Assembly: GCA_013368375.1 (NCBI GenBank)
Contig: JAACJP010000015.1
Location: forward strand, 1-64,000
Length of the DNA: 64,000 nucleotides
Direction of reading: 5' to 3'
Origin: Tricholomella constricta
Lineage: Eukaryota; Basidiomycota; Agaricomycetes; Agaricales; Lyophyllaceae
Of the stretch, positions 1 to 64,000 are shown one piece after another; within the stretch, counting starts at the first letter, position 1; every line of letters starts with the position of its first letter. The notes beneath the pieces are model-generated. The model did no database searches and was not told where the DNA came from. It saw only the letters and a program-made list of their open reading frames with translations. A program made the translations under genes and the position numbers.

Positions 1-460
1 CGAGGGAGGGCGACAGGCACGAGGAGGGGGGCGGGCGGGCGGGAGGGCGACGGGCATGAGATAGGGCGACGGGCACGAGGGAGGGCGACAGGCACGAGAG
101 GGAGGGCGACAGGCGAGGGAGGGCGACGGGCATGAGATAGGGCATGAGAAGGGCGACGGGCACGAGGGAGGGCGATGGGCAGGGAGGGGAACGGGCAGGG
201 AGGGCGATGGGCAGGGAGGGCGATGGGCAGGGAGGGCGATGGGCAGGGAGGGCGACGAGCAACCTGGAAAACAAGAATTAGCCGGAGATGTACTCGATAA
301 AGAAGGGACTTACATGGGCATGGACACGAGCAGGGAACGCAATGGGCAGGGGCAGGACGATGGGCAGGGGCAGGACGATGGGCAGGGAGGGCGACGGGCA
401 CGAGGGAGGGCGACGGGCACGAGGGAGGGCGACGAGCAGCCTGCAAAAAAAGATTTAGCC
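1..460. repeat. G-rich minisatellite (left arm of large inverted repeat)
   Basis: Degenerate tandem units of the type GGGCGACGGGCACGAGG and GGGCAGGGAGGGCGAT fill this stretch. Read on the minus strand they become CTCGTC/CCCTGCTCGTCGCCC units, the same vocabulary as the plus-strand repeats at 1020-1750, so this is the outer part of one arm of a head-to-head inverted repeat. The units are not telomeric (no TTAGGG). Open frames here are low-complexity and are not called as genes. Confidence 0.8.
264..313 (-). other. Intron-like unit on minus strand of the left arm
   Basis: Read on the minus strand this 50-bp segment starts GTAAGT, contains a GGCTAATTC branch-point-like word and ends TTTTCCAG before GTTGCTCGTC. 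This is a complete short fungal intron signature inside a minisatellite. Splicing itself is inferred. Confidence 0.5.
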
Positions 461-489
461 AGGTGTCACCGGACGAAGAAGGGACTTAC
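441..489 (-). other. Intron-like unit on minus strand of the left arm (second copy)
   Basis: Minus strand: GTAAGT donor, GGCTAAATC branch-like word, TTTTTTTGCAG acceptor followed by GCTGCTCGTC. It is the second repeat of the unit at 264-313. A third donor-like GTAAGTG lies at 580-585, but no clear acceptor follows it. Confidence 0.5.
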
Positions 490-725
490 ATGGGCGCAGG
501 CAATGATGACGAGCAGAGTGGCAGGTGGGCAGTGTGCAGAATTGTCATCAGGTGGTAGAAAACATATGAATAAAAAAACACTTACTAGAAGCAGATGGGG
601 CAGGCGACGATGAGCAAGGGGCCAAGAGACGATGAGCAGAGGCCAAGAGACGATGAGCAGAGGCCAAGAGACGACGAGCAGAGGGGCAGTGAGATGGTGG
701 AAGAACGGGAAAGAAAACAATATTG

Positions 726-993
726 ACAAGTGCACGCTCTTGCAGGGGGGATGTTTAGGGCAGGCCAGAGCCACCCGTTACATAAACTGTACAGTTGCGG
801 AACTTGCCGCGCTTTGACCTGCGGATGAGCAAGAGCCCGTCAACCGGCCCAGATACAAGCACGTGCTTCCGGTTGACGGGCTCTTGCTCGTCCGAACCCA
901 GGCCAAAGCGCGGCAAATCCCGCAGCTGTACAGTTTATGTAATGGGTGGCTCTGGCCTGCCCTAAACATCCCCCTGCAAGAGCGTGCACTTGT
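726..993. repeat. Core of large inverted repeat (palindrome, 19-bp spacer)
   Basis: Bases 726-848 are the near-perfect reverse complement of 868-993: for example GAGCAAGAGCCCGTCAACC against GGTTGACGGGCTCTTGCTC at the centre, and GCACGCTCTTGCAGG against CCTGCAAGAGCGTGC at the rim. The symmetry continues outward into the flanking CTGCTCGTC repeats, giving arms of several hundred bp. Such a structure can extrude a long hairpin and would place two copies of the repeat unit in divergent orientation. Confidence 0.9.
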
Positions 994-1019
994 AATTATT
1001 GCCTTCTTTCCCGTTCTTC

Positions 1020-1850
1020 CACCATCTCATCCCTCTGCTCGTCGTCTCGGCCCTCTGCTTGTTGTCAAGCCCCCTCTGCTCATCGTCAAGCCCCCTCTGC
1101 TCATCGTCACGCCCTCTCTGCTCGTCGTCGTCACCTGCCCCACCTGCCTGAGGTAAGTTTTTTTTTATTCGTCCCTCATCTCGTGTTGATGCACGCCATT
1201 TTTCAGGCTGCTCGTCACCCTCTCCCCACCGTTGCCCTGCTCGTCATCGCTGCCCTGCCCCTCTGCTCATTGTCTCCCGGTCCTCTGCTCGTCGTCATCA
1301 CCTGCCTGAGGTAAGTTTTTTTTTATTCGTTTCCCTCATCTCCTGTTGATGCGCGCCATTTTTCAGGCTGCTCGTCACCCTCTCCCCACCGTTGCCCTGC
1401 TCGTTATCGCTGCCCTGCCCCTCTGCTCATTGTCTCCCGGCCCTCTGCTCATCGTCATCGCCTGCCTCAGGTAAGTTTTTCTTTATTCGTTTCCCTCATC
1501 TCCTGTTGATGCACGCCATTTTTCAGGCTGCTCGTCACCCTCTCCCCACCGTTGCCCTGCTTGTCATCGCTGCCCTGCCCCTGTGCTCATTGTCTCCCGG
1601 CCCTCTGCTTGTCGTCCGTCGCCTGCCCCACCTGCCTCAGGTAAGTTTTTTTTTTATTTGTTTCCCTTATCTCCTGTTGATGCACGCCATTTTTCAGGCT
1701 GCTCGTCACCCTCTCCCCACCGTTTCCCTGTTCGTCATCGCCGCCCACCCCCCAGGTAAGCATTCCCCCATTTACATTGTGTTGCCGACAACTCTGAACG
1801 CCTTCCTCAGGCTACTTGTCACCTCCTCCGAGGGTTTTTCTTACGCAATG
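1020..1850 (+). repeat. Tandem repeat with five exon/intron-like units (right arm)
   Basis: Four units of about 157-170 bp plus a shorter fifth. Each contains CTGCTCGTC-type sequence, a GGTAAGT donor, a T-run, CATCTCCTGTTGATG and a TTTTTCAG acceptor followed by GCTGCTCGTCACC. Intron-like segments are 1153-1206, 1311-1366, 1471-1526, 1641-1697 and 1756-1810 (54-57 bp). The intervening exon-like pieces are 104, 104, 114 and 58 bp. Translation is low-complexity (repeated LLVV/PLLIV), so coding is doubtful; a chain of untranslated exons is possible. Confidence 0.7.
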
Positions 1851-2247
1851 TAGACAGATTTTTGTATTTGGACATTGGATAGATTAGTTTGTTATAATGA
1901 TTGTAAATATGATTGCATTAGAACACCTGCTTGGATTGACGATATTACTACACATGTAAGGCCGAAATCATGAATCCAAAAAAACTTTCCTTGTAGATAT
2001 GTAAACACTACTTACTGACAGTCCATTACTACAGAAATAAGGCCGAAATTATGAATACAATCTCCGTTATAGATATACTTACTGATAGTTGAATTCCTGC
2101 ATTGATCACTTAATCGATCTTGTGCAGTTCAGATTCTTGCTTGCCTGAAGGCTGACATTTTCGCTTTCAAAAAGTATGTTACAAGTTATTTATTCAACGT
2201 TTATGTGTTCTAACGAATGTATTATCCCTTTGTAGTTCAGACTACCA
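1851..2247. other. AT-rich intergenic region
   Basis: No convincing open frame. Two short related direct repeats occur (ACATGTAAGGCCGAAATCATGAA near 1951 and GAAATAAGGCCGAAATTATGAA near 2034). It lies between the repeat arm and the next gene and could hold that gene's promoter; no clear TATA box was identified. Confidence 0.4.
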
Positions 2248-5200
2248 ATGCGTACTACTCGTTCAAAGCCATCGGGTACATTCCATCAGCTGCCTCTGGG
2301 TAGTCGATCATCAGGCAAACATAAAAAACCTGATACTTCACACTCTTCCTCCTCGTTAGCCACTGCCAGCCTGGAAAATGCGTTGAATGCAGCATTTGGT
2401 GCCAATTCTGCACCTCCTAATGCAGTGTCTGCGCCAGGGAATCCGGAGACAGCATTCGAGACTCCTGCTATTCCCGACACATCTGGCAGCACCAATTCCC
2501 TTCCACCTGATGCTCAGAGTATTCCTGACGCATCTTCCGCTACCGACACTCCTTCTCATCCATGCTCACCTCCAAATGCAGCTGCGTCTGTGTTGGCCCC
2601 TTCCTTGGACCGTCCACGTCCACGTCATTTGAAGACATACAAATCCTCTGCACTACGCGACAACGACGATAATTAGTTCATTTCTAATCGGGTATGGGGA
2701 TCCGGGTTGAAGGACACATTTGGATCCATTGATGAGGTCGAGTTACGAGAGCCTAGTTCTCCATTGACCATGATGCTCCCTGCCGAATTGGAGCTTGACG
2801 ATGAACTCAACAATTATGATATAGATGGCAATGGTGGCGGCGGGGTAGATGGTATGAGTGGTGGCGACAAGGAAAGTGCAGAGCGTCAGAATGAGGGTGG
2901 CGGGGATGAGGGTGGCGGAGATGAGGGTGGCGGGGGCGGGGATGAGGGTGGCGGAGATGAGGGTGGCGGGGGCGGGGATGAGATTGGCAGAGATGAGTGT
3001 GGCGGGGGCGGGGATAAGATTGGCGGAGATGAGTGTGGCGGGGGCGGGGAAGACAGTGGCGGGGATAAGGGTGGCAGAGATGAGAATAGTGGTGGTAGAG
3101 GTCAGGATAGTGGTGGCAAAGGCAAGGGCACAGGTGGTGGAGATGAGGACTCCGCCAGCAGTGAAAACAATGAGGAGGAGGAATGGGGAGGCATTGCGGA
3201 TCCTTCCTCTCCGGAGAGCCCCGCGCCGGAGAGTGATCTTAGCGCATCAGACTTCGAGGAGGTGGCAGCATTGCAAGCAGCTGCTCTTGCTCGTGAACGC
3301 AAACGCGGACGCGTGACAACCCCCACCATCGAAGAACAGGACCAAGAAGACGAGGAGGCATTCCTGAAGGAGGCAAATATGTCTCCTGAGCGCTTGACCG
3401 CTCAACAGAAAGGCAAGCAGCGGGCTCAGTCTCAGATTTCTCTGCAGGCACCTGATGAGGAGCAGGGAGGTAGGGATAGTATCGGAGAGGGAGAAATGGA
3501 GGGAGAGGGAGAGGGATGGGACAGGGCAGGAGGGAACAGTGACCGGGAGGAGGGTGATCTCACCTCTGGTCCTCTGCCCAAAGAAGCAGTCACTGCTGCG
3601 TTGGCGAGTTACCAGGTCTACCGTGACAGCCTGGAAGAGCTTTCTGTTAAGTACAGAAAGTCAGTGCTTGTTTTACAGCGAGCTGTGGGCAAGGATGTGA
3701 AGCGTCCTCGCCGTCTAAATCCTTGGAACGCGTTTCAAGCCTGGTATGGCGAGCATGGGAAGACAAAGCGCAGCGATGATGGTACGTTTTTCGGAACCTT
3801 TAGGCTTCGCCGTCACTAACAAGAATACGCTATAGTGACAGCACGCGATCGGCAGTCTTTTGTCAAAGAGGAGTACAACAAGCACCTCCAAGAACTCGAT
3901 GGCTCGCACAGTGCCGATGCACGGGAAGCACACTTCAAGGAGCAGTTAGACTGGTACAAGGAGCGTCTGTCTGTCTATGTTGAAGGTAAACGGGATACAG
4001 GGAATTTTAAGGCAGTTATGAGCCGGATATTTGAACCGTTCATCAACTTGGTAAGTAAACACCTTGTATTCTCAACATAGTGACGTGTCTGATGACCTAA
4101 AATCAGAGCATTCAAGCCTGGGATCAATACGGCGTCCATGTCTTTGGCTTTGGTGTCGACACGGAGCGAGATCTTCGAGGAGCAAGTGCCAGTGTTGCAT
4201 GGGGTGGTTCACCTGGATACGTAGCAGTACGAAACGAATACAAGACCTCGATCAACTCGCAACTGGGTGACTACGAAGGAATGTTCAAGTACGTCGCATA
4301 TAAACGCCTCCTAATGTTAGCCTAACATAGATAATTCTAGAAATGCTGAAGTACGTAGTCGCCACGTCGCAGTTGCAAGAAGTCGGTTCCCTGTCAACTG
4401 GGAACAAACCAGAGGGACGGCCTTGAGAGACCACCATCGCCGCCTTTTGGGGGAGATTATGCGAAGTGACATAGGTATGTTTTTACCTCTGTACACACCT
4501 CAATATTCTGACGCTGTCTTGACTACAGGTCATATTATTGGACACAAACTCTCGGACAGAGAGGCCAACAGTCTCACCATGCAGTGGAAGCACTGGGCCG
4601 ACATGGCATATACCCATCAAATGCGCCTCGAAGGCTGGCCCATCGATCTTGTCTCTCCAGGCCTTGATTGCGAGCCAAAGAACTTTGGGAGTAAGCAACT
4701 GAAGGCCATGATCGATAACCGAGTCAAGTCAATAGAGGACAAAGACTTTGATGAGATTGTGAGGATTGTTTCTTGGGATGACGGTACGTTGTCACATTTC
4801 TGACCGTTAAGATGTAAACTAACGGCAGCCTTCAGAGGAAAAGGCATTGTCTCTGCATGAGCAAGAGAATGTTCCACTGGTGATCAATACCGATGGAGTA
4901 GTGCTCTTGACGCTCCTTGATTCTAAGAAGTACAAGCGAGAGCTTTCCAAAACTAAGGAGCACCGTTTAGATCCTGAAGACCGTTCAGAATCAGAAGATG
5001 ACATCAGTGGCCACCCTGCTCAGCACTCCCAGACGCTAAACAAGCCCCGTAATGGTCCCCCCCCTGGCAAGAGCCATCAGTCCGAACGTCCGCCACCCCT
5101 GCAAAAGTCACATGCAGAACACCCATATCTTGATCTCCGAGCACCATCCCGCGCTAGACATCACCGCTCATGGAATCGGACTGTGAAGTCCGCTCGACGT

Positions 5201-5650
5201 CACCAGTACACCAGTGACAGGGATCCACGCAATCACTATAACCAAGTCCCACTACATCGCCAACCATATCCTGATGATGAAGATGCTGATCTGGAGATAG
5301 CAAATGGTCGCTCTCACTACTCTGGTGATAGTCGGCACGAGAACAGCCATTTCCCGGCCCCACAATCACATCCGTATATGCAGCCTCCTACTCAGCCACC
5401 TGCGCATCGTGCTCGGGATTCTCAAGGCATGGAGCCTCCAGTGAAGAAGCGGAAGCTTCGCGACATTCAACAGGCCCCTCGTGTAATTGCTCCAAATCCA
5501 CAACGAGCACGTGCACAGCATGACAGTAGGGAACCTGTAGCTGGCTCATCACGTGGAGGTGCAGAAAGAGGGTATGTGATGCAACATCAGCCTCCTACTT
5601 ATCAAAACCAATATGATGCTGATGATGATGATGATGAGTATGGGTACTAG
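2248..5650 (+). CDS. Multi-exon gene resembling accessory proteins of KDZ transposons
   Basis: The N-terminal part (2248-2676) is Ser/Pro/Ala-rich. A frame-1 TAG at 2674-2676 separates it from an acidic Gly/Asp-repeat region (GGGDEGGGDE type, about 2840-3160). Next comes a Glu-rich stretch and a folded-looking part starting RRLNPWNAFQAWYGEHGK. Good introns are visible at about 3782-3835, 4051-4107, 4290-4340, 4475-4529 and 4784-4835 (GTAYGT/GTAAGT to YAG). Later exons encode IQAWDQYGVHVFGFGVD, then a basic and Asp/His-rich tail ending at 5650. Order and texture match the gene at 41594-43768 inside the KDZ element (acidic and helical N-part, a W...G.....F.V..G.D segment, low-complexity tail). 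Function unknown. The stop at 2674 may be bypassed by an intron I could not place, or the true start may lie near 2770. Confidence 0.6.
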
Positions 5651-5819
5651 TTTCTTAGCCTTTTCAGAACTTATGCCCATAGATTATATGTATTCCTTTA
5701 TATCATACTTTTATACCCATATATGGACTGTGTTTGACATTTTCAATGCATTTATGCACTATACCTGTTTGAATGACAATTCTCCTAAAACCTTTACTTG
5801 ACTGTAGGAACTGAATACT

Positions 5820-6215
5820 GGGACTCCCATTTGAGCTAAGGTCTTGCCCAGGTAGTGTGGGACACCCCAATTTGGACTCCCACCAAACATACTTGTGAGG
5901 TGTGGTCTTGCCCAACTGGTCTAGGACCATCAACAATGGGATTACCAAAAGAAGTTGCACCTGTATTGGGACTCCCACTCACCACATTTGTAAGGTGTGG
6001 TCTTGCCCAACTGGTCTAGGACCATCAAAGATGGGATTACCAAAAGAAGTTGCACCTGTATTGGGACTCCCACTCACCACATTTGTGGTCTTGCCCAACT
6101 GGTCTAGGACCATCCAAGATGGGCATACCAAAAGAAGTTGCACCTGTATTGGGACTCCCGCTCACCACATTTGTGAGGTGTGGTCTTGCCCAACTCATCC
6201 AGATGAAATTCAGCA
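5820..6215 (+). repeat. Tandem repeat, about 93-bp units
   Basis: Four units begin near 5897, 5992, 6083 and 6175. Each reads GGTGTGGTCTTGCCCAACTG ... CTAGGACCATC ... GATGGGATTACCAAAAGAAG ... TTGGGACTCCCACTCACCAC, with small indels. Related but scrambled words (TTGCCC, GGTCTAGG, GACCATG) recur at 6640-6830, so the array may be the core of a larger degenerate element. Frames through it are repeat artefacts. Confidence 0.85.
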
Positions 6216-6812
6216 CCACTAAAGTTGCTGAGTGGTTCAAATATAGTTGCTGGCTATATAAATTTGGCCCTCCTTTATGAATTATTAAATACAAATAGTA
6301 CAATATCATACCAAATGCACGGTGAACATGTAAACTACACTTCAAATTAACTGGATAGATGTTGCTCTGCCCAAGGTGAAGAGAATGGAGTGCAAGCTTT
6401 GAATATACCAAATATATGCTGGTCAAAAGATATTACTAACTGACAGGATATTTTTTTGTCAACCTCATTATTGCATTAAGACACCTTATTCTTCTACTTG
6501 CTTTCATTTTTTTTGTATCTAATCAAATTTTCATTTGTTTGTTCTGGACTATGCCCGCTTGACAAAGCTGACATGATGCTCATTAAAACTTTCCAAGTGC
6601 CTGATTGAACCATGTTTTATTCTATGGTCTTGGCTATAAGTGTGACGTGACATGCTGGGCTTGCCCATATTTCTTGGGCAGCCCCACATTACAGTTGGAC
6701 AAGATTACAATACTTGGCACTCCCTGGGCATGGTTGGGAAAGACCAATGTGGGAGGACCATGCCTAATATTGGGATGCCCAGGTGGGGTGGTCCCGAACC
6801 ATGGTCTAGGCC
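6216..6812. other. Intergenic, no gene recognised
   Basis: AT-rich to 6600, then a short stretch (6640-6830) with repeated GGGCTTGCCC, GGTTGGG and GGACCATG words related to the array upstream. I see no supported gene. Confidence 0.4.
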
Positions 6813-7786
6813 CTAGTTAGGGTAGTCTTTCACAGTGGGACTAACTACCCTAATAAGGGGTCCCCAGGGGGTTGCCTGAAGTGGACGGGTAGACAGGGCA
6901 CGATTCACGGCGACAAGATCGAAGCGTGACACGACCGACAAAGGCTGCACAGAGCTGGATTCGTGTGGGTCTTCATCGCTAGGGATGCCGGAGATCACAG
7001 ACAAGAGACCAGCGACTTGTTCTACCGCGAGACGACGCGCAATAACCACCAGGTCGCGACCATGGACCAAGGGTACCTCTCCTGGGAGAGCCTCGACCTC
7101 CGCATGCCCACCGCACGAACCCTCCTGACCTCCCGACTCCTGGCTCTCGTCATCAACGAGGCCCTGCTTACGTTTACGAACGACGGGTGTCGCCGCAACA
7201 CGGGCAGTTTCCTCGCCTGTTGCATTATCTATAGCATCCGCCAAACAGAGTCGCTGCTCATGACGGCGGCGCGTATAGTCGTCCTAGAAGAACAGAATAA
7301 GGGCGTCAATCGGACCACAAAGGAACAACGAAACAAGCGCCTAAAACGTACTTCGGGACTCCAATCTCTAAAGCGGACAGACTACTCAGCGCCGTGCGAA
7401 ATGACCGCCCATAAGTCGGTAAAGGCAGTGTCCTCGTTAGGCCACTCCCACTGCTCAGACACCGCGTCCTGGTTCCGTAATGCTTCGATACCATCCAAAA
7501 TGTTCTCTATAAGAGGAGTACACTCTTCACGACCAGTGTCAACAGGGAGCGAACACCAAGCGACCCAATCATCGTCGAGGTTCCAGATGACCTTCCCAAA
7601 ATCAGGAGGAGGGCGTGGCATTGTAATAAGGATGACCACGAATGGAGCCGGTATAAAAACGAATCAGACTCGTTGCCAAGGCTGTATGCACCGCGCACCA
7701 CACCGTCTAGTACCATGCCAACTAGGATGTAGGTCCAACACCATGAAGCCGACTGAGGACAGTCGGTATTTCAAGTAAGGAGGAGA
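6813..7786 (+). mobile_element. 3' internal part of LTR element, family C (no pol recognised)
   Basis: This segment ends in a purine tract (AAGGAGGAGA) directly before the TGATATGC start of an LTR at 7787, so it should be the 3' end of the interior of a plus-strand element. The best protein-like frame is antisense, however: minus 7382-7639 encodes FGKVIWNLDDDWVAWCS and EALRNQDAVSEQWEWPNED, and minus 6813-7244 is another open stretch. No reverse transcriptase, RNase H or integrase motif was found on either strand. It may be a captured gene or a degraded spacer. Confidence 0.4.
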
Positions 7787-9246
7787 TGATATGCACCCTC
7801 TACGGCTGGTCACCGACCGACCGTACCGACCACAATAAGCCGCTCAAAGGCGCACGCGACAGCACCGACCAACTCACTGACCAAAACACGACTCACTCGA
7901 TTCGGCCGACCTTTCCCTCAGTTTTCGGGATCAGAGTAACCGTGTAATCAACCAGCAACTACGCACGTTCGTCTGTTAAAACGACAACACCTGACTTGGC
8001 GCGTTACCAACGACGCACTTACCGGCAAGCCGTTCCGTCTCCTATTCACGGCACTGTTAGGGCGACCTTAGCGCAGAGCTTAGTCGTACTGGCAGAGGGG
8101 AATCCAATGTTATATTAGGTACGATAAGAGAGCGTAAGTAAACCTACCTGGCAGAGGGGAATCCAATGAGAATAGAGTAAAGGATTCCCCCATGTCAGGA
8201 GGACGGCTATATACGAGTATGATACGTGAGGGCCGGCTCTCTGGGGTGTATGGCACGTAATTGATAACAGGTGGGCAGCGGCGCGTGTATGTACACGTTC
8301 CCGACGCTGTCCGATCCTCATGGCTCAGGGTGCGGGCACGAGGTCAGGCGTCGGAATCGGGATGTCGGGCATCGGAATCGGGATGTCGGGCATCGGGATC
8401 GGGCGCACGCTGGAAGGGGAGGTAGCGACAGGAATGTATAAGTATGTACACCGACGCTTGGGTCGGAGCGTCGGGGTCAGGGGCGCGATTGGTCAGGAGC
8501 GATTGCACGTGTCGGGGGACAGTCGGTGAGCGTTGGAGGGCGTGAACGGGCGTTCCCCTAACAGGCACAGATCCGACCGACTCACGGAGTTCCGCAATCA
8601 CCGACTTCTCCGATCACATATCCGACCCAACACTGGTAGTCGGTCAGTAGCACACCACACTCGACCTGTCCCGGAGACGAGTCGCGCGGTACCAGACTTG
8701 GTGACAACCTGACGTGAAACACCCACATGGTCGCACTAAAGAGACGGTGATCTTATCTTACCATATAAACACTCCCATGTAGTCCATACAAACCCCCAGT
8801 GAATTACAGCCCATATTTTCCCTCACATTCAGAAGTTAACAGCTCAAAAACCATCGTCTCTGTCGTCTCCAAACTGTTCTCCTCGTATAAACTCGTCCTA
8901 AACCGTCGCCATCGTCGTAAACTCGTAACCGCTGTCTCTGTCAGCTCGTACCCGTCGCCCAAACACGTGAGTTCTCCGTATTAACTTCGTCCATCTCGTT
9001 GTCGTGCCACCGACACCAACAGTTGCGTCGCTGACCCGTCCCATCTGGGAACGATCGCATACTATCACATTCGTTGTCTCGTCGTCGGTCCAACTAATTA
9101 CAAGTTGGATCGTCTTTACCTTCGTCAGAACAACCTTTCAACCCGGCACACTTGTGTGTTTGGGAACTTTTAACACTTCTCACCCCCTATAGTTGTTAGT
9201 AGATTTGTTATAGTGCACAGCACCTGCAGGCCTTCTAGCTCTATCA
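7787..9246 (+). mobile_element. 3' LTR of family C element (interrupted by solo LTR)
   Basis: It runs from TGATATGCACCC to TCTAGCTCTATCA, with TGATA/TATCA ends as expected for an LTR. A TATA-like CATATAAACAC lies near 8763 on the plus strand. Removing the inserted solo LTR and one 5-bp duplication leaves about 946 bp. The second copy of this LTR is at about 27106-28125: the two share CCGACC-rich starts, the TATA region, CCCCAGTGAATTACA, TTTGGGAACTTTTAACACTTCTC and the GCACAGCACCT...GGCCTTCTAGCTCTATCA end. Confidence 0.75.
8055..8563 (-). mobile_element. Solo LTR of Tf1-like chromovirus
   Basis: 509 bp running TGTTAGGGCGACC ... TTCCCCTAACA on the plus strand (minus-oriented LTR). It is flanked by a perfect 5-bp duplication GGCAC (8050-8054 and 8564-8568). 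It is closely similar to the LTRs at 12794-13284 and 18642-19132. No internal sequence remains, so it arose by LTR-LTR recombination after insertion into the family C LTR. Confidence 0.95.
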
Positions 9247-9310
9247 CCGTACGGGTTCAAATGGAGAACAAGTGAGCGCCACCCATTCCGTTTGAACCCG
9301 TGAATGGTGA
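9247..9310. repeat. Short inverted repeat next to LTR
   Basis: ACGGGTTCAAATGG near 9249 is mirrored by CCATTCCGTTTGAACCCGT near 9284, leaving a spacer of about 20 bp. The function is unknown; it lies directly outside the family C LTR end. Confidence 0.6.
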
Positions 9311-9639
9311 CATGTTGGTTGCGCGTCTACTGTCTATGCCTCGATGACCCCTGGTGGACCCTTTGTCCTCGTCTTCCTTGGTTCGATCATTGTCAATCCT
9401 CAACTCTTTCCCAATTTCAAATTCAGCATACCTGCAATCCCTGGCCTTGCACGGTCAAGGTACATATTCCATCGTTCCAATTCACCAAAGCTCCCATGCT
9501 AAGTTCATTTTTCAGTACCTTGCTGAGAATTTGTACATCTTCCAAACATCCCCAAGACCTGGACATGCTCAACACCGCCCTTGACATGACTCATCGCCGT
9601 ATCGTAATTGCAGATGTGCCTATTTGGCATGGATTCGAC

Positions 9640-9985
9640 AGTGAACCAGTGCAATCACTGGCATTGTTAAAATAACCTGTATGCAGACTAGTGCGATCAC
9701 TGAGTTCTGTATAATAGAAGGAAATACCAGTGCAATCACTGGTGCATATTGGAACTGAACACAGACCAGTGCAATCACCGATTTCTGTGTTGAAGTGACT
9801 TGAGCTGTGAGCTGGCAATTTAAATGGTCACGTGTGATGTTGGACAGCTGGATGATTATGTAATACAAGATGGTCATGTGTGATGTTGGACAGCTGGATG
9901 ATTACATAATACAAGTGTGTCACTCACGGCTCACTCACAGCTCATTCACAGCTCACTCATGGCTCACTCACTGCTCACTCATCGC
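9640..9985. repeat. Cluster of short tandem repeats
   Basis: ACCAGTGCAATCACTGGT-type palindromes recur at about 9648, 9730 and 9766. Two 46-bp units (ATGGTCACGTGTGATGTTGG ... ATGATTATGTAATACAAG) lie at 9823-9913. A run of CTCACTCA/GCTCACTCAC follows to 9985. Nothing protein-like was seen. Confidence 0.7.
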
Positions 9986-10024
9986 GCACTCGCCAGAAAC
10001 ATAAAATATATTTCTTAATTTTAT

Positions 10025-10430
10025 TTTCTCTCAGGAAACACTTAACATTTATCCCCGGAAACATTGATCGGAAACACCTTTCTTGGACCAAGGGAAACAT
10101 CTGAGAAAAATCCTTTGTGTTACCAGAGAAACATGTGAAAAAACACCCTTAGTGGTTCCCAGGAAACATCTGAGAAACATCCTTTGTGTTACCAGAGAAA
10201 CATGTGAAAGAACACCCTTTGTGGTTCCTAGGAAACATATGGGAAACATCTTTCATGTTTCTTTGCAAACAGTGAAAGAAAAACTCATCATTTTTCCCAC
10301 ATAACACTTGGGAAACATCTGTCATGGTTTTGGAGAAACAGTCAAAGAAAAATGATATATTTTTCCAAAGAAAAATTTGGGATAGATAAAATATTTTAAT
10401 TAAGTGTTTCCTAAGAAAAATATTACCCGT
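10025..10430. repeat. GGAAACAT-rich tandem repeat (about 69-bp units)
   Basis: The word GAAACAT(C/G)TG recurs many times. The clearest pair of units is TGTTACCAGAGAAACATGTG ... GTGGTTCC(C/T)AGGAAACAT at about 10117 and 10186, and the array then decays into GAAACA/GAAAAAT repeats. It abuts the truncated 3' end of the copia gag remnant downstream. Confidence 0.75.
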
Positions 10431-10433
10431 TTC

Positions 10434-11155
10434 TTATCCATGTTTCTTTGGAAGTTGATCCGTTCCATGTTTCCCACGGAACATAGACCGCCACCCGCAG
10501 TGATCACTGTGTTTCTTCATTGCGGAAAGCCTCTGATACGGCGTCCTTGGAGAGCGTGCTGAGGAGAAGCAGGGAGGAGACAAAGGAGTTGAATTTGGCT
10601 GGTAAAGCGTGAACATAGCCATGATTGTGAGCTCTTCATCACGCTTCTCGAGGGTATACCCTTTAACTGTGGCGCCTGACACGTTAATGGTATCCAGAGG
10701 ACGGAGCGCCTTGATGCAAAGCATGGCGCCCTCTACATATGTCGTGAGGTCAGTGAGCGACTCGATGTCGGTCTTGCGGATGCTAAAGAGGTCACTGAGG
10801 GAATTAAACTGTGAGTTCAGAGCAGATTTGCTGTGGACTTCTCGGAGTTTGTCCCACATTGCGGCGGGATCGTCCCTGTTCACATCTATGTGGATCTTGT
10901 TGGCTTCATCCAGCCATTGGTAAATCTCGCCAGCTGCCTTGTCACTACGGGTGAGATAAGCATTGTAAAGGATGAGGCGAGCAGCCACGGATGCGGCATC
11001 AGTGCCTGTTGATGTGGCTGGCAGCACAGTTTCCTTTCTGGGGATGATGCGGATGACACCCAGGTCAGGCGACCGTACATCAACTTCTCCCAGTAGATGT
11101 ATTTAATGGTGCCAAGTTTGGAAATGGGGGAGCGGGATGATGTCGAGTCGTCCAT
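10434..11155 (-). pseudogene. Ty1/copia-type gag remnant
   Basis: Minus strand. The N-terminal frame begins MDDSTSSRSPISKLGTIKYI with a following W, matching the usual copia gag opening (interaction with a Tyr/Trp-rich substrate-binding fold, UBN2/gag_pre type). A frame change near 11030 leads to KAAGEIYQWLDEANKIH, AAMWDKLREVHS and SLSDLFSIRKTDIESLTDLT, again typical copia gag. No zinc knuckle, protease or pol follows. The frame decays after about 10600 and the sequence runs into tandem repeats, so it is a truncated, frameshifted fragment. The family assignment is by pattern recognition only. Confidence 0.65.
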
Positions 11156-11856
11156 TTTGATAGATCAGATAAGATAAGGGGGCAGAAGTTTTTTGAAGAA
11201 GCTTCAGGGCTCGACAGGTCTCTGGAGCAAAGCTGATTCGGAGCTGATGTCGATGTTGGGTAACGGAGCATGGCTGTGAGGTCTTCGGTGTCAAAGTCGG
11301 GGCACAGGGCCCATAACTTGTTGAACGAGGGTCCACGGGGAATGACGAAGACCGAAGGATCCTGAGAAAACTTCTGGTTACTTCACGGAGGACTGGGGTC
11401 CAGTATTAGATGTGAAAGAGTAACTAAAGAGAAATCCTACATCTACGGATAATGGACGGTATGTGTATCACGTGATAGATGTCAAGAGAGATAAGGAAAC
11501 GGTAAGTAGATAGGTAAAGAAGAAAAAAACATACACCTGCGACACCTTTATGGCCATATCTGGACTTACAATAGTTAGCAAAATATTATAGCAGATTATT
11601 CCTCTTACATCAAATTTCAGCTCGGATATTCTATATACTGGGGGTGGGCAATGCCTGCAAGGCTCACAGCTGCTGACTAATAGCACCGCCACCTGATCTT
11701 GTGTCCGACCGACAATCCTTCGACATTCCACCTTGTACATCTTTGGCATAGTAGAAATTATGTAGATAGTAACAGTTTATGTAGTACTATGTATAGGAAT
11801 TAAAAGGTCATAATTTTCGAGTGTAAATGGCTGGAATGGAAAGCATCACCACTAGA
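11156..11856. other. No gene recognised
   Basis: The sequence upstream of the copia gag start (to about 11400) probably includes its leader. 11400-11856 is AT-rich with no supported gene; open frames are short and without recognisable motifs. Confidence 0.3.
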
Positions 11857-12045
11857 TCACCACTGATTGTCATCATTGTCATCATCCACCATCTCGCTCT
11901 CCAACTCATCATCTCCCTGGGTCCAATTATCAACTAAGATGGCCTTGTCTTGTGGTACAGCTTCGACTTGTGTACTTGGGGCATCAGGATGCCATTGAAG
12001 GGCCTCCTCTAAGAGTTTCACCTTACTTGCCTTATCAATAATAGG
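11857..12045 (-). pseudogene. Short 3'-terminal coding fragment, unknown
   Basis: Minus-strand frame without a start codon: KASKVKLLEEALQWHPDAPS, then VEAVPQDKAILVDNWTQGDD, ending in an acidic tail DDDNDDNQW and a stop at 11857. The composition is protein-like and upstream on the minus strand there is a GTAAGAAATAG donor (about 12098), so this may be the last exon of a lost gene. The family is not recognised. Confidence 0.3.
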
Positions 12046-12579
12046 TCAAATATAAATTAGATTTCTGCCTATTCAGGTCAATAAACTATTTCTTACCCAG
12101 ATGCAATCCCTTTGGATGTAAACTAGAGCCCACTGAGTGTGTGAAACGGGCCACGAACAGTGAGTGTTGCCTAGGCGCACCGACTTGGCATGTGCGGAAC
12201 TCATTACATCACGCGTTTGGCACGTAATAGGGGCTATTCCTCAAGGTACATGTTCTGAGCTCAATAACGTGTTTTCTGCTGAAATTCTTTCAGATCCACA
12301 TGATTTACGACTCCTCCAACAAAATGTTAAAAGCAGATTTTTTATAAGAGACTTGTAGTCAGGGGTTTGCATATCTATGATCCGTCCCCCTTGCATTATT
12401 TCGAAAATTCTTTGAACAAATTCTTTGAATTATATTTCGTATCTATTCTAGACGTGTTCGAGCATAGTAGGTGCATCGAGCAGCTCAGAAAGTGTACCGG
12501 ACAGATCTATAAATTCATTGGGTGGAGACAAATAAGCGCAAACAGTCTGAGATTTTGGCAGGCATTGCCCACTCCCATA
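12046..12579. other. No gene recognised
   Basis: No protein-like frame or repeat was recognised between the fragment above and the terminal inverted repeat at 12580. Confidence 0.3.
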
Positions 12580-12793
12580 TACAGTCATTTGCCGGTCCTT
12601 GGTACACCCAAATATAGATGGTCGTCGGAAAATTGATTTTCATGGTGAATATTGAAAAGGATGATATAGGATCATCAACTAGGGTCAACACATGTATTGT
12701 AGCAACTTTGAATATCAATATCAGGAGAGCAAGCGGGCGATGGAGTAAATCTGTCGAAAAATCTGTTATCAACAAAAATTCTGACCTTGGTAC

Positions 12794-13284
12794 TGTTAGG
12801 GCGACCTCAGCTGCAGAGCTTAGTCGTGCTGACAGAGGGGAATCCAATGTTATATTATGTACGGTAGAGAGAGCGTAAGTAAACCTACCTGACAGAGGGG
12901 AATCCAATGAGAATAGAGTAAAGGATTCCCCCATGTCGGGAGGATGACTATATACGAATAAGATACGTGAGGGCCGGCTCTCTGGGGTGTATGGTACGTA
13001 AATGATAACAGATGGGCAGTGGCGCGTGTATGTACACGTTCCCGACGCTGTCCGATCCTGGTGGCTCAGGGCGCGGGCACGAGGTCGGGCGACCGACGTC
13101 GGGATGTCGGACGTCGGGATCGGGCGCACGCTGGAAGGGGAGGTAGCGACAGGGATGTATAAGTATGTACACCGACGCTTGGGTCGGACCGTCGGGGTCG
13201 GGGGCGCGATCGGTCGGGAGCGATCGCACGTGTCGGGGGACAGTCGGTGAGCGTCGGAGGGCGTGAACGGGCGTTCCCCTAACA
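12794..13284 (-). repeat. 3' LTR of chromovirus copy 1
   Basis: Minus-oriented: TGTTAGGGGAAC ... GCCCTAACA. It contains a TATATAG box and, about 30 bp downstream, TTACTCTATTCT, the predicted 5' end of the RNA. It directly abuts the polypurine tract (AAAAGGGGGGG, then TGA) at the end of pol. Confidence 0.95.
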
Positions 13285-16200
13285 TCACCCCCCCTTTTGA
13301 ATCGCAACGACTCGGTGCGGGGCCGCGGTGGCGAAGACGGCCAGGGATAACGTGAATATGCCACGAATGTGGCGGGCAGCGTCAGGGTTGTCACGGTGGA
13401 ACTTTCGCACCAGATCGGGGGCGGCGACATTTTCGCGAGGTTCCCAAGAAGCTTCTTCGTAACCATAGCCCTTCCACAGGACCTTGTACTGTAGTTTTTT
13501 GCGGAAGGTTCGGCTATCGAGGATCTTTTCAACTTCGTAATGGGGTTCGTCGTCGATTATGTCGGGGGGCGGAGGGGGATCGGATCGACGACCTTCGATC
13601 GGATCAGCGACGGCGGGGATGAGCTTCACGACGTGGAAGACCGGGTGGATGCGCTTCATGGACTGAGGCAGCAGGAGGCGGTATGCAAGCGGGCCGACTC
13701 GCCTTTGCACGACGAAAGGGCCAAGGTAGCGATGCGACAACTTCTTAGACGGTCGGGTCGTAGAAATGTCGGTCACGTCCAAGTATACCTTGTCGCCAGG
13801 CTGGTAGTCGGGCGTTGGGGCGTGTCGCTGGTTGTAATACCGCTCCATGTCGTCTTTGGCCTTTGAAAGCGCTGCCTTGGCTTCCTCCTGTGCTTCCTTC
13901 ATGCGCTCCACGAACTCGTCGGCTGACTCGTTCTTGGAAACGCCCCGACGCGGCTCAAAGCCCATGCGCGGATGCCGACCAGTGTCAAGCAGGAAGGGGG
14001 TCTGCTGCGTCGCCGAATGTACATGGTTGTTGTAACTGAATTCGGCGTCGGGCAGGAGATCCTCCCAATCGTTCTGGCGCTCATTGCAGAAGACTCGCAA
14101 GAACTGTTCCAGTTCCTGGTTGACACGCTCCGTCTGTCCGTCGGTCTGTGGGTGGTACGCCGTCGAGGCCGACAGCTTGATACCCAGAAGTCTGTACAGT
14201 TCGCGCGTGAACTCGGCGACGAACTGTGGACCTCGATCGGAGACGAATGCGTCGGGGAAACCGTGCAGCTTCCAGACGTGGCGACGGTAGAGGTTCGCAG
14301 CTCCCAGGGCCGAACAAGTCGTGTGCGACGCGATGAAGTGCGCGCGCTTTCCGACCGAATCCACGACATTCATGATCGCGTCGTGGCCGTTGGACTCTGG
14401 AAGTTCGGTGATGAAGTCGACCGATACGACATTCCATCGGCCTTCGGGGATGGGAAGCGGCTGCAGCTGTCCGACGGGGAGTTGGCGGCGAGGTTTCGTG
14501 CGCAGACACATGTCACAGGTGCTGGTGTACGAACTGATGAAGCGCGACATCTGGGGCCACCAGTAGTTGCGCGACACCAGTTCGAGCGTCTTCCAGCGAC
14601 CGGGGTGACCAGCGACCTTGGAGTCGTGGTGCTGCTCCACAATGCGTCGGCGAAGGTCTGGGACGTTCGGGACATAGATCCGTCCACGGAACGTGAGCAG
14701 ACCGCCTTCCTCTCCCCACTCGCCAAAGCGAAGGGAGCGGCCGGCGATCTTGGATGCTTTGACCAGTTGCGCCGCTTTCGCGACCGCATCCTCCTGAGCT
14801 CCATCGCGATTGCCCTTGCGGATCGCTTTCAGCACATCATCCTCCTCTCCGACCAGTGCAAGGCCTTCAGTTGCACGAACGGCGAAGAATTCTGGTTTGA
14901 GCAGCACAATGTTGGCGTTGTCGGCGCTTCCGTCGCCATGGTCGGGGCGACGCGATAACGCGTCGGGTTTGCCCATGCTACGGCCAGGACGGTGGTGGAG
15001 GGCGAAGTCGAAGTTAGTGAGGTAAAGCGACCATCGGGCTTGACGCCGATTGAGTTTCTTCGCGGTGAGGAAGTACTCAAGGTTCTTGTGGTCGGTCCAG
15101 ATCTCCACCTTGTGCTTTGCGCCTTCTACGAAGTGTCGCCATTCCTCCAGAGACCGGATGATCGCCAGCATCTCTTTGTCATGGATCTCGTAGTTCCGCT
15201 CGACGGTGTTCAAGCTCTTCAAGTAGAACGCGACCGGGTGCCACTTGCCATCGGACGGCGACTCTTGCGACAGGACCGCGCCCGTTGCGAAGTCGGACGA
15301 GTCGGCTTCGATGCGGTACAGTCGGTCGTCGTCGGGGAACATGAGGACTGGCCCCGACGTGATCGCGGACTTCAGAAGGGCAAAGGCCGACTGCTCCGAC
15401 TCTCCCCACCGCCAGGCGACGTCCTTGCCCGTCAGATCGAACAGGGGTCAGGCGTGGTGCGAAAAGTCCTGGATGAACCGTCGGTAGAAATTGGTGAAGC
15501 CTAGGAACGCTTGCACCTCCTTCTTGTTCTTCGGCGCCGGCCATTCCAACACTCCAGCGACTTTAACCGGATCCATTTCCGCTTGCCCTTGCGAAATGAT
15601 CAGCCCGAGATACTCGACCTTAGTCTGCTCGAATTCGCATTTCTCGGGCTTTAAGAACAGCTGATGTTCGCGGAGTCGGTCCAGTACCAGTCGCGTGACC
15701 CGGCGGTGTTCCTCTAGCGTCTTTGTATAAATCAAGATGTCATCGAGGTACACGCAAACAACACCTTCAGCAATCAGATCGCGGAAGATATCATTCATCA
15801 TGGTCTGAAAGTGGCGGGGCTGTTCGTGAGGCCGAAAAACATGACGAGCGGCTCGAAGAGGCCGCGATTCGTCTGAAACGCTGCCTTCCACTCGTCGCCT
15901 TCCTTGATCCGGACGTTGTTGTACCCCCATCGGACGTCCAACTTGGTGAAGTACCGCGCGCCGCGAAGGTTATTTACCAGTTCGCTAATGAGGGGCAGCG
16001 GGTATCGGTTCTTCACCGTGAGCGCATTGAGCGTCCGATAGTCCTGAACCAGACGGAGGGACCCGTCCTTCTGTTTGATGAAGAAGACCGGCGACGCCAT
16101 GGGCGACTTGGACGGTCGGATGCGACCTGTCTCGAGGTTCTCCTTGAGGAACGCGTCGAGTTCGACCTGTTCTGCCGGTGAGAGCGGGTAGACCTTCGTG

Positions 16201-17300
16201 CCCGTCGGCGACGCGCCCGGCTCCAGTTCGATGGCATGGTCCCATTGCTTGCGCTCTGGAAGCTCATCGAATGCGACTTTAGAGAAGACGTCTTCAAAGT
16301 CGTGGAGGTGGGTCGGTACTGCGTCGCGGAAAGTTCTGGGCACGGAGTTAGCAGCGTGCGCTTCTGCAAGTCGCTGCGATGTCGTTTGGCTGGCCCGAAT
16401 ATGTTCGGCGGTCGGAGTCGGATGGATCGCGGTCGCGAAGATGCGATCACCATTCAGGAAGGTTTCCACCAGGAAGTCGTCAGACTCTGGGTCAGGTTCC
16501 TCCAGGATCGGGGTGTAGGGGAACTCCTCCTCATCAGAGTTGTCCTCAACATACGGGTTGGTCGGGGCTCGCAGGTCGGGCTCAGTCATCGGGATACCAT
16601 CGGCTCGACAGGCGCGGATCGCTGCGCGCACTCTGGTGCGTGCGCGCCGATTGGCTTTGACCTCATCCTTGCAGGTGTCGCACTGCGTCGGACAGCGACT
16701 CATCTTCACCTCCTTGGTCTCCCAGTCGATCTCGGGGTTATGGTTTTTAAGCCAGTTGAACCCGAGGATCATGTCTTGCTTGCCTAACTGGGTGACCCCG
16801 AAGACGGCTCGTTCGGTATGACCGTTGTATCGCAAGACAGCTTCTACGATGCAAGAGACCGAACCGCCTTTGTTGAGGGTGCCGTCCACATTGTAAACCG
16901 GGGATGGCCGACTAAGCACCTTGGTCGTGAGCTTGTGTTTCTCGACGAAAGCGACATTGAGAAAACTGCCGGTCGCTCCGCTGTCCACTAGGGCAGTGAC
17001 GGCATGCGACTCCTGGGTGTCGGTGGTCTCCAGTTCGACGTTGAGCCACAGGGATCTGGGGCAGGGGGAGGCAGCGGCGATGAAGTGACTAGGAAGTCGC
17101 TTTTCCCAGCGGGGTAGGCCACGACGCGACGGGGCTATCGGCTTAGCGACTGCGATCGGTGTCGTCGGGTCGGAGGGGTTTTGTACGTCTTTGTCGGTCG
17201 GTTCACTCGTCGGAATAGCAGCAATATTAGGTGTATTGGCGTATTCTACGGATAAAGGAGCGAACCGATTATGACTAGACAACGGGGGCGTATGTTCCAC
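13285..17300 (-). pseudogene. Chromovirus copy 1 pol (protease-RT-RNase H-integrase-chromodomain), broken
   Basis: Minus strand. It shows protease ALVDSGATGSFLN, the reverse transcriptase box YLDDILIY, RNase H IEADSSDFATGAV, an integrase HHCC zinc finger, the DDE core (VDFITELPE, SDRGPQF, HPQTDGQTERVNQELEQ) and a C-terminal chromodomain (HYEVEKILDSRTF ... VLWKGYGYEEASWEPREN). Comparison with copy 2 shows two lesions. One base is missing at about 15810 (CCACTTTCAG against CCACATTTCAG), which shifts the frame just before YLDD. An Arg CGA has become TGA at 15448-15450. The rest is open, so inactivation is recent. Confidence 0.95.
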
Positions 17301-17311
17301 CCGTTGTGTGA

Positions 17312-18514
17312 TTAAAAACCCTCCTCGGCGTCGGAGGCCGTCGCGTCGGCCGACGATGGAGTCGGGTCAGCGGGGACTGCGTCCTTGCGAGCTAGACGTT
17401 CCATGATAAGCGCCTCCAGCTCATCATCGAGCATGTGGCGCACGTCCCAGCGCAAAGGGCAGTCACGAGAGTAGTGACCCTTTTTCTTGCACCGGAAACA
17501 GTGGTCGTCGGCAGGCGCGACTCGATCGCGCATCCGATCTACGTCCATTGGGATGCCCTGGGGGATCGGCCTGGGGGCTGGTGCGACAGGAGCGCGGGGG
17601 GCGGGGGGAGCGGGACCGGGGGCAGTAGCGAACGCCCATCGTGCAGCTGCGGCGGTGGGCTGGCGGGTGTCGGGCGCCTTTGTCGGGACCATCCGACGGT
17701 GGAAGTCGTCCTCCGACCTCATGATGAAATCTTGAGAACGAGCGATCCTCAGCCACTCCTCAATCTTCTCGTCGTGCGGGCGACCCGTGGTGATGCTTCC
17801 GAGTCGCCTCGAGAGCTTCGGGTCCATTCCCCGACGGAATTTGAGGACCAGGTGACGCCCATCTGGGTAGCCCGCCTTGACCCACAGGGATCGGAACGAG
17901 TCGATGTACTCGTCGATCGATCGACCATTCTGGAAGTACGCTGTCGACTCCAGGATGAGCGCGGCATCGGCGACCTCATCGAAGAGGAAGAACTCGCCGC
18001 GGAAGGTGTCTTCGAAGTCCTTCCAGGCGGGAAAGACGTCCTTGGCGGTTCCGAACTGGAACACCCGACTGACGAAGTCGGCGGCTCGCCCGTGCTGCAT
18101 GTACGACAGCACCCATACTATTCGGGCGTGGTCGTCGGCGAAACTTCCCCCGCACAAGGAGAAGTAGAGCTTGCAGGTGTTCAAGAACGCGCGACCGCCC
18201 GATCGGGCGCCGTCGTAAATGGGAGGGGGCGACGGTCGGAGGTGGTGCGATCCCGATCGCGGAGAGCCTGGCAGCGGGGTGGTCGTCTCAGGTGGCGGAG
18301 GGGTCGTGTCTGCTTCGGGAGCAGCGGGGGTGGGATTGGGGGGTGTCCCCAACATGAATTTTTCGAAAAGAGCGGAGAGGCGGTCCATAGAGGCCGAGTT
18401 GGAGGTATTGGAGGCAGAGAGAGCCGAAATTGTGGCTTCCATATTCGCCAACCGCTCCTCCGTCGTGAGGAACGGAGAGAACGGTCGCTGCGACATGTCA
18501 CCAAATTCGGACAT
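17312..18514 (-). CDS. Chromovirus copy 1 gag (capsid/nucleocapsid)
   Basis: Minus strand, about 400 residues starting MSEFGDM. It has a Ser/Pro-rich N-terminus, a capsid-like helical region (ARIVWVLSYMQHGRAADFVS ... FDEVADAALILESTAYFQ), an Ala/Pro linker and a single CCHC zinc knuckle CFRCKKKGHYSRDCP near the C-terminus. The frame is intact. The stop codon lies in GGGTTTTTAATC, where a -1 slip would lead straight into pol. An upstream in-frame Met at 18553 is possible, but copy 2 points to the MSEFGDM start. Confidence 0.93.
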   Translation of the reverse strand: MSEFGDMSQRPFSPFLTTEERLANMEATISALSASNTSNSASMDRLSALFEKFMLGTPPNPTPAAPEADTTPPPPETTTPLPGSPRSGSHHLRPSPPPIYDGARSGGRAFLNTCKLYFSLCGGSFADDHARIVWVLSYMQHGRAADFVSRVFQFGTAKDVFPAWKDFEDTFRGEFFLFDEVADAALILESTAYFQNGRSIDEYIDSFRSLWVKAGYPDGRHLVLKFRRGMDPKLSRRLGSITTGRPHDEKIEEWLRIARSQDFIMRSEDDFHRRMVPTKAPDTRQPTAAAARWAFATAPGPAPPAPRAPVAPAPRPIPQGIPMDVDRMRDRVAPADDHCFRCKKKGHYSRDCPLRWDVRHMLDDELEALIMERLARKDAVPADPTPSSADATASDAEEGF

Positions 18515-18641
18515 CTCGAAACGGGACTGGGCGGGCGATCGGAGCGAGCGCACGTTGGACGGTCGCGTGTAGCAGACGCGTGTTTCGGCGCGGAAGCGGA
18601 TCGGTCGGCTTCGTCGGGTTTCTAGAGTTACTCTATTCTGC

Positions 18642-19132
18642 TGTTAGGGCGACCTCAGCTGCAGAGCTTAGTCGTGCTGACAGAGGGGAATCCAATGTTA
18701 TATTATGTACGGTAGAGAGAGCGTAAGTAAACCTACCTGACAGAGGGGAATCCAATGAGAATAGAGTAAAGGATTCCCCCATGTCGGGAGGATGACTATA
18801 TACGAATAAGATACGTGAGGGCCGGCTCTCTGGGGTGTATGGTACGTAAATGATAACGGATGGGCAGTGGCGCGTGTATGTACACGTTCCCGACGCTGTC
18901 CGATCCTGGTGGCTCAGGGCGCGGGCACGAGGTCGGGCGACCGACGTCGGGATGTCGGACGTCGGGATCGGGCGCGCGCTGGAAGGGGAGGTAGCGACAG
19001 GGATGTATAAGTATGTACACCGACGCTTGGGTCGGACCGTCGGGGTCGGGGGCGCAATCGGTCGGGAGCGATCGCACGTGTCGGGGGACAGTCGGTGAGC
19101 GTCGGAGGGCGTGAACGGGCGTTCCCCTAACA
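18642..19132 (-). repeat. 5' LTR of chromovirus copy 1
   Basis: Minus-oriented 491-bp LTR matching 12794-13284 except for rare substitutions (for example a GCGCG/GCGCA difference near 18975). Directly inside it, on the minus strand, the primer-binding region reads GCAGAATAGAGTAACTC, complementary to the predicted RNA start inside the LTR. Confidence 0.95.
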
Positions 19133-19382
19133 GGTACACCGGTCACATCATAACGTGATGACCAAAACGGGTCGAGTATCATGATTAGATCAGCTTCATC
19201 GTCCTCGCTGCTCTGCTCAGAATCCTCCCTGGAGGCGGCTCTGTGTTGCTGAAGTGTCCCCATCTTTGTAATTGAGAATGTGTCTTGCGCATTGCGCCGT
19301 GAAAATGGCTCAGGACGTCGAACAGTTATCTCGAATCTCAGGACTGCCCAATTTGGAAAGTGTGATGTGACCAACCTCTGCG

Positions 19383-19810
19383 CAAGGGGGTCCCGGCAAC
19401 GTGATCCGACACCCGAGGTGGGTAGGTAGGTTCGGCCGTCAGGCCAAGATTTTTTTTTTGACCTCCAAAAATTTGACCAAATTATTGGTAGAATAGGCCG
19501 TAACGGGTTATCCGTGAGCGTTAGCAGAAAAATTGAACAAGACAGCCCCACAATGACTTGTTCATCCCAACCTACAAGAGAGAAAGAACTTGGACCTGCG
19601 AGTCATGCGCATCATCGGGGGCAGTATGAGGCATGAAAAGACGATGAAGTAGTAATGGGACTCGAAGTTGACGGCAAGACTGTGATTGGAGACGCGTGGA
19701 TGTCACGTGCACCTTCCTTATATAGTAATAGAGGTAGGTAGGTCCAGACAATGTGTTCAACTAGAAAAATCCGACCCTAGGTGTATTTTTTCGTTGCCGG
19801 GACCCCCTTG
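19383..19810. mobile_element. hAT-type MITE, copy A
   Basis: Ends CAAGGGGGTCCCGGCAACG and CGTTGCCGGGACCCCCTTG form a 19-bp inverted repeat. A perfect 8-bp duplication CCTCTGCG flanks it (19375-19382 and 19811-19818). The 428-bp interior has no coding frame. The 8-bp target duplication and CA-G-rich end point to a hAT-derived miniature element. A diverged second copy is at 25336-25841. Confidence 0.85.
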
Positions 19811-20182
19811 CCTCTGCGCTGTGATCGTCGTGCACCCCCATGAATGGCCCAACTCGCACCGTGAAAAGCACACAGGGTGAATTTACTTCCATGCAGACAT
19901 GGGATTGAGTATATAGAATGATTCTATCAACCAAAAATGTGAAGAACTGGGAAAGTGTCTCTTGGATCAGTGTCTCAAAGTCTGCAAATCTGCGAAATCT
20001 CAACAGATCACAATATATGTTTTGCTCAACGCAAGCAATGACATTGAGAATGGGTACATACATTGATATATAGAAGGTAATGAATATAGAAAAATCTCCG
20101 AGGCACTTGCGAGAGAGGAGGAAAAGAAATCGGAGTTTGTATCAAGGACCGATACTGTACCAAGGACCGGCAAATGACTGTA

Positions 20183-20594
20183 TACTATTGATTACCGCAA
20201 TCGTGCAAATTTACTGATGAGTATGGCACTCATATGACTCGTCTTTATGGGCAAAGATCACAGCCCGTCCGGCTTGGTTGTTTACCAATCACGACCTTAG
20301 GCAGAGTCTGGCACAGTAAATATTCGTCTGGAAAAGAGGATGGAGTCCGACTGGTGTCGAAGACATGGAACTTATTTAAGGAGTCAACCGTGACGTTTTT
20401 CTGTAACAGTTGATGCGCAAAGGTTTTTTGATGCTTAAACACGAAACCTCGAAATTTGTGATAAGAATATTGCATTTAAAAGTCGTTGTTACAGACAGAC
20501 AGAGCACACGCTCGCTACACATGAGAAAGGGAATACGGGCATTGTAGAAGTTGTATAATCAACTGTGGCTTCCCTGAATCTCGTTGTCTAGCGA
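20183..20594. other. Intergenic; fragment shared with 59990-60055
   Basis: 20233-20288 (GGCACTCATATGACTCGTCT, then ...CCCGTCCGGCTT...GTTGTTTACCAATCAC) matches the sequence just beyond the stop codon of the DDE transposase at 60045, with a small indel. It is probably a remnant of the same transposon family. The rest shows no supported gene and would include the laccase 3' region. Confidence 0.5.
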
Positions 20595-23500
20595 TCACTG
20601 GAACTCAGGGCGAAGCGCATCGTAGGTCGGGCAGAGGTCACTGGTCGAATAGCATCAGACATTGTACGCGCCGGATTGATGATTCACTCACAGCCAGTCC
20701 TGGGGAGTAATCTGGGCCTGTGGGCCCTCAACGTTCTCGGCAGGCGCCTCTCCGAACACAACAGCCAAGCCAACTTCCAAGTGCCAGTCGATGTGGCTAA
20801 AGTTTCGTGAATAAAGGGAGTGATGTAATAGCCTGTCGTATTATACTCACCAGTGCAAGAACCAAGCGCCTGGGTTGTCCTACAAATGATCTTTAGATAG
20901 GCGAACATGATTGCATCCAGATGCACATACGCTGAAGAATCGGAAGGTCATGTTTCCACCAGCGACTTAGAATGAGCGGCAATTAGACAATATGCAAGGT
21001 TTCTTCTGATATAGAACATACCAGCAGCTACATCTCGCCTTGGCGGGTTGACGAAGTTGAGTTCGTCAGCGTTAGAGGGGCGGACAAGGTCGAACGCGTG
21101 GCCGTGCACTTGAATATCGTGTCAGAAATCTTTTCAAAGTTCTCGTCCAAATTTACGCACAGTGGAAGGGATGGACTGGATAGGTTTAAGATCAGCGATG
21201 AATGCTTGTCGACATCATAAGTGAACTCACATCCTGTTCCTGGGATCGATATTTCTATGAGCTTGTTGGGCGGCAAGATGAAAACCTTTCCGCATGTCTT
21301 TAGCGCAATCTAGAATCTACTGAGAGGATGAAAGCCTACTTGTTCCTGGAATTAGGTTAGCCTTGTGTGCCGATGTTTTGAACGATCTGATCTTACCGAG
21401 GGTATGAGATCTTGAGGAGTTTTGGCACCACTGAGAAGTTGAAGCAAAACGGGCAGAGGAGGCGAAAGGTACGAGATGCCGTTGATATCGAAGAAAGGTG
21501 GGTTCGGCTTTGTGTAGCAAAATCAATATGCTTATAATTTTGCAAATATAGAAAAATTCTCACCTGACCAATGTTGAGCGTGATTGCAACGTCCGCGGGT
21601 CCACTTCCGAGCTATGAGCGAGAGCGATAAGGGGTAACTCGGGACAAATCAAATGGATTGATTCTTACCTTTCCAGGCTCCTCAATGGGCTGTAGTCACG
21701 GAGTATCAGCAAACTGATGGGCCGAGGTTGGTAAATGGATCCGACAAGAACTCACATGCATGTCGCCTTCAATAAGTTTATGACCGGGAGTATTGACAGT
21801 AGTAGGCTCAACAGCGGGTGCCCCTTTGTAGCGGAGGACTGCAAGGGTAAGGTCGGGGTTGTCTATGGCGCGCATATCAGTACAACGTCTTCATGGTGAT
21901 GCAGTTAATTCACAGTTGGGGTTTCCAGCCGGGTCTCCTCCAGTGGGGCTAGAAAGAGGGCATCAGGGACATTCTCTGATGAAGGGAAATTATAACATAC
22001 AAGGCGCGGATCCAATAATTACCAACAGTTTGATTGGCGTTAAGAATGAAGGAAACACGTTGGGCTTGGGAAAGCAATCAAGCTAACTTCAGAGTTCCAA
22101 AAGAAACTTGCTTACCTGCAAAGATATCGAAATTTTGAGCCGGGACCGGATTGTGCTCGATGCCGTCGAACTCCATGATATCTTATAAGTTTTAGTCAGG
22201 CAGAATCTTTTTACGATGAGAAATAGAGTACCCATGTTGTGACCGTCAACGGAGAAAGTGAAGAAAGGCCGACAGGATAAGGAGAAAACGCGGAACCTGT
22301 CATGGAGCCTGGTTATATCGCGAAGCAATGAATAGGCAAACTGTCTCACCTGTAGCGCTTTCCTTGTTCAACATTCACAACAGAATAGGGGACGAGGGGC
22401 CCTCCGTTGTAACGGCCAGCACCGTTAATCAAACAGGAATCAGGGATGCTAACGGCGAGGCATGGGCTCAGGCATAGCGATGTGAGGTTGTTGGAAACTT
22501 ACGGGAAAGCGCCTGATTGGATAAACTGTTTCTGAACTTCGGGAGCAAACTCATGATACCTGAATTCTGGTTAATGCTGATGTTCATGAGACACAGCAAC
22601 AATTCATACCAGTCGGAAAGGGTGATGATAGTGCTCGCTGGTATGCAAGGTGAGCTTCATAACACCATTTCTTGAATCAAAGCACTCACCATCATCAACA
22701 TCATACAGGTGCCCCAAGGGATCCTGGGGATCTACGAGCCAATCAGTAACACGAACCAACGCGCGGGAAACGATATTTACCGTAAACAGGAATTGCTCCT
22801 CGCAAACCGTCACAATACTGTGTGGAAAGGTGGGAGTGATACCTGCGATGGCGGCGTGAGATCAAAGCAACGTTGCAAAAGCATGACTGCATTACCAGAA
22901 ATTCCCAGTTTGACCAGCTGTATCAAAGTCATCTGGAGAGATGGTCAGCGGGAACATAGTAGACCATGCACTAAATTTCTTTACAAAGGAAAGTCGAGTT
23001 ACTATAGCATGAGAAAGTCAGAAGATTGATGGGTGCAATGAATTCAGAGGGCTCCTTACGGGGCGATAGGGCACTGTTTATGTGTGAATATTGATGAGGA
23101 ATGTCATGCGGGTTTGTCAAATTATCCGCACCTGGTTCACAAACCTTTCGGACAAATCAGCACACCACCAACGACACATTGCAATGCAAGTACTCACGAG
23201 GGTCCGTCCATCCCGGAGGTTCGAGCTTGGAAGAAACCATGCCAATGCTAGGTAATCCAGCGTTGGCAGAGCTCAGATGTACGAGAATAATCACGTACGA
23301 TAGAAGTGCTCCGCCGCATACCAGGACTGGTCAATTTGTTGTTGGTCCTGATCTAGAATAGTTTGTGAAGTTACAGAAATGGGGCCTAGCAACGTGTGGA
23401 ATATTTGATTACCTGTAAGCGATCGCCCTTGTTTGCAACGACAGCTAAACAGTGCCAATGTTTAGTGATATTTGAATAGTTAGATGCCCGTACGACGGCC

Positions 23501-23713
23501 TACCGGTTCCTGGATAGATTCCGTTGACTGTGACGGCACTAGATACGCTATCAGTGACCAGAGAAGACAACAACAAAGAGGCGCTACGCACTCTCGAGTG
23601 AACCCATCAGGGGCAATTTTAGCGTTGATAATATCGAAGTTATATACCCTGGTGATTGCGAGGGTCGCTGGAAGAATGGCGAGAGCCAGGAAATTGACGA
23701 ACAACCGCACCAT
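20595..23713 (-). CDS. Laccase (secreted multicopper oxidase), about 29 exons
   Basis: Minus strand, ATG at 23711-23713 and TGA at 20595-20597. Spliced by eye it gives roughly 515-520 residues, the usual laccase length. The signal peptide is MVRLFVNFLALAILPATLA. All four copper signatures are present: HWHGFFQ, HSHLSTQYCDGLRG, HPFHLHGHAFD (split by an intron) and WFLHCHIDWHLEVGLAVVF. The C-terminus is DLCPTYDALRPEFQ. Laccases oxidise phenols with reduction of O2 to water outside the cell (lignin, melanin, morphogenesis). Introns are 45-65 bp with standard borders. Several exons are tiny: FVNQ (13 nt), CPIAP (14 nt), NSTFL (17 nt), PIEEPGK (21 nt). The region around 21310-21385 can be spliced with or without a 6-nt exon. 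No disabling change was seen; exon borders are manual. Confidence 0.92.
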
Positions 23714-23757
23714 CTTGGACTGAGGGGGAGTGAGGAAATAAGCCTCATCCTTCTGAG

Positions 23758-23765
23758 CTTTTAAA
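23758..23765 (-). promoter_or_regulatory. TATA-like box of laccase
   Basis: Minus strand TTTAAAAG, about 48 bp before the laccase ATG, in the only plausible core-promoter position. It is weak evidence by itself. Confidence 0.35.
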
Positions 23766-25335
23766 GGACTCGCTTTCAACTTCCAGAAAAAGCCAACAAA
23801 TTTACCGGGAGGCATTTTCCACGGCGAGCCTTGTGTCCACGACGGTCGCCGGCTGCCAAGGAACGAATAGTCGCAGTTGCAGAGGCAATATTTCATGAAA
23901 CTCACAGAGATCCAAGTGGTAAGGAGGCCCGAGCCTATGAAGAAGCCGACATTGCATGTAAATGAATACGACAGGGTGCATGACCGCAGGTTTTGGCGTA
24001 CAAGCATTCCCAACCAAATTCAGTACCCATTGCGCTAGCACGGCAAACTGGGCCACGCGGTACTGCCGAACTCTTACCCGACTTCCGTCCATTTAGTAAA
24101 ACAACTGGATCGATATCTCACCTTCTGGCATGAGAATATTGATTGCGCTCTGCAGCGACAGTCGGGTTAGCGGCCTTACTAGTAGTGTGAATTTCGCTAG
24201 TCTTTCACTGTGGTTGTGAAGATTGTATTTCGCGAGTTACCAGGAGTAGTTTTGGAGCCAAGGAGCTTGAGCGCCTTTGTCGAGAGTGGGAAGGTTTGCA
24301 ACGACAACCATGGCGCATCTTTTGTCGGCAAATTTCATGCTGAATGGAGGAAATATACAGTTTGTAATTCGTCGTGTTTGGTTTGTACCAGATCAGAATC
24401 GATATTGAGAGAGCCCAAGCCTCGGCACCGCAAGCTTAGAACCGTGCAGTCAAGCTGAGAGAATGGAAGATAGAAATCAAAGACAATAATGATCGGTCTC
24501 CTTCCGGAGGTACCTGGAGGTACTTACCCTGTACCGTGGCATTCGTCAACCCGGTCATTCGTCAATGTCACATCAGTCACACTCGCCAGCTGCCAATTGA
24601 ACTCTGCTGGATCCGAAAGTCGTCACCGTGCAGAAGGCCGTACGAGGAGGAGGCAAGAAAAATTAGGGTCATGCGATATATGCTGATACTATCAGCATAC
24701 ACAGATAGTATATGTGACTTTCAGATACTCTTCCTCGTTCACATCCTCAGTTGTCTTGCTTTCCTTCAAGTTAACGACACTGAGGCTCACTGAGGATTGA
24801 CTGTGTATTCTCTAGATCCATCAGGTTATGGGCCCCGCCTAGATCAGAATACATTTTCATTGCCTCGTGTCTAAGGCCCTCGGCAACTTGTTGTTTTTCC
24901 CTTCGAATCATTGTTTTAACCGCATATAAGTGACAATCAAAGTTGGCGATTCAAGGTGACTCAAGGTGTCGATTCAAGCGACGATTCGGGATGTCTCCAG
25001 GATAGTGATGTATCATGGGAAGCTCGAATCTTCTTTGAATCATTGAAGCGCCTCCAGAGCCGCTTCAACATGTTGAATCCACAATTCAACACATTGTCTT
25101 GTCTAACTTATCATAACATGCATGACTTCTTAAACATACTCCTTCATAAAATCTAACTGAACTCTTCCCTGTCTCTAACCCCACCTACTGAGCCCCACAC
25201 TGTGTTCTCCCTTAACTCTGGACACACGCAACCCCTGCGAAAATTGTGTGACCGAAAAAGTGGACGTTCCTGATTTGGAATTTCGTCCGGTGACGGCTTA
25301 ATCTCTCTTGATCTTACATCTAAATAGCAGTCGAC
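23766..25335. other. Laccase upstream region, no gene recognised
   Basis: About 1.5 kb without a protein-like frame or recognisable repeat. It presumably contains laccase regulatory sequence; no specific site can be supported. Confidence 0.4.
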
Positions 25336-25841
25336 CAAGGGTGCTCCGAGATCAGAATTTGTGACCTGACCCTACATAGTTAGTTAGTCCAACCGTAGGT
25401 CGCGAATTTTTCTTTGGGACCTACCTGAAATTTGCCCCAAATGGCTCTAAATCAGCTTGGATAACCATATTGTATGTGGTCTCACCAATTCAGCACTGTC
25501 AAAAAATGCCCTAGAGCACTATAGCACATCACCGAAAAATAAAATATTAATTGGCAAATTTGAACACGTGACCAACATCAATGCAAACAGCAGAGTCATG
25601 CAAATTCTCGTTCGGGCTACTGCTAATGTCATCTATTGCCTCTAGTAAACAGATATAGCTACTATAGACGAAGTCATGAGGGGAAAGGGAAGGGTACAAA
25701 CATAAGCAAGTCCATGTGGCAGTGATGTCATAGTTACCATATATGAGTAGCCCCTGATTACCTAGTGAGTTAGTTGAGCTGCCTTGGTCGAAAAAAATTG
25801 TTTGACCCTAGGTTTATTTTTCATTTCTTGGAGGACCCTTG
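25336..25841. mobile_element. hAT-type MITE, copy B
   Basis: Starts CAAGGGTGCTCCGAG and ends CTTGGAGGACCCTTG. It is flanked by the perfect 8-bp duplication CAGTCGAC (25328-25335 and 25842-25849). Subterminal parts align with copy A (GACCTACCTGAAATTTG against GACCTCCAAAAATTTG; TTTGACCCTAGGTTTATTTTTC against CCGACCCTAGGTGTATTTTTTC). 506 bp, non-coding. Confidence 0.85.
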
Positions 25842-25849
25842 CAGTCGAC

Positions 25850-27105
25850 GGTATTGTAGGACAGTTCTGCCACAATTATGCATGAGAAGTACCAGAATAC
25901 GTAGTGTAAATAGTTGCCCCCCGAATAGCATTTCCCTTCTGAGCAACCGAGCGAGACTTTTGTCATGGGCATATGCAAAAGGTGATTTCAGAGCAGTAAA
26001 GGGGGTGTTACCACGGTGTAAGGTGTGTATTTGCTGTAGATTACCCATAGACTGTGCCCGCTGGTAGAGAGACCGTTTTCCCATAGGTATAGCCTCAGAA
26101 AATAGGTTTTTGAGGGCAGTCGGCACGTTGACGCGACTCGTTCACTCGTTCTACTTGGATTAGTCAGCGCATTGATGTTGGTTTTGGGCCTGTTCTTGCG
26201 TCGTCAAGTAGTAAGCTCGTACACACATCGGACACACATTCTGACACATGTAAGCACAAGATGTATATACTCTCAAAAAAGCCTTCGAGACAGATTTTTG
26301 TCATAGGACTTAGATCAATTTATATGACCTCTTTTATACACAAAATATCGCACTTATTTAGATCAAGGGAGTAACAAGGAAATCTGTCCCGAAGAAATTG
26401 ATATTACAATGTCACTGATGACTTTTCGCCAGCCAAACATGCTGCCAAAATGCTTGTGGAAGGCTGCAGTTTTTGGGCCGCAAATCCCTGCGTGTGTCGG
26501 AGTTTTAAAGTGGCAGGGGTTGCGTGTGTCCATTAACTCTCAATCCTTGTAGTCTGCCATGAATGACTCGAAGCGTGTTCAGGAGCTGATCGAGAAGTTA
26601 AAAGCCAAGGTTCTTGAGGTTTCCAGAGCCTCAAACCCAGTGAAAAGTTGGTCGAGTCAGATTGAGGCCAAATGAGCACAAACCCGTTTGCCAGAATTGG
26701 CTCAATGTTACTTCCTTGCCCTCAAAATCTCGGAATTTTATCGAGCAAGTAGGAACAGCATCGAGCCATATGGTGGCTTAACATAGCTTCATTTTCACTC
26801 AATATCTTCAGATTCATATTTCTGACATTAGGTTGTGTTCAATAAAAATTCAATTTCTGCTACATATAACAAGTTTAAGTAAGTATATGCGCGTGCACCG
26901 ACACGTCACGGTCTACTGAAGTCCCGCCCCCTCAATTGAAGCTTTGTGTGCATGCCCTGCTCTGAGCCTTCGTGTGCATGCCCTGCTCTGAGCCTATGTC
27001 CTCACAACCCACCCAGTCCGGCCTGCCTTCTTCAGTCAGCTGAAGACCAGGGCTGTCAGTTATGCAAGTAAAAAAAAGAGATTTAATGGTATTTAGCTGT
27101 GAACG
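25850..27105. other. Intergenic, no supported gene
   Basis: It contains two tandem copies of GTGTGCATGCCCTGCTCTGA (26946 and 26973) and otherwise unrecognised sequence. A short protein-like frame inside it is listed separately. Confidence 0.4.
26559..26675 (+). CDS. Small ORF, 38 residues, unknown
   Basis: ATG to TGA; begins MNDSKRVQELIEKLKAKVLE, a helical, Lys/Glu-rich peptide that could form a short coiled coil. No family is recognised and no splice partner is evident. It may be chance or the first exon of a lost gene. Confidence 0.2.
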   Translation: MNDSKRVQELIEKLKAKVLEVSRASNPVKSWSSQIEAK

Positions 27106-28125
27106 TCGATGTGTACCACCCAAGGCTGAGCGCCGACCGACACTCTGACCAACGTTCCGACCACTATGAAAGCGTGTCGAAATGGAAGCAATGAACACGA
27201 CCAAAGTACCGATCGCAGACGCGCCACAACAGTCGGATGGCCCTTTTCTTGGCACGCGGGCTTCGGGATAACCGAAGAATCAGCCAGCAACCACGCACGT
27301 TCGTACCCTAGGCCCCTATGCACGGCTGAAACCACCCCCAAATTCAAAATACAGTACGAAAACACTCCTCTCCTCCGATTGCCCCGCCACGGCACTGCTC
27401 TGGCCGCGTCACGGAACTCCGTGCCCACAGACCCCTCGATCATAAGTCCGATATAACCGACCCAACATCCACATCCGATCAATAAACACGTCCGTATCTG
27501 CCCCCTCTGATCAATAGCATGCCACACCGTACCGTCTCTTCAAAAACGAGTCGCGCTGTACCAAGCTTGGCGGCGACTCACCAATATACCAACAAACACC
27601 TGCCTGGTCTCTCCTAGGAATGGTAACCCTATTGGATAGATATAAAAGATGCACTATGTAGTAGCTACCGACCCCAGTGAATTACACCCCGTATTATCCC
27701 TCAAAACTCAGAGTCAATAGCTCAAACAAACCCGTCCATTGTCGTCTCGGAGTCATTCCGATCGTAAAACTCATCGCACACCGTCGCTCGCCGTCGCAAT
27801 CATCGCCAGAAATCATATTCGTTGACCGTCGTTCAGCCAAGTCATCGTCACCAAGAACTCGTAAGTTCTCCTCGTGTCTCATTCATTTCATGTCGCGCGA
27901 CCGACACCCCGGTTGCACTTACGACCAATACTTGTCGCAACCAGTCGCATATCATCGCGAATGTTGTAAACCAATCGGTTCTACCGATTAACAGGTCAAA
28001 TCATACATACTCTTACCAGCCCAGCACACTCGCGTGTTTGGGAACTTTTAACACTTCTCGCTCAAATTTAGTTGTTAGTTGTTTTGTTGTTGTGCACAGC
28101 ACCTACAGGCCTTCTAGCTCTATCA
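27106..28125 (+). mobile_element. 5' LTR of second family C element
   Basis: Aligns with 7787-9246: GATGTGTACCACCC start, CCGACCGACA, a TATAAAAG box near 27642, CCCCAGTGAATTACA, TTTGGGAACTTTTAACACTTCTC and the TCTAGCTCTATCA end. The 5' border is approximate. A primer-binding-site-like TGGAGCCCACCACGAGG follows at 28129, so this is a 5' LTR. Confidence 0.7.
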
Positions 28126-28128
28126 TTC

Positions 28129-28145
28129 TGGAGCCCACCACGAGG
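28129..28145 (+). promoter_or_regulatory. Putative tRNA primer-binding site, family C element
   Basis: TGGAGCCCACCACGAGG starts three bases after the LTR end, and TGG is the expected start for pairing with a tRNA 3' CCA end. The tRNA identity was not determined. Confidence 0.5.
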
Positions 28146-28392
28146 GTTTCAAAAACCACCGCCGAACACGCGACCTCCTAAAAAAAAAGCTTCCACCTGC
28201 AACCAGACAAGAAGCTCGAACCCGAACCCTTCGCACAATAATGGTGGCAGCATTGTACAACAATGACTCCTTGACATCGATCGGGGAGAAAATACAATAA
28301 CAGCAGAATGAAGTGGCCTGTGCGCGGTGACACATGGAACAAGAGAACAAGGCACGTTTCTGGCCACAACGAGAACAAGGGACCTCACGCTC

Positions 28393-28583
28393 TGTAAGGA
28401 CGCAGGTCCATACTGGTCACCTGTGTTGGCATTGTTTGGCAACGCCGAATTGCCTATATCTATTGTTTATATCTATTAGTTTAAGTAGATCTTCGCAACT
28501 TCATGTATAACTAGCAGAAAAATGACATCTGGTCAAGCTCGGTTATAGTGTGAATTGCGAGGTCGTCCTGTAGCACCGCTACA
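28393..28583 (+). repeat. 5' LTR of family A element
   Basis: 191 bp, TGTAAGG ... GCTACA. It differs from the 3' LTR by a few bases and a short indel (GCCGAATTGCC against GCCATTGGCATTGCC), so the insertion is not brand new. Confidence 0.9.
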
Positions 28584-28760
28584 TTTTTTTGAGCTATCCA
28601 GCTCTACTGCTATATACAGCTATATCCCGCTATAACCCACTATCTGCTTCTTTTCTCAACCTGGCCACTCAAACCCCTTTTGGCCAACACCGACATCTTG
28701 ATATGACATCGAGAACCACCCAGGACCATGCAACACGCGCATGGACACATGAGGCCGCGG
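28584..28760 (+). other. Leader of family A element, shared with family D
   Basis: The sequence from TTTTTTGAGCTATCCAGCTC to CACATGAGGCCGCGG is nearly the same as the reverse complement of 58312-58480 and includes the start MTSRTTQDHAT(R/C)AWTHEAA. Similarity stops abruptly after GGCCGCGG, where A and D carry unrelated coding sequence. Confidence 0.85.
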
Positions 28761-31347
28761 ACACGTGGCCACGTCACTCGTCGGAACCGCAGCCTGCGGC
28801 TCGGAGAGGCTTTTCGATGTTCGAAGCATCGAAATTGATGCCACGTCATACGGCAGAACCGCCGGCGACGGTTCCCTCGAGCAAACTCAAGCTGTTCCTA
28901 TAGAACGGCACAGGCGAATCTTTGTCGCCTGTGCATGAAGAGTGGATCGAGCTCGACCTTCTACGGCATGAGCTTCAGTTCTTTTGGTCGGCTACTGGGA
29001 TAACCGGCGAAACTCAGCGACGTAGGCTCGAAGCCTGCGCCGAACACGATGTATCTGAGTATTTTGGACGAATATATATTGATGTAGGACATACAGAGTA
29101 CCTACAACGATACATGGACGCGCTACGTGGTGCGGTCAAGGAACCGCACCGACTAAAAGCGCTACACCTTCCACTTGGGAGGTAAAAATCGAAGCATTCT
29201 GGGCGACGACTGACGTCCAGAGCCAGTACCGGCGTCGGAGGTTGATAGAGGCCACCGAGAAGATATACCGCAAGTACGGTGCCTCATACTGGCACCATAC
29301 GGAGGTCGGCGAATCGTACACAGACAAAACTATAGGAACACTTCGTGATGTCGTGGACCTATACAGGAAGCGGCGTCCGAAGGACGCACACCGAGGAGCG
29401 TCGCAGTTGGGCGATGCAAATACGACAGCGCTACAAGTGCCATCATCGTCGAAACCGGTGGGACCATTGAGTTGTGGTTCTAAGAATGCACGTTCGATTG
29501 AACGTTCGGGTGGCATGAGTACTGCCCCCTTCAAATCGATCGTGAAGTGATCTGAAAGACGCGAGGGCAATGGCCTCGCATCAGTGAACGTCACATATAG
29601 TGGCGGACATGACGACCGCAACTGGCGAGTACCGTCGCCAATGCATGATCAAAGTGTGCGACAGAGGGCACAACCCAGGCATGAGGCCCTCCAACCGGGC
29701 AACATCGAGGGGATCGGTGAGCATCGAAGGATGCTCAAGGAGACACGAACCGAGGCGAACGTCGTAGATCAACGACGTCCTAGTGGGGGGGAGAGGTACC
29801 AGAGCAGTAGCCGCCACCCCACAGACGAGACGATGAAGGAAACGTCGCAGAGCGACGTTTCACGATCCATGGTGCCCAGCAAAGGCGCAACAGTTGCTGG
29901 CAAGAAAGTTGCCAGCAATACAACATCGGAGGTGCCGAATATACGACATTCGGAGGCCGAGATGCGTCGGGAAGGCACAGGGAACGAGCACCGACGGAGT
30001 ATGGTCCGGACAGACCATACTATAGTTGAGGGCATGCGGCAAGGTCGTGCGCATCAAGTCGAACCGCATCTAGAAGGTGTACCAGAGGACAGCAAGCGTC
30101 CTCCCACTAAGCCAATAGAAAGGCTTGCATCAACGCGCTTAGTAGCACGCACTTACTCGTCATCTAGGTATGTTACACCTAGATCCTATAGTGGCGCTAT
30201 GGCCGCCACATCGGCATTGGAGAGCGCCAGCGCTAGCGTGCGCCCTCAACCAGAATGACCACCGGAGCACCCGACAAGAGGTGCTGCCAGCGAAGGCGGA
30301 AACGTGGGCGCACCCCAGATAGAGGGGGTGCACCAGGACGGATCAAGGTATCCGGCACTACCGGAGGTGCGGACAAACGTTCGCAAGGGAGGAGATGGGT
30401 GTGGTGAACGCCCATTGAAGAAGATTGAACGCCATGGGACGACGACCGCAAAGGTGCCGATGCTGGCATACCCGGAGGCGGACTTCCACATTGTGTGGTG
30501 GATAGCACGACGCATAGACGACGGAAGCGACTGGAATGAGACGTTCCAGGAGCTAATGCACGATCGGCCGGAAGACGACGTGCGCCGGGTTTGGAGGTGG
30601 GTGATGTACCACCTCCAGTATCACAGAAAAGAACTCCGTGGGGACACGGGGTTAATGGGCATCAAGCCTGTTCCGGAGACGGCGTCAAGCGCTGAATCCG
30701 ATGGTGGATCTAGTGACCGACCCAGTGAGGTGGGAAGGTCAAGATCGAGTTCGCAAATTGGACAGGAGCGAACACGCACCCCCGACCATGTCCTAGACTG
30801 GCTAGAGGGTAACTCGAGCACCTACTCGCGAAGTATTAGCGCGAGTAGGGACAACTACAACATGGTGGTACCGACACCATCAGAAGTTCGGAACGAAATG
30901 CCCACCAAACGATTGGCGTGTATGCGCCAAATTGTTCATCGCACATATGGCGATGAACCGGAAGAGGAAGACGACGGGAACGGTGAGTGGTCCAAAGGTC
31001 ATTCGGAATGCTCAGAAGCATGGCATGTCCGAACATATGAATGTGAGGACGCATGCCACAAGTACCAGTACCTCGATGAAGACGGGAAGGAAATTCACGT
31101 CTACGAAGTGGAGAGCGATGGAGAATCCAACGCTCTCGAGGCGGAATATGATAGCTACCGAGAACGTGGTAGCTATCAAGAGGAGGAGGAGAGTGGCGCT
31201 GAGCATAGCAGCTCGGAAGACGCTCGTTTTAACGACGAGCAGAAGAATGGTGCTGCACATAGCGGCCCAGAAGACGCTCGTTTGAACAACGAGCAAAGCG
31301 ACGAAAGCGCCCGTTATGATGATAACGAGTGCGCTGACTCCGATTGA
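28703..31347 (+). pseudogene. Degraded ORF of family A element (gag-like or unknown)
   Basis: The frame opens MTSRTTQDHATRAWTHEAAD and continues to 29185 with one TAG (28901). It shifts to another frame near 29187 and continues to 31347 with two TGA codons (29548 and 30256). A module is repeated: FFWSATGITGETQRRRLEA ... YMDALRG and, about 260 bp later, AFWATTDVQSQYRRRRLIEA ... TIGTLRD. The last part (30304-31347) has AYPEADFHIVWWIARRID, WRWVMYHLQYHRKEL and a Glu/Asp/Ser-rich tail. No zinc knuckle or enzymatic motif. The whole frame is threaded with perfect hairpins. Function unknown; capsid-like by position only. Confidence 0.55.
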
Positions 31348-31373
31348 GCGTGTTGGGCTTGTTGTGCCCAACA
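28812..31373 (+). repeat. Series of short perfect hairpins inside the family A ORF
   Basis: Checked stems (outer coordinates, stem length): 28812-28834 8 bp; 28856-28874 6; 28908-28934 10; 29129-29150 8; 29561-29579 6; 29839-29861 10; 29894-29918 10; 29935-29953 6; 29998-30021 9; 30162-30184 8; 30266-30285 6; 30310-30331 7; 30592-30617 9; 30821-30849 10; 30913-30930 6; 30934-30958 9; 31111-31137 7 plus an inner 4; 31149-31178 11; 31222-31240 6; 31276-31294 7; 31312-31327 6; 31351-31373 8. Loops are 3-9 nt apart from the 31111 structure. Neighbouring genes read by eye show nothing comparable. Confidence 0.9.
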
Positions 31374-31640
31374 GTTCCTATCCAGGTCTTTGAGATGCGA
31401 TATTAGACGCATTAGTCCGGCAGCCGTATCGGTTAGGTGTCGACAGTTATAACGTCGAGGTGGCAGCCTACGCGACTTTAACCACAGTCGCAGCAATAAC
31501 CATTGCTGAAACCCTTGTGGCGTATACGTCAGTGTGATAAATAGCGCCTCAGTCTTCTGCGGTAGTTCAACCAGCCCTGGTCCGGCAGGCGCAATAGCTG
31601 TCGACGAGGAGTCGAAGACGGAGCCAAAAAATTGATGAAG

Positions 31641-31861
31641 TGTAACGGAGTTACAAGATTGGGGACCTTGCTGTGCACGCTAGACGTAAGCTTGACAAGT
31701 CTGTCGATTGCTACGTATAGGTGTACAAGGTCTACTGTTTAATTATGTAATGTAGAGGATTAAATAGGCAACACCAGAAGGTGTTGCCAAACAATAGCGT
31801 AATTGTGTCGATAAGATACGATTAGATCAGATTAGTAGATAGGATAGTAAGCGCCCTTACA
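31641..31861 (-). mobile_element. Solo LTR, family B, nested in family A element
   Basis: 221 bp TGTAACGGAGTTACA ... GCGCCCTTACA (minus-oriented), with a perfect 5-bp duplication TGAAG on both sides (31636-31640 and 31862-31866). Nearly the same length and sequence as 33702-33922. It contains the hairpin GGCAACACC-AGAA-GGTGTTGCC. Confidence 0.93.
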
Positions 31862-31930
31862 TGAAGCCATAAATCACCGGCTAACGACTCTATTGGTGAC
31901 TATCAAACCAACTCACGCGCGAAAGTCACT

Positions 31931-32218
31931 GTTGGGCACTATGTGTCCAACCCTAGCCAGTACGTCCGTGGAACATGGACGCCAATCTCTCAGAGACTGG
32001 AGGAACAAGTCGCGGTCGACAGAATCGACACTACGTTAGAGCCATGACCTAACATTATCATTATTCCATATCGTCGGAGTACCAATACCCAGACGCGACA
32101 ACTGTGACGCATAAAATATGCGCAATGCATTCGACTATTGTTGCGCGTACTGTACGCGCAATATATACGACATACCCTCGACATCCGCCTGGGTGTAAAG
32201 ATTGCTGAGTGCAATCTT
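31931..32218 (+). repeat. Hairpin series in the 3' untranslated interior of family A
   Basis: Stems at 31931-31951 (8 bp with one G-T), 31963-31981, 32141-32161 (TTGCGCGT/ACGCGCAA) and 32198-32218 (AAGATTGC/GCAATCTT). The last one sits immediately before the polypurine tract. Confidence 0.85.
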
Positions 32219-32229
32219 AAAGGGGGGTA

Positions 32230-32424
32230 TGTAAGGACGCAGGTCCATACTGGTCACCTGTGTTGGCATTGTTTGGCAACGCCATTGGCATTGCCTATAT
32301 CTATTGTTTATATCTATTAGTTTAAGTAGATCTTCGCAACTTCATGTATAACTAGCAGAAAAATGACATCTGGTCAAGCTCGGTTATAGTGTGAATTGCG
32401 AGGTCGTCCTGTAGCACCGCTACA
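32230..32424 (+). repeat. 3' LTR of family A element
   Basis: 195 bp, preceded by TTAAAGGGGGGTA. It ends GCTACA and is followed by the target duplication CGCTC. Confidence 0.92.
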
Positions 32425-32573
32425 CGCTCGCTGCTATATCTATTGTTTATATCTATTAGTTTAAGTAGATCTTCGCAACTTCATGTATAACTAGCAGAAA
32501 AATGACATCTGGTCAAGCTCGGTTATAGTGTGAATTGCGAGGTCGTCCTGTAGCACCGCTACACGTTCGCTGC
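32296..32573 (+). repeat. 139-bp tandem duplication across the LTR/target junction
   Basis: Unit 32296-32434 comprises the last 129 bp of the family A LTR plus CGCTCGCTGC of flank. Unit 32435-32573 repeats it, with CGTTC in place of CGCTC. The duplication therefore happened after insertion. Confidence 0.9.
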
Positions 32574-32829
32574 CAGAGAAAATTGTGTGGGCGATCGAAG
32601 ATCTGACCCCAACTCATTGACGAGAACAATAGCAGAGGCAGCAGTCTACGGGACCTCACGATCGCTGCCAGAGCAGATCGTGTGGGTGATTGAAGATCTG
32701 ACCCAAACTCATGAAGGCAACTGTTCGAGGCAAAAAAACAATTGTTCAGTTATCGTAGTAATAGTTGTATACATCTGGTATAGCAGTCCAAATGTGTATG
32801 GTAGTCCAAATGTGTGTGGTAGTCAATGT

Positions 32830-33701
32830 TTATACTGCGGGGTCAAATTGTAATAGTTGTGTCATATCATAGCAGACGTTCGGTGCTGGATTCAAATGGT
32901 GGAGAAGCGGCAGGGGAGCTTCAAAGCTGAGCACGTCATGAGAAAGACGGCGAGGGACAATAGGCGCGCAGCGGAAGTGATTGAAGAAAGTTTGGGTATA
33001 GTACTTTGCAATGGCTTCCTCCAAACTTTGAACTTCATCAGCCTTCCATCGCCAACTGTTGATGTGGAGGATGGCTGGCTGTTTCCCAGGCCAAGGCCTC
33101 AGGAGCCGCTGAAGTTCTAACAAGGAGCAACAGCGTTCTTCATCATTGTAACTCGTGATGCCATGATTGGCTTCAGACAGTGGTGTGATGAGGAGTTGTC
33201 CTCCGGGAAAGCAATAGTGACACATTGTTCTTCTCACCCAAGATCGAAGTCCGCGGCCCCACAACGGATAAAAATCTGCAATGCGAGCAGCTCCTGGCAA
33301 AAATTGAGCTCTGCCAACTCCCACAAGATCTCCTCGAAGTCCTTGTCCTGAAGATCCCCAAATAATGGTTTGCCCTGCCAAGGTTTGTTACCATGGGCAA
33401 CTTCGCCGATTGAGGCGTTCTCGGTGCTCAAGCAGTTCTGGAGAAAGTCAGACAACAGCTCCAGGCGTGTCGCGCTCTTCGTCTGATGATCCCCTCTCTT
33501 CCTATCGGCGCCGGATGAGCTATTTTGCAGCCAGTCGAGCCCAAGCAAATCCCTCCAAGCCTTCCCAGACATCGGCTGCACATTGGAATTGTTGACACTG
33601 AGGCGATGGATGAGAACCATACGATAACGAAGCCAGGTACGGAGGGTCGATGCACACCGGTCTCGTTTCTCATATGCAATAAACGACGCCGGTTCCGGGA
33701 A
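32830..33701 (-). pseudogene. Broken conserved-looking protein gene, unknown function
   Basis: Minus strand. It reads FPEPASFIAYEKRDRCASTL (cut at its 5' side by the family B LTR), then DKDFEEILWELAELNFCQEL, IRCGAADFDLG, a stop, EEQCVTIAFPEDNSSSHH and IMASRVTMMKNAVAPC. After a frame change near 33125 it continues LLRPWPGKQPAILHINSWRW and EEAIAKYYTQTFFNHFRCAP, ending at 32830. At least one stop and one frameshift are present. The composition (Trp, Cys, balanced charge) looks like a genuine protein, but I do not recognise its family with confidence. Confidence 0.5.
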
Positions 33702-33922
33702 TGTAACGGAGTTACAGAGTTTGGGGACCTTGCTGTTCACGCTAGACGTAAGCTTGACAAGTCTGTCGATTGCTACGTATAGGTGTACAAGGTTGTATAT
33801 ACTTATTTAATGTAATGAATTAAATAGGCAACACCAGAAGGTGTTGCCAAACAATAGCATAATCGTCTCGATAAGATACGATTAGATAACCAATATTAGA
33901 TAAGATAGTGGGCGCCCTTACA
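33702..33922 (-). mobile_element. 3' LTR of family B element (minus strand)
   Basis: 221 bp matching the solo LTR at 31641-31861. On the minus strand the preceding interior ends AAGATC...GATCTT, AAAGGGGGG, TA, the same hairpin, purine tract and LTR order as family A. No matching duplication follows on the right, so the rest of the element is missing. Confidence 0.85.
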
Positions 33923-34371
33923 TACCCCCCTTTAAGATCGCGTGTAGTGATCTTCACCAGGGAGTTGGGCAGGAAAAGAGAATAAAAGGAGGGTCTAGGT
34001 CCCGGCGACCTAGACCTATCAAATAATGCAAGAATACGTATGTATGATACGTATTCTCGACTTAAAGACAAGTGCATGCATTAGCGCCACTGCACGGCCT
34101 CAAAATGCCGTGCGACGATGAGTGGTGGTGAGGACATCCAATGTTGCATTTATACGCAACCTGCGGAGTGCTCCTCGGGAGTCAGGTGGTCTGCACCTGA
34201 CAATGGCGGTCGCCCCAACGGTACGCCCTACGTGTCGAGGTCGGTTCGTTGACGGGGGGATTAGGTTGTCTCCACGACCTATGACTCCATCACTGTGTCG
34301 GGGTCGGTGGTGTTGTTGTCCACCGGACCCTGGCTGGTGGTAATCACCGCCAGTGATAAAGGCCAGGTAGG
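33923..34371 (-). mobile_element. Remnant interior of family B element, hairpin-rich
   Basis: Perfect or near-perfect stems at 33934-33954 (6 bp), 33992-34016 (10), 34031-34057 (11), 34092-34113 (7), 34143-34160 (5), 34181-34201 (8), 34305-34325 (6) and 34330-34353 (9 with a one-base bulge), one every 40-70 bp. No coding frame was recognised. It is cut at 34372 by the KDZ terminal repeat. Confidence 0.8.
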
Positions 34372-34419
34372 GGCACTACAATGTAGCGTGTCCCACTGTC
34401 CAGCGGGGCCATACATGTA

Positions 34420-35340
34420 GCCGTATTGACGGCACCAGTGGGGCCACTACATGTAGCCATGTTGCACGGTACCAGCGAGGTCTCTACATGTAGTTGCCTG
34501 GCATGGTATCAGCGGGCCAGCCTATATGGTGCTGTGGGGGCAGCGGGGTGGGGGCTAGCAGGGGGTTGCCCACCTCTGCGGACCTCCGCGGGTCGCTTCT
34601 TTTCAGGCATATATGGGGGGGCTAGCGGGGGGTTGCCCACCTCTGCGGACCTCCGTGGGTTGTTTTTTTGGGGGCACACCCAGCACTGCAGCGGGCCTGG
34701 GGGCAGTGGGGTGGGTTGCCCACCTCTGCGGACCTCCGCGGGTCGCTTCTTTTCAGGCATATATGGGGGGGCTAGCGGGGGGTTGCCCACCTCTGCGGAC
34801 CTCCGCGGGTTGCCTTTTTTTGGGCATATATGGGAGCGGGGTGGGGGCTAGCAGGGGGTTGCCCACCTCTGCGGACCTCCGCGGGTTGTTTCTTTGGGGG
34901 CACACCCAGCACTGCAGCGGGCCTGGAGGCAGCGGGGTGGGTTGCCCACCTCTGCGGACCTCCGCGGCTTGCCTTTTTTCGGGCATATATGGGAGCGGGG
35001 TGCTAGCGGGGGGTTGCCCACCTCTGTGGACCTCCGCGGGTCATCTTTTACCTCCATGAATCCTTGTCTGTGGGGCAGACTCCATGTAGCATGTCCAACG
35101 TGCAGCGGGATCACTACATGTAGCTGTCTGGCATGGCATCAGCGGGGCTGATGCGGGGCCACTACATGTCACCATCTGGCACCGCACCAGCGGGGTCTCT
35201 ACATGTAACCGTCGGGGACGGTACCAGCGGACCCGCTGGGGCTGCAGCGGGCCTATCTGGTCCTACAAAGGGCAGCAAGGGGGGGGTGCTCGCGGGGATT
35301 GCCCATGTCTGCGGGCAAACCCGCTGCTGCAACAGGCCTC
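34420..35340. repeat. Left subterminal repeat array of KDZ element
   Basis: TCTGCGGACCTCCGCGG starts at 34575, 34725, 34792, 34868 and 34951, with one-base variants at 34642 and 35023. These lie in about 75-bp units with GCATATATGGG and CACACCCAGCACTGCAGCGG. Outside them are CTACATGTAG palindromes (about 34445, 34481 and 35116, and variants at 35163 and 35201). Reading frames exist on both strands only because the repeat has no stops. Confidence 0.9.
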
Positions 35341-35562
35341 CATGGTGCTGTAGAAGACCAGACCATAAATGTCTGTGGATATGGTCATAATTGTCCGCGG
35401 GCTCTGGATGCTTTTAATGTATAGACAAGGGACACAATTGTTCCCCCTCCGTGTTTCATTTACAAGTATGATGTATCTGTATTGGTATATTTTTATTATC
35501 ACAAGGCAACATATTCATTATCACAAAGCAAAAGGAAAAAAGACATCAAGATAAAGCTACCC

Positions 35563-37380
35563 CTAATCATCAAGAATGTTGGAAGGAATGTGAGCAAAGG
35601 AGGCGGCAGTGTATTGTCCACGGGGTACTTGAACCGCAAGCTCCTCATTGATTTCACCATCTGAAAACCGTAATAAGCCCTCAAGCATTTCAACGGGTGG
35701 TCTCCTGTGTCTCCTCCTGACCCTAAACTCTTCCTCACCTGAGTCATCGGAAAGGGAAAGCACTTCCATGTCTTGTTGCTCCGCGGGGCTGTCTTCGTCA
35801 GAAAACACAATATCTGGATCTTTGAGGAGAGCGGGGGTGTCCTCTGCAGAGCTGTCCTTGTCGGAGAACTCAATATCGGGTTCTTGGACAGCAGGGGCGT
35901 CCTCCGCGGGGCTGTCCTCATCGGAGAACACCATATCGGGGTCTTCATGTGATTGGCCTACAAAATGGTGAAAGGTAAGTATATACGAGTATAAGTAATA
36001 AAACTCACACATGGGCTCGTCCTCATCCTCAGAATCCTCACTCTCAGAAGGAACATATTCTGGCGATACGTAACGGGGTGCAGGTCGGCCTTGCAAAAGG
36101 TTGAATGAAATGATAAGAATCACTGTTCTTACCTTCAATGTCCGCGGGGTCCGGATCTGCGGCCATGGGCTCGTCCTCATCCTCCTCAGAGGGGACATAA
36201 TCTGGCGATATAATTCCCGTGGGGTCCGCATCTGCGGGGCCGCTGTCAGACCCTTCATCATGCTGTGCCAAGTGCCGCTGGTAGTAGCTTTTATACTCCA
36301 CATTGTCACCTCGGAGTGGCGGCCTGCGGAAGTGATTAGGAAACTCATGAGGCAGCAGCTCCCTGGGCTGGTGGATGTCACTTCCGAGCAGGTCATACCT
36401 CGCAGGGGTGTCAGAGCTCACGCCCAACTCCTCGTCTGATTCCTCTCCCATGTCCTTCCCTGATGGCAGCTCCCCACCAAAGTCTGACGCGAGTGGTCCC
36501 TCCATTGCCTCCAGATCAAAAATTTTGAAGAGTTCATGGGGGCTCATTTCTGTGTCATCCCTTGCAGATCCCGCAGATCCCGCGGACCCCGCGAGCCCCG
36601 TGGCCTGTTGCATCGCTGCCTCAAAAATCGTGTGGAATGCTGAGGCACGGCGGGCGGTCTGATAGGCTTGAGCTTCATAAATTGTTTCGAAGCCCTGGAC
36701 CCGAGTCCGACACTGTTGCAGGGCTTGCGGAGTTGCTCTTGTCTGCGGAACCCAGAGTGGTGGCGCTTGCTGCCGCTTGAAGTGGTGAAGGACAAGGCAC
36801 TCCTCCAACGTGTCATGACTGAGTGGTTCACGGGGCTTGTTGTCTTCGTGCTCGTGCCACCAATCACAGGCGTACTCGGAGACAGCGGCCGCGGGGTGCC
36901 CAAGCAGAATGGAGCCGTCCAACGCGAGAATCAGTGAATCGGAAAGGACGAGTGGGCTGTGAGGCTCAAGCTGCCCATGGAAATGGGAAGCGAGAAGCCG
37001 AAGGATATTGGGAATTTCGCACAATATCATCATGCTCGTTGCAGCGCCGCGAATATCATTGCAAAGTCCTGTAGTGAAATAAGTCATTGATCCAGAAGAT
37101 GGCTAAGTCAGCAACGTACCACCTCCGCGGTCAAGCGCACTTGCATTGAAGCCCGGACCTCCGCATTGTGCACACCTGCAAACTTCACCAAGGCAACACG
37201 TAAGCGGGATTCACAGTAGTAAAGCACCTCCTGGAGGTGAACTGCGGCCCCGCCCGACATCGGAAGCAAAAAGCTCTCGGAATCAATCCAGTGCAGCGCG
37301 GAGGAAGTCATTGATTTGCTTTGGATGAGGTGCGATAAGGGATCAGATAGCGGGAAGAAAAAAGCTGTTGCCACAGCCAC
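35563..37380 (-). CDS. KDZ-element acidic repeat protein
   Basis: Minus strand, several exons. The first part begins MAVATAFFFPLSDPLSHLIQ (37380); a helical region follows with NILRLLASHFHGQL, SEYACDWWHEHEDN and LEECLVLHHFKRQ. The C-terminal half is acidic with repeated motifs: ISPDYVPSEEDEDEPM, VSPEYVPSESEDSEDEDEPM and three DPDxVFSDEDSPAE-type repeats. It ends at 35563. Introns are visible at about 36100-36135 and 35957-36008; the intron near 37080-37125 does not keep frame in my reading. No known domain. The YVPSEED motif recurs in the neighbouring Cys-cluster protein, suggesting a shared partner. Confidence 0.6.
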
Positions 37381-37637
37381 ATGTAGTAATGGTGACTTTC
37401 ACACTGTCATGTGACCAGGGCATGTGGCAACAATGTCCGCGGACATGACCTGTGCTGATCTCTTACCGCTGCATCAGGTTCACATGCTTTAGAAGGCATT
37501 TATATGCCAAAGGATGCCCTGATCAGCATCCGCGGAAGGCAACGTCCGCGGACATAGTTAGGCAGAGGGCAACATTTAACAATTCATATCCGCGGACATT
37601 GTTATGACCCCGCAGACACAAAACTGCATGGTCCATT
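37381..37637. other. Spacer between KDZ genes rich in CCGCGGACAT
   Basis: 257 bp with CCGCGGACAT at 37437, 37546 and 37590 and other CCGCGG words. No gene. It probably holds the promoter of the acidic protein and the transposase 3' end. Confidence 0.6.
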
Positions 37638-40600
37638 CTATTGAAGCAATGCTATATATGATTTATTGACAGTTTTAAATCGTTGCTCTGCCAACCAAGC
37701 CAGTTGTCTCCACATGGCCGCTTTCTGCCGTGCATATGCTGTCGGGCCCAGTTGTCCTGCAGCCGTGGCCTCCGCACCGCGCTCTATCCAGATCTGGGCC
37801 TGATGAAGGAAATATCGGGTGGTCCAAGTCATTTCATATTGAACAAGAGTAAATTCTTCTGTCCATCGATCCTTTTGTGCCCTTGCCCTTAAGAAATGAA
37901 TATGTTGGACTATTGGTATCATGTCAGTAACAACTCCGCAGAGTTGACACCAAAGGACATACACTCCAGCACAGTCTCTGGACTATCTGTTGCTTGACCA
38001 GGTATTTGCCAGATCCAAGAAAGGCTGGTACTTCGGATATCAGTTGAGCCCGGAGTCTTGGGATCCAGTATGGCGGTGCTCGATTTCACATGCTTCTTGT
38101 CGAGAATTTTGTACCTTTCCAGTGTGCCTTCATCCGCACCCAGACAGACGAGCTTTGCTCTGCATTTGTCATACATCCGACAAAGGGTGGTGATTGTGCA
38201 ATTGAGAGTGGTGATGTTCCCCCGCGCGCGTGTCACCACACCCTTCCGCGGAGCAACTCGGATGACGTGTGAGTACAAAAATGATTTCTCCGCAATTGCA
38301 TTACGGAGGTTCTGAAGATGACGCTCCGCTTGAACCTTGCGCAATGCAAGCTCGAGTTTAGCCAGATGTGACTCAGTTTCCCCAGCTGAGGATGGCAGGC
38401 AAATAGGTGTCTGCTCTGGTGGTAGGGGTCCGTCTGTTGCACTGACAGGCGCAGGACGTGCACGTGGTTGTGCTGGTACCGCGGCATCTCCGGAGGGTGG
38501 CAAGTCCGCGGGGTTCTCATCCAGGTTATCAAAGGCTTCGACGTTCCCTGGCACATCCTCCGCGGAGGCCGAAGGAATGAAATTTATGCTCGGCTGTTTT
38601 GACGTGAACACATCAATTTGTGCATGTAGGCTTTGTCTTTCAGTTTCGACGGCTTTGCGGACATCTTCCCGCGGTTCATGGACAAGTTGGCGGACTTTGT
38701 CTTGAAGGCCAATTCTAGATGGAAACTGTTCAGCTCCGGAAGACAAATAGAGATAAAATGTCTTACTGGCACTCCTCGATATCAAGGCCTGATTGTATCC
38801 ACTCCTCTTCAGCTGTTGAGTGCTCCACAGGTCCATTGGAATCTCCCGGCTGCCCGATGTCTGCGGTGCGCGCTTTGAGGATGTCCATAGCCTTGACATC
38901 ATGAACCCTCCTCTGCTCGGCCTCCTGGATCTCCGCCTCCCAAATTGCGGTTTGTGTGCGGCTTTTTCCCTGGACAACTCCTTTGAAATATTCTTGGGCA
39001 GTCTCCAACATCTCTGTCGCCTTTTCGTATGTCCGACACAATGTGACCGCTACTCCGCGGCCGCGGACATGGTCAGTTATTGTAATGGAATAGATGAAAT
39101 TTTACTAACGCATCTGCAGGAGTTTCTTCCAGTTAGAATCATTCATATGGTCGTCCAGGATCTCCGCTCGGTGTGCCAACATTGCGGTTCTGGTCATTGG
39201 TGACACAGTGTTCAACACGGCCCACAAACTCTCCAGAATTTCACCCGCAACTATAGCAGCGCCTGGAATGAATGAAGTTGCAAAGCGGTTAAAGCAATCA
39301 TCTTTGTGACCGTGAACATGGAATAGTCCGATGGCCTGAGCAATAGTCATCCCTGGGGGGAGTAGGTGGCCGATGCGCTTTAGAAAGTGTACCATGTATT
39401 GGCAGACAATATCATAGATCAATAACACCTGGTCAATGTCTTCCACATTTGTTGTTTTAAGCGCCTGGAGGAATGCCCAGTCCACGTTCTTTTGCTGCTC
39501 ACCCGCGTGGAGGTCCGACAGGCTGTTGGGGGCAAAACAGCCATGCCGCGCACATGCAATGGCTACAATTCCTTTAACATCACAGGCCTTGGACACAAGC
39601 ATTGCCTGCTCAACAGCGCGGAACTGATTCTCGCAAGGGGCTTTCTAAAATAGAGGTTAGCACAGAACGCCGCGGGCTGGGCCACAGAGGTGATCGGACT
39701 TGACTCACTGTCATCACATTGAATGCTTCCTTCAGGAACTCATTATAATTGGCCCGGTTAGCCATCATACCTGACCCTTCTGACAGCCAAACATCCATGG
39801 CATTGTTCTTTTGGCGAACATGATCCGCTTTGAAATTGCCATCTGCGACAAAAGACCTCATGTATACTTTTCTGCATATAATGTCAATAACGATGATTAA
39901 TTGTCACTAAATGCACTCACTTATTCGGGTCCGCGAACCACCCCGCGGGGAGATTCACACCTGGCTGCGGACATGTTGGACAAAAGATGGCAAGCTCCCC
40001 TGCAATGGTCTCCATTGGATCTCTGTTATTGTTGCCAAAACCACCCCATTTGAGCTTCTTGAGCCATCTCCATGAACGCGAGAGCCGGCGGAGTTCGCGA
40101 TAAAAGTTGTCGATGTCCGCGGAGCTCGTTGCTGCAGCGGTAGTCCGGCTGAGTTTGTGCCAATACTGAAATGCAGATGCCTTGCATTCCAGGTTTGCAA
40201 GGCGATAATCATCAAGGACTGCAGTGGTGAAGAGGGTCTTGTACCGAGTGAAGCTGGCAGGCACCAATCGTTTGTGCATGAGGTCTGTATTGACCCGGTT
40301 GACTCCACGGCATGAACAGAAGACAAGTGGAATGTAGTGAATTCCATTGACATGGACAATGCACACATAAGGATTGTTGAATGCATCGTGCCGCGGCATT
40401 CTCGCCGGAAGGTCATCATTAAGACCAGTGTCATCGTCATCTTCCTTGTCAACTTCAACTTCAACTGTGTCCAGAGTAGACCCATCCTCAGCTATCGGAT
40501 GAAATCCTGGCTCTTGACCATAAGCGCGGCTCAAACGCGTCATATAATTGTCATCCTGTGCATCATAGGAAGTCTGCTCGGTGATGTCCGCAGCGTCTGC

Positions 40601-41361
40601 GAGGTTGGCATGTGGGCCCACGGGGTCGTTTTGCTTCTCTGTGCGGTGGTTCTTCTGTTCTTCAACATTATATACCACCTGGTATTTCTCCAACTGCTCC
40701 TGTTGCAGCTGTAGCGTATCACAGAGTGCTTTCCTGGAGGAGTGAGGGACCAGCAAGTAGGTACCGACCTCCTGCAGCTGAGCTGCCTGGAAGTACTGAC
40801 CTGTCCAGAACTCAATGCGATGTAGAGGATTGTCCCTGTGAGTTGTCCGCATGCAACCCCGGCAGAGTATCCTATCACTGAGACAGTCTCGGCAACGCCA
40901 ACGTCCATAGTTGCCCTTGGGACAATCAGAACATTGAGTATGATTCTCAATGTACTCTCTCCCAAGGAGCCCCTCCAACAGCTCTGGAACATGGTTCACA
41001 AACTCTTGAAGGTAATCAGCTTGTGTCTGTGCTTTGATTCAGTTACATGTACACAATGTACACAATACATCAAAGAACAATTCACCTTGGCCCGTTTGGG
41101 GGCAACCTCATCAGTGGTGTCATCCAGCTCTGTTGAGTGAATGTCCGAATGCTGAAAGGGTTGGACATGGGTTTGCACACCCTGAGGGACAGATGTAGCA
41201 GGATCCGGTGACCTCTTGCGCAAAGGAACACTCCTGGATTCCAAAATGTCACCCCTCTGGGTATGCCTGACTGTTGTCTCGACATCCATGGCATGTGAAC
41301 GAGAACTTTCCTGAAGGACTTCATCCTTCTTGCAATGTGTGCGCTTTACTGCACGCAACAT
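37638..41361 (-). CDS. KDZ transposase with CxC2-type cysteine cluster
   Basis: Minus strand, multi-exon, starting MLRAVKRTHCKKDE. After an intron comes the cysteine cluster CSDCPKGNYGRWRCRDC ... LCRGCMRTTHRDNPLHRIE, the N-terminal zinc-binding module typical of fungal KDZ transposases. The RNase H-fold core follows: SFVADGNFKADH, LIYDIVCQYMVHF, FHVHGHKDDCFNRFATSF and AGEILESLWAVLN. Then coiled-coil and basic exons, ending LRARAQKDRWTEEF ... AYARQKAAMWRQLAWLAEQ at 37638. Introns contain CCGCGG words. It should cut and join the element ends in the nucleus. No stop inside the recognisable exons was found, but the exon borders of the last third are approximate. It is divergent from the 41594 gene, with a 232-bp shared promoter region. 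Confidence 0.88.
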
Positions 41362-41593
41362 GGTGGGTGAGGGTGAGATCTGATATGGTGGAAAAATCAG
41401 AAACTGTCTACTGATGTATCACTGATTACTCTTGGACATGTCCTCATGGTGGTGCAAAGGTCAGCTGCACTCACAATCGGGGCCATCAATGCACCCGTTC
41501 CTCATATTACCTAAACTGGAAAATTCCTTGCCAAATGCGGGTACTGTGGGATAACTGTCAAGCATGTTGAACATTTCTTTACGGAGCTCCACC
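41362..41593. promoter_or_regulatory. Divergent promoter region of transposase and accessory gene
   Basis: 232 bp between two divergent start codons. It must contain both promoters; no TATA box is obvious. Co-expression of the two genes is an inference from layout. Confidence 0.45.
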
Positions 41594-43768
41594 ATGTCCG
41601 AAAATATTTTCACACCGCAAACTGTCCCACATGCCCCCGCGGCCCTAAAGAAGACAAGCAAGGAGCCCCGTTACCCAGCTGACGAGCGCGCGGTCCTCAA
41701 CAAGTACCGAGAGGAGTACTGGTCAGAGTCGGACAAGGACAAAAGGGCGGCCATTTTCAGAGACAAAATCCTTGTTGATATATTCAACTACTGGAAGGCA
41801 AAGGGAACAGAACCCAAGACCGACAAGAAGTCTGCATCCGCCACCACGGTCTGTCAGGTTACGGAGTATCCCTGTGCCATCATGCTGACCAGCACACAGA
41901 AATTGGCAGATTGGGTGAGGAACAACGGAGGCCCTACCCATCATATAACCAGTCATCGGGTAATGTGAAGGTTACTGTGCGCCAGGTAGTCAATCGGACA
42001 ATGCGCGGCTTGATTACTGAAGAGTTGAAAGAGATACTGGAGGAGGTCGATGAATCTCCCACTGCGGCCTTCCAGCAACACAACAAGGCTTTGGCACGGG
42101 TGATGAACAAACTCACTCCGCAACAACTCCAGGAGGCAGAGGCCACTGCCCGTGAGTGGAGCACCAAGGGCTTTCTCCCTGAGGAGCAGCGCAAGTGAGT
42201 GACTCCGCGGGGTCCGCGGACATCTCGGAGTTGATACCTTCTTATCTCAGGAATGCGGATAAGCGGGGCTTTCAACGAGTGGAGAATGAGGATGCCAACA
42301 GGTGGCGAGAGATGGGCATGCTGTCCCTTACCTTTGTGGTATGGAAAGGGCAAGATGGGCAACTGAATGTCCGGGCGTGAGTTGTTCATCGACTCCGCGG
42401 ACTTGTGCTGATGTTCACCGCGGGGCAGTCATGACAGCATTGCGGCAAATGCAGGAGTGATCAGCAAAGGTTTCATTGATACCTTTCCGCACATGGTGAA
42501 GGACTTCAAAAGAAAGCTTATGGACTATGTCCTTTCCCTCCAGGAGTCTATTGCACCAGACCCCTTGCATCAGATTGATACAGTGATTGAGCCACGTCCA
42601 GATCTACAGCTGGATCAACAAAATGACGGTTTTCCAATTCTACCGGAGTTGGTAGAAGGTGTGCAACAGAGCAAAGATGACCTTGAGCTTCTGGTCCGTG
42701 CATTCCTGAAACATCATTACAGTACGTGATAATTTTTTGACATCATATCACACCTATCCTAATTTCCTTACAGAACTAGCATCGGGACACCTCTACTCGT
42801 CCCCTCCATTCACTTCCATAAAAGCAGACAATGGAATGTTCATCTCCGCGGAGTACGTGCCCGCGGACATCCGAATTCAAGACCCGTGGAACCTCCGACT
42901 AAATGAACTCCAGGATTTGCTTGACTTCTGGCGCTCTCGCCAGAAGAGGCTTGGACCCTCAGAGACCTTTCGCTGGTCCAGTTACTTGACCAAGAAAAAG
43001 GAGAGAATGGAGGCGGTCTATGGGGCGCGAAAGGACCAGGAAGCTTTGGCTGCCGCGGCAGCAGCAAAGAAAGCAAGGCGGAAGAAGGGCAAAAAAAAAG
43101 CACCCGCTCCGGACTCCTTAGAAAGCCTTATTCCGATGTCGGACCTGGAAGGCAGTGGCGGCGAACAACCAGATGAAAACCAACATCCGACACCCCTGGG
43201 ATTCAATCCATTACCGGATAACGGACCCCGCGGACCACCCGATGAACTCTCAGAACACAATCAGAATCAATCACAAGATAACGACTCCCACGGACCACCC
43301 AACACACCCCGCGGAGTATCCAACATACCCGGACCTGGAGAACAGACTGATGAATATGGTCTCAACATCAATGAAACTCAGGTCACCATTGACGAAACAA
43401 CAATGCACCGCTTAAATGCCCGCGGACTTCTGACTCAGGCACCCATCAATGGGCCTGGCGAAGGGCTGCCACAGTATATGGTGCCGGCAACTGCAATGCA
43501 GCTGCTCAACGAGGTAACTCCACCACCCAACACTCCTACTCCCTCTCTGCCTGGTACACCAACTCCACCCCCACCTCCGGTTACACGCAAGCGCAAGCAT
43601 GTTGAAGGACAGACCAAGCGAAAGAAATCAAGACAGGATTTGCTGCTTGCGGAGGCCGCGGACTTCGGTGCCAATACCAGGGGCAGCCGCACACCCAATG
43701 GGACCACAACACGAGCCACAACAAAGAAGTCCACGGGGGTTGGCATTGGAAGATCAAAGCGCCGCTAG
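41594..43768 (+). CDS. KDZ-element accessory protein
   Basis: It begins MSENIFTPQTVPHAPAALKK. Then a charged helical region (DERAVLNKYREEYWSESDKD), VTVRQVVNRTMRGLITEELK, NRWREMGMLSLTFVVWKGQD and FIDTFPHMVKDFKRKLMDYV. The last exon has FISAEYVPADIRIQDPWNLR, an Ala/Lys-rich basic stretch, Pro-rich repeats and a basic C-terminus. Introns at about 42194-42249, 42380-42455 and 42722-42772. Near 41920-41930 the coding signal passes from one frame to another without an obvious intron, so a frameshift or unusual splice is possible. Layout resembles the gene at 2248-5650. Function unknown. Confidence 0.7.
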
Positions 43769-44017
43769 TCTTTTGCTTGTACTTGACTTCACATTTTACT
43801 TAGAGAAAATTCTGATTTTGGAGAGCACTATTATTTTGTATATACTACTTTGAAAGTATAATACAATTTACTTCTTGATCTTGCTACTATATTGAAGAAG
43901 TATTACAAGATATATATGCATGAGACTACAAAAAAATATGTATATAAATGTCCGCGGGTTTGCAAAAAAACGATTGTCCGCGGGGTCGCCAAAAAATCAT
44001 GTCCATGGGGTGCACAT

Positions 44018-46009
44018 TCACTTTTTTGAGGGCCTGTCACTATCACCCTCATCCGACGCCTTGCGCTTGACACCTCGGGAGCTGGTAGGGGGGCTCGGAG
44101 TTGGGGGTGGGGGGGTGGTCAGCCTTGGGGAGGGGGTTTTTGGTGCCGGCGGAGGACTTGGCGGATCTGCGGACTTGGCGGGGGTGGATGGCGTGGATGT
44201 TGGAGTTGACAGGCGGCTTGGCCTGCCCAATGCCCAACTGCGCGGAGGGGCCGATGAAGCCACGGACTTGGCAGGTGATGTTGGGAGGGGGGGCGGAGTT
44301 GCTCGAGGGGGAGGAGGTGGGGATGCCTCCCAGTCCATGTCCGTTTCCCCGAGAGCATCGGGGTCCGCGGGTGTTGCTGCGGCCATCGCCACGGCCCATT
44401 CTGGGGGCACATCTGCCAACTGCATCGCCACGGGTGTTGCCGCGGGTGTCTCCAGCGGTGTCTCCGTGGGTCTTGCCACGGGCCTTCCCTGCTGCCCAGA
44501 ACCCCTTCTCTCAACCCTCGCCAACCGCCTGCGGATCCGCCACAGCTCCTCCCCATGGTATTGGCTGACCGCCGCGGTGTTCATCCCCTGCTCCTTCAAC
44601 TCTTTGTCCGCGTTGTTGAGCTCCTCCATCTCCAGACGGAGAAGCTCCATGTCAAATCCCCTTCGCCTGTCCCGTCTGAGGAGCTCCTTCACTGTGGCCT
44701 TCATTTGGGCCAGGGTGGACTGCAGGCTTGCATTCTGAGCAAGCAGTGAAGCAAGCTCCGCGGACTCAGAGGGCCCGGACATGGCGGAGGCGGACATTGC
44801 GGGGGCGGACATTGCAGCGGCGCGCTCGGCACAGGTCACTGTAAAGGTGTTAACAATAGTTTGAACCAAAAAAGAAAAGAGACTTACTGGATGGGCCCGC
44901 GGCATTGTCCTCCTCGCTTGGGACATACTCTGGGGTCAAGTTCCTTGCCCGCTTGCTGGGCTTGGACCATCCCGCGGAGTCGGACACCCCGAGCGCCGCT
45001 GCATGGATGCAGCTTTGCTTTGCATACTTGCAAGGCAAGCATGCAGTCGCCTTCGTTCCTCCCGGTTTCAAGCAGCCCAGCCCCTTCCGCAGGCATCGCG
45101 CACACGGGGGGTCATAGAGCGACGCATCCATGTCTTTATCATCCTCCCGGGCCAAGTCCTGAAATGAGCGGCCCATATCCGCAGCGGAGGGGAGGGGGTC
45201 CGCGGCACGGATACGGGGCCCTTGCATAAATGGTCAGTATGAGCAATGAAAGAAAGAAGTGAAATTACCGGGCTGTACACCCGCGGGCTCCGCTACTTCC
45301 CTGTCCTTCCCCTTTTCATTCCTCCGCCTCTCCTTCTCTGCCCTCTCCAAGTCCGCGGCCTTCTCCTTGGAGGTGCCCTTGCCGGCGGCCTTCTTCGCCC
45401 TCGTCCTCTCCTTCTCCCTCTCTGCCCTTGCCCTCTCCTCCTCTTCCAGCGCCTTCCGCTCCCTCTCTGCCTCCTTCCTCTCCTTCTCTGCCCTTTTCTT
45501 TGCCTGCCTTTGGGCCTTCTCCTTCGCAGCCTTCTCCCTCAACTCCTTCTCCAACTCCTCCCTCTTTCTCCTCGCCAGCTCTGCCCTCGCCTCCGCCTCC
45601 GCGGCCCTTGCCTCCTCTGCAGCCCTCGCCTCCTCTGCGGCCCTTGCCTCCTCCGCGGCCCTTGCAGCATTGGCCGCGGATGCCCGCTCATGCACCCGCA
45701 CAATTTTTCGGAGGCCCTTAAGCCGCTCATCGAAGTCCTTGGGGCCGTGCTGAATGCCCTGCAGTTCCCTGACAGTGGCGCCAAGGAGGGACGCGAGCCG
45801 GGCCTCGACCACCTTTGGGTCAGTGCTGGCCTTTGCCTCGGGCCAAACTTTTTTCTACATCAATAAAGTGCAGTCAGTAATATGAAGGGAAGTCAAATAA
45901 AAATGAACCATACTGCTTTCTTGTAAACCGCGGCCAGGGCGGCACGATCCCCGCTTGCAACCACGACAGCAATCTCTTGGTCAATAGAATTGAGGGCGAT
46001 GATAGACAT
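44018..46009 (-). CDS. KDZ-element Cys-cluster, coiled-coil protein
   Basis: Minus strand. It begins MSIIALNSIDQEIAVVVASG. An exon with VWPEAKA and VEARLASLLGATVREL leads into a long Ala/Glu/Arg/Lys coiled coil (EEARAAEEARAAEE type). Then comes a cysteine cluster CARCLRKGLGCLKPGGTKA ... CLPCKYAKQSC, resembling fungal Zn-binuclear-type DNA-binding modules. LTPEYVPSEEDNAAGP follows, then a second coiled coil and a Pro/Ser/Thr-rich basic tail ending at 44018. Introns near 45854-45912, 45233-45268 and 44840-44887. Probably a DNA-binding structural partner of the transposase; that role is inference. Confidence 0.7.
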
Positions 46010-46265
46010 GGAGTTAGTGTGCGGAGTTGGAGTGCGGGTTGGGGCGCGGGGTTGCGGATGTGAGAGAGGAAGAGAGGGCAAAATTTTGAAAATTTAAACA
46101 AATGTCACGTGACAACCCTGTCTAAATATAATCTTTTTCTCTTATCAATCATTCCTCATTGTCCTACCAGGTTCTTATCACACGTTGAAGGTCAAGGCCG
46201 TTCCAGACCATAAAGGTCGAGGCTCTTCCGGACCTTGTCCAGGCACTACTGAACATCTCACACGA
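46010..46265. promoter_or_regulatory. Second divergent promoter region in KDZ element
   Basis: 256 bp between divergent starts at 46009 (-) and 46266 (+). AT-rich in the centre (TCTAAATATAATC). No specific site is assigned. Confidence 0.4.
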
Positions 46266-46836
46266 ATGAACACTGATAACCCATCAACCTCTGCGCAACC
46301 CAACCCCGCGGACATACAGTCCGCTCCGCTCCGCGGACATGTTGTAATCAAGTCTGGCGGTAATGAGTACCTTGTGCCCCAATTTTTGGCCGCTTCTACG
46401 GAGCAGAAGCTGCTCACTGAGGCACTAAAGGCAAAAGAGTTGAAGAAGGCCGAGGCAGATCCGGGGGTAAGCGGAGCCATTGCTGATTATCGTATTTCAT
46501 GGCTAACCTATCTGATAAGCCACATATGCACAGGGAGGGGGGTTTCCTGACACTAGCCTCCGGTTCCGTTGTAATCCCCGCGGACCCTGTAAATCATTTA
46601 CTTGCACATTTTTAACAAAACTAACAGTCATTTACTAGCCAATGACCCAGCGAGAGCTCCTTGGTATCCACGCTGAGATCAAAGCATTTCAACAACTCCA
46701 CAACGTATCATATGCCTCCGCGGCTCGTCAGCTTTACCTGGTGGAGGTTGCCAAACTTCACAGTGAGCAAAGTGCTCTGAGTGCATTCCGCACCATGCGT
46801 GATGAAATTGACGGGCCTCAGGGGGACGATTTATAA
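46266..46836 (+). CDS. KDZ-element small helical protein
   Basis: Exon 1 begins MNTDNPSTSAQPNPADIQSA and includes VVIKSGGNEYLVPQFLAAS and a Lys/Glu/Ala helix. A middle exon reading GGFLTLASGSVVIPADP in one frame lies at about 46536-46590. The last exon starts at 46639: MTQRELLGIHAEIKAFQQLH, VSYASAARQLYLVEVAKLHS, ending at 46836. The C-terminal helical segment is of a kind I associate with small proteins encoded next to KDZ transposases. The middle exon does not join in phase by simple GT-AG choices, so either my border is wrong or there is a small frameshift. Confidence 0.65.
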
Positions 46837-46979
46837 GAAGGGGGATTGGACTCATCATAGTTATGTGCACTTCTGTCAATAGCTTTTATATAAATATTCT
46901 TGCAAACCCTTCTTGATGACGGAGCTCCGCAGGCATCATAACGTCCCGCCGACATGCATTGTTCTCCAGAGACGAACAC

Positions 46980-47880
46980 CCTCTATTGGCCGCTGCAGTG
47001 CTGGGTATGCCCTGACACTGACCTGCGGAGGTCCGCGGACATAGCCAATTCCCTGCAAGCCTGCCCATAGGCCTGCTGGTACCATGTCAGATGACTACAT
47101 GTAGGGCCCCGCCGGCACATGGCTACATATAGGCATCCCGCTGGTGCTGCAGCAGGCCCACTGATGCCGTGCCAGACGGCTACGTGTAGTGGTCCCGCTA
47201 CATCGCTGAGTATGCCCAATGCTGATCCGGGCGGTCCGCGGACATGGGTAATGTGCCGCCAGCCCACCCCCCACAGCAGCATATCGGCCCGCTGTAGTGC
47301 TGGGTGGGCCCCCAGACAATGATCCGCGGAGGTCCGCAGACGTGGGTAGTGCCCCGCTAGCCCCCACCCCACTGCCCCGCAGCCCGCTGTAGTGCTGGGT
47401 GGGGCCCCGGACAACGATCCGCGGAGGTCCGCAGACATGGGTAGTGTAGCCCCCAGCCCCCCAGCACCATATCAGCCTGCTGTAGTGCTGGACGGGGCCC
47501 CGGACAACGATCCGCGGAGATCCGCAGACATGGGTAGTGCCCCGCTAGCCCCCACCCCGCTGCCCCGCTGCCCGCTGCCCCGCTGCCCGCTGCCCCGCTG
47601 CCCGCTGCCCCGCTGCCCGCTGCCCCGCTGCCCGCTGCCCCGCTGCCCACTGTAGTGCTGGGTGGGGCCCCGGACAACGATCCGCGGAGGTCCGCAGACA
47701 TGGGTAGTGTAGCCCCCACCCAGCCATCCAGCACCATATGGGCCCGTTGCAGCACCAGCGGGCCCGCTGGTACTGTGCCAGACGACTACATGTAGAGACC
47801 CCGCTGACACCGTGCCACACGGCTACATGTAGGGGTCCCGCTGGCGCTCCAGCGGGCCCGCTGGTGCCGTCAACCACGGC
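46980..47880. repeat. Right subterminal repeat array of KDZ element
   Basis: Inverted counterparts of the left array: CCGCGGAGGTCCGCAGA starts at about 47324, 47419 and 47682, with variants near 47023, 47236 and 47512. Also GCTGTAGTGCTGGGTGGG, and CTACATGTAG palindromes at about 47093, 47786 and 47823. The arrangement mirrors 34420-35340 in opposite orientation, as expected of transposase-binding ends. Confidence 0.9.
47556..47650. repeat. 15-bp minisatellite in right KDZ array
   Basis: Six tandem copies of GCCCCGCTGCCCGCT, without interruption. Confidence 0.9.
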
Positions 47881-47928
47881 TACATGAGTGGCCCCGCTGG
47901 ACAGTGGGACATGCTACATTGTAGTGCC

Positions 47929-49322
47929 TGTATGTGAGGCCCCCTCTACCGCAACACCACCTTTGAGGCGGAAGCGGTAGGGGTATCACTTGGATTGCAA
48001 CTACTAACAGAGGCGAAGTTGCCCTGCGGTACAACGGTCACACTCGACAATCAGGGCGTCATACAATCAACAGCGATCTTTTGACAACGACAGAGCCATT
48101 ACCACTTCGACGCCATTCACGTACAAGCTCGGCGCATCGCCCGGAGGGAGAGGCACCGACCGAACTTCAAGCTAAAGATCACCTGGATCTCGGGACACTC
48201 GGGTGCCGCAGGCAATGAGATGGTCGATGCCGCTGCGAAGGAAGTGGCACAGGGGGCAACCAGCAAATGAAGACGGCTCCCAACATACCTTCGCAAAATC
48301 GATCGAATGCCGGCCAGCGTCTCTGCCCTCAAGCAACAACACAACGCAGCGCTCAAAAACCGTTGGAACAAACGGTGGCAGAAGTCTCCGCGATACGGTA
48401 AATACGAGATATACGACGACAACTTTCCTTTTGCTAACTTTCGAAGGGCGACTGTCGGTCTAACCCGGCGACAACACAGCTTGGTCGTCCAGATGAGAAC
48501 GGGACACGCCCCTTTCAACCAGCATTTACATCGAATGAGAGTCGTCGACGGCCCAAAATGCTCGCATTGCCCGGACGACAACGAAACAGTACGGCACTAC
48601 TTGTTCCAGTGCAGTCGTTACCAAGACGCTAGGACCGATCTCGTCAGGCAGCTCGGGAGGGACGCACACGATGCAGCGACTCTATATGGAACACGGAAAG
48701 GTATCAAGAACCTCTTACAATACGTGGAAGACACTGGACGCATGAAGAACACTTTTGGTGATGTCACTCCCTTTAATATCCCGGATGACGAGGATGATGA
48801 CTATGCGCCACCAGAGACTGCCGAAGACGTCGACTACAACTGGGAGGACATGGCAATATACGACTAAGACGACCACCACATCCAATAGCTCAAAATCGGG
48901 GAGGTGAGGAAAAGGGCAGGGTAAAAGGGGGGGACGGAGTCCCGGAATGGGAGCTACTTAGCTCGCCAGGGAATTACTTACTTTCTTCTCACCTGCAGCA
49001 GCCGTTACGACGGTACGCCTCCTCGTGCACATCACTTTCGGGGGACGAGCACCATGTAGAAGACACCCGAGGAAACGAGACATCACGGCGGACCGGTAAT
49101 GGTACTCCTCACAAGTAAGGGAGAGGCGTCTAAAACGGAGCTCTTGAGCTCCGGGCTGTCGGGGGGCGTCTAGGATGGCCCGTCGATGCGCGCATTCGCA
49201 ATCCCAGCAGGTGCAGGAAAGGGGGGCAAGGGGCCCCCTTTTTATTGTACTTAGTATGTAAGGACCAACGTAGGCTCACGCCTAGCGGTCAATAAACAAG
49301 GATTCCAAAAAAAAAAAAAAAA
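47929..49322 (+). mobile_element. 5'-truncated LINE (RNase H domain to poly(A))
   Basis: It starts directly at the KDZ end inside an RNase H domain and ends in 16 A residues (49307-49322), so it is the 3' end of a non-LTR retrotransposon. The 3' untranslated part (48868-49306) is non-coding. The missing reverse transcriptase was not found on the other side of the KDZ element. Confidence 0.85.
47944..48867 (+). pseudogene. LINE ORF2 C-terminus: RNase H plus zinc-finger-like tail
   Basis: One frame with two TGA stops (about 48082 and 48267). RNase H residues: TFEAEAVGVSLGL (Glu), TVTLDNQGVIQS (Asp), ITWISGHSGAAGNEMVDAAA (His and Asp). The tail has MRTGHAPFNQHLHRM, the Cys/His set CSHCPDDNETVRHYLFQC and an acidic C-terminus, as in fungal LINEs of the Tad/CgT1-like kind. 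Both stops are TGA, compatible with CGA to TGA decay. Confidence 0.85.
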
Positions 49323-49568
49323 CACAGCGATCAATATTCCCACGGTTACGTAACTTTCCCACGGTCACAGGTTTTACAGGTCAAGTCACATCAAGTCATA
49401 TTACATCATCATCTATTTTCTCACGATCCCTTCAGGTGTATCAAGTCTTTGAGGACACTAATAAACCATTTATAGGTCATTTACAGGTTACGCTTGATAC
49501 TACAAATTCCCTCGAACACCCAGGTAACTTCCCATTGCATTCAGCTAGCTTCTGGTAGCCCTGGACAC
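49323..49568. other. Unassigned spacer
   Basis: About 250 bp without a protein-like frame, between the LINE poly(A) and the truncated family D gag. Confidence 0.3.
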
Positions 49569-51435
49569 TTAGTTAAACAAACTTAAGTGTGACAACGTGA
49601 TGAAGGTTTTCCATCTCCTCAGTTCCTTTCCGGTGAAGGGGTCCGGTTTCCTGATGTCGATTTTCGATTCCAGGTTTAGGAGGTGTCGGTACTGTTCTGG
49701 GGTCAGGTTTTGGTTTGGGCCTAAGAGTTGTTGCGGTGGAGGTGGGGGTCGTTGAGGGTTTGCGAAGTGACCTCCCCCTGAATTTCCGGGTGGGCCTCCT
49801 CCTCCTCCTCCTCCATGACCTCCCCCTCCCCATCCTGGGCCTCCTCCCCATCCGGGACCTCCGGGGCCTCCGAAGCCACCTGGTCCTCTTGGTAGGCCAT
49901 ATCCTCCATGACCTCCCCCTCCTCCGGGTCCTCCCGCTCCTTCGGGACCTCCTCCGCCTCCACCGGGGCCTCCCCCTCCTCCGTAACCTCCTCCTCCCCC
50001 TCCTGGTCCCCCGAGGCCATTTCCCCATTGAGATCCTCTTGGGGTAGATGGTCCCGAAGGTCCCGGAGGTGTTTGGGGTTGTGGAGGTGGTCCGTTGTAC
50101 TGGGGGTTTGGTCGTCCGCCGGGTATTGGTGGCGCTAGTCCTAGGTTGTGGGCAGTTCCGTATTGTTCGAACTGAGGGAATTGTTGTTGTGCCCATTGTC
50201 TTCCGTCGAGCATGTTTACGTTCTGACCGGGGCCGGGGTCCGCTCCGATTCCACGTCGTTCTCTTGGGAAGATTGGGCGTGGGCCTTGCGGTGACCTCCT
50301 GTTCTGATTCGTCAGGTGAGGTGGTGTTTGGCGCCAGTCTTCTCGTGCTCTAGGGAGTGTTCCCTCTCCTCCTTCCGGGTTTTCTTCGCGTAATTCGTAG
50401 CTGTGAGCGTACAATAGCGGCGTTGGGATTCCCTGTCCCGACGGAGGTAGGGGAATGTTCTCGGGTTCCCTCGGAGGAGCTCCTTCTTGGATTGCGAAGG
50501 TCCTTTGTGGGCCTTGAAAACCCGAGTTAGGCCTGGAGAACGGTCCTTCGAGAGAGGTGTTCTCTTCGGGGATCCTTTGTAAGTTGTGGGTTCCCCAGAA
50601 CCCGAACGTCGGAGCTCTTCGAGCGTCTGCCCCTAGCGTGACGGTGGGTTCGAACCCTTCTTGGCTGGGGGGTGTGTTCCCTTGGTTCATTCTCCTGAGT
50701 AGAGCTGAAGCTGTCTGCGTATTGACAGTGCTTGTCGCTCGTGGAGGCTCTTCAAATCTAGTTTCGATTCTGGAGGGAACGGGTTCCTGTATTGGCATGT
50801 GGAAGGATCGTCCCATGCTTTGGGGGTCGGAGAATCTTCTTCCTTCGTTGGACGTCTGGATTTCTCCAGCCAGGGCGCGTAATCTCTTCTTTCGTTTCCC
50901 CCCATTTGTAACAACACCGTCAGTTGCGGGGGTAGTCGATGGGTTTCGTGCAGTTGCATGGTTGACAGCACGAGGTTTGCCCGTTGTTCCGGTGTTCTAG
51001 GTTGATGATCCATCCCCATGGTTTCGACTAGGAGTTCGTGCGCTTGACGTGAAAACTCTTCTCGCGTCATGCGGAGCTCGTATAGTATCCTTTCGTGGTC
51101 TGAACCGTGTAGAAAGGGGTTTTGTTGACGAGCAAACTGTCCCTGTCCCTCTTCTCGAGCCCTATCCCTCCTCTGGAACATCTCTGGGTGCCTCAACCTT
51201 TCGTAGTATGACCCGGGAGTCTGGTTACTTGAAGGCGGAGGTCCAGAGGTTGTTGCGGATGGTGGTAAGGGGGGATAGTTGGGGGTGGCGAGTTGGTAGG
51301 ATGGGTTGAATACGTTCGAGGGGGTCCGGGGTATGGGTCGTCGAGGGTCCTGACTGGCTGAGGAAAAGTCCCCCTCATGTTGGCCTGGTTGGAAAATGTT
51401 GTGTTCCAGCCTGGACCTGTTGGTTCCGAAGGTCC
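49569..51435 (-). pseudogene. Family D gag, main part, truncated
   Basis: Minus strand. It continues from the 57787-57923 segment across the chromovirus insertion. Pro/Gln-rich N-part, a helical segment with ERILYELRMTREEFSRQAHE, a Gly-rich region (about 49770-50020) and near the end LTPEQYRHLLNLESKIDIRK, DPFTGKELRRWK, a sequence typical of capsid starts in basidiomycete LTR elements. A frameshift lies near 50820. The frame stops at 49569 shortly after the capsid start; capsid proper, protease and pol are missing. Confidence 0.7.
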
Positions 51436-51909
51436 TGTTAGGGGAACACCCGTTCACGATCTCCGACGCTCACCAACTGTTCCCCGACACGTGCGCTCGC
51501 TCCTGACTGATCGCGATCCCGACCCCGACGCTCTGACCCAAGCGTCGGTGTACATATTTACCTTACTCACTTCCTGTCATTCCCCTCGTTTCCCTGTTCA
51601 TATTCCCGATCACCTGACATCCCGACGACGGTTACCATCAGACAGCATCCGGAACCCGCTCATCATTATCACCTGTCATGGTTATCACATGTCGTTATTA
51701 TCACATGTACAGTACACTATGGAGAGCCTGCCCTCATGTATCACACTTGTATATAGCCGGCCCCCTGGCATCTGGGAATCCTTTACACTATTCTCTTTGG
51801 ATTCCCCTTTGCCAGGTAAGCCTTATTTACCTCGTTACAGTACATCAATATAACTTTGGATTCCCCTTTGCCAGTACGACTAAGCTCTGCTCTAAAGGTC
51901 GCCCTAACA
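51436..51909 (+). repeat. 5' LTR of chromovirus copy 2
   Basis: TGTTAGGGGAACACCC ... GCCCTAACA. TATATAG at 51750-51756; ACACTATTCT at 51785-51794, about 30 bp downstream, is the likely RNA start. Confidence 0.95.
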
Positions 51910-51911
51910 GC

Positions 51912-51921
51912 AGAATAGTGT
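51912..51921 (+). promoter_or_regulatory. Self-primer binding site of chromovirus copy 2
   Basis: AGAATAGTGT, two bases inside the LTR, is the exact complement of ACACTATTCT in the LTR. In Tf1-type elements the RNA 5' end folds back to prime here. Copy 1 has the matching pair AGAATAGAGTAA and TTACTCTATTCT. Confidence 0.75.
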
Positions 51922-52035
51922 CTCTTAGAAACCCGACGAAGCCGACCGACCAGCTTCCGCGCCGAAACACGCGTCTGCTACACGCGACCGTCCAACGCGC
52001 GCTCGCTCTGATCGCCTGCCCAGTCCCGTTTCGAG

Positions 52036-53280
52036 ATGTCCGAATTTGGTGACATGCCGCTCGAACGACCGTTCTCTCCCTTCCTCACGACGGAGGAGCG
52101 GTTGGCGAATATGGAAGCCACGATTTCGGCTCTCTCCGCCTCCAACACATCCAACTCGGCCTCTATGGACCGCCTCTCCGCTCTTTTCGAAAAACTCATG
52201 TCGGGGACACCCCCCAATCCCACCCCCGCTGCTCCCGAAGCAGACACGACCCCTCCGCCGCCTGAGACGATCCCTCCGTCGCCTGCGACGACCCCTCTGC
52301 TGCCAGGCGCTCCGCAATCAGGATCGCACCACCTCCGACCGTCGCCCCCTCCCATTTACGACGGCGCCCGGTCAGGCGGTCGCGCGTTCTTGAACACCTG
52401 CAAGCTCTACTTCTCCTTGTGCGGGGGAAGTTTCGCCGACGACCACGCCCGAATCGTATGGGTGCTGTCGTACATGCAGCACGGACGAGCCGCCGACTTC
52501 GTCAGTCGGGTGTTCCAGTTCGGAACCGCCAAGGACGTCTTTCCCGCCTGGAAGGACTTCGAAGACACCTTCCGCGGCGAGTTCTTCCTCTTCGACGAAG
52601 TCGCTGACGCCGCGCTCATCTTGGAGTCGACGGCGTACTTCCAGAATGGTCGGTCGATCGACGAGTACATCGACTCGTTCCGATCCCTGTGGGTCAAGGC
52701 AGGCTACCCCGATGGGCGCCACCTGGTCCTCAAATTCCGTCGGGGCATGGACCCAAAGCTTTCGAGGCGACTTGGAAGCATCACCACGGGTCGCCCGCAC
52801 GACGAGAAGATTGAGGAGTGGCTGAGGATCGCCCGTTCTCAAGACTTCATCATGAGGTCGGAGGACGACTTCCACCGTCGGATGGTCCCGACAAAGGCGC
52901 CGGACGGCCGCCCAACCACCGCCGCAGCCGCACGATGGGCGTTCGCTACTGCCCCCACTCCCATTCCCACTCCCGCTTCTGCCCCTCCCGCCCCTCGCGC
53001 TCCCATCGCACCAGCCCCCAGGCCGCTCCCCCAGGGCGTCCCGATGGATGTCGATCGGATGCGCGACCGGGTCGCACCTGCCGACGACCACTGCTTCCGG
53101 TGCAAGAAGAAGGGTCACTACTCGCGTGACTGTCCCTTGCGCTGGGACGTGCGCCACATGCTCGACGACGAGCTGGAGGCGCTCATCATGGAGCGTCTAG
53201 CCCGCAAAGACGCAGTTCCCGCCGACCAGACTCCATCGTCGGCCGACGCGGGCACCTCCGACGCTGAGGAGGGTTTTTAA
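52036..53280 (+). CDS. Chromovirus copy 2 gag
   Basis: 414 residues, MSEFGDMPLERPFSPF. Coiled-coil-like N-terminus, Pro-rich linker, capsid-like helices (residues about 115-290), an Ala/Pro stretch and a CCHC knuckle CFRCKKKGHYSRDCP at about residues 352-366. It ends GAG GGT TTT TAA; the heptamer-like GGTTTTTAA is a candidate -1 slip site into pol. Confidence 0.95.
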   Translation: MSEFGDMPLERPFSPFLTTEERLANMEATISALSASNTSNSASMDRLSALFEKLMSGTPPNPTPAAPEADTTPPPPETIPPSPATTPLLPGAPQSGSHHLRPSPPPIYDGARSGGRAFLNTCKLYFSLCGGSFADDHARIVWVLSYMQHGRAADFVSRVFQFGTAKDVFPAWKDFEDTFRGEFFLFDEVADAALILESTAYFQNGRSIDEYIDSFRSLWVKAGYPDGRHLVLKFRRGMDPKLSRRLGSITTGRPHDEKIEEWLRIARSQDFIMRSEDDFHRRMVPTKAPDGRPTTAAAARWAFATAPTPIPTPASAPPAPRAPIAPAPRPLPQGVPMDVDRMRDRVAPADDHCFRCKKKGHYSRDCPLRWDVRHMLDDELEALIMERLARKDAVPADQTPSSADAGTSDAEEGF

Positions 53281-53282
53281 TC
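53271..53282 (+). promoter_or_regulatory. Candidate -1 frameshift site between gag and pol
   Basis: GGGTTTTTAATC is conserved in copy 1 (minus, about 17309-17320). A one-base backward slip on the T run reads TTA ATC (or ACA) and continues in the pol frame, which is open from here, whereas no ATG occurs at the start of pol. Confidence 0.6.
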
Positions 53283-53291
53283 GCACAACGG

Positions 53292-56200
53292 GTGGAACGT
53301 ACGCCCCCGTTGTCTAGTCGTAATCGGTTCGCTCCCCTGTCCGTAGAATATGCCAATACACCTATTATTGCTGCTATTCCTATGAGTGAACCGACCGACA
53401 AAGACGTACAAAACCCCTCCGACCCGACGACACCGATCGCAGTCGCAAAGCCGATCGCTCCGTCGCGTCGTGGCCTACCCCGCTGGGAAAAGCGACTTCC
53501 TAGTCGTTTCATCGCCGCTGCCTCCCCCTGCCCCAGATCCCTGTGGCTCAACGTTGAACTGGAGACCACCGACACCCAGGAGTCGCACGCCGTCACTGCG
53601 CTAGTGGACAGCGGAGCGACCGGCAGCTTTCTCAATATCGCTTTCGTCGAGAAACACAAACTCACGACCAAGGTGCTTAGTCGGCCATCCCCAGTTTACA
53701 ACGTAGACGGCACCCTCAACGAAGGCGGTTCGGTCTCTTGCATCGTAGAAGCTGTCTTGCGATACAATGGTCATACCGAACGAGCCGTCTTCGGGGTCAC
53801 CCAGTTAGGCAAGCACGACATGATCCTCGGGTTCAACTGGCTTAAAAACCACAACCCTGAGATCGACTGGGAGACCAAAGAGGTGAAGATGAGTCGCTGT
53901 CCAATGCAGTGCGACACCTGCAAGGATGAGGTCAAAGCCGATCGGCGCGCACGTACCAAAGTGCGCGCAGCAATCCGTGCCTGTCGAGCCGATGGCATCC
54001 CGACGATTGAGCCTGACCTGCGGGCCCCGACCAATCCGTACGTGGAGGACGACTCTGATGACGATGAGTTCCTCCCCTACACTCCGATCCTGGAGGAACC
54101 CGACCCAGAGTCCGACGACTTCCTGACGGAGACCTTCCTGAATGGCGATCGCATCTTCGCGACTGCGATCCATCCGACCCCGACCGCCGAACATATTCGG
54201 GCCAGCCAAACGACATCGCAGCGACTTGCGGAAGCGCACGCTGCTAACTCCGTGCCCAAAACGTTCCGCGACGCCGTACCCACCCACCTCCACGACTTTG
54301 AAGATGTCTTCTCCAAAGTTGCGTTCGATGAGCTCCCAGAGCGCAAGCAATGGGACCATGCGATCGAACTGGAGCCGGGCGCGTCACCAACCGGCACGAA
54401 GGTCTACCCGCTGTCACCGGCGGAACAGGTTGAACTCGACGCGTTCCTCAAAGAGAATCTTGAGACGGGCCGTATCCGACCGTCCAAGTCGCCCATGGCA
54501 TCACCGGTCTTCTTCATCAAGAAGAAGGACGGGTCGCTCCGCCTGGTACAGGACTATCGGACGCTCAATGCGCTCACGGTGAAGAACCGATACCCGCTGC
54601 CCCTCATTAGCGAACTGGTGAATAACCTTCGCGGCGCGCGGTACTTCACCAAGCTGGACGTCCGATGGGGGTACAACAATGTTCGGATCAAGGAAGGCGA
54701 CGAGTGGAAGGCAGCGTTTCGGACGAACCGCGGTCTCTTCGAGCCGCTCGTCATGTTCTTCGGCCTCACGAACAGCCCCGCCACATTTCAGACCATGATG
54801 AATGATATTTTCCGCGATCTGATCGCCGAAGGTGTTGTTTGCGTGTACCTCGACGACATCTTGATTTATACCAAGACTCTAGAGGAACACCGTCGGGTCG
54901 CGCGATTAGTACTGGACCGACTCCGCGAACATCAGTTGTTCTTAAAGCCCGAGAAATGCGAATTCGAACAGACCAAGGTCGAGTATCTGGGGCTGATCAT
55001 TTCGCAAGGGCAAGCGGAGATGGACCCTGTTAAGGTCGCTGGAGTGTTGGAATGGCCAGCGCCGAGGAACAAGAAGGAAGTGCAAGCATTCCTAGGCTTC
55101 ACTAACTTCTACCGACGGTTCATCCAGGACTTCTCGCATCACGCCCGACCCCTGTTCGATCTGACGGGCAAGGACGTCGCCTGGCGATGGGGAGAGTCGG
55201 AGCAGTCGGCCTTTGGCCTTCTGAAGTCGGCGATCACATCGGGGCCCGTTCTCATGTTCCCTGACGACGACCGACCGTACCGCATCGAAGCCGATTCATC
55301 TGACTTCGCAACGGGCGCGGTCCTGTCGCAAGAGTCGCCGTCCGACGGTAAATGGCACCCCGTCGCGTTCTACTCAAAGAGCTTGAACGCCGTCGAGCGG
55401 AACTACGAGATCCATGACAAGGAGATGCTAGCGATCATCCGGTCTCTGGAGGAGTGGCGACACTTCGTAGAAGGCGCAAAGCATAAGGTGGAGATCTGGA
55501 CCGACCACAAGAACCTTGAGTACTTCCTCACCGCGAAGAAACTCAATCGGCGTCAAGCCCGATGGTCGCTCTACCTCGCTAACTTCGACTTCGCCCTCCA
55601 CCACCGTCCTGGCCGTAGCATGGGCAAGCCTGACGCGTTATCGCGCCGCTCCGACCATGGCGACGGAAGTGCTGACAACGCCGACATCGTACTGCTCAAA
55701 CCCGAGTTCTTCGCGGTTCGTGCGACTGAAGGTCTTGTATTGGTCGGAGAAGAGGATGACGTGCTGAAGGCAATTCGCAAGGGCAACCGCGATGGCGCAC
55801 AGGAGGATGCGGTCGCGAAAGCGGCGCAACTGGTCAGGGCATCTAAGATCGCTGGTCGCTCCCTTCGCTTTGGCGAGTGGGGAGAGGAAGGCGGTCTGCT
55901 CACGTTCCGTGGACGGATCTATGTCCCGAACGTTCCTGACCTCCGCCGACGCATCGTGGAGCACCACCACGACTCCAAGGTCGCCGGTCACCCAGGTCGC
56001 TGGAAGACGTTAGAGCTGGTGTCGCGCAACTACTGGTGGCCCCAGATGTCGCGCTTCATCGGTTCCTACACCAGCACCTGCGACATGTGCTTGCGCACGA
56101 AACCCCGTCGCCAACTCCCCGTCGGACAGCTGCAGCCGCTCCCCATTCCCGAAGGTCGATGGAATGTCGTGTCGGTCGACTTCATCACCGAACTCCCCGA

Positions 56201-57311
56201 GTCCAATGGCCACGACGCGATCATGAACGTCGTGGATTCGGTCGGAAAACGCGCGCACTTCATTGCGTCGCACACGACTTGTTCGGCTTTGGGGGCTGCG
56301 AACCTCTACCGGCGCCACGTCTGGAAGCTCCACGGTCTCCCAGATGCCTTTGTCTCCGATCGAGGTCCACAGTTCGTCGCCGAATTCACGCGCGAACTGT
56401 ACCGACTCCTGGGTATCAAGCTGTCGGCTTCGACGGCGTACCACCCGCAGACCGACGGACAGACCGAACGCGTCAACCAGGAGCTGGAACAGTTCTTGCG
56501 GGTCTTCTGCAATGAGCGTCAGAACGACTGGGAGGACCTCTTGCCCGACGCCGAATTCAGTTACAACAACCATGTACATTCGGCGACGCAGCAGACCCCC
56601 TTCCTGCTCGACACTGGTCGGCATCCACGCATGGGCTTTGAGCCACGTCGGGGCGCTTCCAAGAATGAGTCGGCCGACGAGTTTGTGGAGCGCATGAAGG
56701 AAGCACAGGAAGAAGCCAAGGCAGCGCTCTCAAAGGCCAAAGACGACATGGAGCGGTACTACAACCAGCGACACGCCCCAACGCCCGACTACCAGCCTGG
56801 CGACAAGGTGTACTTGGACGCGACCGACATTTCTACGACCCGACCATCTAAGAAATTGTCGCATCGCTACCTTGGCCCTTTTGTCGTGCAAAGGCGAGTC
56901 GGCCCGCTCGCATACCGCCTCCTGCTGCCTCAGTCTATGAAGCGCATCCACCCAGTCTTCCACGTCGTGAAACTCATCCCCGCCGTCGCTGATCCGATCG
57001 AAGGTCGTCGGTCCAATCCTCCTCCTCCCCCCGACATAATCGACGACGAACCCCATTACGAAGTTGAAAAGATCCTCGATAGCCGAACCTTCCGCAAAAA
57101 ACTACAGTACAAGGTCCTGTGGAAAGGCTATGGTTACGAAGAAGCTTCATGGGAACCTCGCGAAAATGTCACCGCCCCCGATCTGGTACGCAAGTTCCAC
57201 CGCGACAACCCCGACGCTGCCCGCCACATTCGTGGCATGTTCACATTATCCCCGGCCATCTTTGCCACTGCTACCCCGCACCGAGTCGTTGCGATTCAAA
57301 AGGGGGGGTGA
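53292..57311 (+). CDS. Chromovirus copy 2 pol polyprotein
   Basis: About 1340 residues, no ATG at its start, so probably made by frameshifting. Domains: aspartic protease ALVDSGATGS (about residue 107), reverse transcriptase with YLDDILIY (about 518), RNase H IEADSSDFATG (about 665), integrase HHCC finger (about 890-930), integrase core D (about 962), D in SDRGPQF (about 1021) and E in TERVNQELEQ (about 1056). C-terminal chromodomain (about 1254-1312; HYEVEKIL ... WKGYGYEEASWEP), which directs insertion by binding histone marks in known chromoviruses. The stop (57309-57311) lies in the polypurine tract and touches the first base of the 3' LTR. Confidence 0.97.
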   Translation: MERTPPLSSRNRFAPLSVEYANTPIIAAIPMSEPTDKDVQNPSDPTTPIAVAKPIAPSRRGLPRWEKRLPSRFIAAASPCPRSLWLNVELETTDTQESHAVTALVDSGATGSFLNIAFVEKHKLTTKVLSRPSPVYNVDGTLNEGGSVSCIVEAVLRYNGHTERAVFGVTQLGKHDMILGFNWLKNHNPEIDWETKEVKMSRCPMQCDTCKDEVKADRRARTKVRAAIRACRADGIPTIEPDLRAPTNPYVEDDSDDDEFLPYTPILEEPDPESDDFLTETFLNGDRIFATAIHPTPTAEHIRASQTTSQRLAEAHAANSVPKTFRDAVPTHLHDFEDVFSKVAFDELPERKQWDHAIELEPGASPTGTKVYPLSPAEQVELDAFLKENLETGRIRPSKSPMASPVFFIKKKDGSLRLVQDYRTLNALTVKNRYPLPLISELVNNLRGARYFTKLDVRWGYNNVRIKEGDEWKAAFRTNRGLFEPLVMFFGLTNSPATFQTMMNDIFRDLIAEGVVCVYLDDILIYTKTLEEHRRVARLVLDRLREHQLFLKPEKCEFEQTKVEYLGLIISQGQAEMDPVKVAGVLEWPAPRNKKEVQAFLGFTNFYRRFIQDFSHHARPLFDLTGKDVAWRWGESEQSAFGLLKSAITSGPVLMFPDDDRPYRIEADSSDFATGAVLSQESPSDGKWHPVAFYSKSLNAVERNYEIHDKEMLAIIRSLEEWRHFVEGAKHKVEIWTDHKNLEYFLTAKKLNRRQARWSLYLANFDFALHHRPGRSMGKPDALSRRSDHGDGSADNADIVLLKPEFFAVRATEGLVLVGEEDDVLKAIRKGNRDGAQEDAVAKAAQLVRASKIAGRSLRFGEWGEEGGLLTFRGRIYVPNVPDLRRRIVEHHHDSKVAGHPGRWKTLELVSRNYWWPQMSRFIGSYTSTCDMCLRTKPRRQLPVGQLQPLPIPEGRWNVVSVDFITELPESNGHDAIMNVVDSVGKRAHFIASHTTCSALGAANLYRRHVWKLHGLPDAFVSDRGPQFVAEFTRELYRLLGIKLSASTAYHPQTDGQTERVNQELEQFLRVFCNERQNDWEDLLPDAEFSYNNHVHSATQQTPFLLDTGRHPRMGFEPRRGASKNESADEFVERMKEAQEEAKAALSKAKDDMERYYNQRHAPTPDYQPGDKVYLDATDISTTRPSKKLSHRYLGPFVVQRRVGPLAYRLLLPQSMKRIHPVFHVVKLIPAVADPIEGRRSNPPPPPDIIDDEPHYEVEKILDSRTFRKKLQYKVLWKGYGYEEASWEPRENVTAPDLVRKFHRDNPDAARHIRGMFTLSPAIFATATPHRVVAIQKGG

Positions 57312-57785
57312 TGTTAGGGGAACACCCGTTCACGATCTCCGACGCTCACCAACTGTTCCCCGACACGTGCGCTCGCTCCTGACTGATCGCGATCCCGACC
57401 CCGACGCTCTGACCCAAGCGTCGGTGTACATATTTACCTTACTCACTTCCTGTCATTCCCCTCGTTTCCCTGTTCATATTCCCGATCACCTGACATCCCG
57501 ACGACGGTTACCATCAGACAGCATCCGGAACCCGCTCATCATTATCACCTGTCATGGTTATCACATGTCGTTATTATCACATGTACAGTACACTATGGAG
57601 AGCCTGCCCTCATGTATCACACTTGTATATAGCCGGCCCCCTGGCATCTGGGAATCCTTTACACTATTCTCTTTGGATTCCCCTTTGCCAGGTAAGCCTT
57701 ATTTACCTCGTTACAGTACATCAATATAACTTTGGATTCCCCTTTGCCAGTACGACTAAGCTCTGCTCTAAAGGTCGCCCTAACA
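57312..57785 (+). repeat. 3' LTR of chromovirus copy 2
   Basis: 474 bp, no difference from the 5' LTR noticed by eye. Preceded by AAAAGGGGGGG and followed by the target duplication GGTCC. Confidence 0.95.
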
Positions 57786-57786
57786 G

Positions 57787-57923
57787 GTCCCTTGCATCAT
57801 GTGTCCTGTTGAGGCAGGGGAGGTTTCGAAAGGTGGTGGTGAAGGTCTTCTTGGTGTGAAAGAGGGACCTTCGAAGTTTTGATAGCGGACTGTGGTGTTG
57901 GGCTGCACTATCGTCGAGGACAT
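57787..57923 (-). pseudogene. Family D gag, N-terminal segment
   Basis: ATG at 57921-57923; begins MSSTIVQPNTTVRYQNFEGP. It continues in frame into the 51435 segment when the chromovirus and one GGTCC are removed, which shows the insertion split a single gag frame. Confidence 0.7.
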
Positions 57924-58311
57924 GTCCGGTGGGTGGGGAGACCTCGATATTATGTTAGGACCTGTGTAGCACGCCGGTTACAGAGTTATTCTGGAACCGC
58001 CAAAGCGAACAGGCCTGACGTTCGTCAAGGAAGACGAGCCTACGAAGGAGTATTCAGAGGTCGTGAGTGTTGACGAAGGTGTTCACCGGGGCTGATTCGA
58101 ACGAACGAGCTCAAGTGATACGAGTGTGAAGCCGAATAGATTGAGAGAGAGAGAGAGAAACGAGGACGAGAACAAGAACTAGTCTTAACAATAGGTAATA
58201 TTGAGGTAAAGAGTCTGAAAAGAAGTGGTGTCATATTATATACAGTGGATATGCGTGGGAAAGCGTAGTGGGATGTGATTTTAGGGGTGGTTGTTAGGGG
58301 CGGTTGTGACA

Positions 58312-58480
58312 CCGCGGCCTCGTGTGTCCATGCGCATGTCGCATGGTCCTGGGTGGTTCTCGATGTCATATCAAGATGTCGGTGTTGGCCAAAAGGGGTT
58401 TGTATGGCCAGATTAAGAAAAGAAGCAGTTATAGCGGGATATAGCTGTATATAGCAGTAGAGCTGGATAGCTCAAAAAAA
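58312..58480 (-). other. Leader of family D element
   Basis: Reverse complement matches 28584-28760 almost throughout, ending at GAGGCCGCGG; then family D continues TGTCACAACCGCCCC. A short upstream frame (MTSRTTQDHAT...) is shared with family A. Confidence 0.85.
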
Positions 58481-58674
58481 TGTAGCAGTGCTACAGGGGA
58501 TGCCTCGCTGTTCACACTATACGCGAGCTTGACCAGATGTTTTTTCTGCTACGTATACATGAAGTTGCGAGGATCTACTTAAAATAATAGATATAAACAA
58601 TAGATATAGGCAACACTGAAGGCGTTGCCAAACAATGCCAACACAGGTGTCCAGTATGGACCTGCGTCCTTACA
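58481..58674 (-). repeat. 5' LTR of family D element (A-type LTR)
   Basis: 194 bp, reverse complement of TGTAAGGACGCAGG ... GCTACA, with the same hairpin GGCAACACTGAAGGCGTTGCC. The sequence beyond it (GTCCCCCTGTGGCAC, a purine tract on the minus strand) resembles a 3' LTR junction, so another element may have adjoined here. Confidence 0.85.
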
Positions 58675-60044
58675 GTCCCCCTGTGGCACGAACACCTCTG
58701 TAGAGCCCTCTTTATGTCTTGCCTTCTGATCTATTTTCTGTGCATGCTCCCGTCTTCGAGTTCCTGTCCCATGGTGGAGTCAGGTGAGTCTCACATAGTC
58801 CTTATCGTATCCTACCAGTGAGCTGAATCCTTGATGGCCATTGTGAAGACTGGGCAGAGGCCGGGCTGCCGCTCTAAGGGGAGGGAGCGAGTGTTGAGAT
58901 GAAAGTCGGGGGCGTTGGATATCAAGTCTCATTCTGGTAAGCATAGATGTATTCTCAAACTGATATAGATTAATGCTCTTGCAATCTTAGCTTCCTACTC
59001 CAAAACCTTCCCCCCATTTGTCACCCACCAAACTCAGGCGGCACGCCAGTATTTTCATGCCAGAGGTCAACACACTCAGTAGGAATAGTTTAAATTTATT
59101 GTATTCTCAATTATGTCAAGTACTAGCGCGAATGCCTACAATTTTACCAATCTTTCGCAACATTTACTTTACTTTTGAGCAAGACTTTCGAAAGTAAGAC
59201 GTGCTTCCAAAAGCCGATTATACTTTCAGGTACGTCTTTCACGCCTTACACAAGTATAATTCGGCTTGGTCAAGTAAGGTGACTGGGCTTGCCCAAGCCA
59301 CGACGTCTTTTCTGCTTGAGGTCTTTTTTGGCTTTTAAAAGCCACGAAAGCCCCTGGAAAAGACATTGGAGTTTTCCTGATGACTCTACAGGTGAATATA
59401 CAGTCGTTTGACTGCCGCTCAGCATACAAACACTGAGTCTACTATTTACAGATATTCTAATAGTTCCGTGAGGGCAGTGTCTGTACGACCTGCAACGTGT
59501 TTGTAAGTCTGTACGTCTGTATGTCCTGTGTGGGGGGCAGGAGCCTGAGTGCCCCAGTAGTTCAGCCGACACGTCAGAGTTTTCGTGGGAGCGCCCGTGT
59601 TATGTATTTTTTTTTACTTTGTTTCCTTCCGTCTTGAGCAAACAGATGGTTTTATTCGGGCATAACTAGACAGTTTTACCGGTTTTCTGACTTTTCGTGA
59701 TGGTGATTGCAGTCCTTGAGCTTACTTGAGCATCCTATACCTACTATGATTACCGTCTTGCCCTTAACCTATGCAGCATCCTCAGGGTCGCATTTTGCTG
59801 TAAAGGTTGACGGCAATCTTTTGTTCCTGAAGTAAATTCGTCCTGGAGCTCATTTGCGGTCCTAGGTGCGAAGGTGAGATGCAGGATGATCTCTATGATC
59901 ATTGTGCGATTCTCCTCTGGCTGTTCCAAGAATTGACTCTTCGAGATCACACATTTTACTCATTGGGCATGTGGTGTCATCGGCATTACTGGCACTCATA
60001 TGACTCGTCTTGATGGCCCGTCCGGCTTGACAGTTGTTTACCAA
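58675..60044. other. No gene recognised
   Basis: About 1.4 kb without a supported gene. 59990-60044 is shared with 20233-20288 and is probably the 3' flank of the DDE transposon; its terminal repeats were not identified. Confidence 0.4.
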
Positions 60045-61968
60045 TCACAAAGCGCGAACCTTCGACACGTCTCCATAACCTCGTTCCTCCAGAATATGAG
60101 CTGTTCCCTTGAAGACACCAGCGCGTGGGTGGCCAGGTGGGAAATAGAAGTCGTGTGGTGTTCCGTCTGCGAAGGTACCGTGTCCCATCCGAACTTTAAC
60201 CTTGACCGGCTTCCCATCCTTATCATAGACAACCTTTCCATCCTCTCCCCGCAGCTTGACTTCGATACCCCAGTTGGTACCCTCCTTCGGCGTGTTTTTT
60301 AGCATTTTACGAGCAGAGGTCGCGTCGTCGGCGCGCTTGAGGTGCGAAGGTGCGTTGTCATAAATGAAAATGTGGTCATACTCTGGGTAGTCCCTCATCA
60401 GGATTGCCATCGCCCTTTCCACCTGTTCGAGGACATCAACGTGATCAAAATAACCATCCCGATTCTTGCCAGGATGGAAGATAACACGAGCATTCTCCTT
60501 CCCATCCTCCGACTGGAGAAAACTGAAATCCGCGGAAACATAATCGCCCACCATTAACAAAACACCTTCTCCCTTCGCATACGGCTGTGGGGACGAGTCT
60601 GCGAGTCTGCCTTCACCCATTGCGAGGTCCGCCGGTCGTTTGCATAGAAAATCGATTCATTGTGGAACCACACAATAATCCGACACGTGCCATTGGATTC
60701 CGTCTCGATCCTGATTTCCTCGATGTTATCTGTGGTCCAGGAGTGCATCCTTCCCTCGATCGAGTACCACTTCATCAAGAACACATTGTTTCGGTATTTC
60801 ACGACATCATTGCGCTCGTGCCCATCAACATACAGCCCTCGATGATTCTTTACCCATCAATAGCCCATTTTCTTCATCCACCGCTTCGCTGTTGCCAGTG
60901 AGATCGTCTTTACGATGCCATGCTTCTGTTTTACGTCAGGTCGGTTCAGATAGTCCACGATGTTGGCCGCGCTGACATATTTTCTGACACTCTGCAGGTG
61001 GAGTTGGATATACTGGGCCAGTTCGTCGTCGGTCTCAATCTTTGACCTCGTCCAATTGCCATATGGATTGACCGGCACCTGTCGTCCCTCGACAAACTTC
61101 TTGGCCTGATCTTGAAGCCGCCGTGCATGTCCAGGCTTCTTCCTGTGTGCCTGAGCTGCCTGGGCAGATGATGCCATCCACTGACCCTTCGTTGCCAACT
61201 GCGCACCCGTGTACAGGTTAAAGAAGGTCTGTATCTCCTCCAGATGTCGTAGTGTCCATGAATTAATTTTTGGGACCTTGTATCCCTTGCGATTTCCAGC
61301 AGCAGGAGGCCGAAGAATTGCCTGGATTTCACGAAGGGCCTCTGCGACACAAGCTTCCGTGGGAGGCTTCCTCTCATTCCACGCAGTGCCAGTGCCTTGT
61401 GAGTGTGACCCCTTTCCATTCTCCTTGTCCGAATCTGAGTCTGAGTCTGAGTCCGATCCTGAGCTGACTTCCTCTGCTCCAGGAACATCAAGCTCATTTC
61501 CATCCACACACGATGCGTCAACATAAACCTCTTTACCCAGACCAAATTCTCGACCCCCTGCCGCATTCGCCGCCCTTCCCATCTTGGCTCCCATCATTTC
61601 TGTCATCAGATGTGTCGCGTGTCTTGGACGCGTCCATAACTGATGGTTCAATGTTCTCATCCACGTAAAGCCCGTCTGGGGATACCTGAATGTACATTTG
61701 AGCTCGTGAGTCCAATCCCTGACAGTCTCTATGGCCCACTGACATTCTCTTTGTCTGCTTCCGACTTCCCGCCCTTCTTGAATTTTGCTTTCAGAGTTTT
61801 CTTTGTGTTTGGTATAGCCCATTTCCCAAGATTCTTTAGGTTCCCTAAAGCCCTTTTAGGCACGTCGTGTAGTTTAGGACGCGTTGAATACAATGTGAGT
61901 TCACGATCATTGAGATGGATACCAGAATATATGTCTATTTTGCTAATAGCCTCGAAAAATGTGACCAA
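60045..61968 (-). pseudogene. DDE transposase (Tc1/mariner-like superfamily), frameshifted
   Basis: Minus strand. The N-part has RALGNLKNLGKWAIPNTKKT (61968 frame) and then another frame with SDSDSDSDSDKENGKGSHSQ, WTLRHLEEIQTFFNLYTGAQ and SVRKYVSAANIVDYLNRPDV (helix-turn-helix-like). The catalytic part has RNNVFLMKWYSIEGR, CRIIVWFHNESIFYANDRR, LLMVGDYVSADFSFLQ and YDHIFIYDNAPSHLKR, ending RAGVFKGTAHILEERG. An 8-bp tandem duplication (GAGTCTGC at 60595-60602 and 60603-60610) shifts the frame between WVKADS and PQPYAKGEG. The first acidic position (FHDES in family members I recall) is FHNES. The family is common in Agaricomycetes; naming is by pattern. Confidence 0.7.
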
Positions 61969-62227
61969 ATCAAAAATCCAACCCCGCAGGCCTTTCCTGA
62001 TCTACTATATCTAGGACTCCTTGGGACGCGATTGACTGATTTTGCGCAATGATTTCTAAGGCTACGTGAGCTTGCGAACGGCTAGCCTAAGTTGAAATAA
62101 GATTGGCGCAACTACGAAATTTCAGCAGGCCGCCATGTGACTCGGATTATCTCATTGCGGGCGGCCTGCGGGCACAGTCTCAAACTTCCTTCTCCTCTCG
62201 TGCTCGTCAAAAATTTCATCTATTATT
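61969..62227. other. Spacer between transposase and DIRS-like gag
   Basis: No supported gene. An open stretch from 62103 may be the upstream part of the gag frame or leader of the next element. Confidence 0.3.
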
Positions 62228-63715
62228 GTGCCCCTTCTGCTCCCCAATGCTAAGGTCCTCGGTCCTCTTCCAGAGGATTTTGATTTCGATGCCCATATTG
62301 TTCCGCCTGATGAACTTATGATTCCTGAGCTTCCCCTAGCTATGCGGGTTGCGCGTAATGTCGACATTGAAAAGTTTAACGACGACAGTATTTTCAAGAC
62401 CGTCACTGCTAAGGAAACGGCTTGTCCTCGTCCAGCAGATCTGGACATCGGTCCGCCTCTGAAACCGCCTTATGCCCTTACGGATGAGGAATTACAAGAA
62501 TTCGTTGAAAGCGATGCCCTCTGTCAGGCGCTTGCTCCTTTACCCATCGTTCTCGTTTGTTTTATCGAAGGCGAGCGGTCTCGGGTCAAGAAAGTCGCAG
62601 AAGTGGGCAGGCAGTTGGATCGGGAAAAGGAGAAGGAAGCGGAGGCAAAAACCCGAACCAAATTGCTCAGGAGTACGCGCCTTGTTGACCCGGTCAAGCA
62701 GGTGCCCACCCAATGAGACCGGATCACCATTCCGACGACGTATCTTCTCGGTATCAAGAACAAGCTATGTCCTCCTCTCAATTTCTTTACGAATGAACAC
62801 ATTGAAGTCGTCAATTACGCACCTCAAGAAATTCACTTCAAACTTCTTTGGCCTTGGGCGGATGAGGACTCGTCCAAAAAGGTGCAGTTGCTCGACATGC
62901 CGAAGATGGTCGCCTTGTGGGGCTCGGACGACTTAAGCTCTGGTCTCACCCCATTTCACTATACCGAGGCCACAACCAACCTACTCACGGCGCTTGAACT
63001 TTTGTGTAACTCCAACCCCAATTCGTCGAATATGCTCGGCACCAATTCGCCCGTCACGCAAAACGTCAACTTGACTCTGTCTCACGTCACAGAGTTCAAG
63101 AAGCATCGCGACTTCTTTTTGCAACTTGACAACTTCGAGACTACCTATCAGGATTGGTATCCGTTTGAAGTCAAAGCTCGCAGGGATGTCCTTAAAGGTG
63201 TCTTGTTTGATTGGGATGCCTATGCCTCTGAGTTTCTCTTATGCATTCGTTTGGGTGAACTCGAAAGGGAGCGCAGAGTTCATTCATTCATGCACAAGTG
63301 TTCTTCAGATTCGGAGCATTTCGCGACCAACAAGAGTCCTCATCTGGCATGTCCGGACCAAGGCTCTTGCTCGCAGCGTTCGTGCCAGTCCTTTTGGTCG
63401 AATCCCGGCCGGACTCCTCAATGTCTCATCTGCAGAAAGGGGCATGCCTACCACAGTCACCCCCTTTTGTTGACGTCCTTCGAGGATGGAAAGCCTCTCT
63501 TTGCGCGTCTCAACGATAACGGGATCTGGACAGCCAAGGCCTACAAGGGCTCTCCCTCTAAGAGATTGTGTGCCCTCTTCAACCTCAGCCGTTACTGCGA
63601 TGGTCGACATTGTACCGACATCGCCCACGTCTGCTCCCTATGTGGAGGATCGCATGGAGCTTTCGAGCGAAGCAGCGCCTGTGACCGTGTCTTCGACGGT
63701 TACATCCAGGCATGA
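62228..63715 (+). pseudogene. DIRS/Ngaro-like element gag with one internal stop
   Basis: One frame with a single TGA at 62714-62716 (VPTQ stop DRITIPTTYLL). Features: FDAHIVPPDELMIPELPLAM, a coiled-coil basic stretch, LLDMPKMVALWGSDDLSSGL, LTLSHVTEFKKHRDFFLQLD. The C-terminal Cys/His region is CLICRKGHAYHSH and CALFNLSRYCDGRHCTDIAH, then CSLCGGSHGAFERSSAC, which resembles the zinc finger at the end of gag in agaricomycete tyrosine-recombinase retroelements. The stop may be a CGA to TGA change. Confidence 0.7.
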
Positions 63716-64000
63716 GTCTAATTCTGGCATGTCCACTCAGCCATCTCCGCTGCCGTATCGCGATTTCACTGATAGCATACACTCTTGTTCCAAATCTCTC
63801 AATTCCTCTCCTTCGGATGACGATCTCTTCGAGCGAGTCGTCACACCTTACGACGCCTCGGCCTTTGAACGCTTACTCGCTAAACATAACCTAACTTCTT
63901 CTTACCCCCTACTTGTCAACAACCTCAAACATGGATTTCCACTCGGTACTCTCCCTAAGCTTGATCGCACTGTGGTCATAAAAAATCATCCTTTGGTCAG
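63654..64000 (+). CDS. Start of pol (reverse transcriptase) of DIRS/Ngaro-like element, partial
   Basis: ATG at 63654 overlaps the gag end by 62 bp in another frame. It begins MELSSEAAPVTVSSTVTSRH and reaches YDASAFERLLAKHNLTSSYP, LLVNNLKHGFPLGTLPKLDR, the lead-in to the reverse transcriptase domain in this element type. Cut by the window end; the tyrosine recombinase that would prove the class is not in view. Confidence 0.65.
   Translation, partial: MELSSEAAPVTVSSTVTSRHESNSGMSTQPSPLPYRDFTDSIHSCSKSLNSSPSDDDLFERVVTPYDASAFERLLAKHNLTSSYPLLVNNLKHGFPLGTLPKLDRTVVIKNHPLV

Follow-up and report, generated by a model that had tools for sequence, protein, structure and literature searches.

Arrays of near-perfect hairpins in a non-autonomous LTR retrotransposon family of Tricholomella constricta and its putative gag-pol partner: possible selection for a folded RNA genome

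Why should the interior of a degraded retrotransposon be crowded with exact inverted repeats? The window analysed here, a 64,000-nucleotide stretch from the agaric Tricholomella constricta (contig JAACJP010000015.1, positions 1 to 64,000), holds such an element at 28393..32424, and a preliminary description made from the letters alone had suggested that its structure rather than its protein might be what is kept. With direct LTRs, TG...CA ends (by eye), a target duplication and a polypurine tract, it is an LTR retrotransposon, composed as follows.

28388..28392, no strand: target-site duplication CGCTC, left copy (by eye)
28393..28583, + strand: 5' LTR, 191 bp (by eye; 41 LTR matches in the genome)
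28703..31347, + strand: single ORF, now broken by three stops and one frame change (about 910 codons in intact relatives)
31638..31861, - strand: solo LTR of an 11-kb family, 96% identity, a later insertion and not the element's own
32219..32227, + strand: polypurine tract AAAGGGGGG, before the 3' LTR (by eye)
32230..32424, + strand: 3' LTR, 195 bp (by eye and by genome LTR matches)
32425..32429, no strand: target-site duplication CGCTC, right copy (by eye)

Paired LTRs are present in many other genomic copies too. Read against the intact frame, the broken ORF falls into two matching pieces interrupted by one TAG and two TGA, in agreement with the damage initially described. The ORF of about 910 codons shows no gag domain in Pfam, a protein search found 0 relatives among 7996 scored candidates, and the predicted structure model of the 910-residue product has a mean pLDDT of 33. 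By reading of the sequence, TGG is absent from the expected primer-binding-site place after the 5' LTR, which in both the non-autonomous and the 11-kb family is occupied by TACATTTTTTT(G/A)AGCTA.

The density of stems is far beyond chance. We counted perfect, non-overlapping Watson-Crick stems (loop length 3-12 nt) in the 3.6-kb interior and in 100 dinucleotide shuffles, and observed 39 stems of at least 6 bp (shuffle mean 6.4, maximum 15), 20 of at least 7 bp (mean 1.7, maximum 6), 16 of at least 8 bp (mean 0.40, maximum 3; about 40 times chance), 10 of at least 9 bp (mean 0.07, maximum 1) and five of at least 10 bp, with none in the 100 shuffles. The five stems singled out initially (31149-31178 with 11 bp; 28908-28934, 29839-29861, 29894-29918 and 30821-30849 with 10 bp) all lie where they had been placed. 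Because the hairpin at 31767-31788 sits inside the inserted solo LTR 31638-31861, 15 of the 16 stems of at least 8 bp are the element's own. Codon-preserving shuffles (200) of five ORF segments yield 0.34-0.83 stems of at least 8 bp against 10-18 seen, and no codon phase is preferred. At the same threshold the window's two chromoviruses have 3 stems against 1.2 and 3 against 1.0 expected, and four other stretches of the window have 0-8 against 0.7-2.5; the supposed lack of similar stems in the neighbours therefore stands as a large contrast, not as an absolute one. Chance or base composition is rejected as the source by both kinds of shuffle and the neighbour counts, a property of the chromosome region by the window profile and the flanks of an 11-kb copy, and a known RNA family by Rfam, which has no match at gathering score anywhere in the window.

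The genome allows the element to be compared with its relatives. Twenty regions were extracted, of which four (L010, L024, L026, L028) were excluded from the alignment as truncated, only 5' part or only LTR; each of the 17 aligned copies, including the window's, carries 9-18 stems of at least 8 bp, and in a related subfamily, 83% identical, 8 of 14 stems survive with both arms unchanged. The frame of about 910 codons is still intact in 10 of the 20 extracted copies, which makes the family a recently active, non-autonomous one and the window copy a decayed representative of it. Neither these open frames nor the changes private to single copies, which fall on arms about as often as on flanks (arm/flank ratio 1.08, CI 0.78-1.43), support the idea that structure is kept in place of protein; stems of 8-11 bp are such short targets that they may escape damage while the copy around them decays. 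Individual hairpins of the window copy are given below, with the number of copies in which the stem is perfect.

28908..28934, + strand: perfect hairpin, 10 bp; 15 of 17 copies
29839..29861, + strand: perfect hairpin, 10 bp; 15 of 17
29894..29918, + strand: perfect hairpin, 10 bp; 12 of 17, with two pairs changed on both sides between lineages
30162..30184, + strand: perfect hairpin, 8 bp; 10 of 17, with two pairs changed on both sides between lineages
30592..30617, + strand: perfect hairpin, 9 bp; 16 of 17
30821..30849, + strand: perfect hairpin, 10 bp; 6 of 17
30934..30958, + strand: perfect hairpin, 9 bp; 15 of 17
31149..31178, + strand: perfect hairpin, 11 bp; 13 of 17
31351..31373, + strand: perfect hairpin, 8 bp, directly 3' of the ORF; 17 of 17
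32141..32161, + strand: perfect hairpin, 9 bp, 3' untranslated part; 12 of 17
32198..32218, + strand: perfect hairpin, 8 bp, adjoining the polypurine tract; 16 of 17

The preliminary description did not foresee that an 11-kb gag-pol element has the same trait, nor that a sister family combines ordered RNA with few perfect stems. The 11-kb element carries 95 stems of at least 7 bp from LTR to LTR and none in the left flank; at 8 bp or more there are 53 against about 1.4 expected (about 38-fold), with 0 in the left flank and 1 in the right, and in the copy examined the hairpins start and stop with the element boundaries. Zinc knuckle, reverse transcriptase, RNase H and integrase are matched in Pfam, the last three above cut-off and in Ty3/gypsy order. 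The matches to protease (17.5 bits, under the 20.3 cut-off), gag (below the Pfam cut-off) and a chromodomain at the integrase end (PF00385, 20.1 bits, below 25.1) also occupy the expected places, which would give the domain order of chromovirus-type Ty3/gypsy elements; unlike these, the element has a hairpin array, which the window's two gypsy-type elements lack, and a third ORF (999 codons) that has no Pfam or PDB match and has relatives in Lyophyllum atratum and L. shimeji, also Lyophyllaceae. Its first ORF is about 37% identical to the 910-codon frame over residues 165-256, and the two families have an LTR hairpin in common that differs by a G-C to A-T exchange. From this shared ORF segment, the shared stretch after the LTR and the shared LTR hairpin we infer that the 11-kb element likely mobilises the non-autonomous one. 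In the 11-kb copy the loops are enriched in A (37% against 28%, reached in 0 of 2000 draws); this signal is weaker in the other sets, and A-rich loops are also seen on chance 5-bp stems in the sister family.

Are the stems maintained by selection? Divergence was measured in 12 copies, three in each of four groups; L011 and L022 served only as additional stem references, and L015, L025 and L027 were left out. The same 12 copies were used for fixed two-sided changes, and the compared stems were picked in a lineage outside the compared pair. Over 49 stem locations, bootstrapped by location, the ratio of arm to flank divergence between lineages is 0.62 (95% CI 0.46-0.81, region-matched flanks), and nucleotide-level constraint on the stems is thus detectable; in the untranslated part arms and flanks are nearly alike (0.016 against 0.020). 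The compensatory change for which a test among genomic copies had been proposed is present but weak: six two-sided Watson-Crick replacements are fixed between groups, against 1, 2, 2, 2, 2 and 5 in slid controls. Pairwise, two-sided changes amount to 72 Watson-Crick and 29 other cells with 29.5 expected, the cells being non-independent and the stems having been chosen as perfect in the reference. Among helices with a single flaw, A-C and G-U number 22 and 14 in the 11-kb copy, 37 and 40 summed over seven non-autonomous copies, and 41 and 35 among those fixed in the non-autonomous family; G-U is not favoured over A-C.

Predicted folding energies set these elements apart from the window's chromoviruses. 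Against codon-preserving shuffles, the ORFs of both hairpin elements give mean z of -1.7 to -2.8 and the sister family -1.5 to -2.0, with the window's chromoviruses at -0.2 to -0.7. Energy clearly below shuffled controls over most of the genome is the folding mark of genome-scale ordered RNA structure (GORS), and it is found over the ORFs tested. Dinucleotide shuffles give z of -2.7 to -2.9 for the hairpin clade, whose two strands are about equal (-2.73 and -2.68); helix counts with G-U allowed show no consistent strand preference, and with codon-preserving shuffles the sense strand of the 11-kb copy comes out slightly ahead (-0.12 to -0.68 z). The sister family, whose polymerase is 67-72% identical, has 3 stems of at least 8 bp (0.8 expected) and 19 of at least 7 bp (4.2 expected), and its sense strand is more stable by 0.60-0.87 z with codon-preserving shuffles and by 1.04 in a second test. 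The excess of stems of at least 7 bp and of predicted folding disqualifies it as a clean negative control; although its perfect stems are few, its RNA is predicted to fold to an unusual degree, with a sense bias.

What could have produced and preserved such arrays? With a probability of roughly one half, we favour selection for a folded RNA genome, carried to near-perfect hairpins in one clade: the hairpins were likely kept for RNA folding, because their arms changed less than the neighbouring DNA while the elements were active. The fold would matter in the RNA that, for both elements, would enter common particles. Many interchangeable local stem-loops might make this RNA compact, protect it against nucleases or silencing, or aid its packaging by the partner's Gag, a mode of action like that of GORS in some RNA viruses, and the stems may owe their perfection to fold-back copying by the reverse transcriptase, selection then keeping them. 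RNA folding alone leaves unexplained why exact Watson-Crick pairs are preferred to G-U, and selection on the RNA fold alone likewise leaves unexplained the near-perfect, both-strand stems of the hairpin clade.

A mutational origin is, in our judgement, a rather unlikely explanation: during synthesis by the partner's reverse transcriptase the nascent strand would fold back, one arm of an imperfect hairpin would be copied from the other, and exact inverted repeats of little function would build up in whatever the enzyme copies. In the 11-kb copy the 38-fold enrichment of exact stems stands beside about 6-fold for one-flaw G-U and 7-fold for A-C helices, a pattern that stems first made exact and later decaying would leave; the two strands fold to the same degree, no codon phase is preferred, two families that would share one enzyme have the trait in common, and the loop of hairpin 30162..30184 has switched between TTC and GAA, its exact reverse complement, among near-identical close relatives. 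However, such copying would be expected to spread changes as often as revert them, giving no lowered arm divergence and many two-sided changes, against the observed ratio of 0.62 and only six replacements. The switched loop is also the one exact reverse complement among 314 pairs of distinct loops, where, as controls, exact reversal occurred twice and exact complement not at all; among 628 hairpin pairs with at least 3 differences, reverse-complementing brings 30 closer together, roughly half of which include the divergent rows L027 and L011, and no convincing templated insertion was found. The sister family, with its related polymerase, few such stems and sense-biased folding, argues against this origin as well; an arm-by-arm comparison with it, meant to tell the copied arm, was uninformative at a saturated 43-65% nucleotide identity. 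Template switching, as first proposed, may have contributed: its loop-inversion and templated-insertion signatures were not found, but RNA folding alone does not account for the Watson-Crick preference. A composite account, in which fold selection acts on the whole-length RNA while the elements' own reverse transcriptase rewrites imperfect pairs as exact ones, turning both elements into perfect-hairpin arrays that fold on either strand, seems to us distinctly unlikely.

Selection might instead act on DNA hairpins, in single-stranded cDNA or as cruciforms in the integrated copy, and would then ask for exact pairs on either strand. The indifference to G-U, the strand symmetry of the hairpin clade and the arm constraint are all consistent with this, but the sense-biased folding of the sister family suggests that the RNA state is the older one, the small sense excess of the 11-kb copy runs the same way, and we know of no DNA-level role for such an array; we regard this reading as improbable. 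That only a few stems (in the LTR, near the polypurine tract and directly 3' of the ORF) serve as functional signals, the rest drifting as relics of an earlier burst, would suit the retention of 31351 in 17 and of 30592 and 32198 in 16 of 17 copies with others in few, but is highly improbable, as constraint spans the 49 stem locations and stems exceed controls in all coding parts tested.

Returning to selection for a folded RNA genome as the preferred reading, whole-genome ordered RNA structure is known from RNA viruses, where its role is debated. GORS in some positive-strand RNA viruses (PMC3695492, PMC3950689, PMC7642675) features, as here, folding energy well below shuffles along the coding sequence, many local structures, and neighbours of the same kind without them; the present case differs in being an LTR retrotransposon with a non-autonomous companion, in its largely exact 7-11-bp stems and in its strand symmetry. 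The RNA of yeast Ty3 (PMC11381356), also a Ty3/gypsy element, has structured regions scattered over the coding sequence and a well-folded core largely in or near the reverse transcriptase region, but chemical probing depicts a mosaic of structured and dynamic regions, no perfect-hairpin array is described in the parts consulted, and the term 'covariation' is absent from the text. TR-GAG elements, as far as the sections consulted describe them (PMC8704663), similarly combine a pair of LTRs with a single long ORF, and a full-length element at another place in the genome could provide their proteins, whereas the ORF of the window's family lacks a recognisable gag domain and matches only a segment of its partner's first ORF. 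Helenus and Ajax (PMC10886601) are likewise non-autonomous LTR elements described by an RNA feature, there a small-RNA-like sequence, here a distributed array without an Rfam match in the window. In searches of open-access papers on hairpins and RNA structure in retrotransposons, no title or abstract opening reported such an array.

The genome of Tricholomella constricta brings together young copies, decayed copies that serve as a neutral control, 11-kb and non-autonomous forms, and a sister family without perfect stems. Because one genome offers all of these, two questions become testable in it: what role distributed structure plays in retroelement RNA, be it packaging, protection or escape from silencing, and whether hairpins can accumulate in a retroelement genome through the action of its own reverse transcriptase.

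The window element is a complete LTR retrotransposon, and it lies among further LTR remnants of its own family and of a gag-pol family with 11-kb members:

28393-32424, complete non-autonomous LTR element (the window copy), flanked by a 5-bp target duplication and containing a polypurine tract, both read by eye
28584-28600, the sequence that follows its 5' LTR
31638-31861, reversed solo LTR of the 11-kb family (96% identity), inside the window copy
32434-32563, third, partial LTR, of the window copy's own family, adjoining its 3' side and 100% identical to its positions 61-190
33700-33922, reversed solo LTR of the 11-kb family (90% identity)
58312-58681, minus strand, second remnant of the window copy's family (LTR and some interior, about 90% identical)

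Because of the partial LTR beside the element, this site must have been hit more than once or rearranged. The sequence after the 5' LTR reads TACATTTTTTT(G/A)AGCTA in both families (28584-28600 in the window; L059:3123-3140 in the region holding the start of an 11-kb copy); a tRNA-like TGG is absent from both, and priming may therefore be unusual. The window also contains a CxC2 domain, a domain type linked to KDZ transposases; together with the Lyophyllum relatives of the third ORF described below, it suggests an agaric mushroom as host.

In the genome (118 contigs, 44.1 Mb), the LTR region of the window copy has at least 41 matches, with 40 of 43 candidates scored. Twenty regions of the family were fetched, 16 of which were aligned with the window copy, giving pairwise identities of 78.9-99.8% among the 17 copies. 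In ten of the 20 extracted copies a single frame stays open from the first ATG for about 910 codons, and comparison with these intact relatives upheld the three in-frame stops and one frame change attributed to the window ORF in the preliminary description. The product has no Pfam match in the two copies scanned, no match in the PDB and, in a protein search that scored 7996 candidates, no relative. One fetched region, L011, has about 300 extra bases in its 3' part, ending in an A run followed by a repeat of bases from the opposite edge, an arrangement suggestive of a retroposed non-LTR sequence.

The claim that the interior is studded with hairpins was borne out when perfect stems were counted against 100 dinucleotide shuffles: 16 stems of at least 8 bp against a mean of 0.40, and five of at least 10 bp against none. 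Six control stretches of the window hold 0-8 stems, with 0.7-2.5 expected. Each of the 17 aligned copies carries 9-18 stems of at least 8 bp, many of which recur at common positions: a perfect stem occupies window position 31351 in all 17 copies and positions 30592 and 32198 in 16 each, while some other positions are occupied in few. One perfect 10-bp stem near alignment column 1812 (about 30162 in the window) is identical in three copies but encloses a 3-nt loop that reads TTC in L018 and GAA in L019 and L021, a clean small inversion.

Residues 165-256 of the 910-residue product match a longer open frame in at least 18 places (34-40% identity), three of which were read (L059, L060, L061) and one followed to its far end. 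This 11.0-kb copy on contig C6 (L059:2898 to L062:6008) has 225-bp LTRs 99.6% identical to each other, a first ORF of 1028 codons (zinc knuckle; gag and protease matches below threshold) and a polymerase frame (reverse transcriptase, RNase H and integrase; chromodomain match below threshold); part of this polymerase finds at least 80 genome matches (77 of 848 candidates scored). Downstream of pol lies a long third ORF (L062:2409-5405), open also in a sister family (L063:7242-9899); the 999 codons of the 11-kb copy give no Pfam or PDB match, and proteins of Lyophyllum atratum and L. shimeji include relatives at 62% and 43%, respectively. The copy carries 95 perfect stems of at least 7 bp and 53 of at least 8 bp (about 4.9 and 1.4 expected), with none in the left 2.9 kb of flank and two and one, respectively, in the right 2.1 kb. 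Five ORF segments from the two elements hold 10-18 stems of at least 8 bp against 0.34-0.83 in 200 codon-preserving shuffles. Given the common ORF segment, the common stretch after the LTR and an LTR hairpin found in both families with one pair exchanged, the 11-kb element is the likely Ty3/gypsy-type partner of the single-ORF element and would mobilise it.

Folding energy against codon-preserving shuffles, the comparison proposed at the outset, separates the hairpin families (mean z -1.74 to -2.80) from the chromoviruses of the window (-0.19 to -0.69); against dinucleotide shuffles the values are -2.73 to -2.89 and -0.70 to -0.73, with other DNA at about 0. The sister family, on contig C21, has a three-ORF layout identical to that of the 11-kb element, with amino-acid identities of 67-72% (polymerase), 41% (first ORF) and 34% (third ORF). 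Its 9.9 kb contain three stems of at least 8 bp (0.8 expected) and 19 of at least 7 bp (4.2 expected), the latter ruling it out as a clean negative. Strong folding is predicted for its RNA all the same: against codon-preserving shuffles mean z is -1.50 to -2.01, with the sense strand 0.60-0.87 z more stable than the antisense, and against dinucleotide shuffles the values are -2.52 (sense) and -1.47 (antisense). As this folding is sense-biased and accompanied by few perfect stems, ordered sense-strand structure is likely to be older than the perfect hairpins, judging from these two families.

Are the stems themselves maintained? For stems perfect in one lineage, divergence between two other lineages was 0.0545 per site in arms, 0.0884 in flanks within 60 columns and 0.102 in loops, an arm/flank ratio of 0.62 (95% CI 0.46-0.81; bootstrap over 49 stem locations). 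For changes private to single copies, presumably mostly post-insertion, the ratio was 1.08 (0.78-1.43; groups of three). The arms are therefore under constraint while the lineages are active, and under none afterwards. Each of the three codon positions shows the reduction; the small numbers from outside the ORF give nearly equal values for arms and flanks (0.016 against 0.020). The 11-kb element has a related subfamily with 83% identity to it across 1386 bases of the third ORF; there, eight of 14 stems show no arm change. Divergence between lineages is uneven along the non-autonomous alignment (about 0.15 mid-ORF, 0.01-0.04 at the ORF end and in the 3' untranslated region), a pattern suggestive of pieces swapped between lineages by recombination.

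The RNA of both elements is predicted to be folded along its length through the short perfect hairpins of this clade. We favour selection that would keep the genomic RNA folded throughout, a reading to which we assign a probability of about one half; any role of the fold is an inference. Several results are at odds with simple selection on RNA. Six two-sided Watson-Crick replacements are fixed between groups, against 1, 2, 2, 2, 2 and 5 in slid controls, a compensatory signal that is suggestive at most. Among helices with a single flaw, A-C and G-U stand at 22 against 14 in the 11-kb copy, 37 against 40 over seven non-autonomous copies and 41 against 35 where fixed in that family, although A-C outnumbers G-U among private changes too (35 against 22). 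Against dinucleotide shuffles the two strands of the hairpin clade fold about equally; codon-preserving shuffles reveal no more than a slight excess for the sense strand, and helix counts with G-U allowed give no consistent strand preference. Loops of the 11-kb copy are A-rich, but a similar lean is seen in 5-bp stems that arise by chance in the sister family. These results would fit fold-back copying by the reverse transcriptase, one arm being copied from the other. Such copying, however, should leave arm divergence unlowered and yield many two-sided changes, and a search for loop-inversion and templated-insertion signatures among the aligned non-autonomous copies gave no signal; we consider it somewhat unlikely, as the main rival to selection for folded RNA or as a contributor to the array.

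Genome-scale ordered RNA structure is a known phenomenon, of which the hairpin array of this clade would be a variant. Our searches of the open-access literature on hairpins and RNA structure in retrotransposons turned up no report of such an array.
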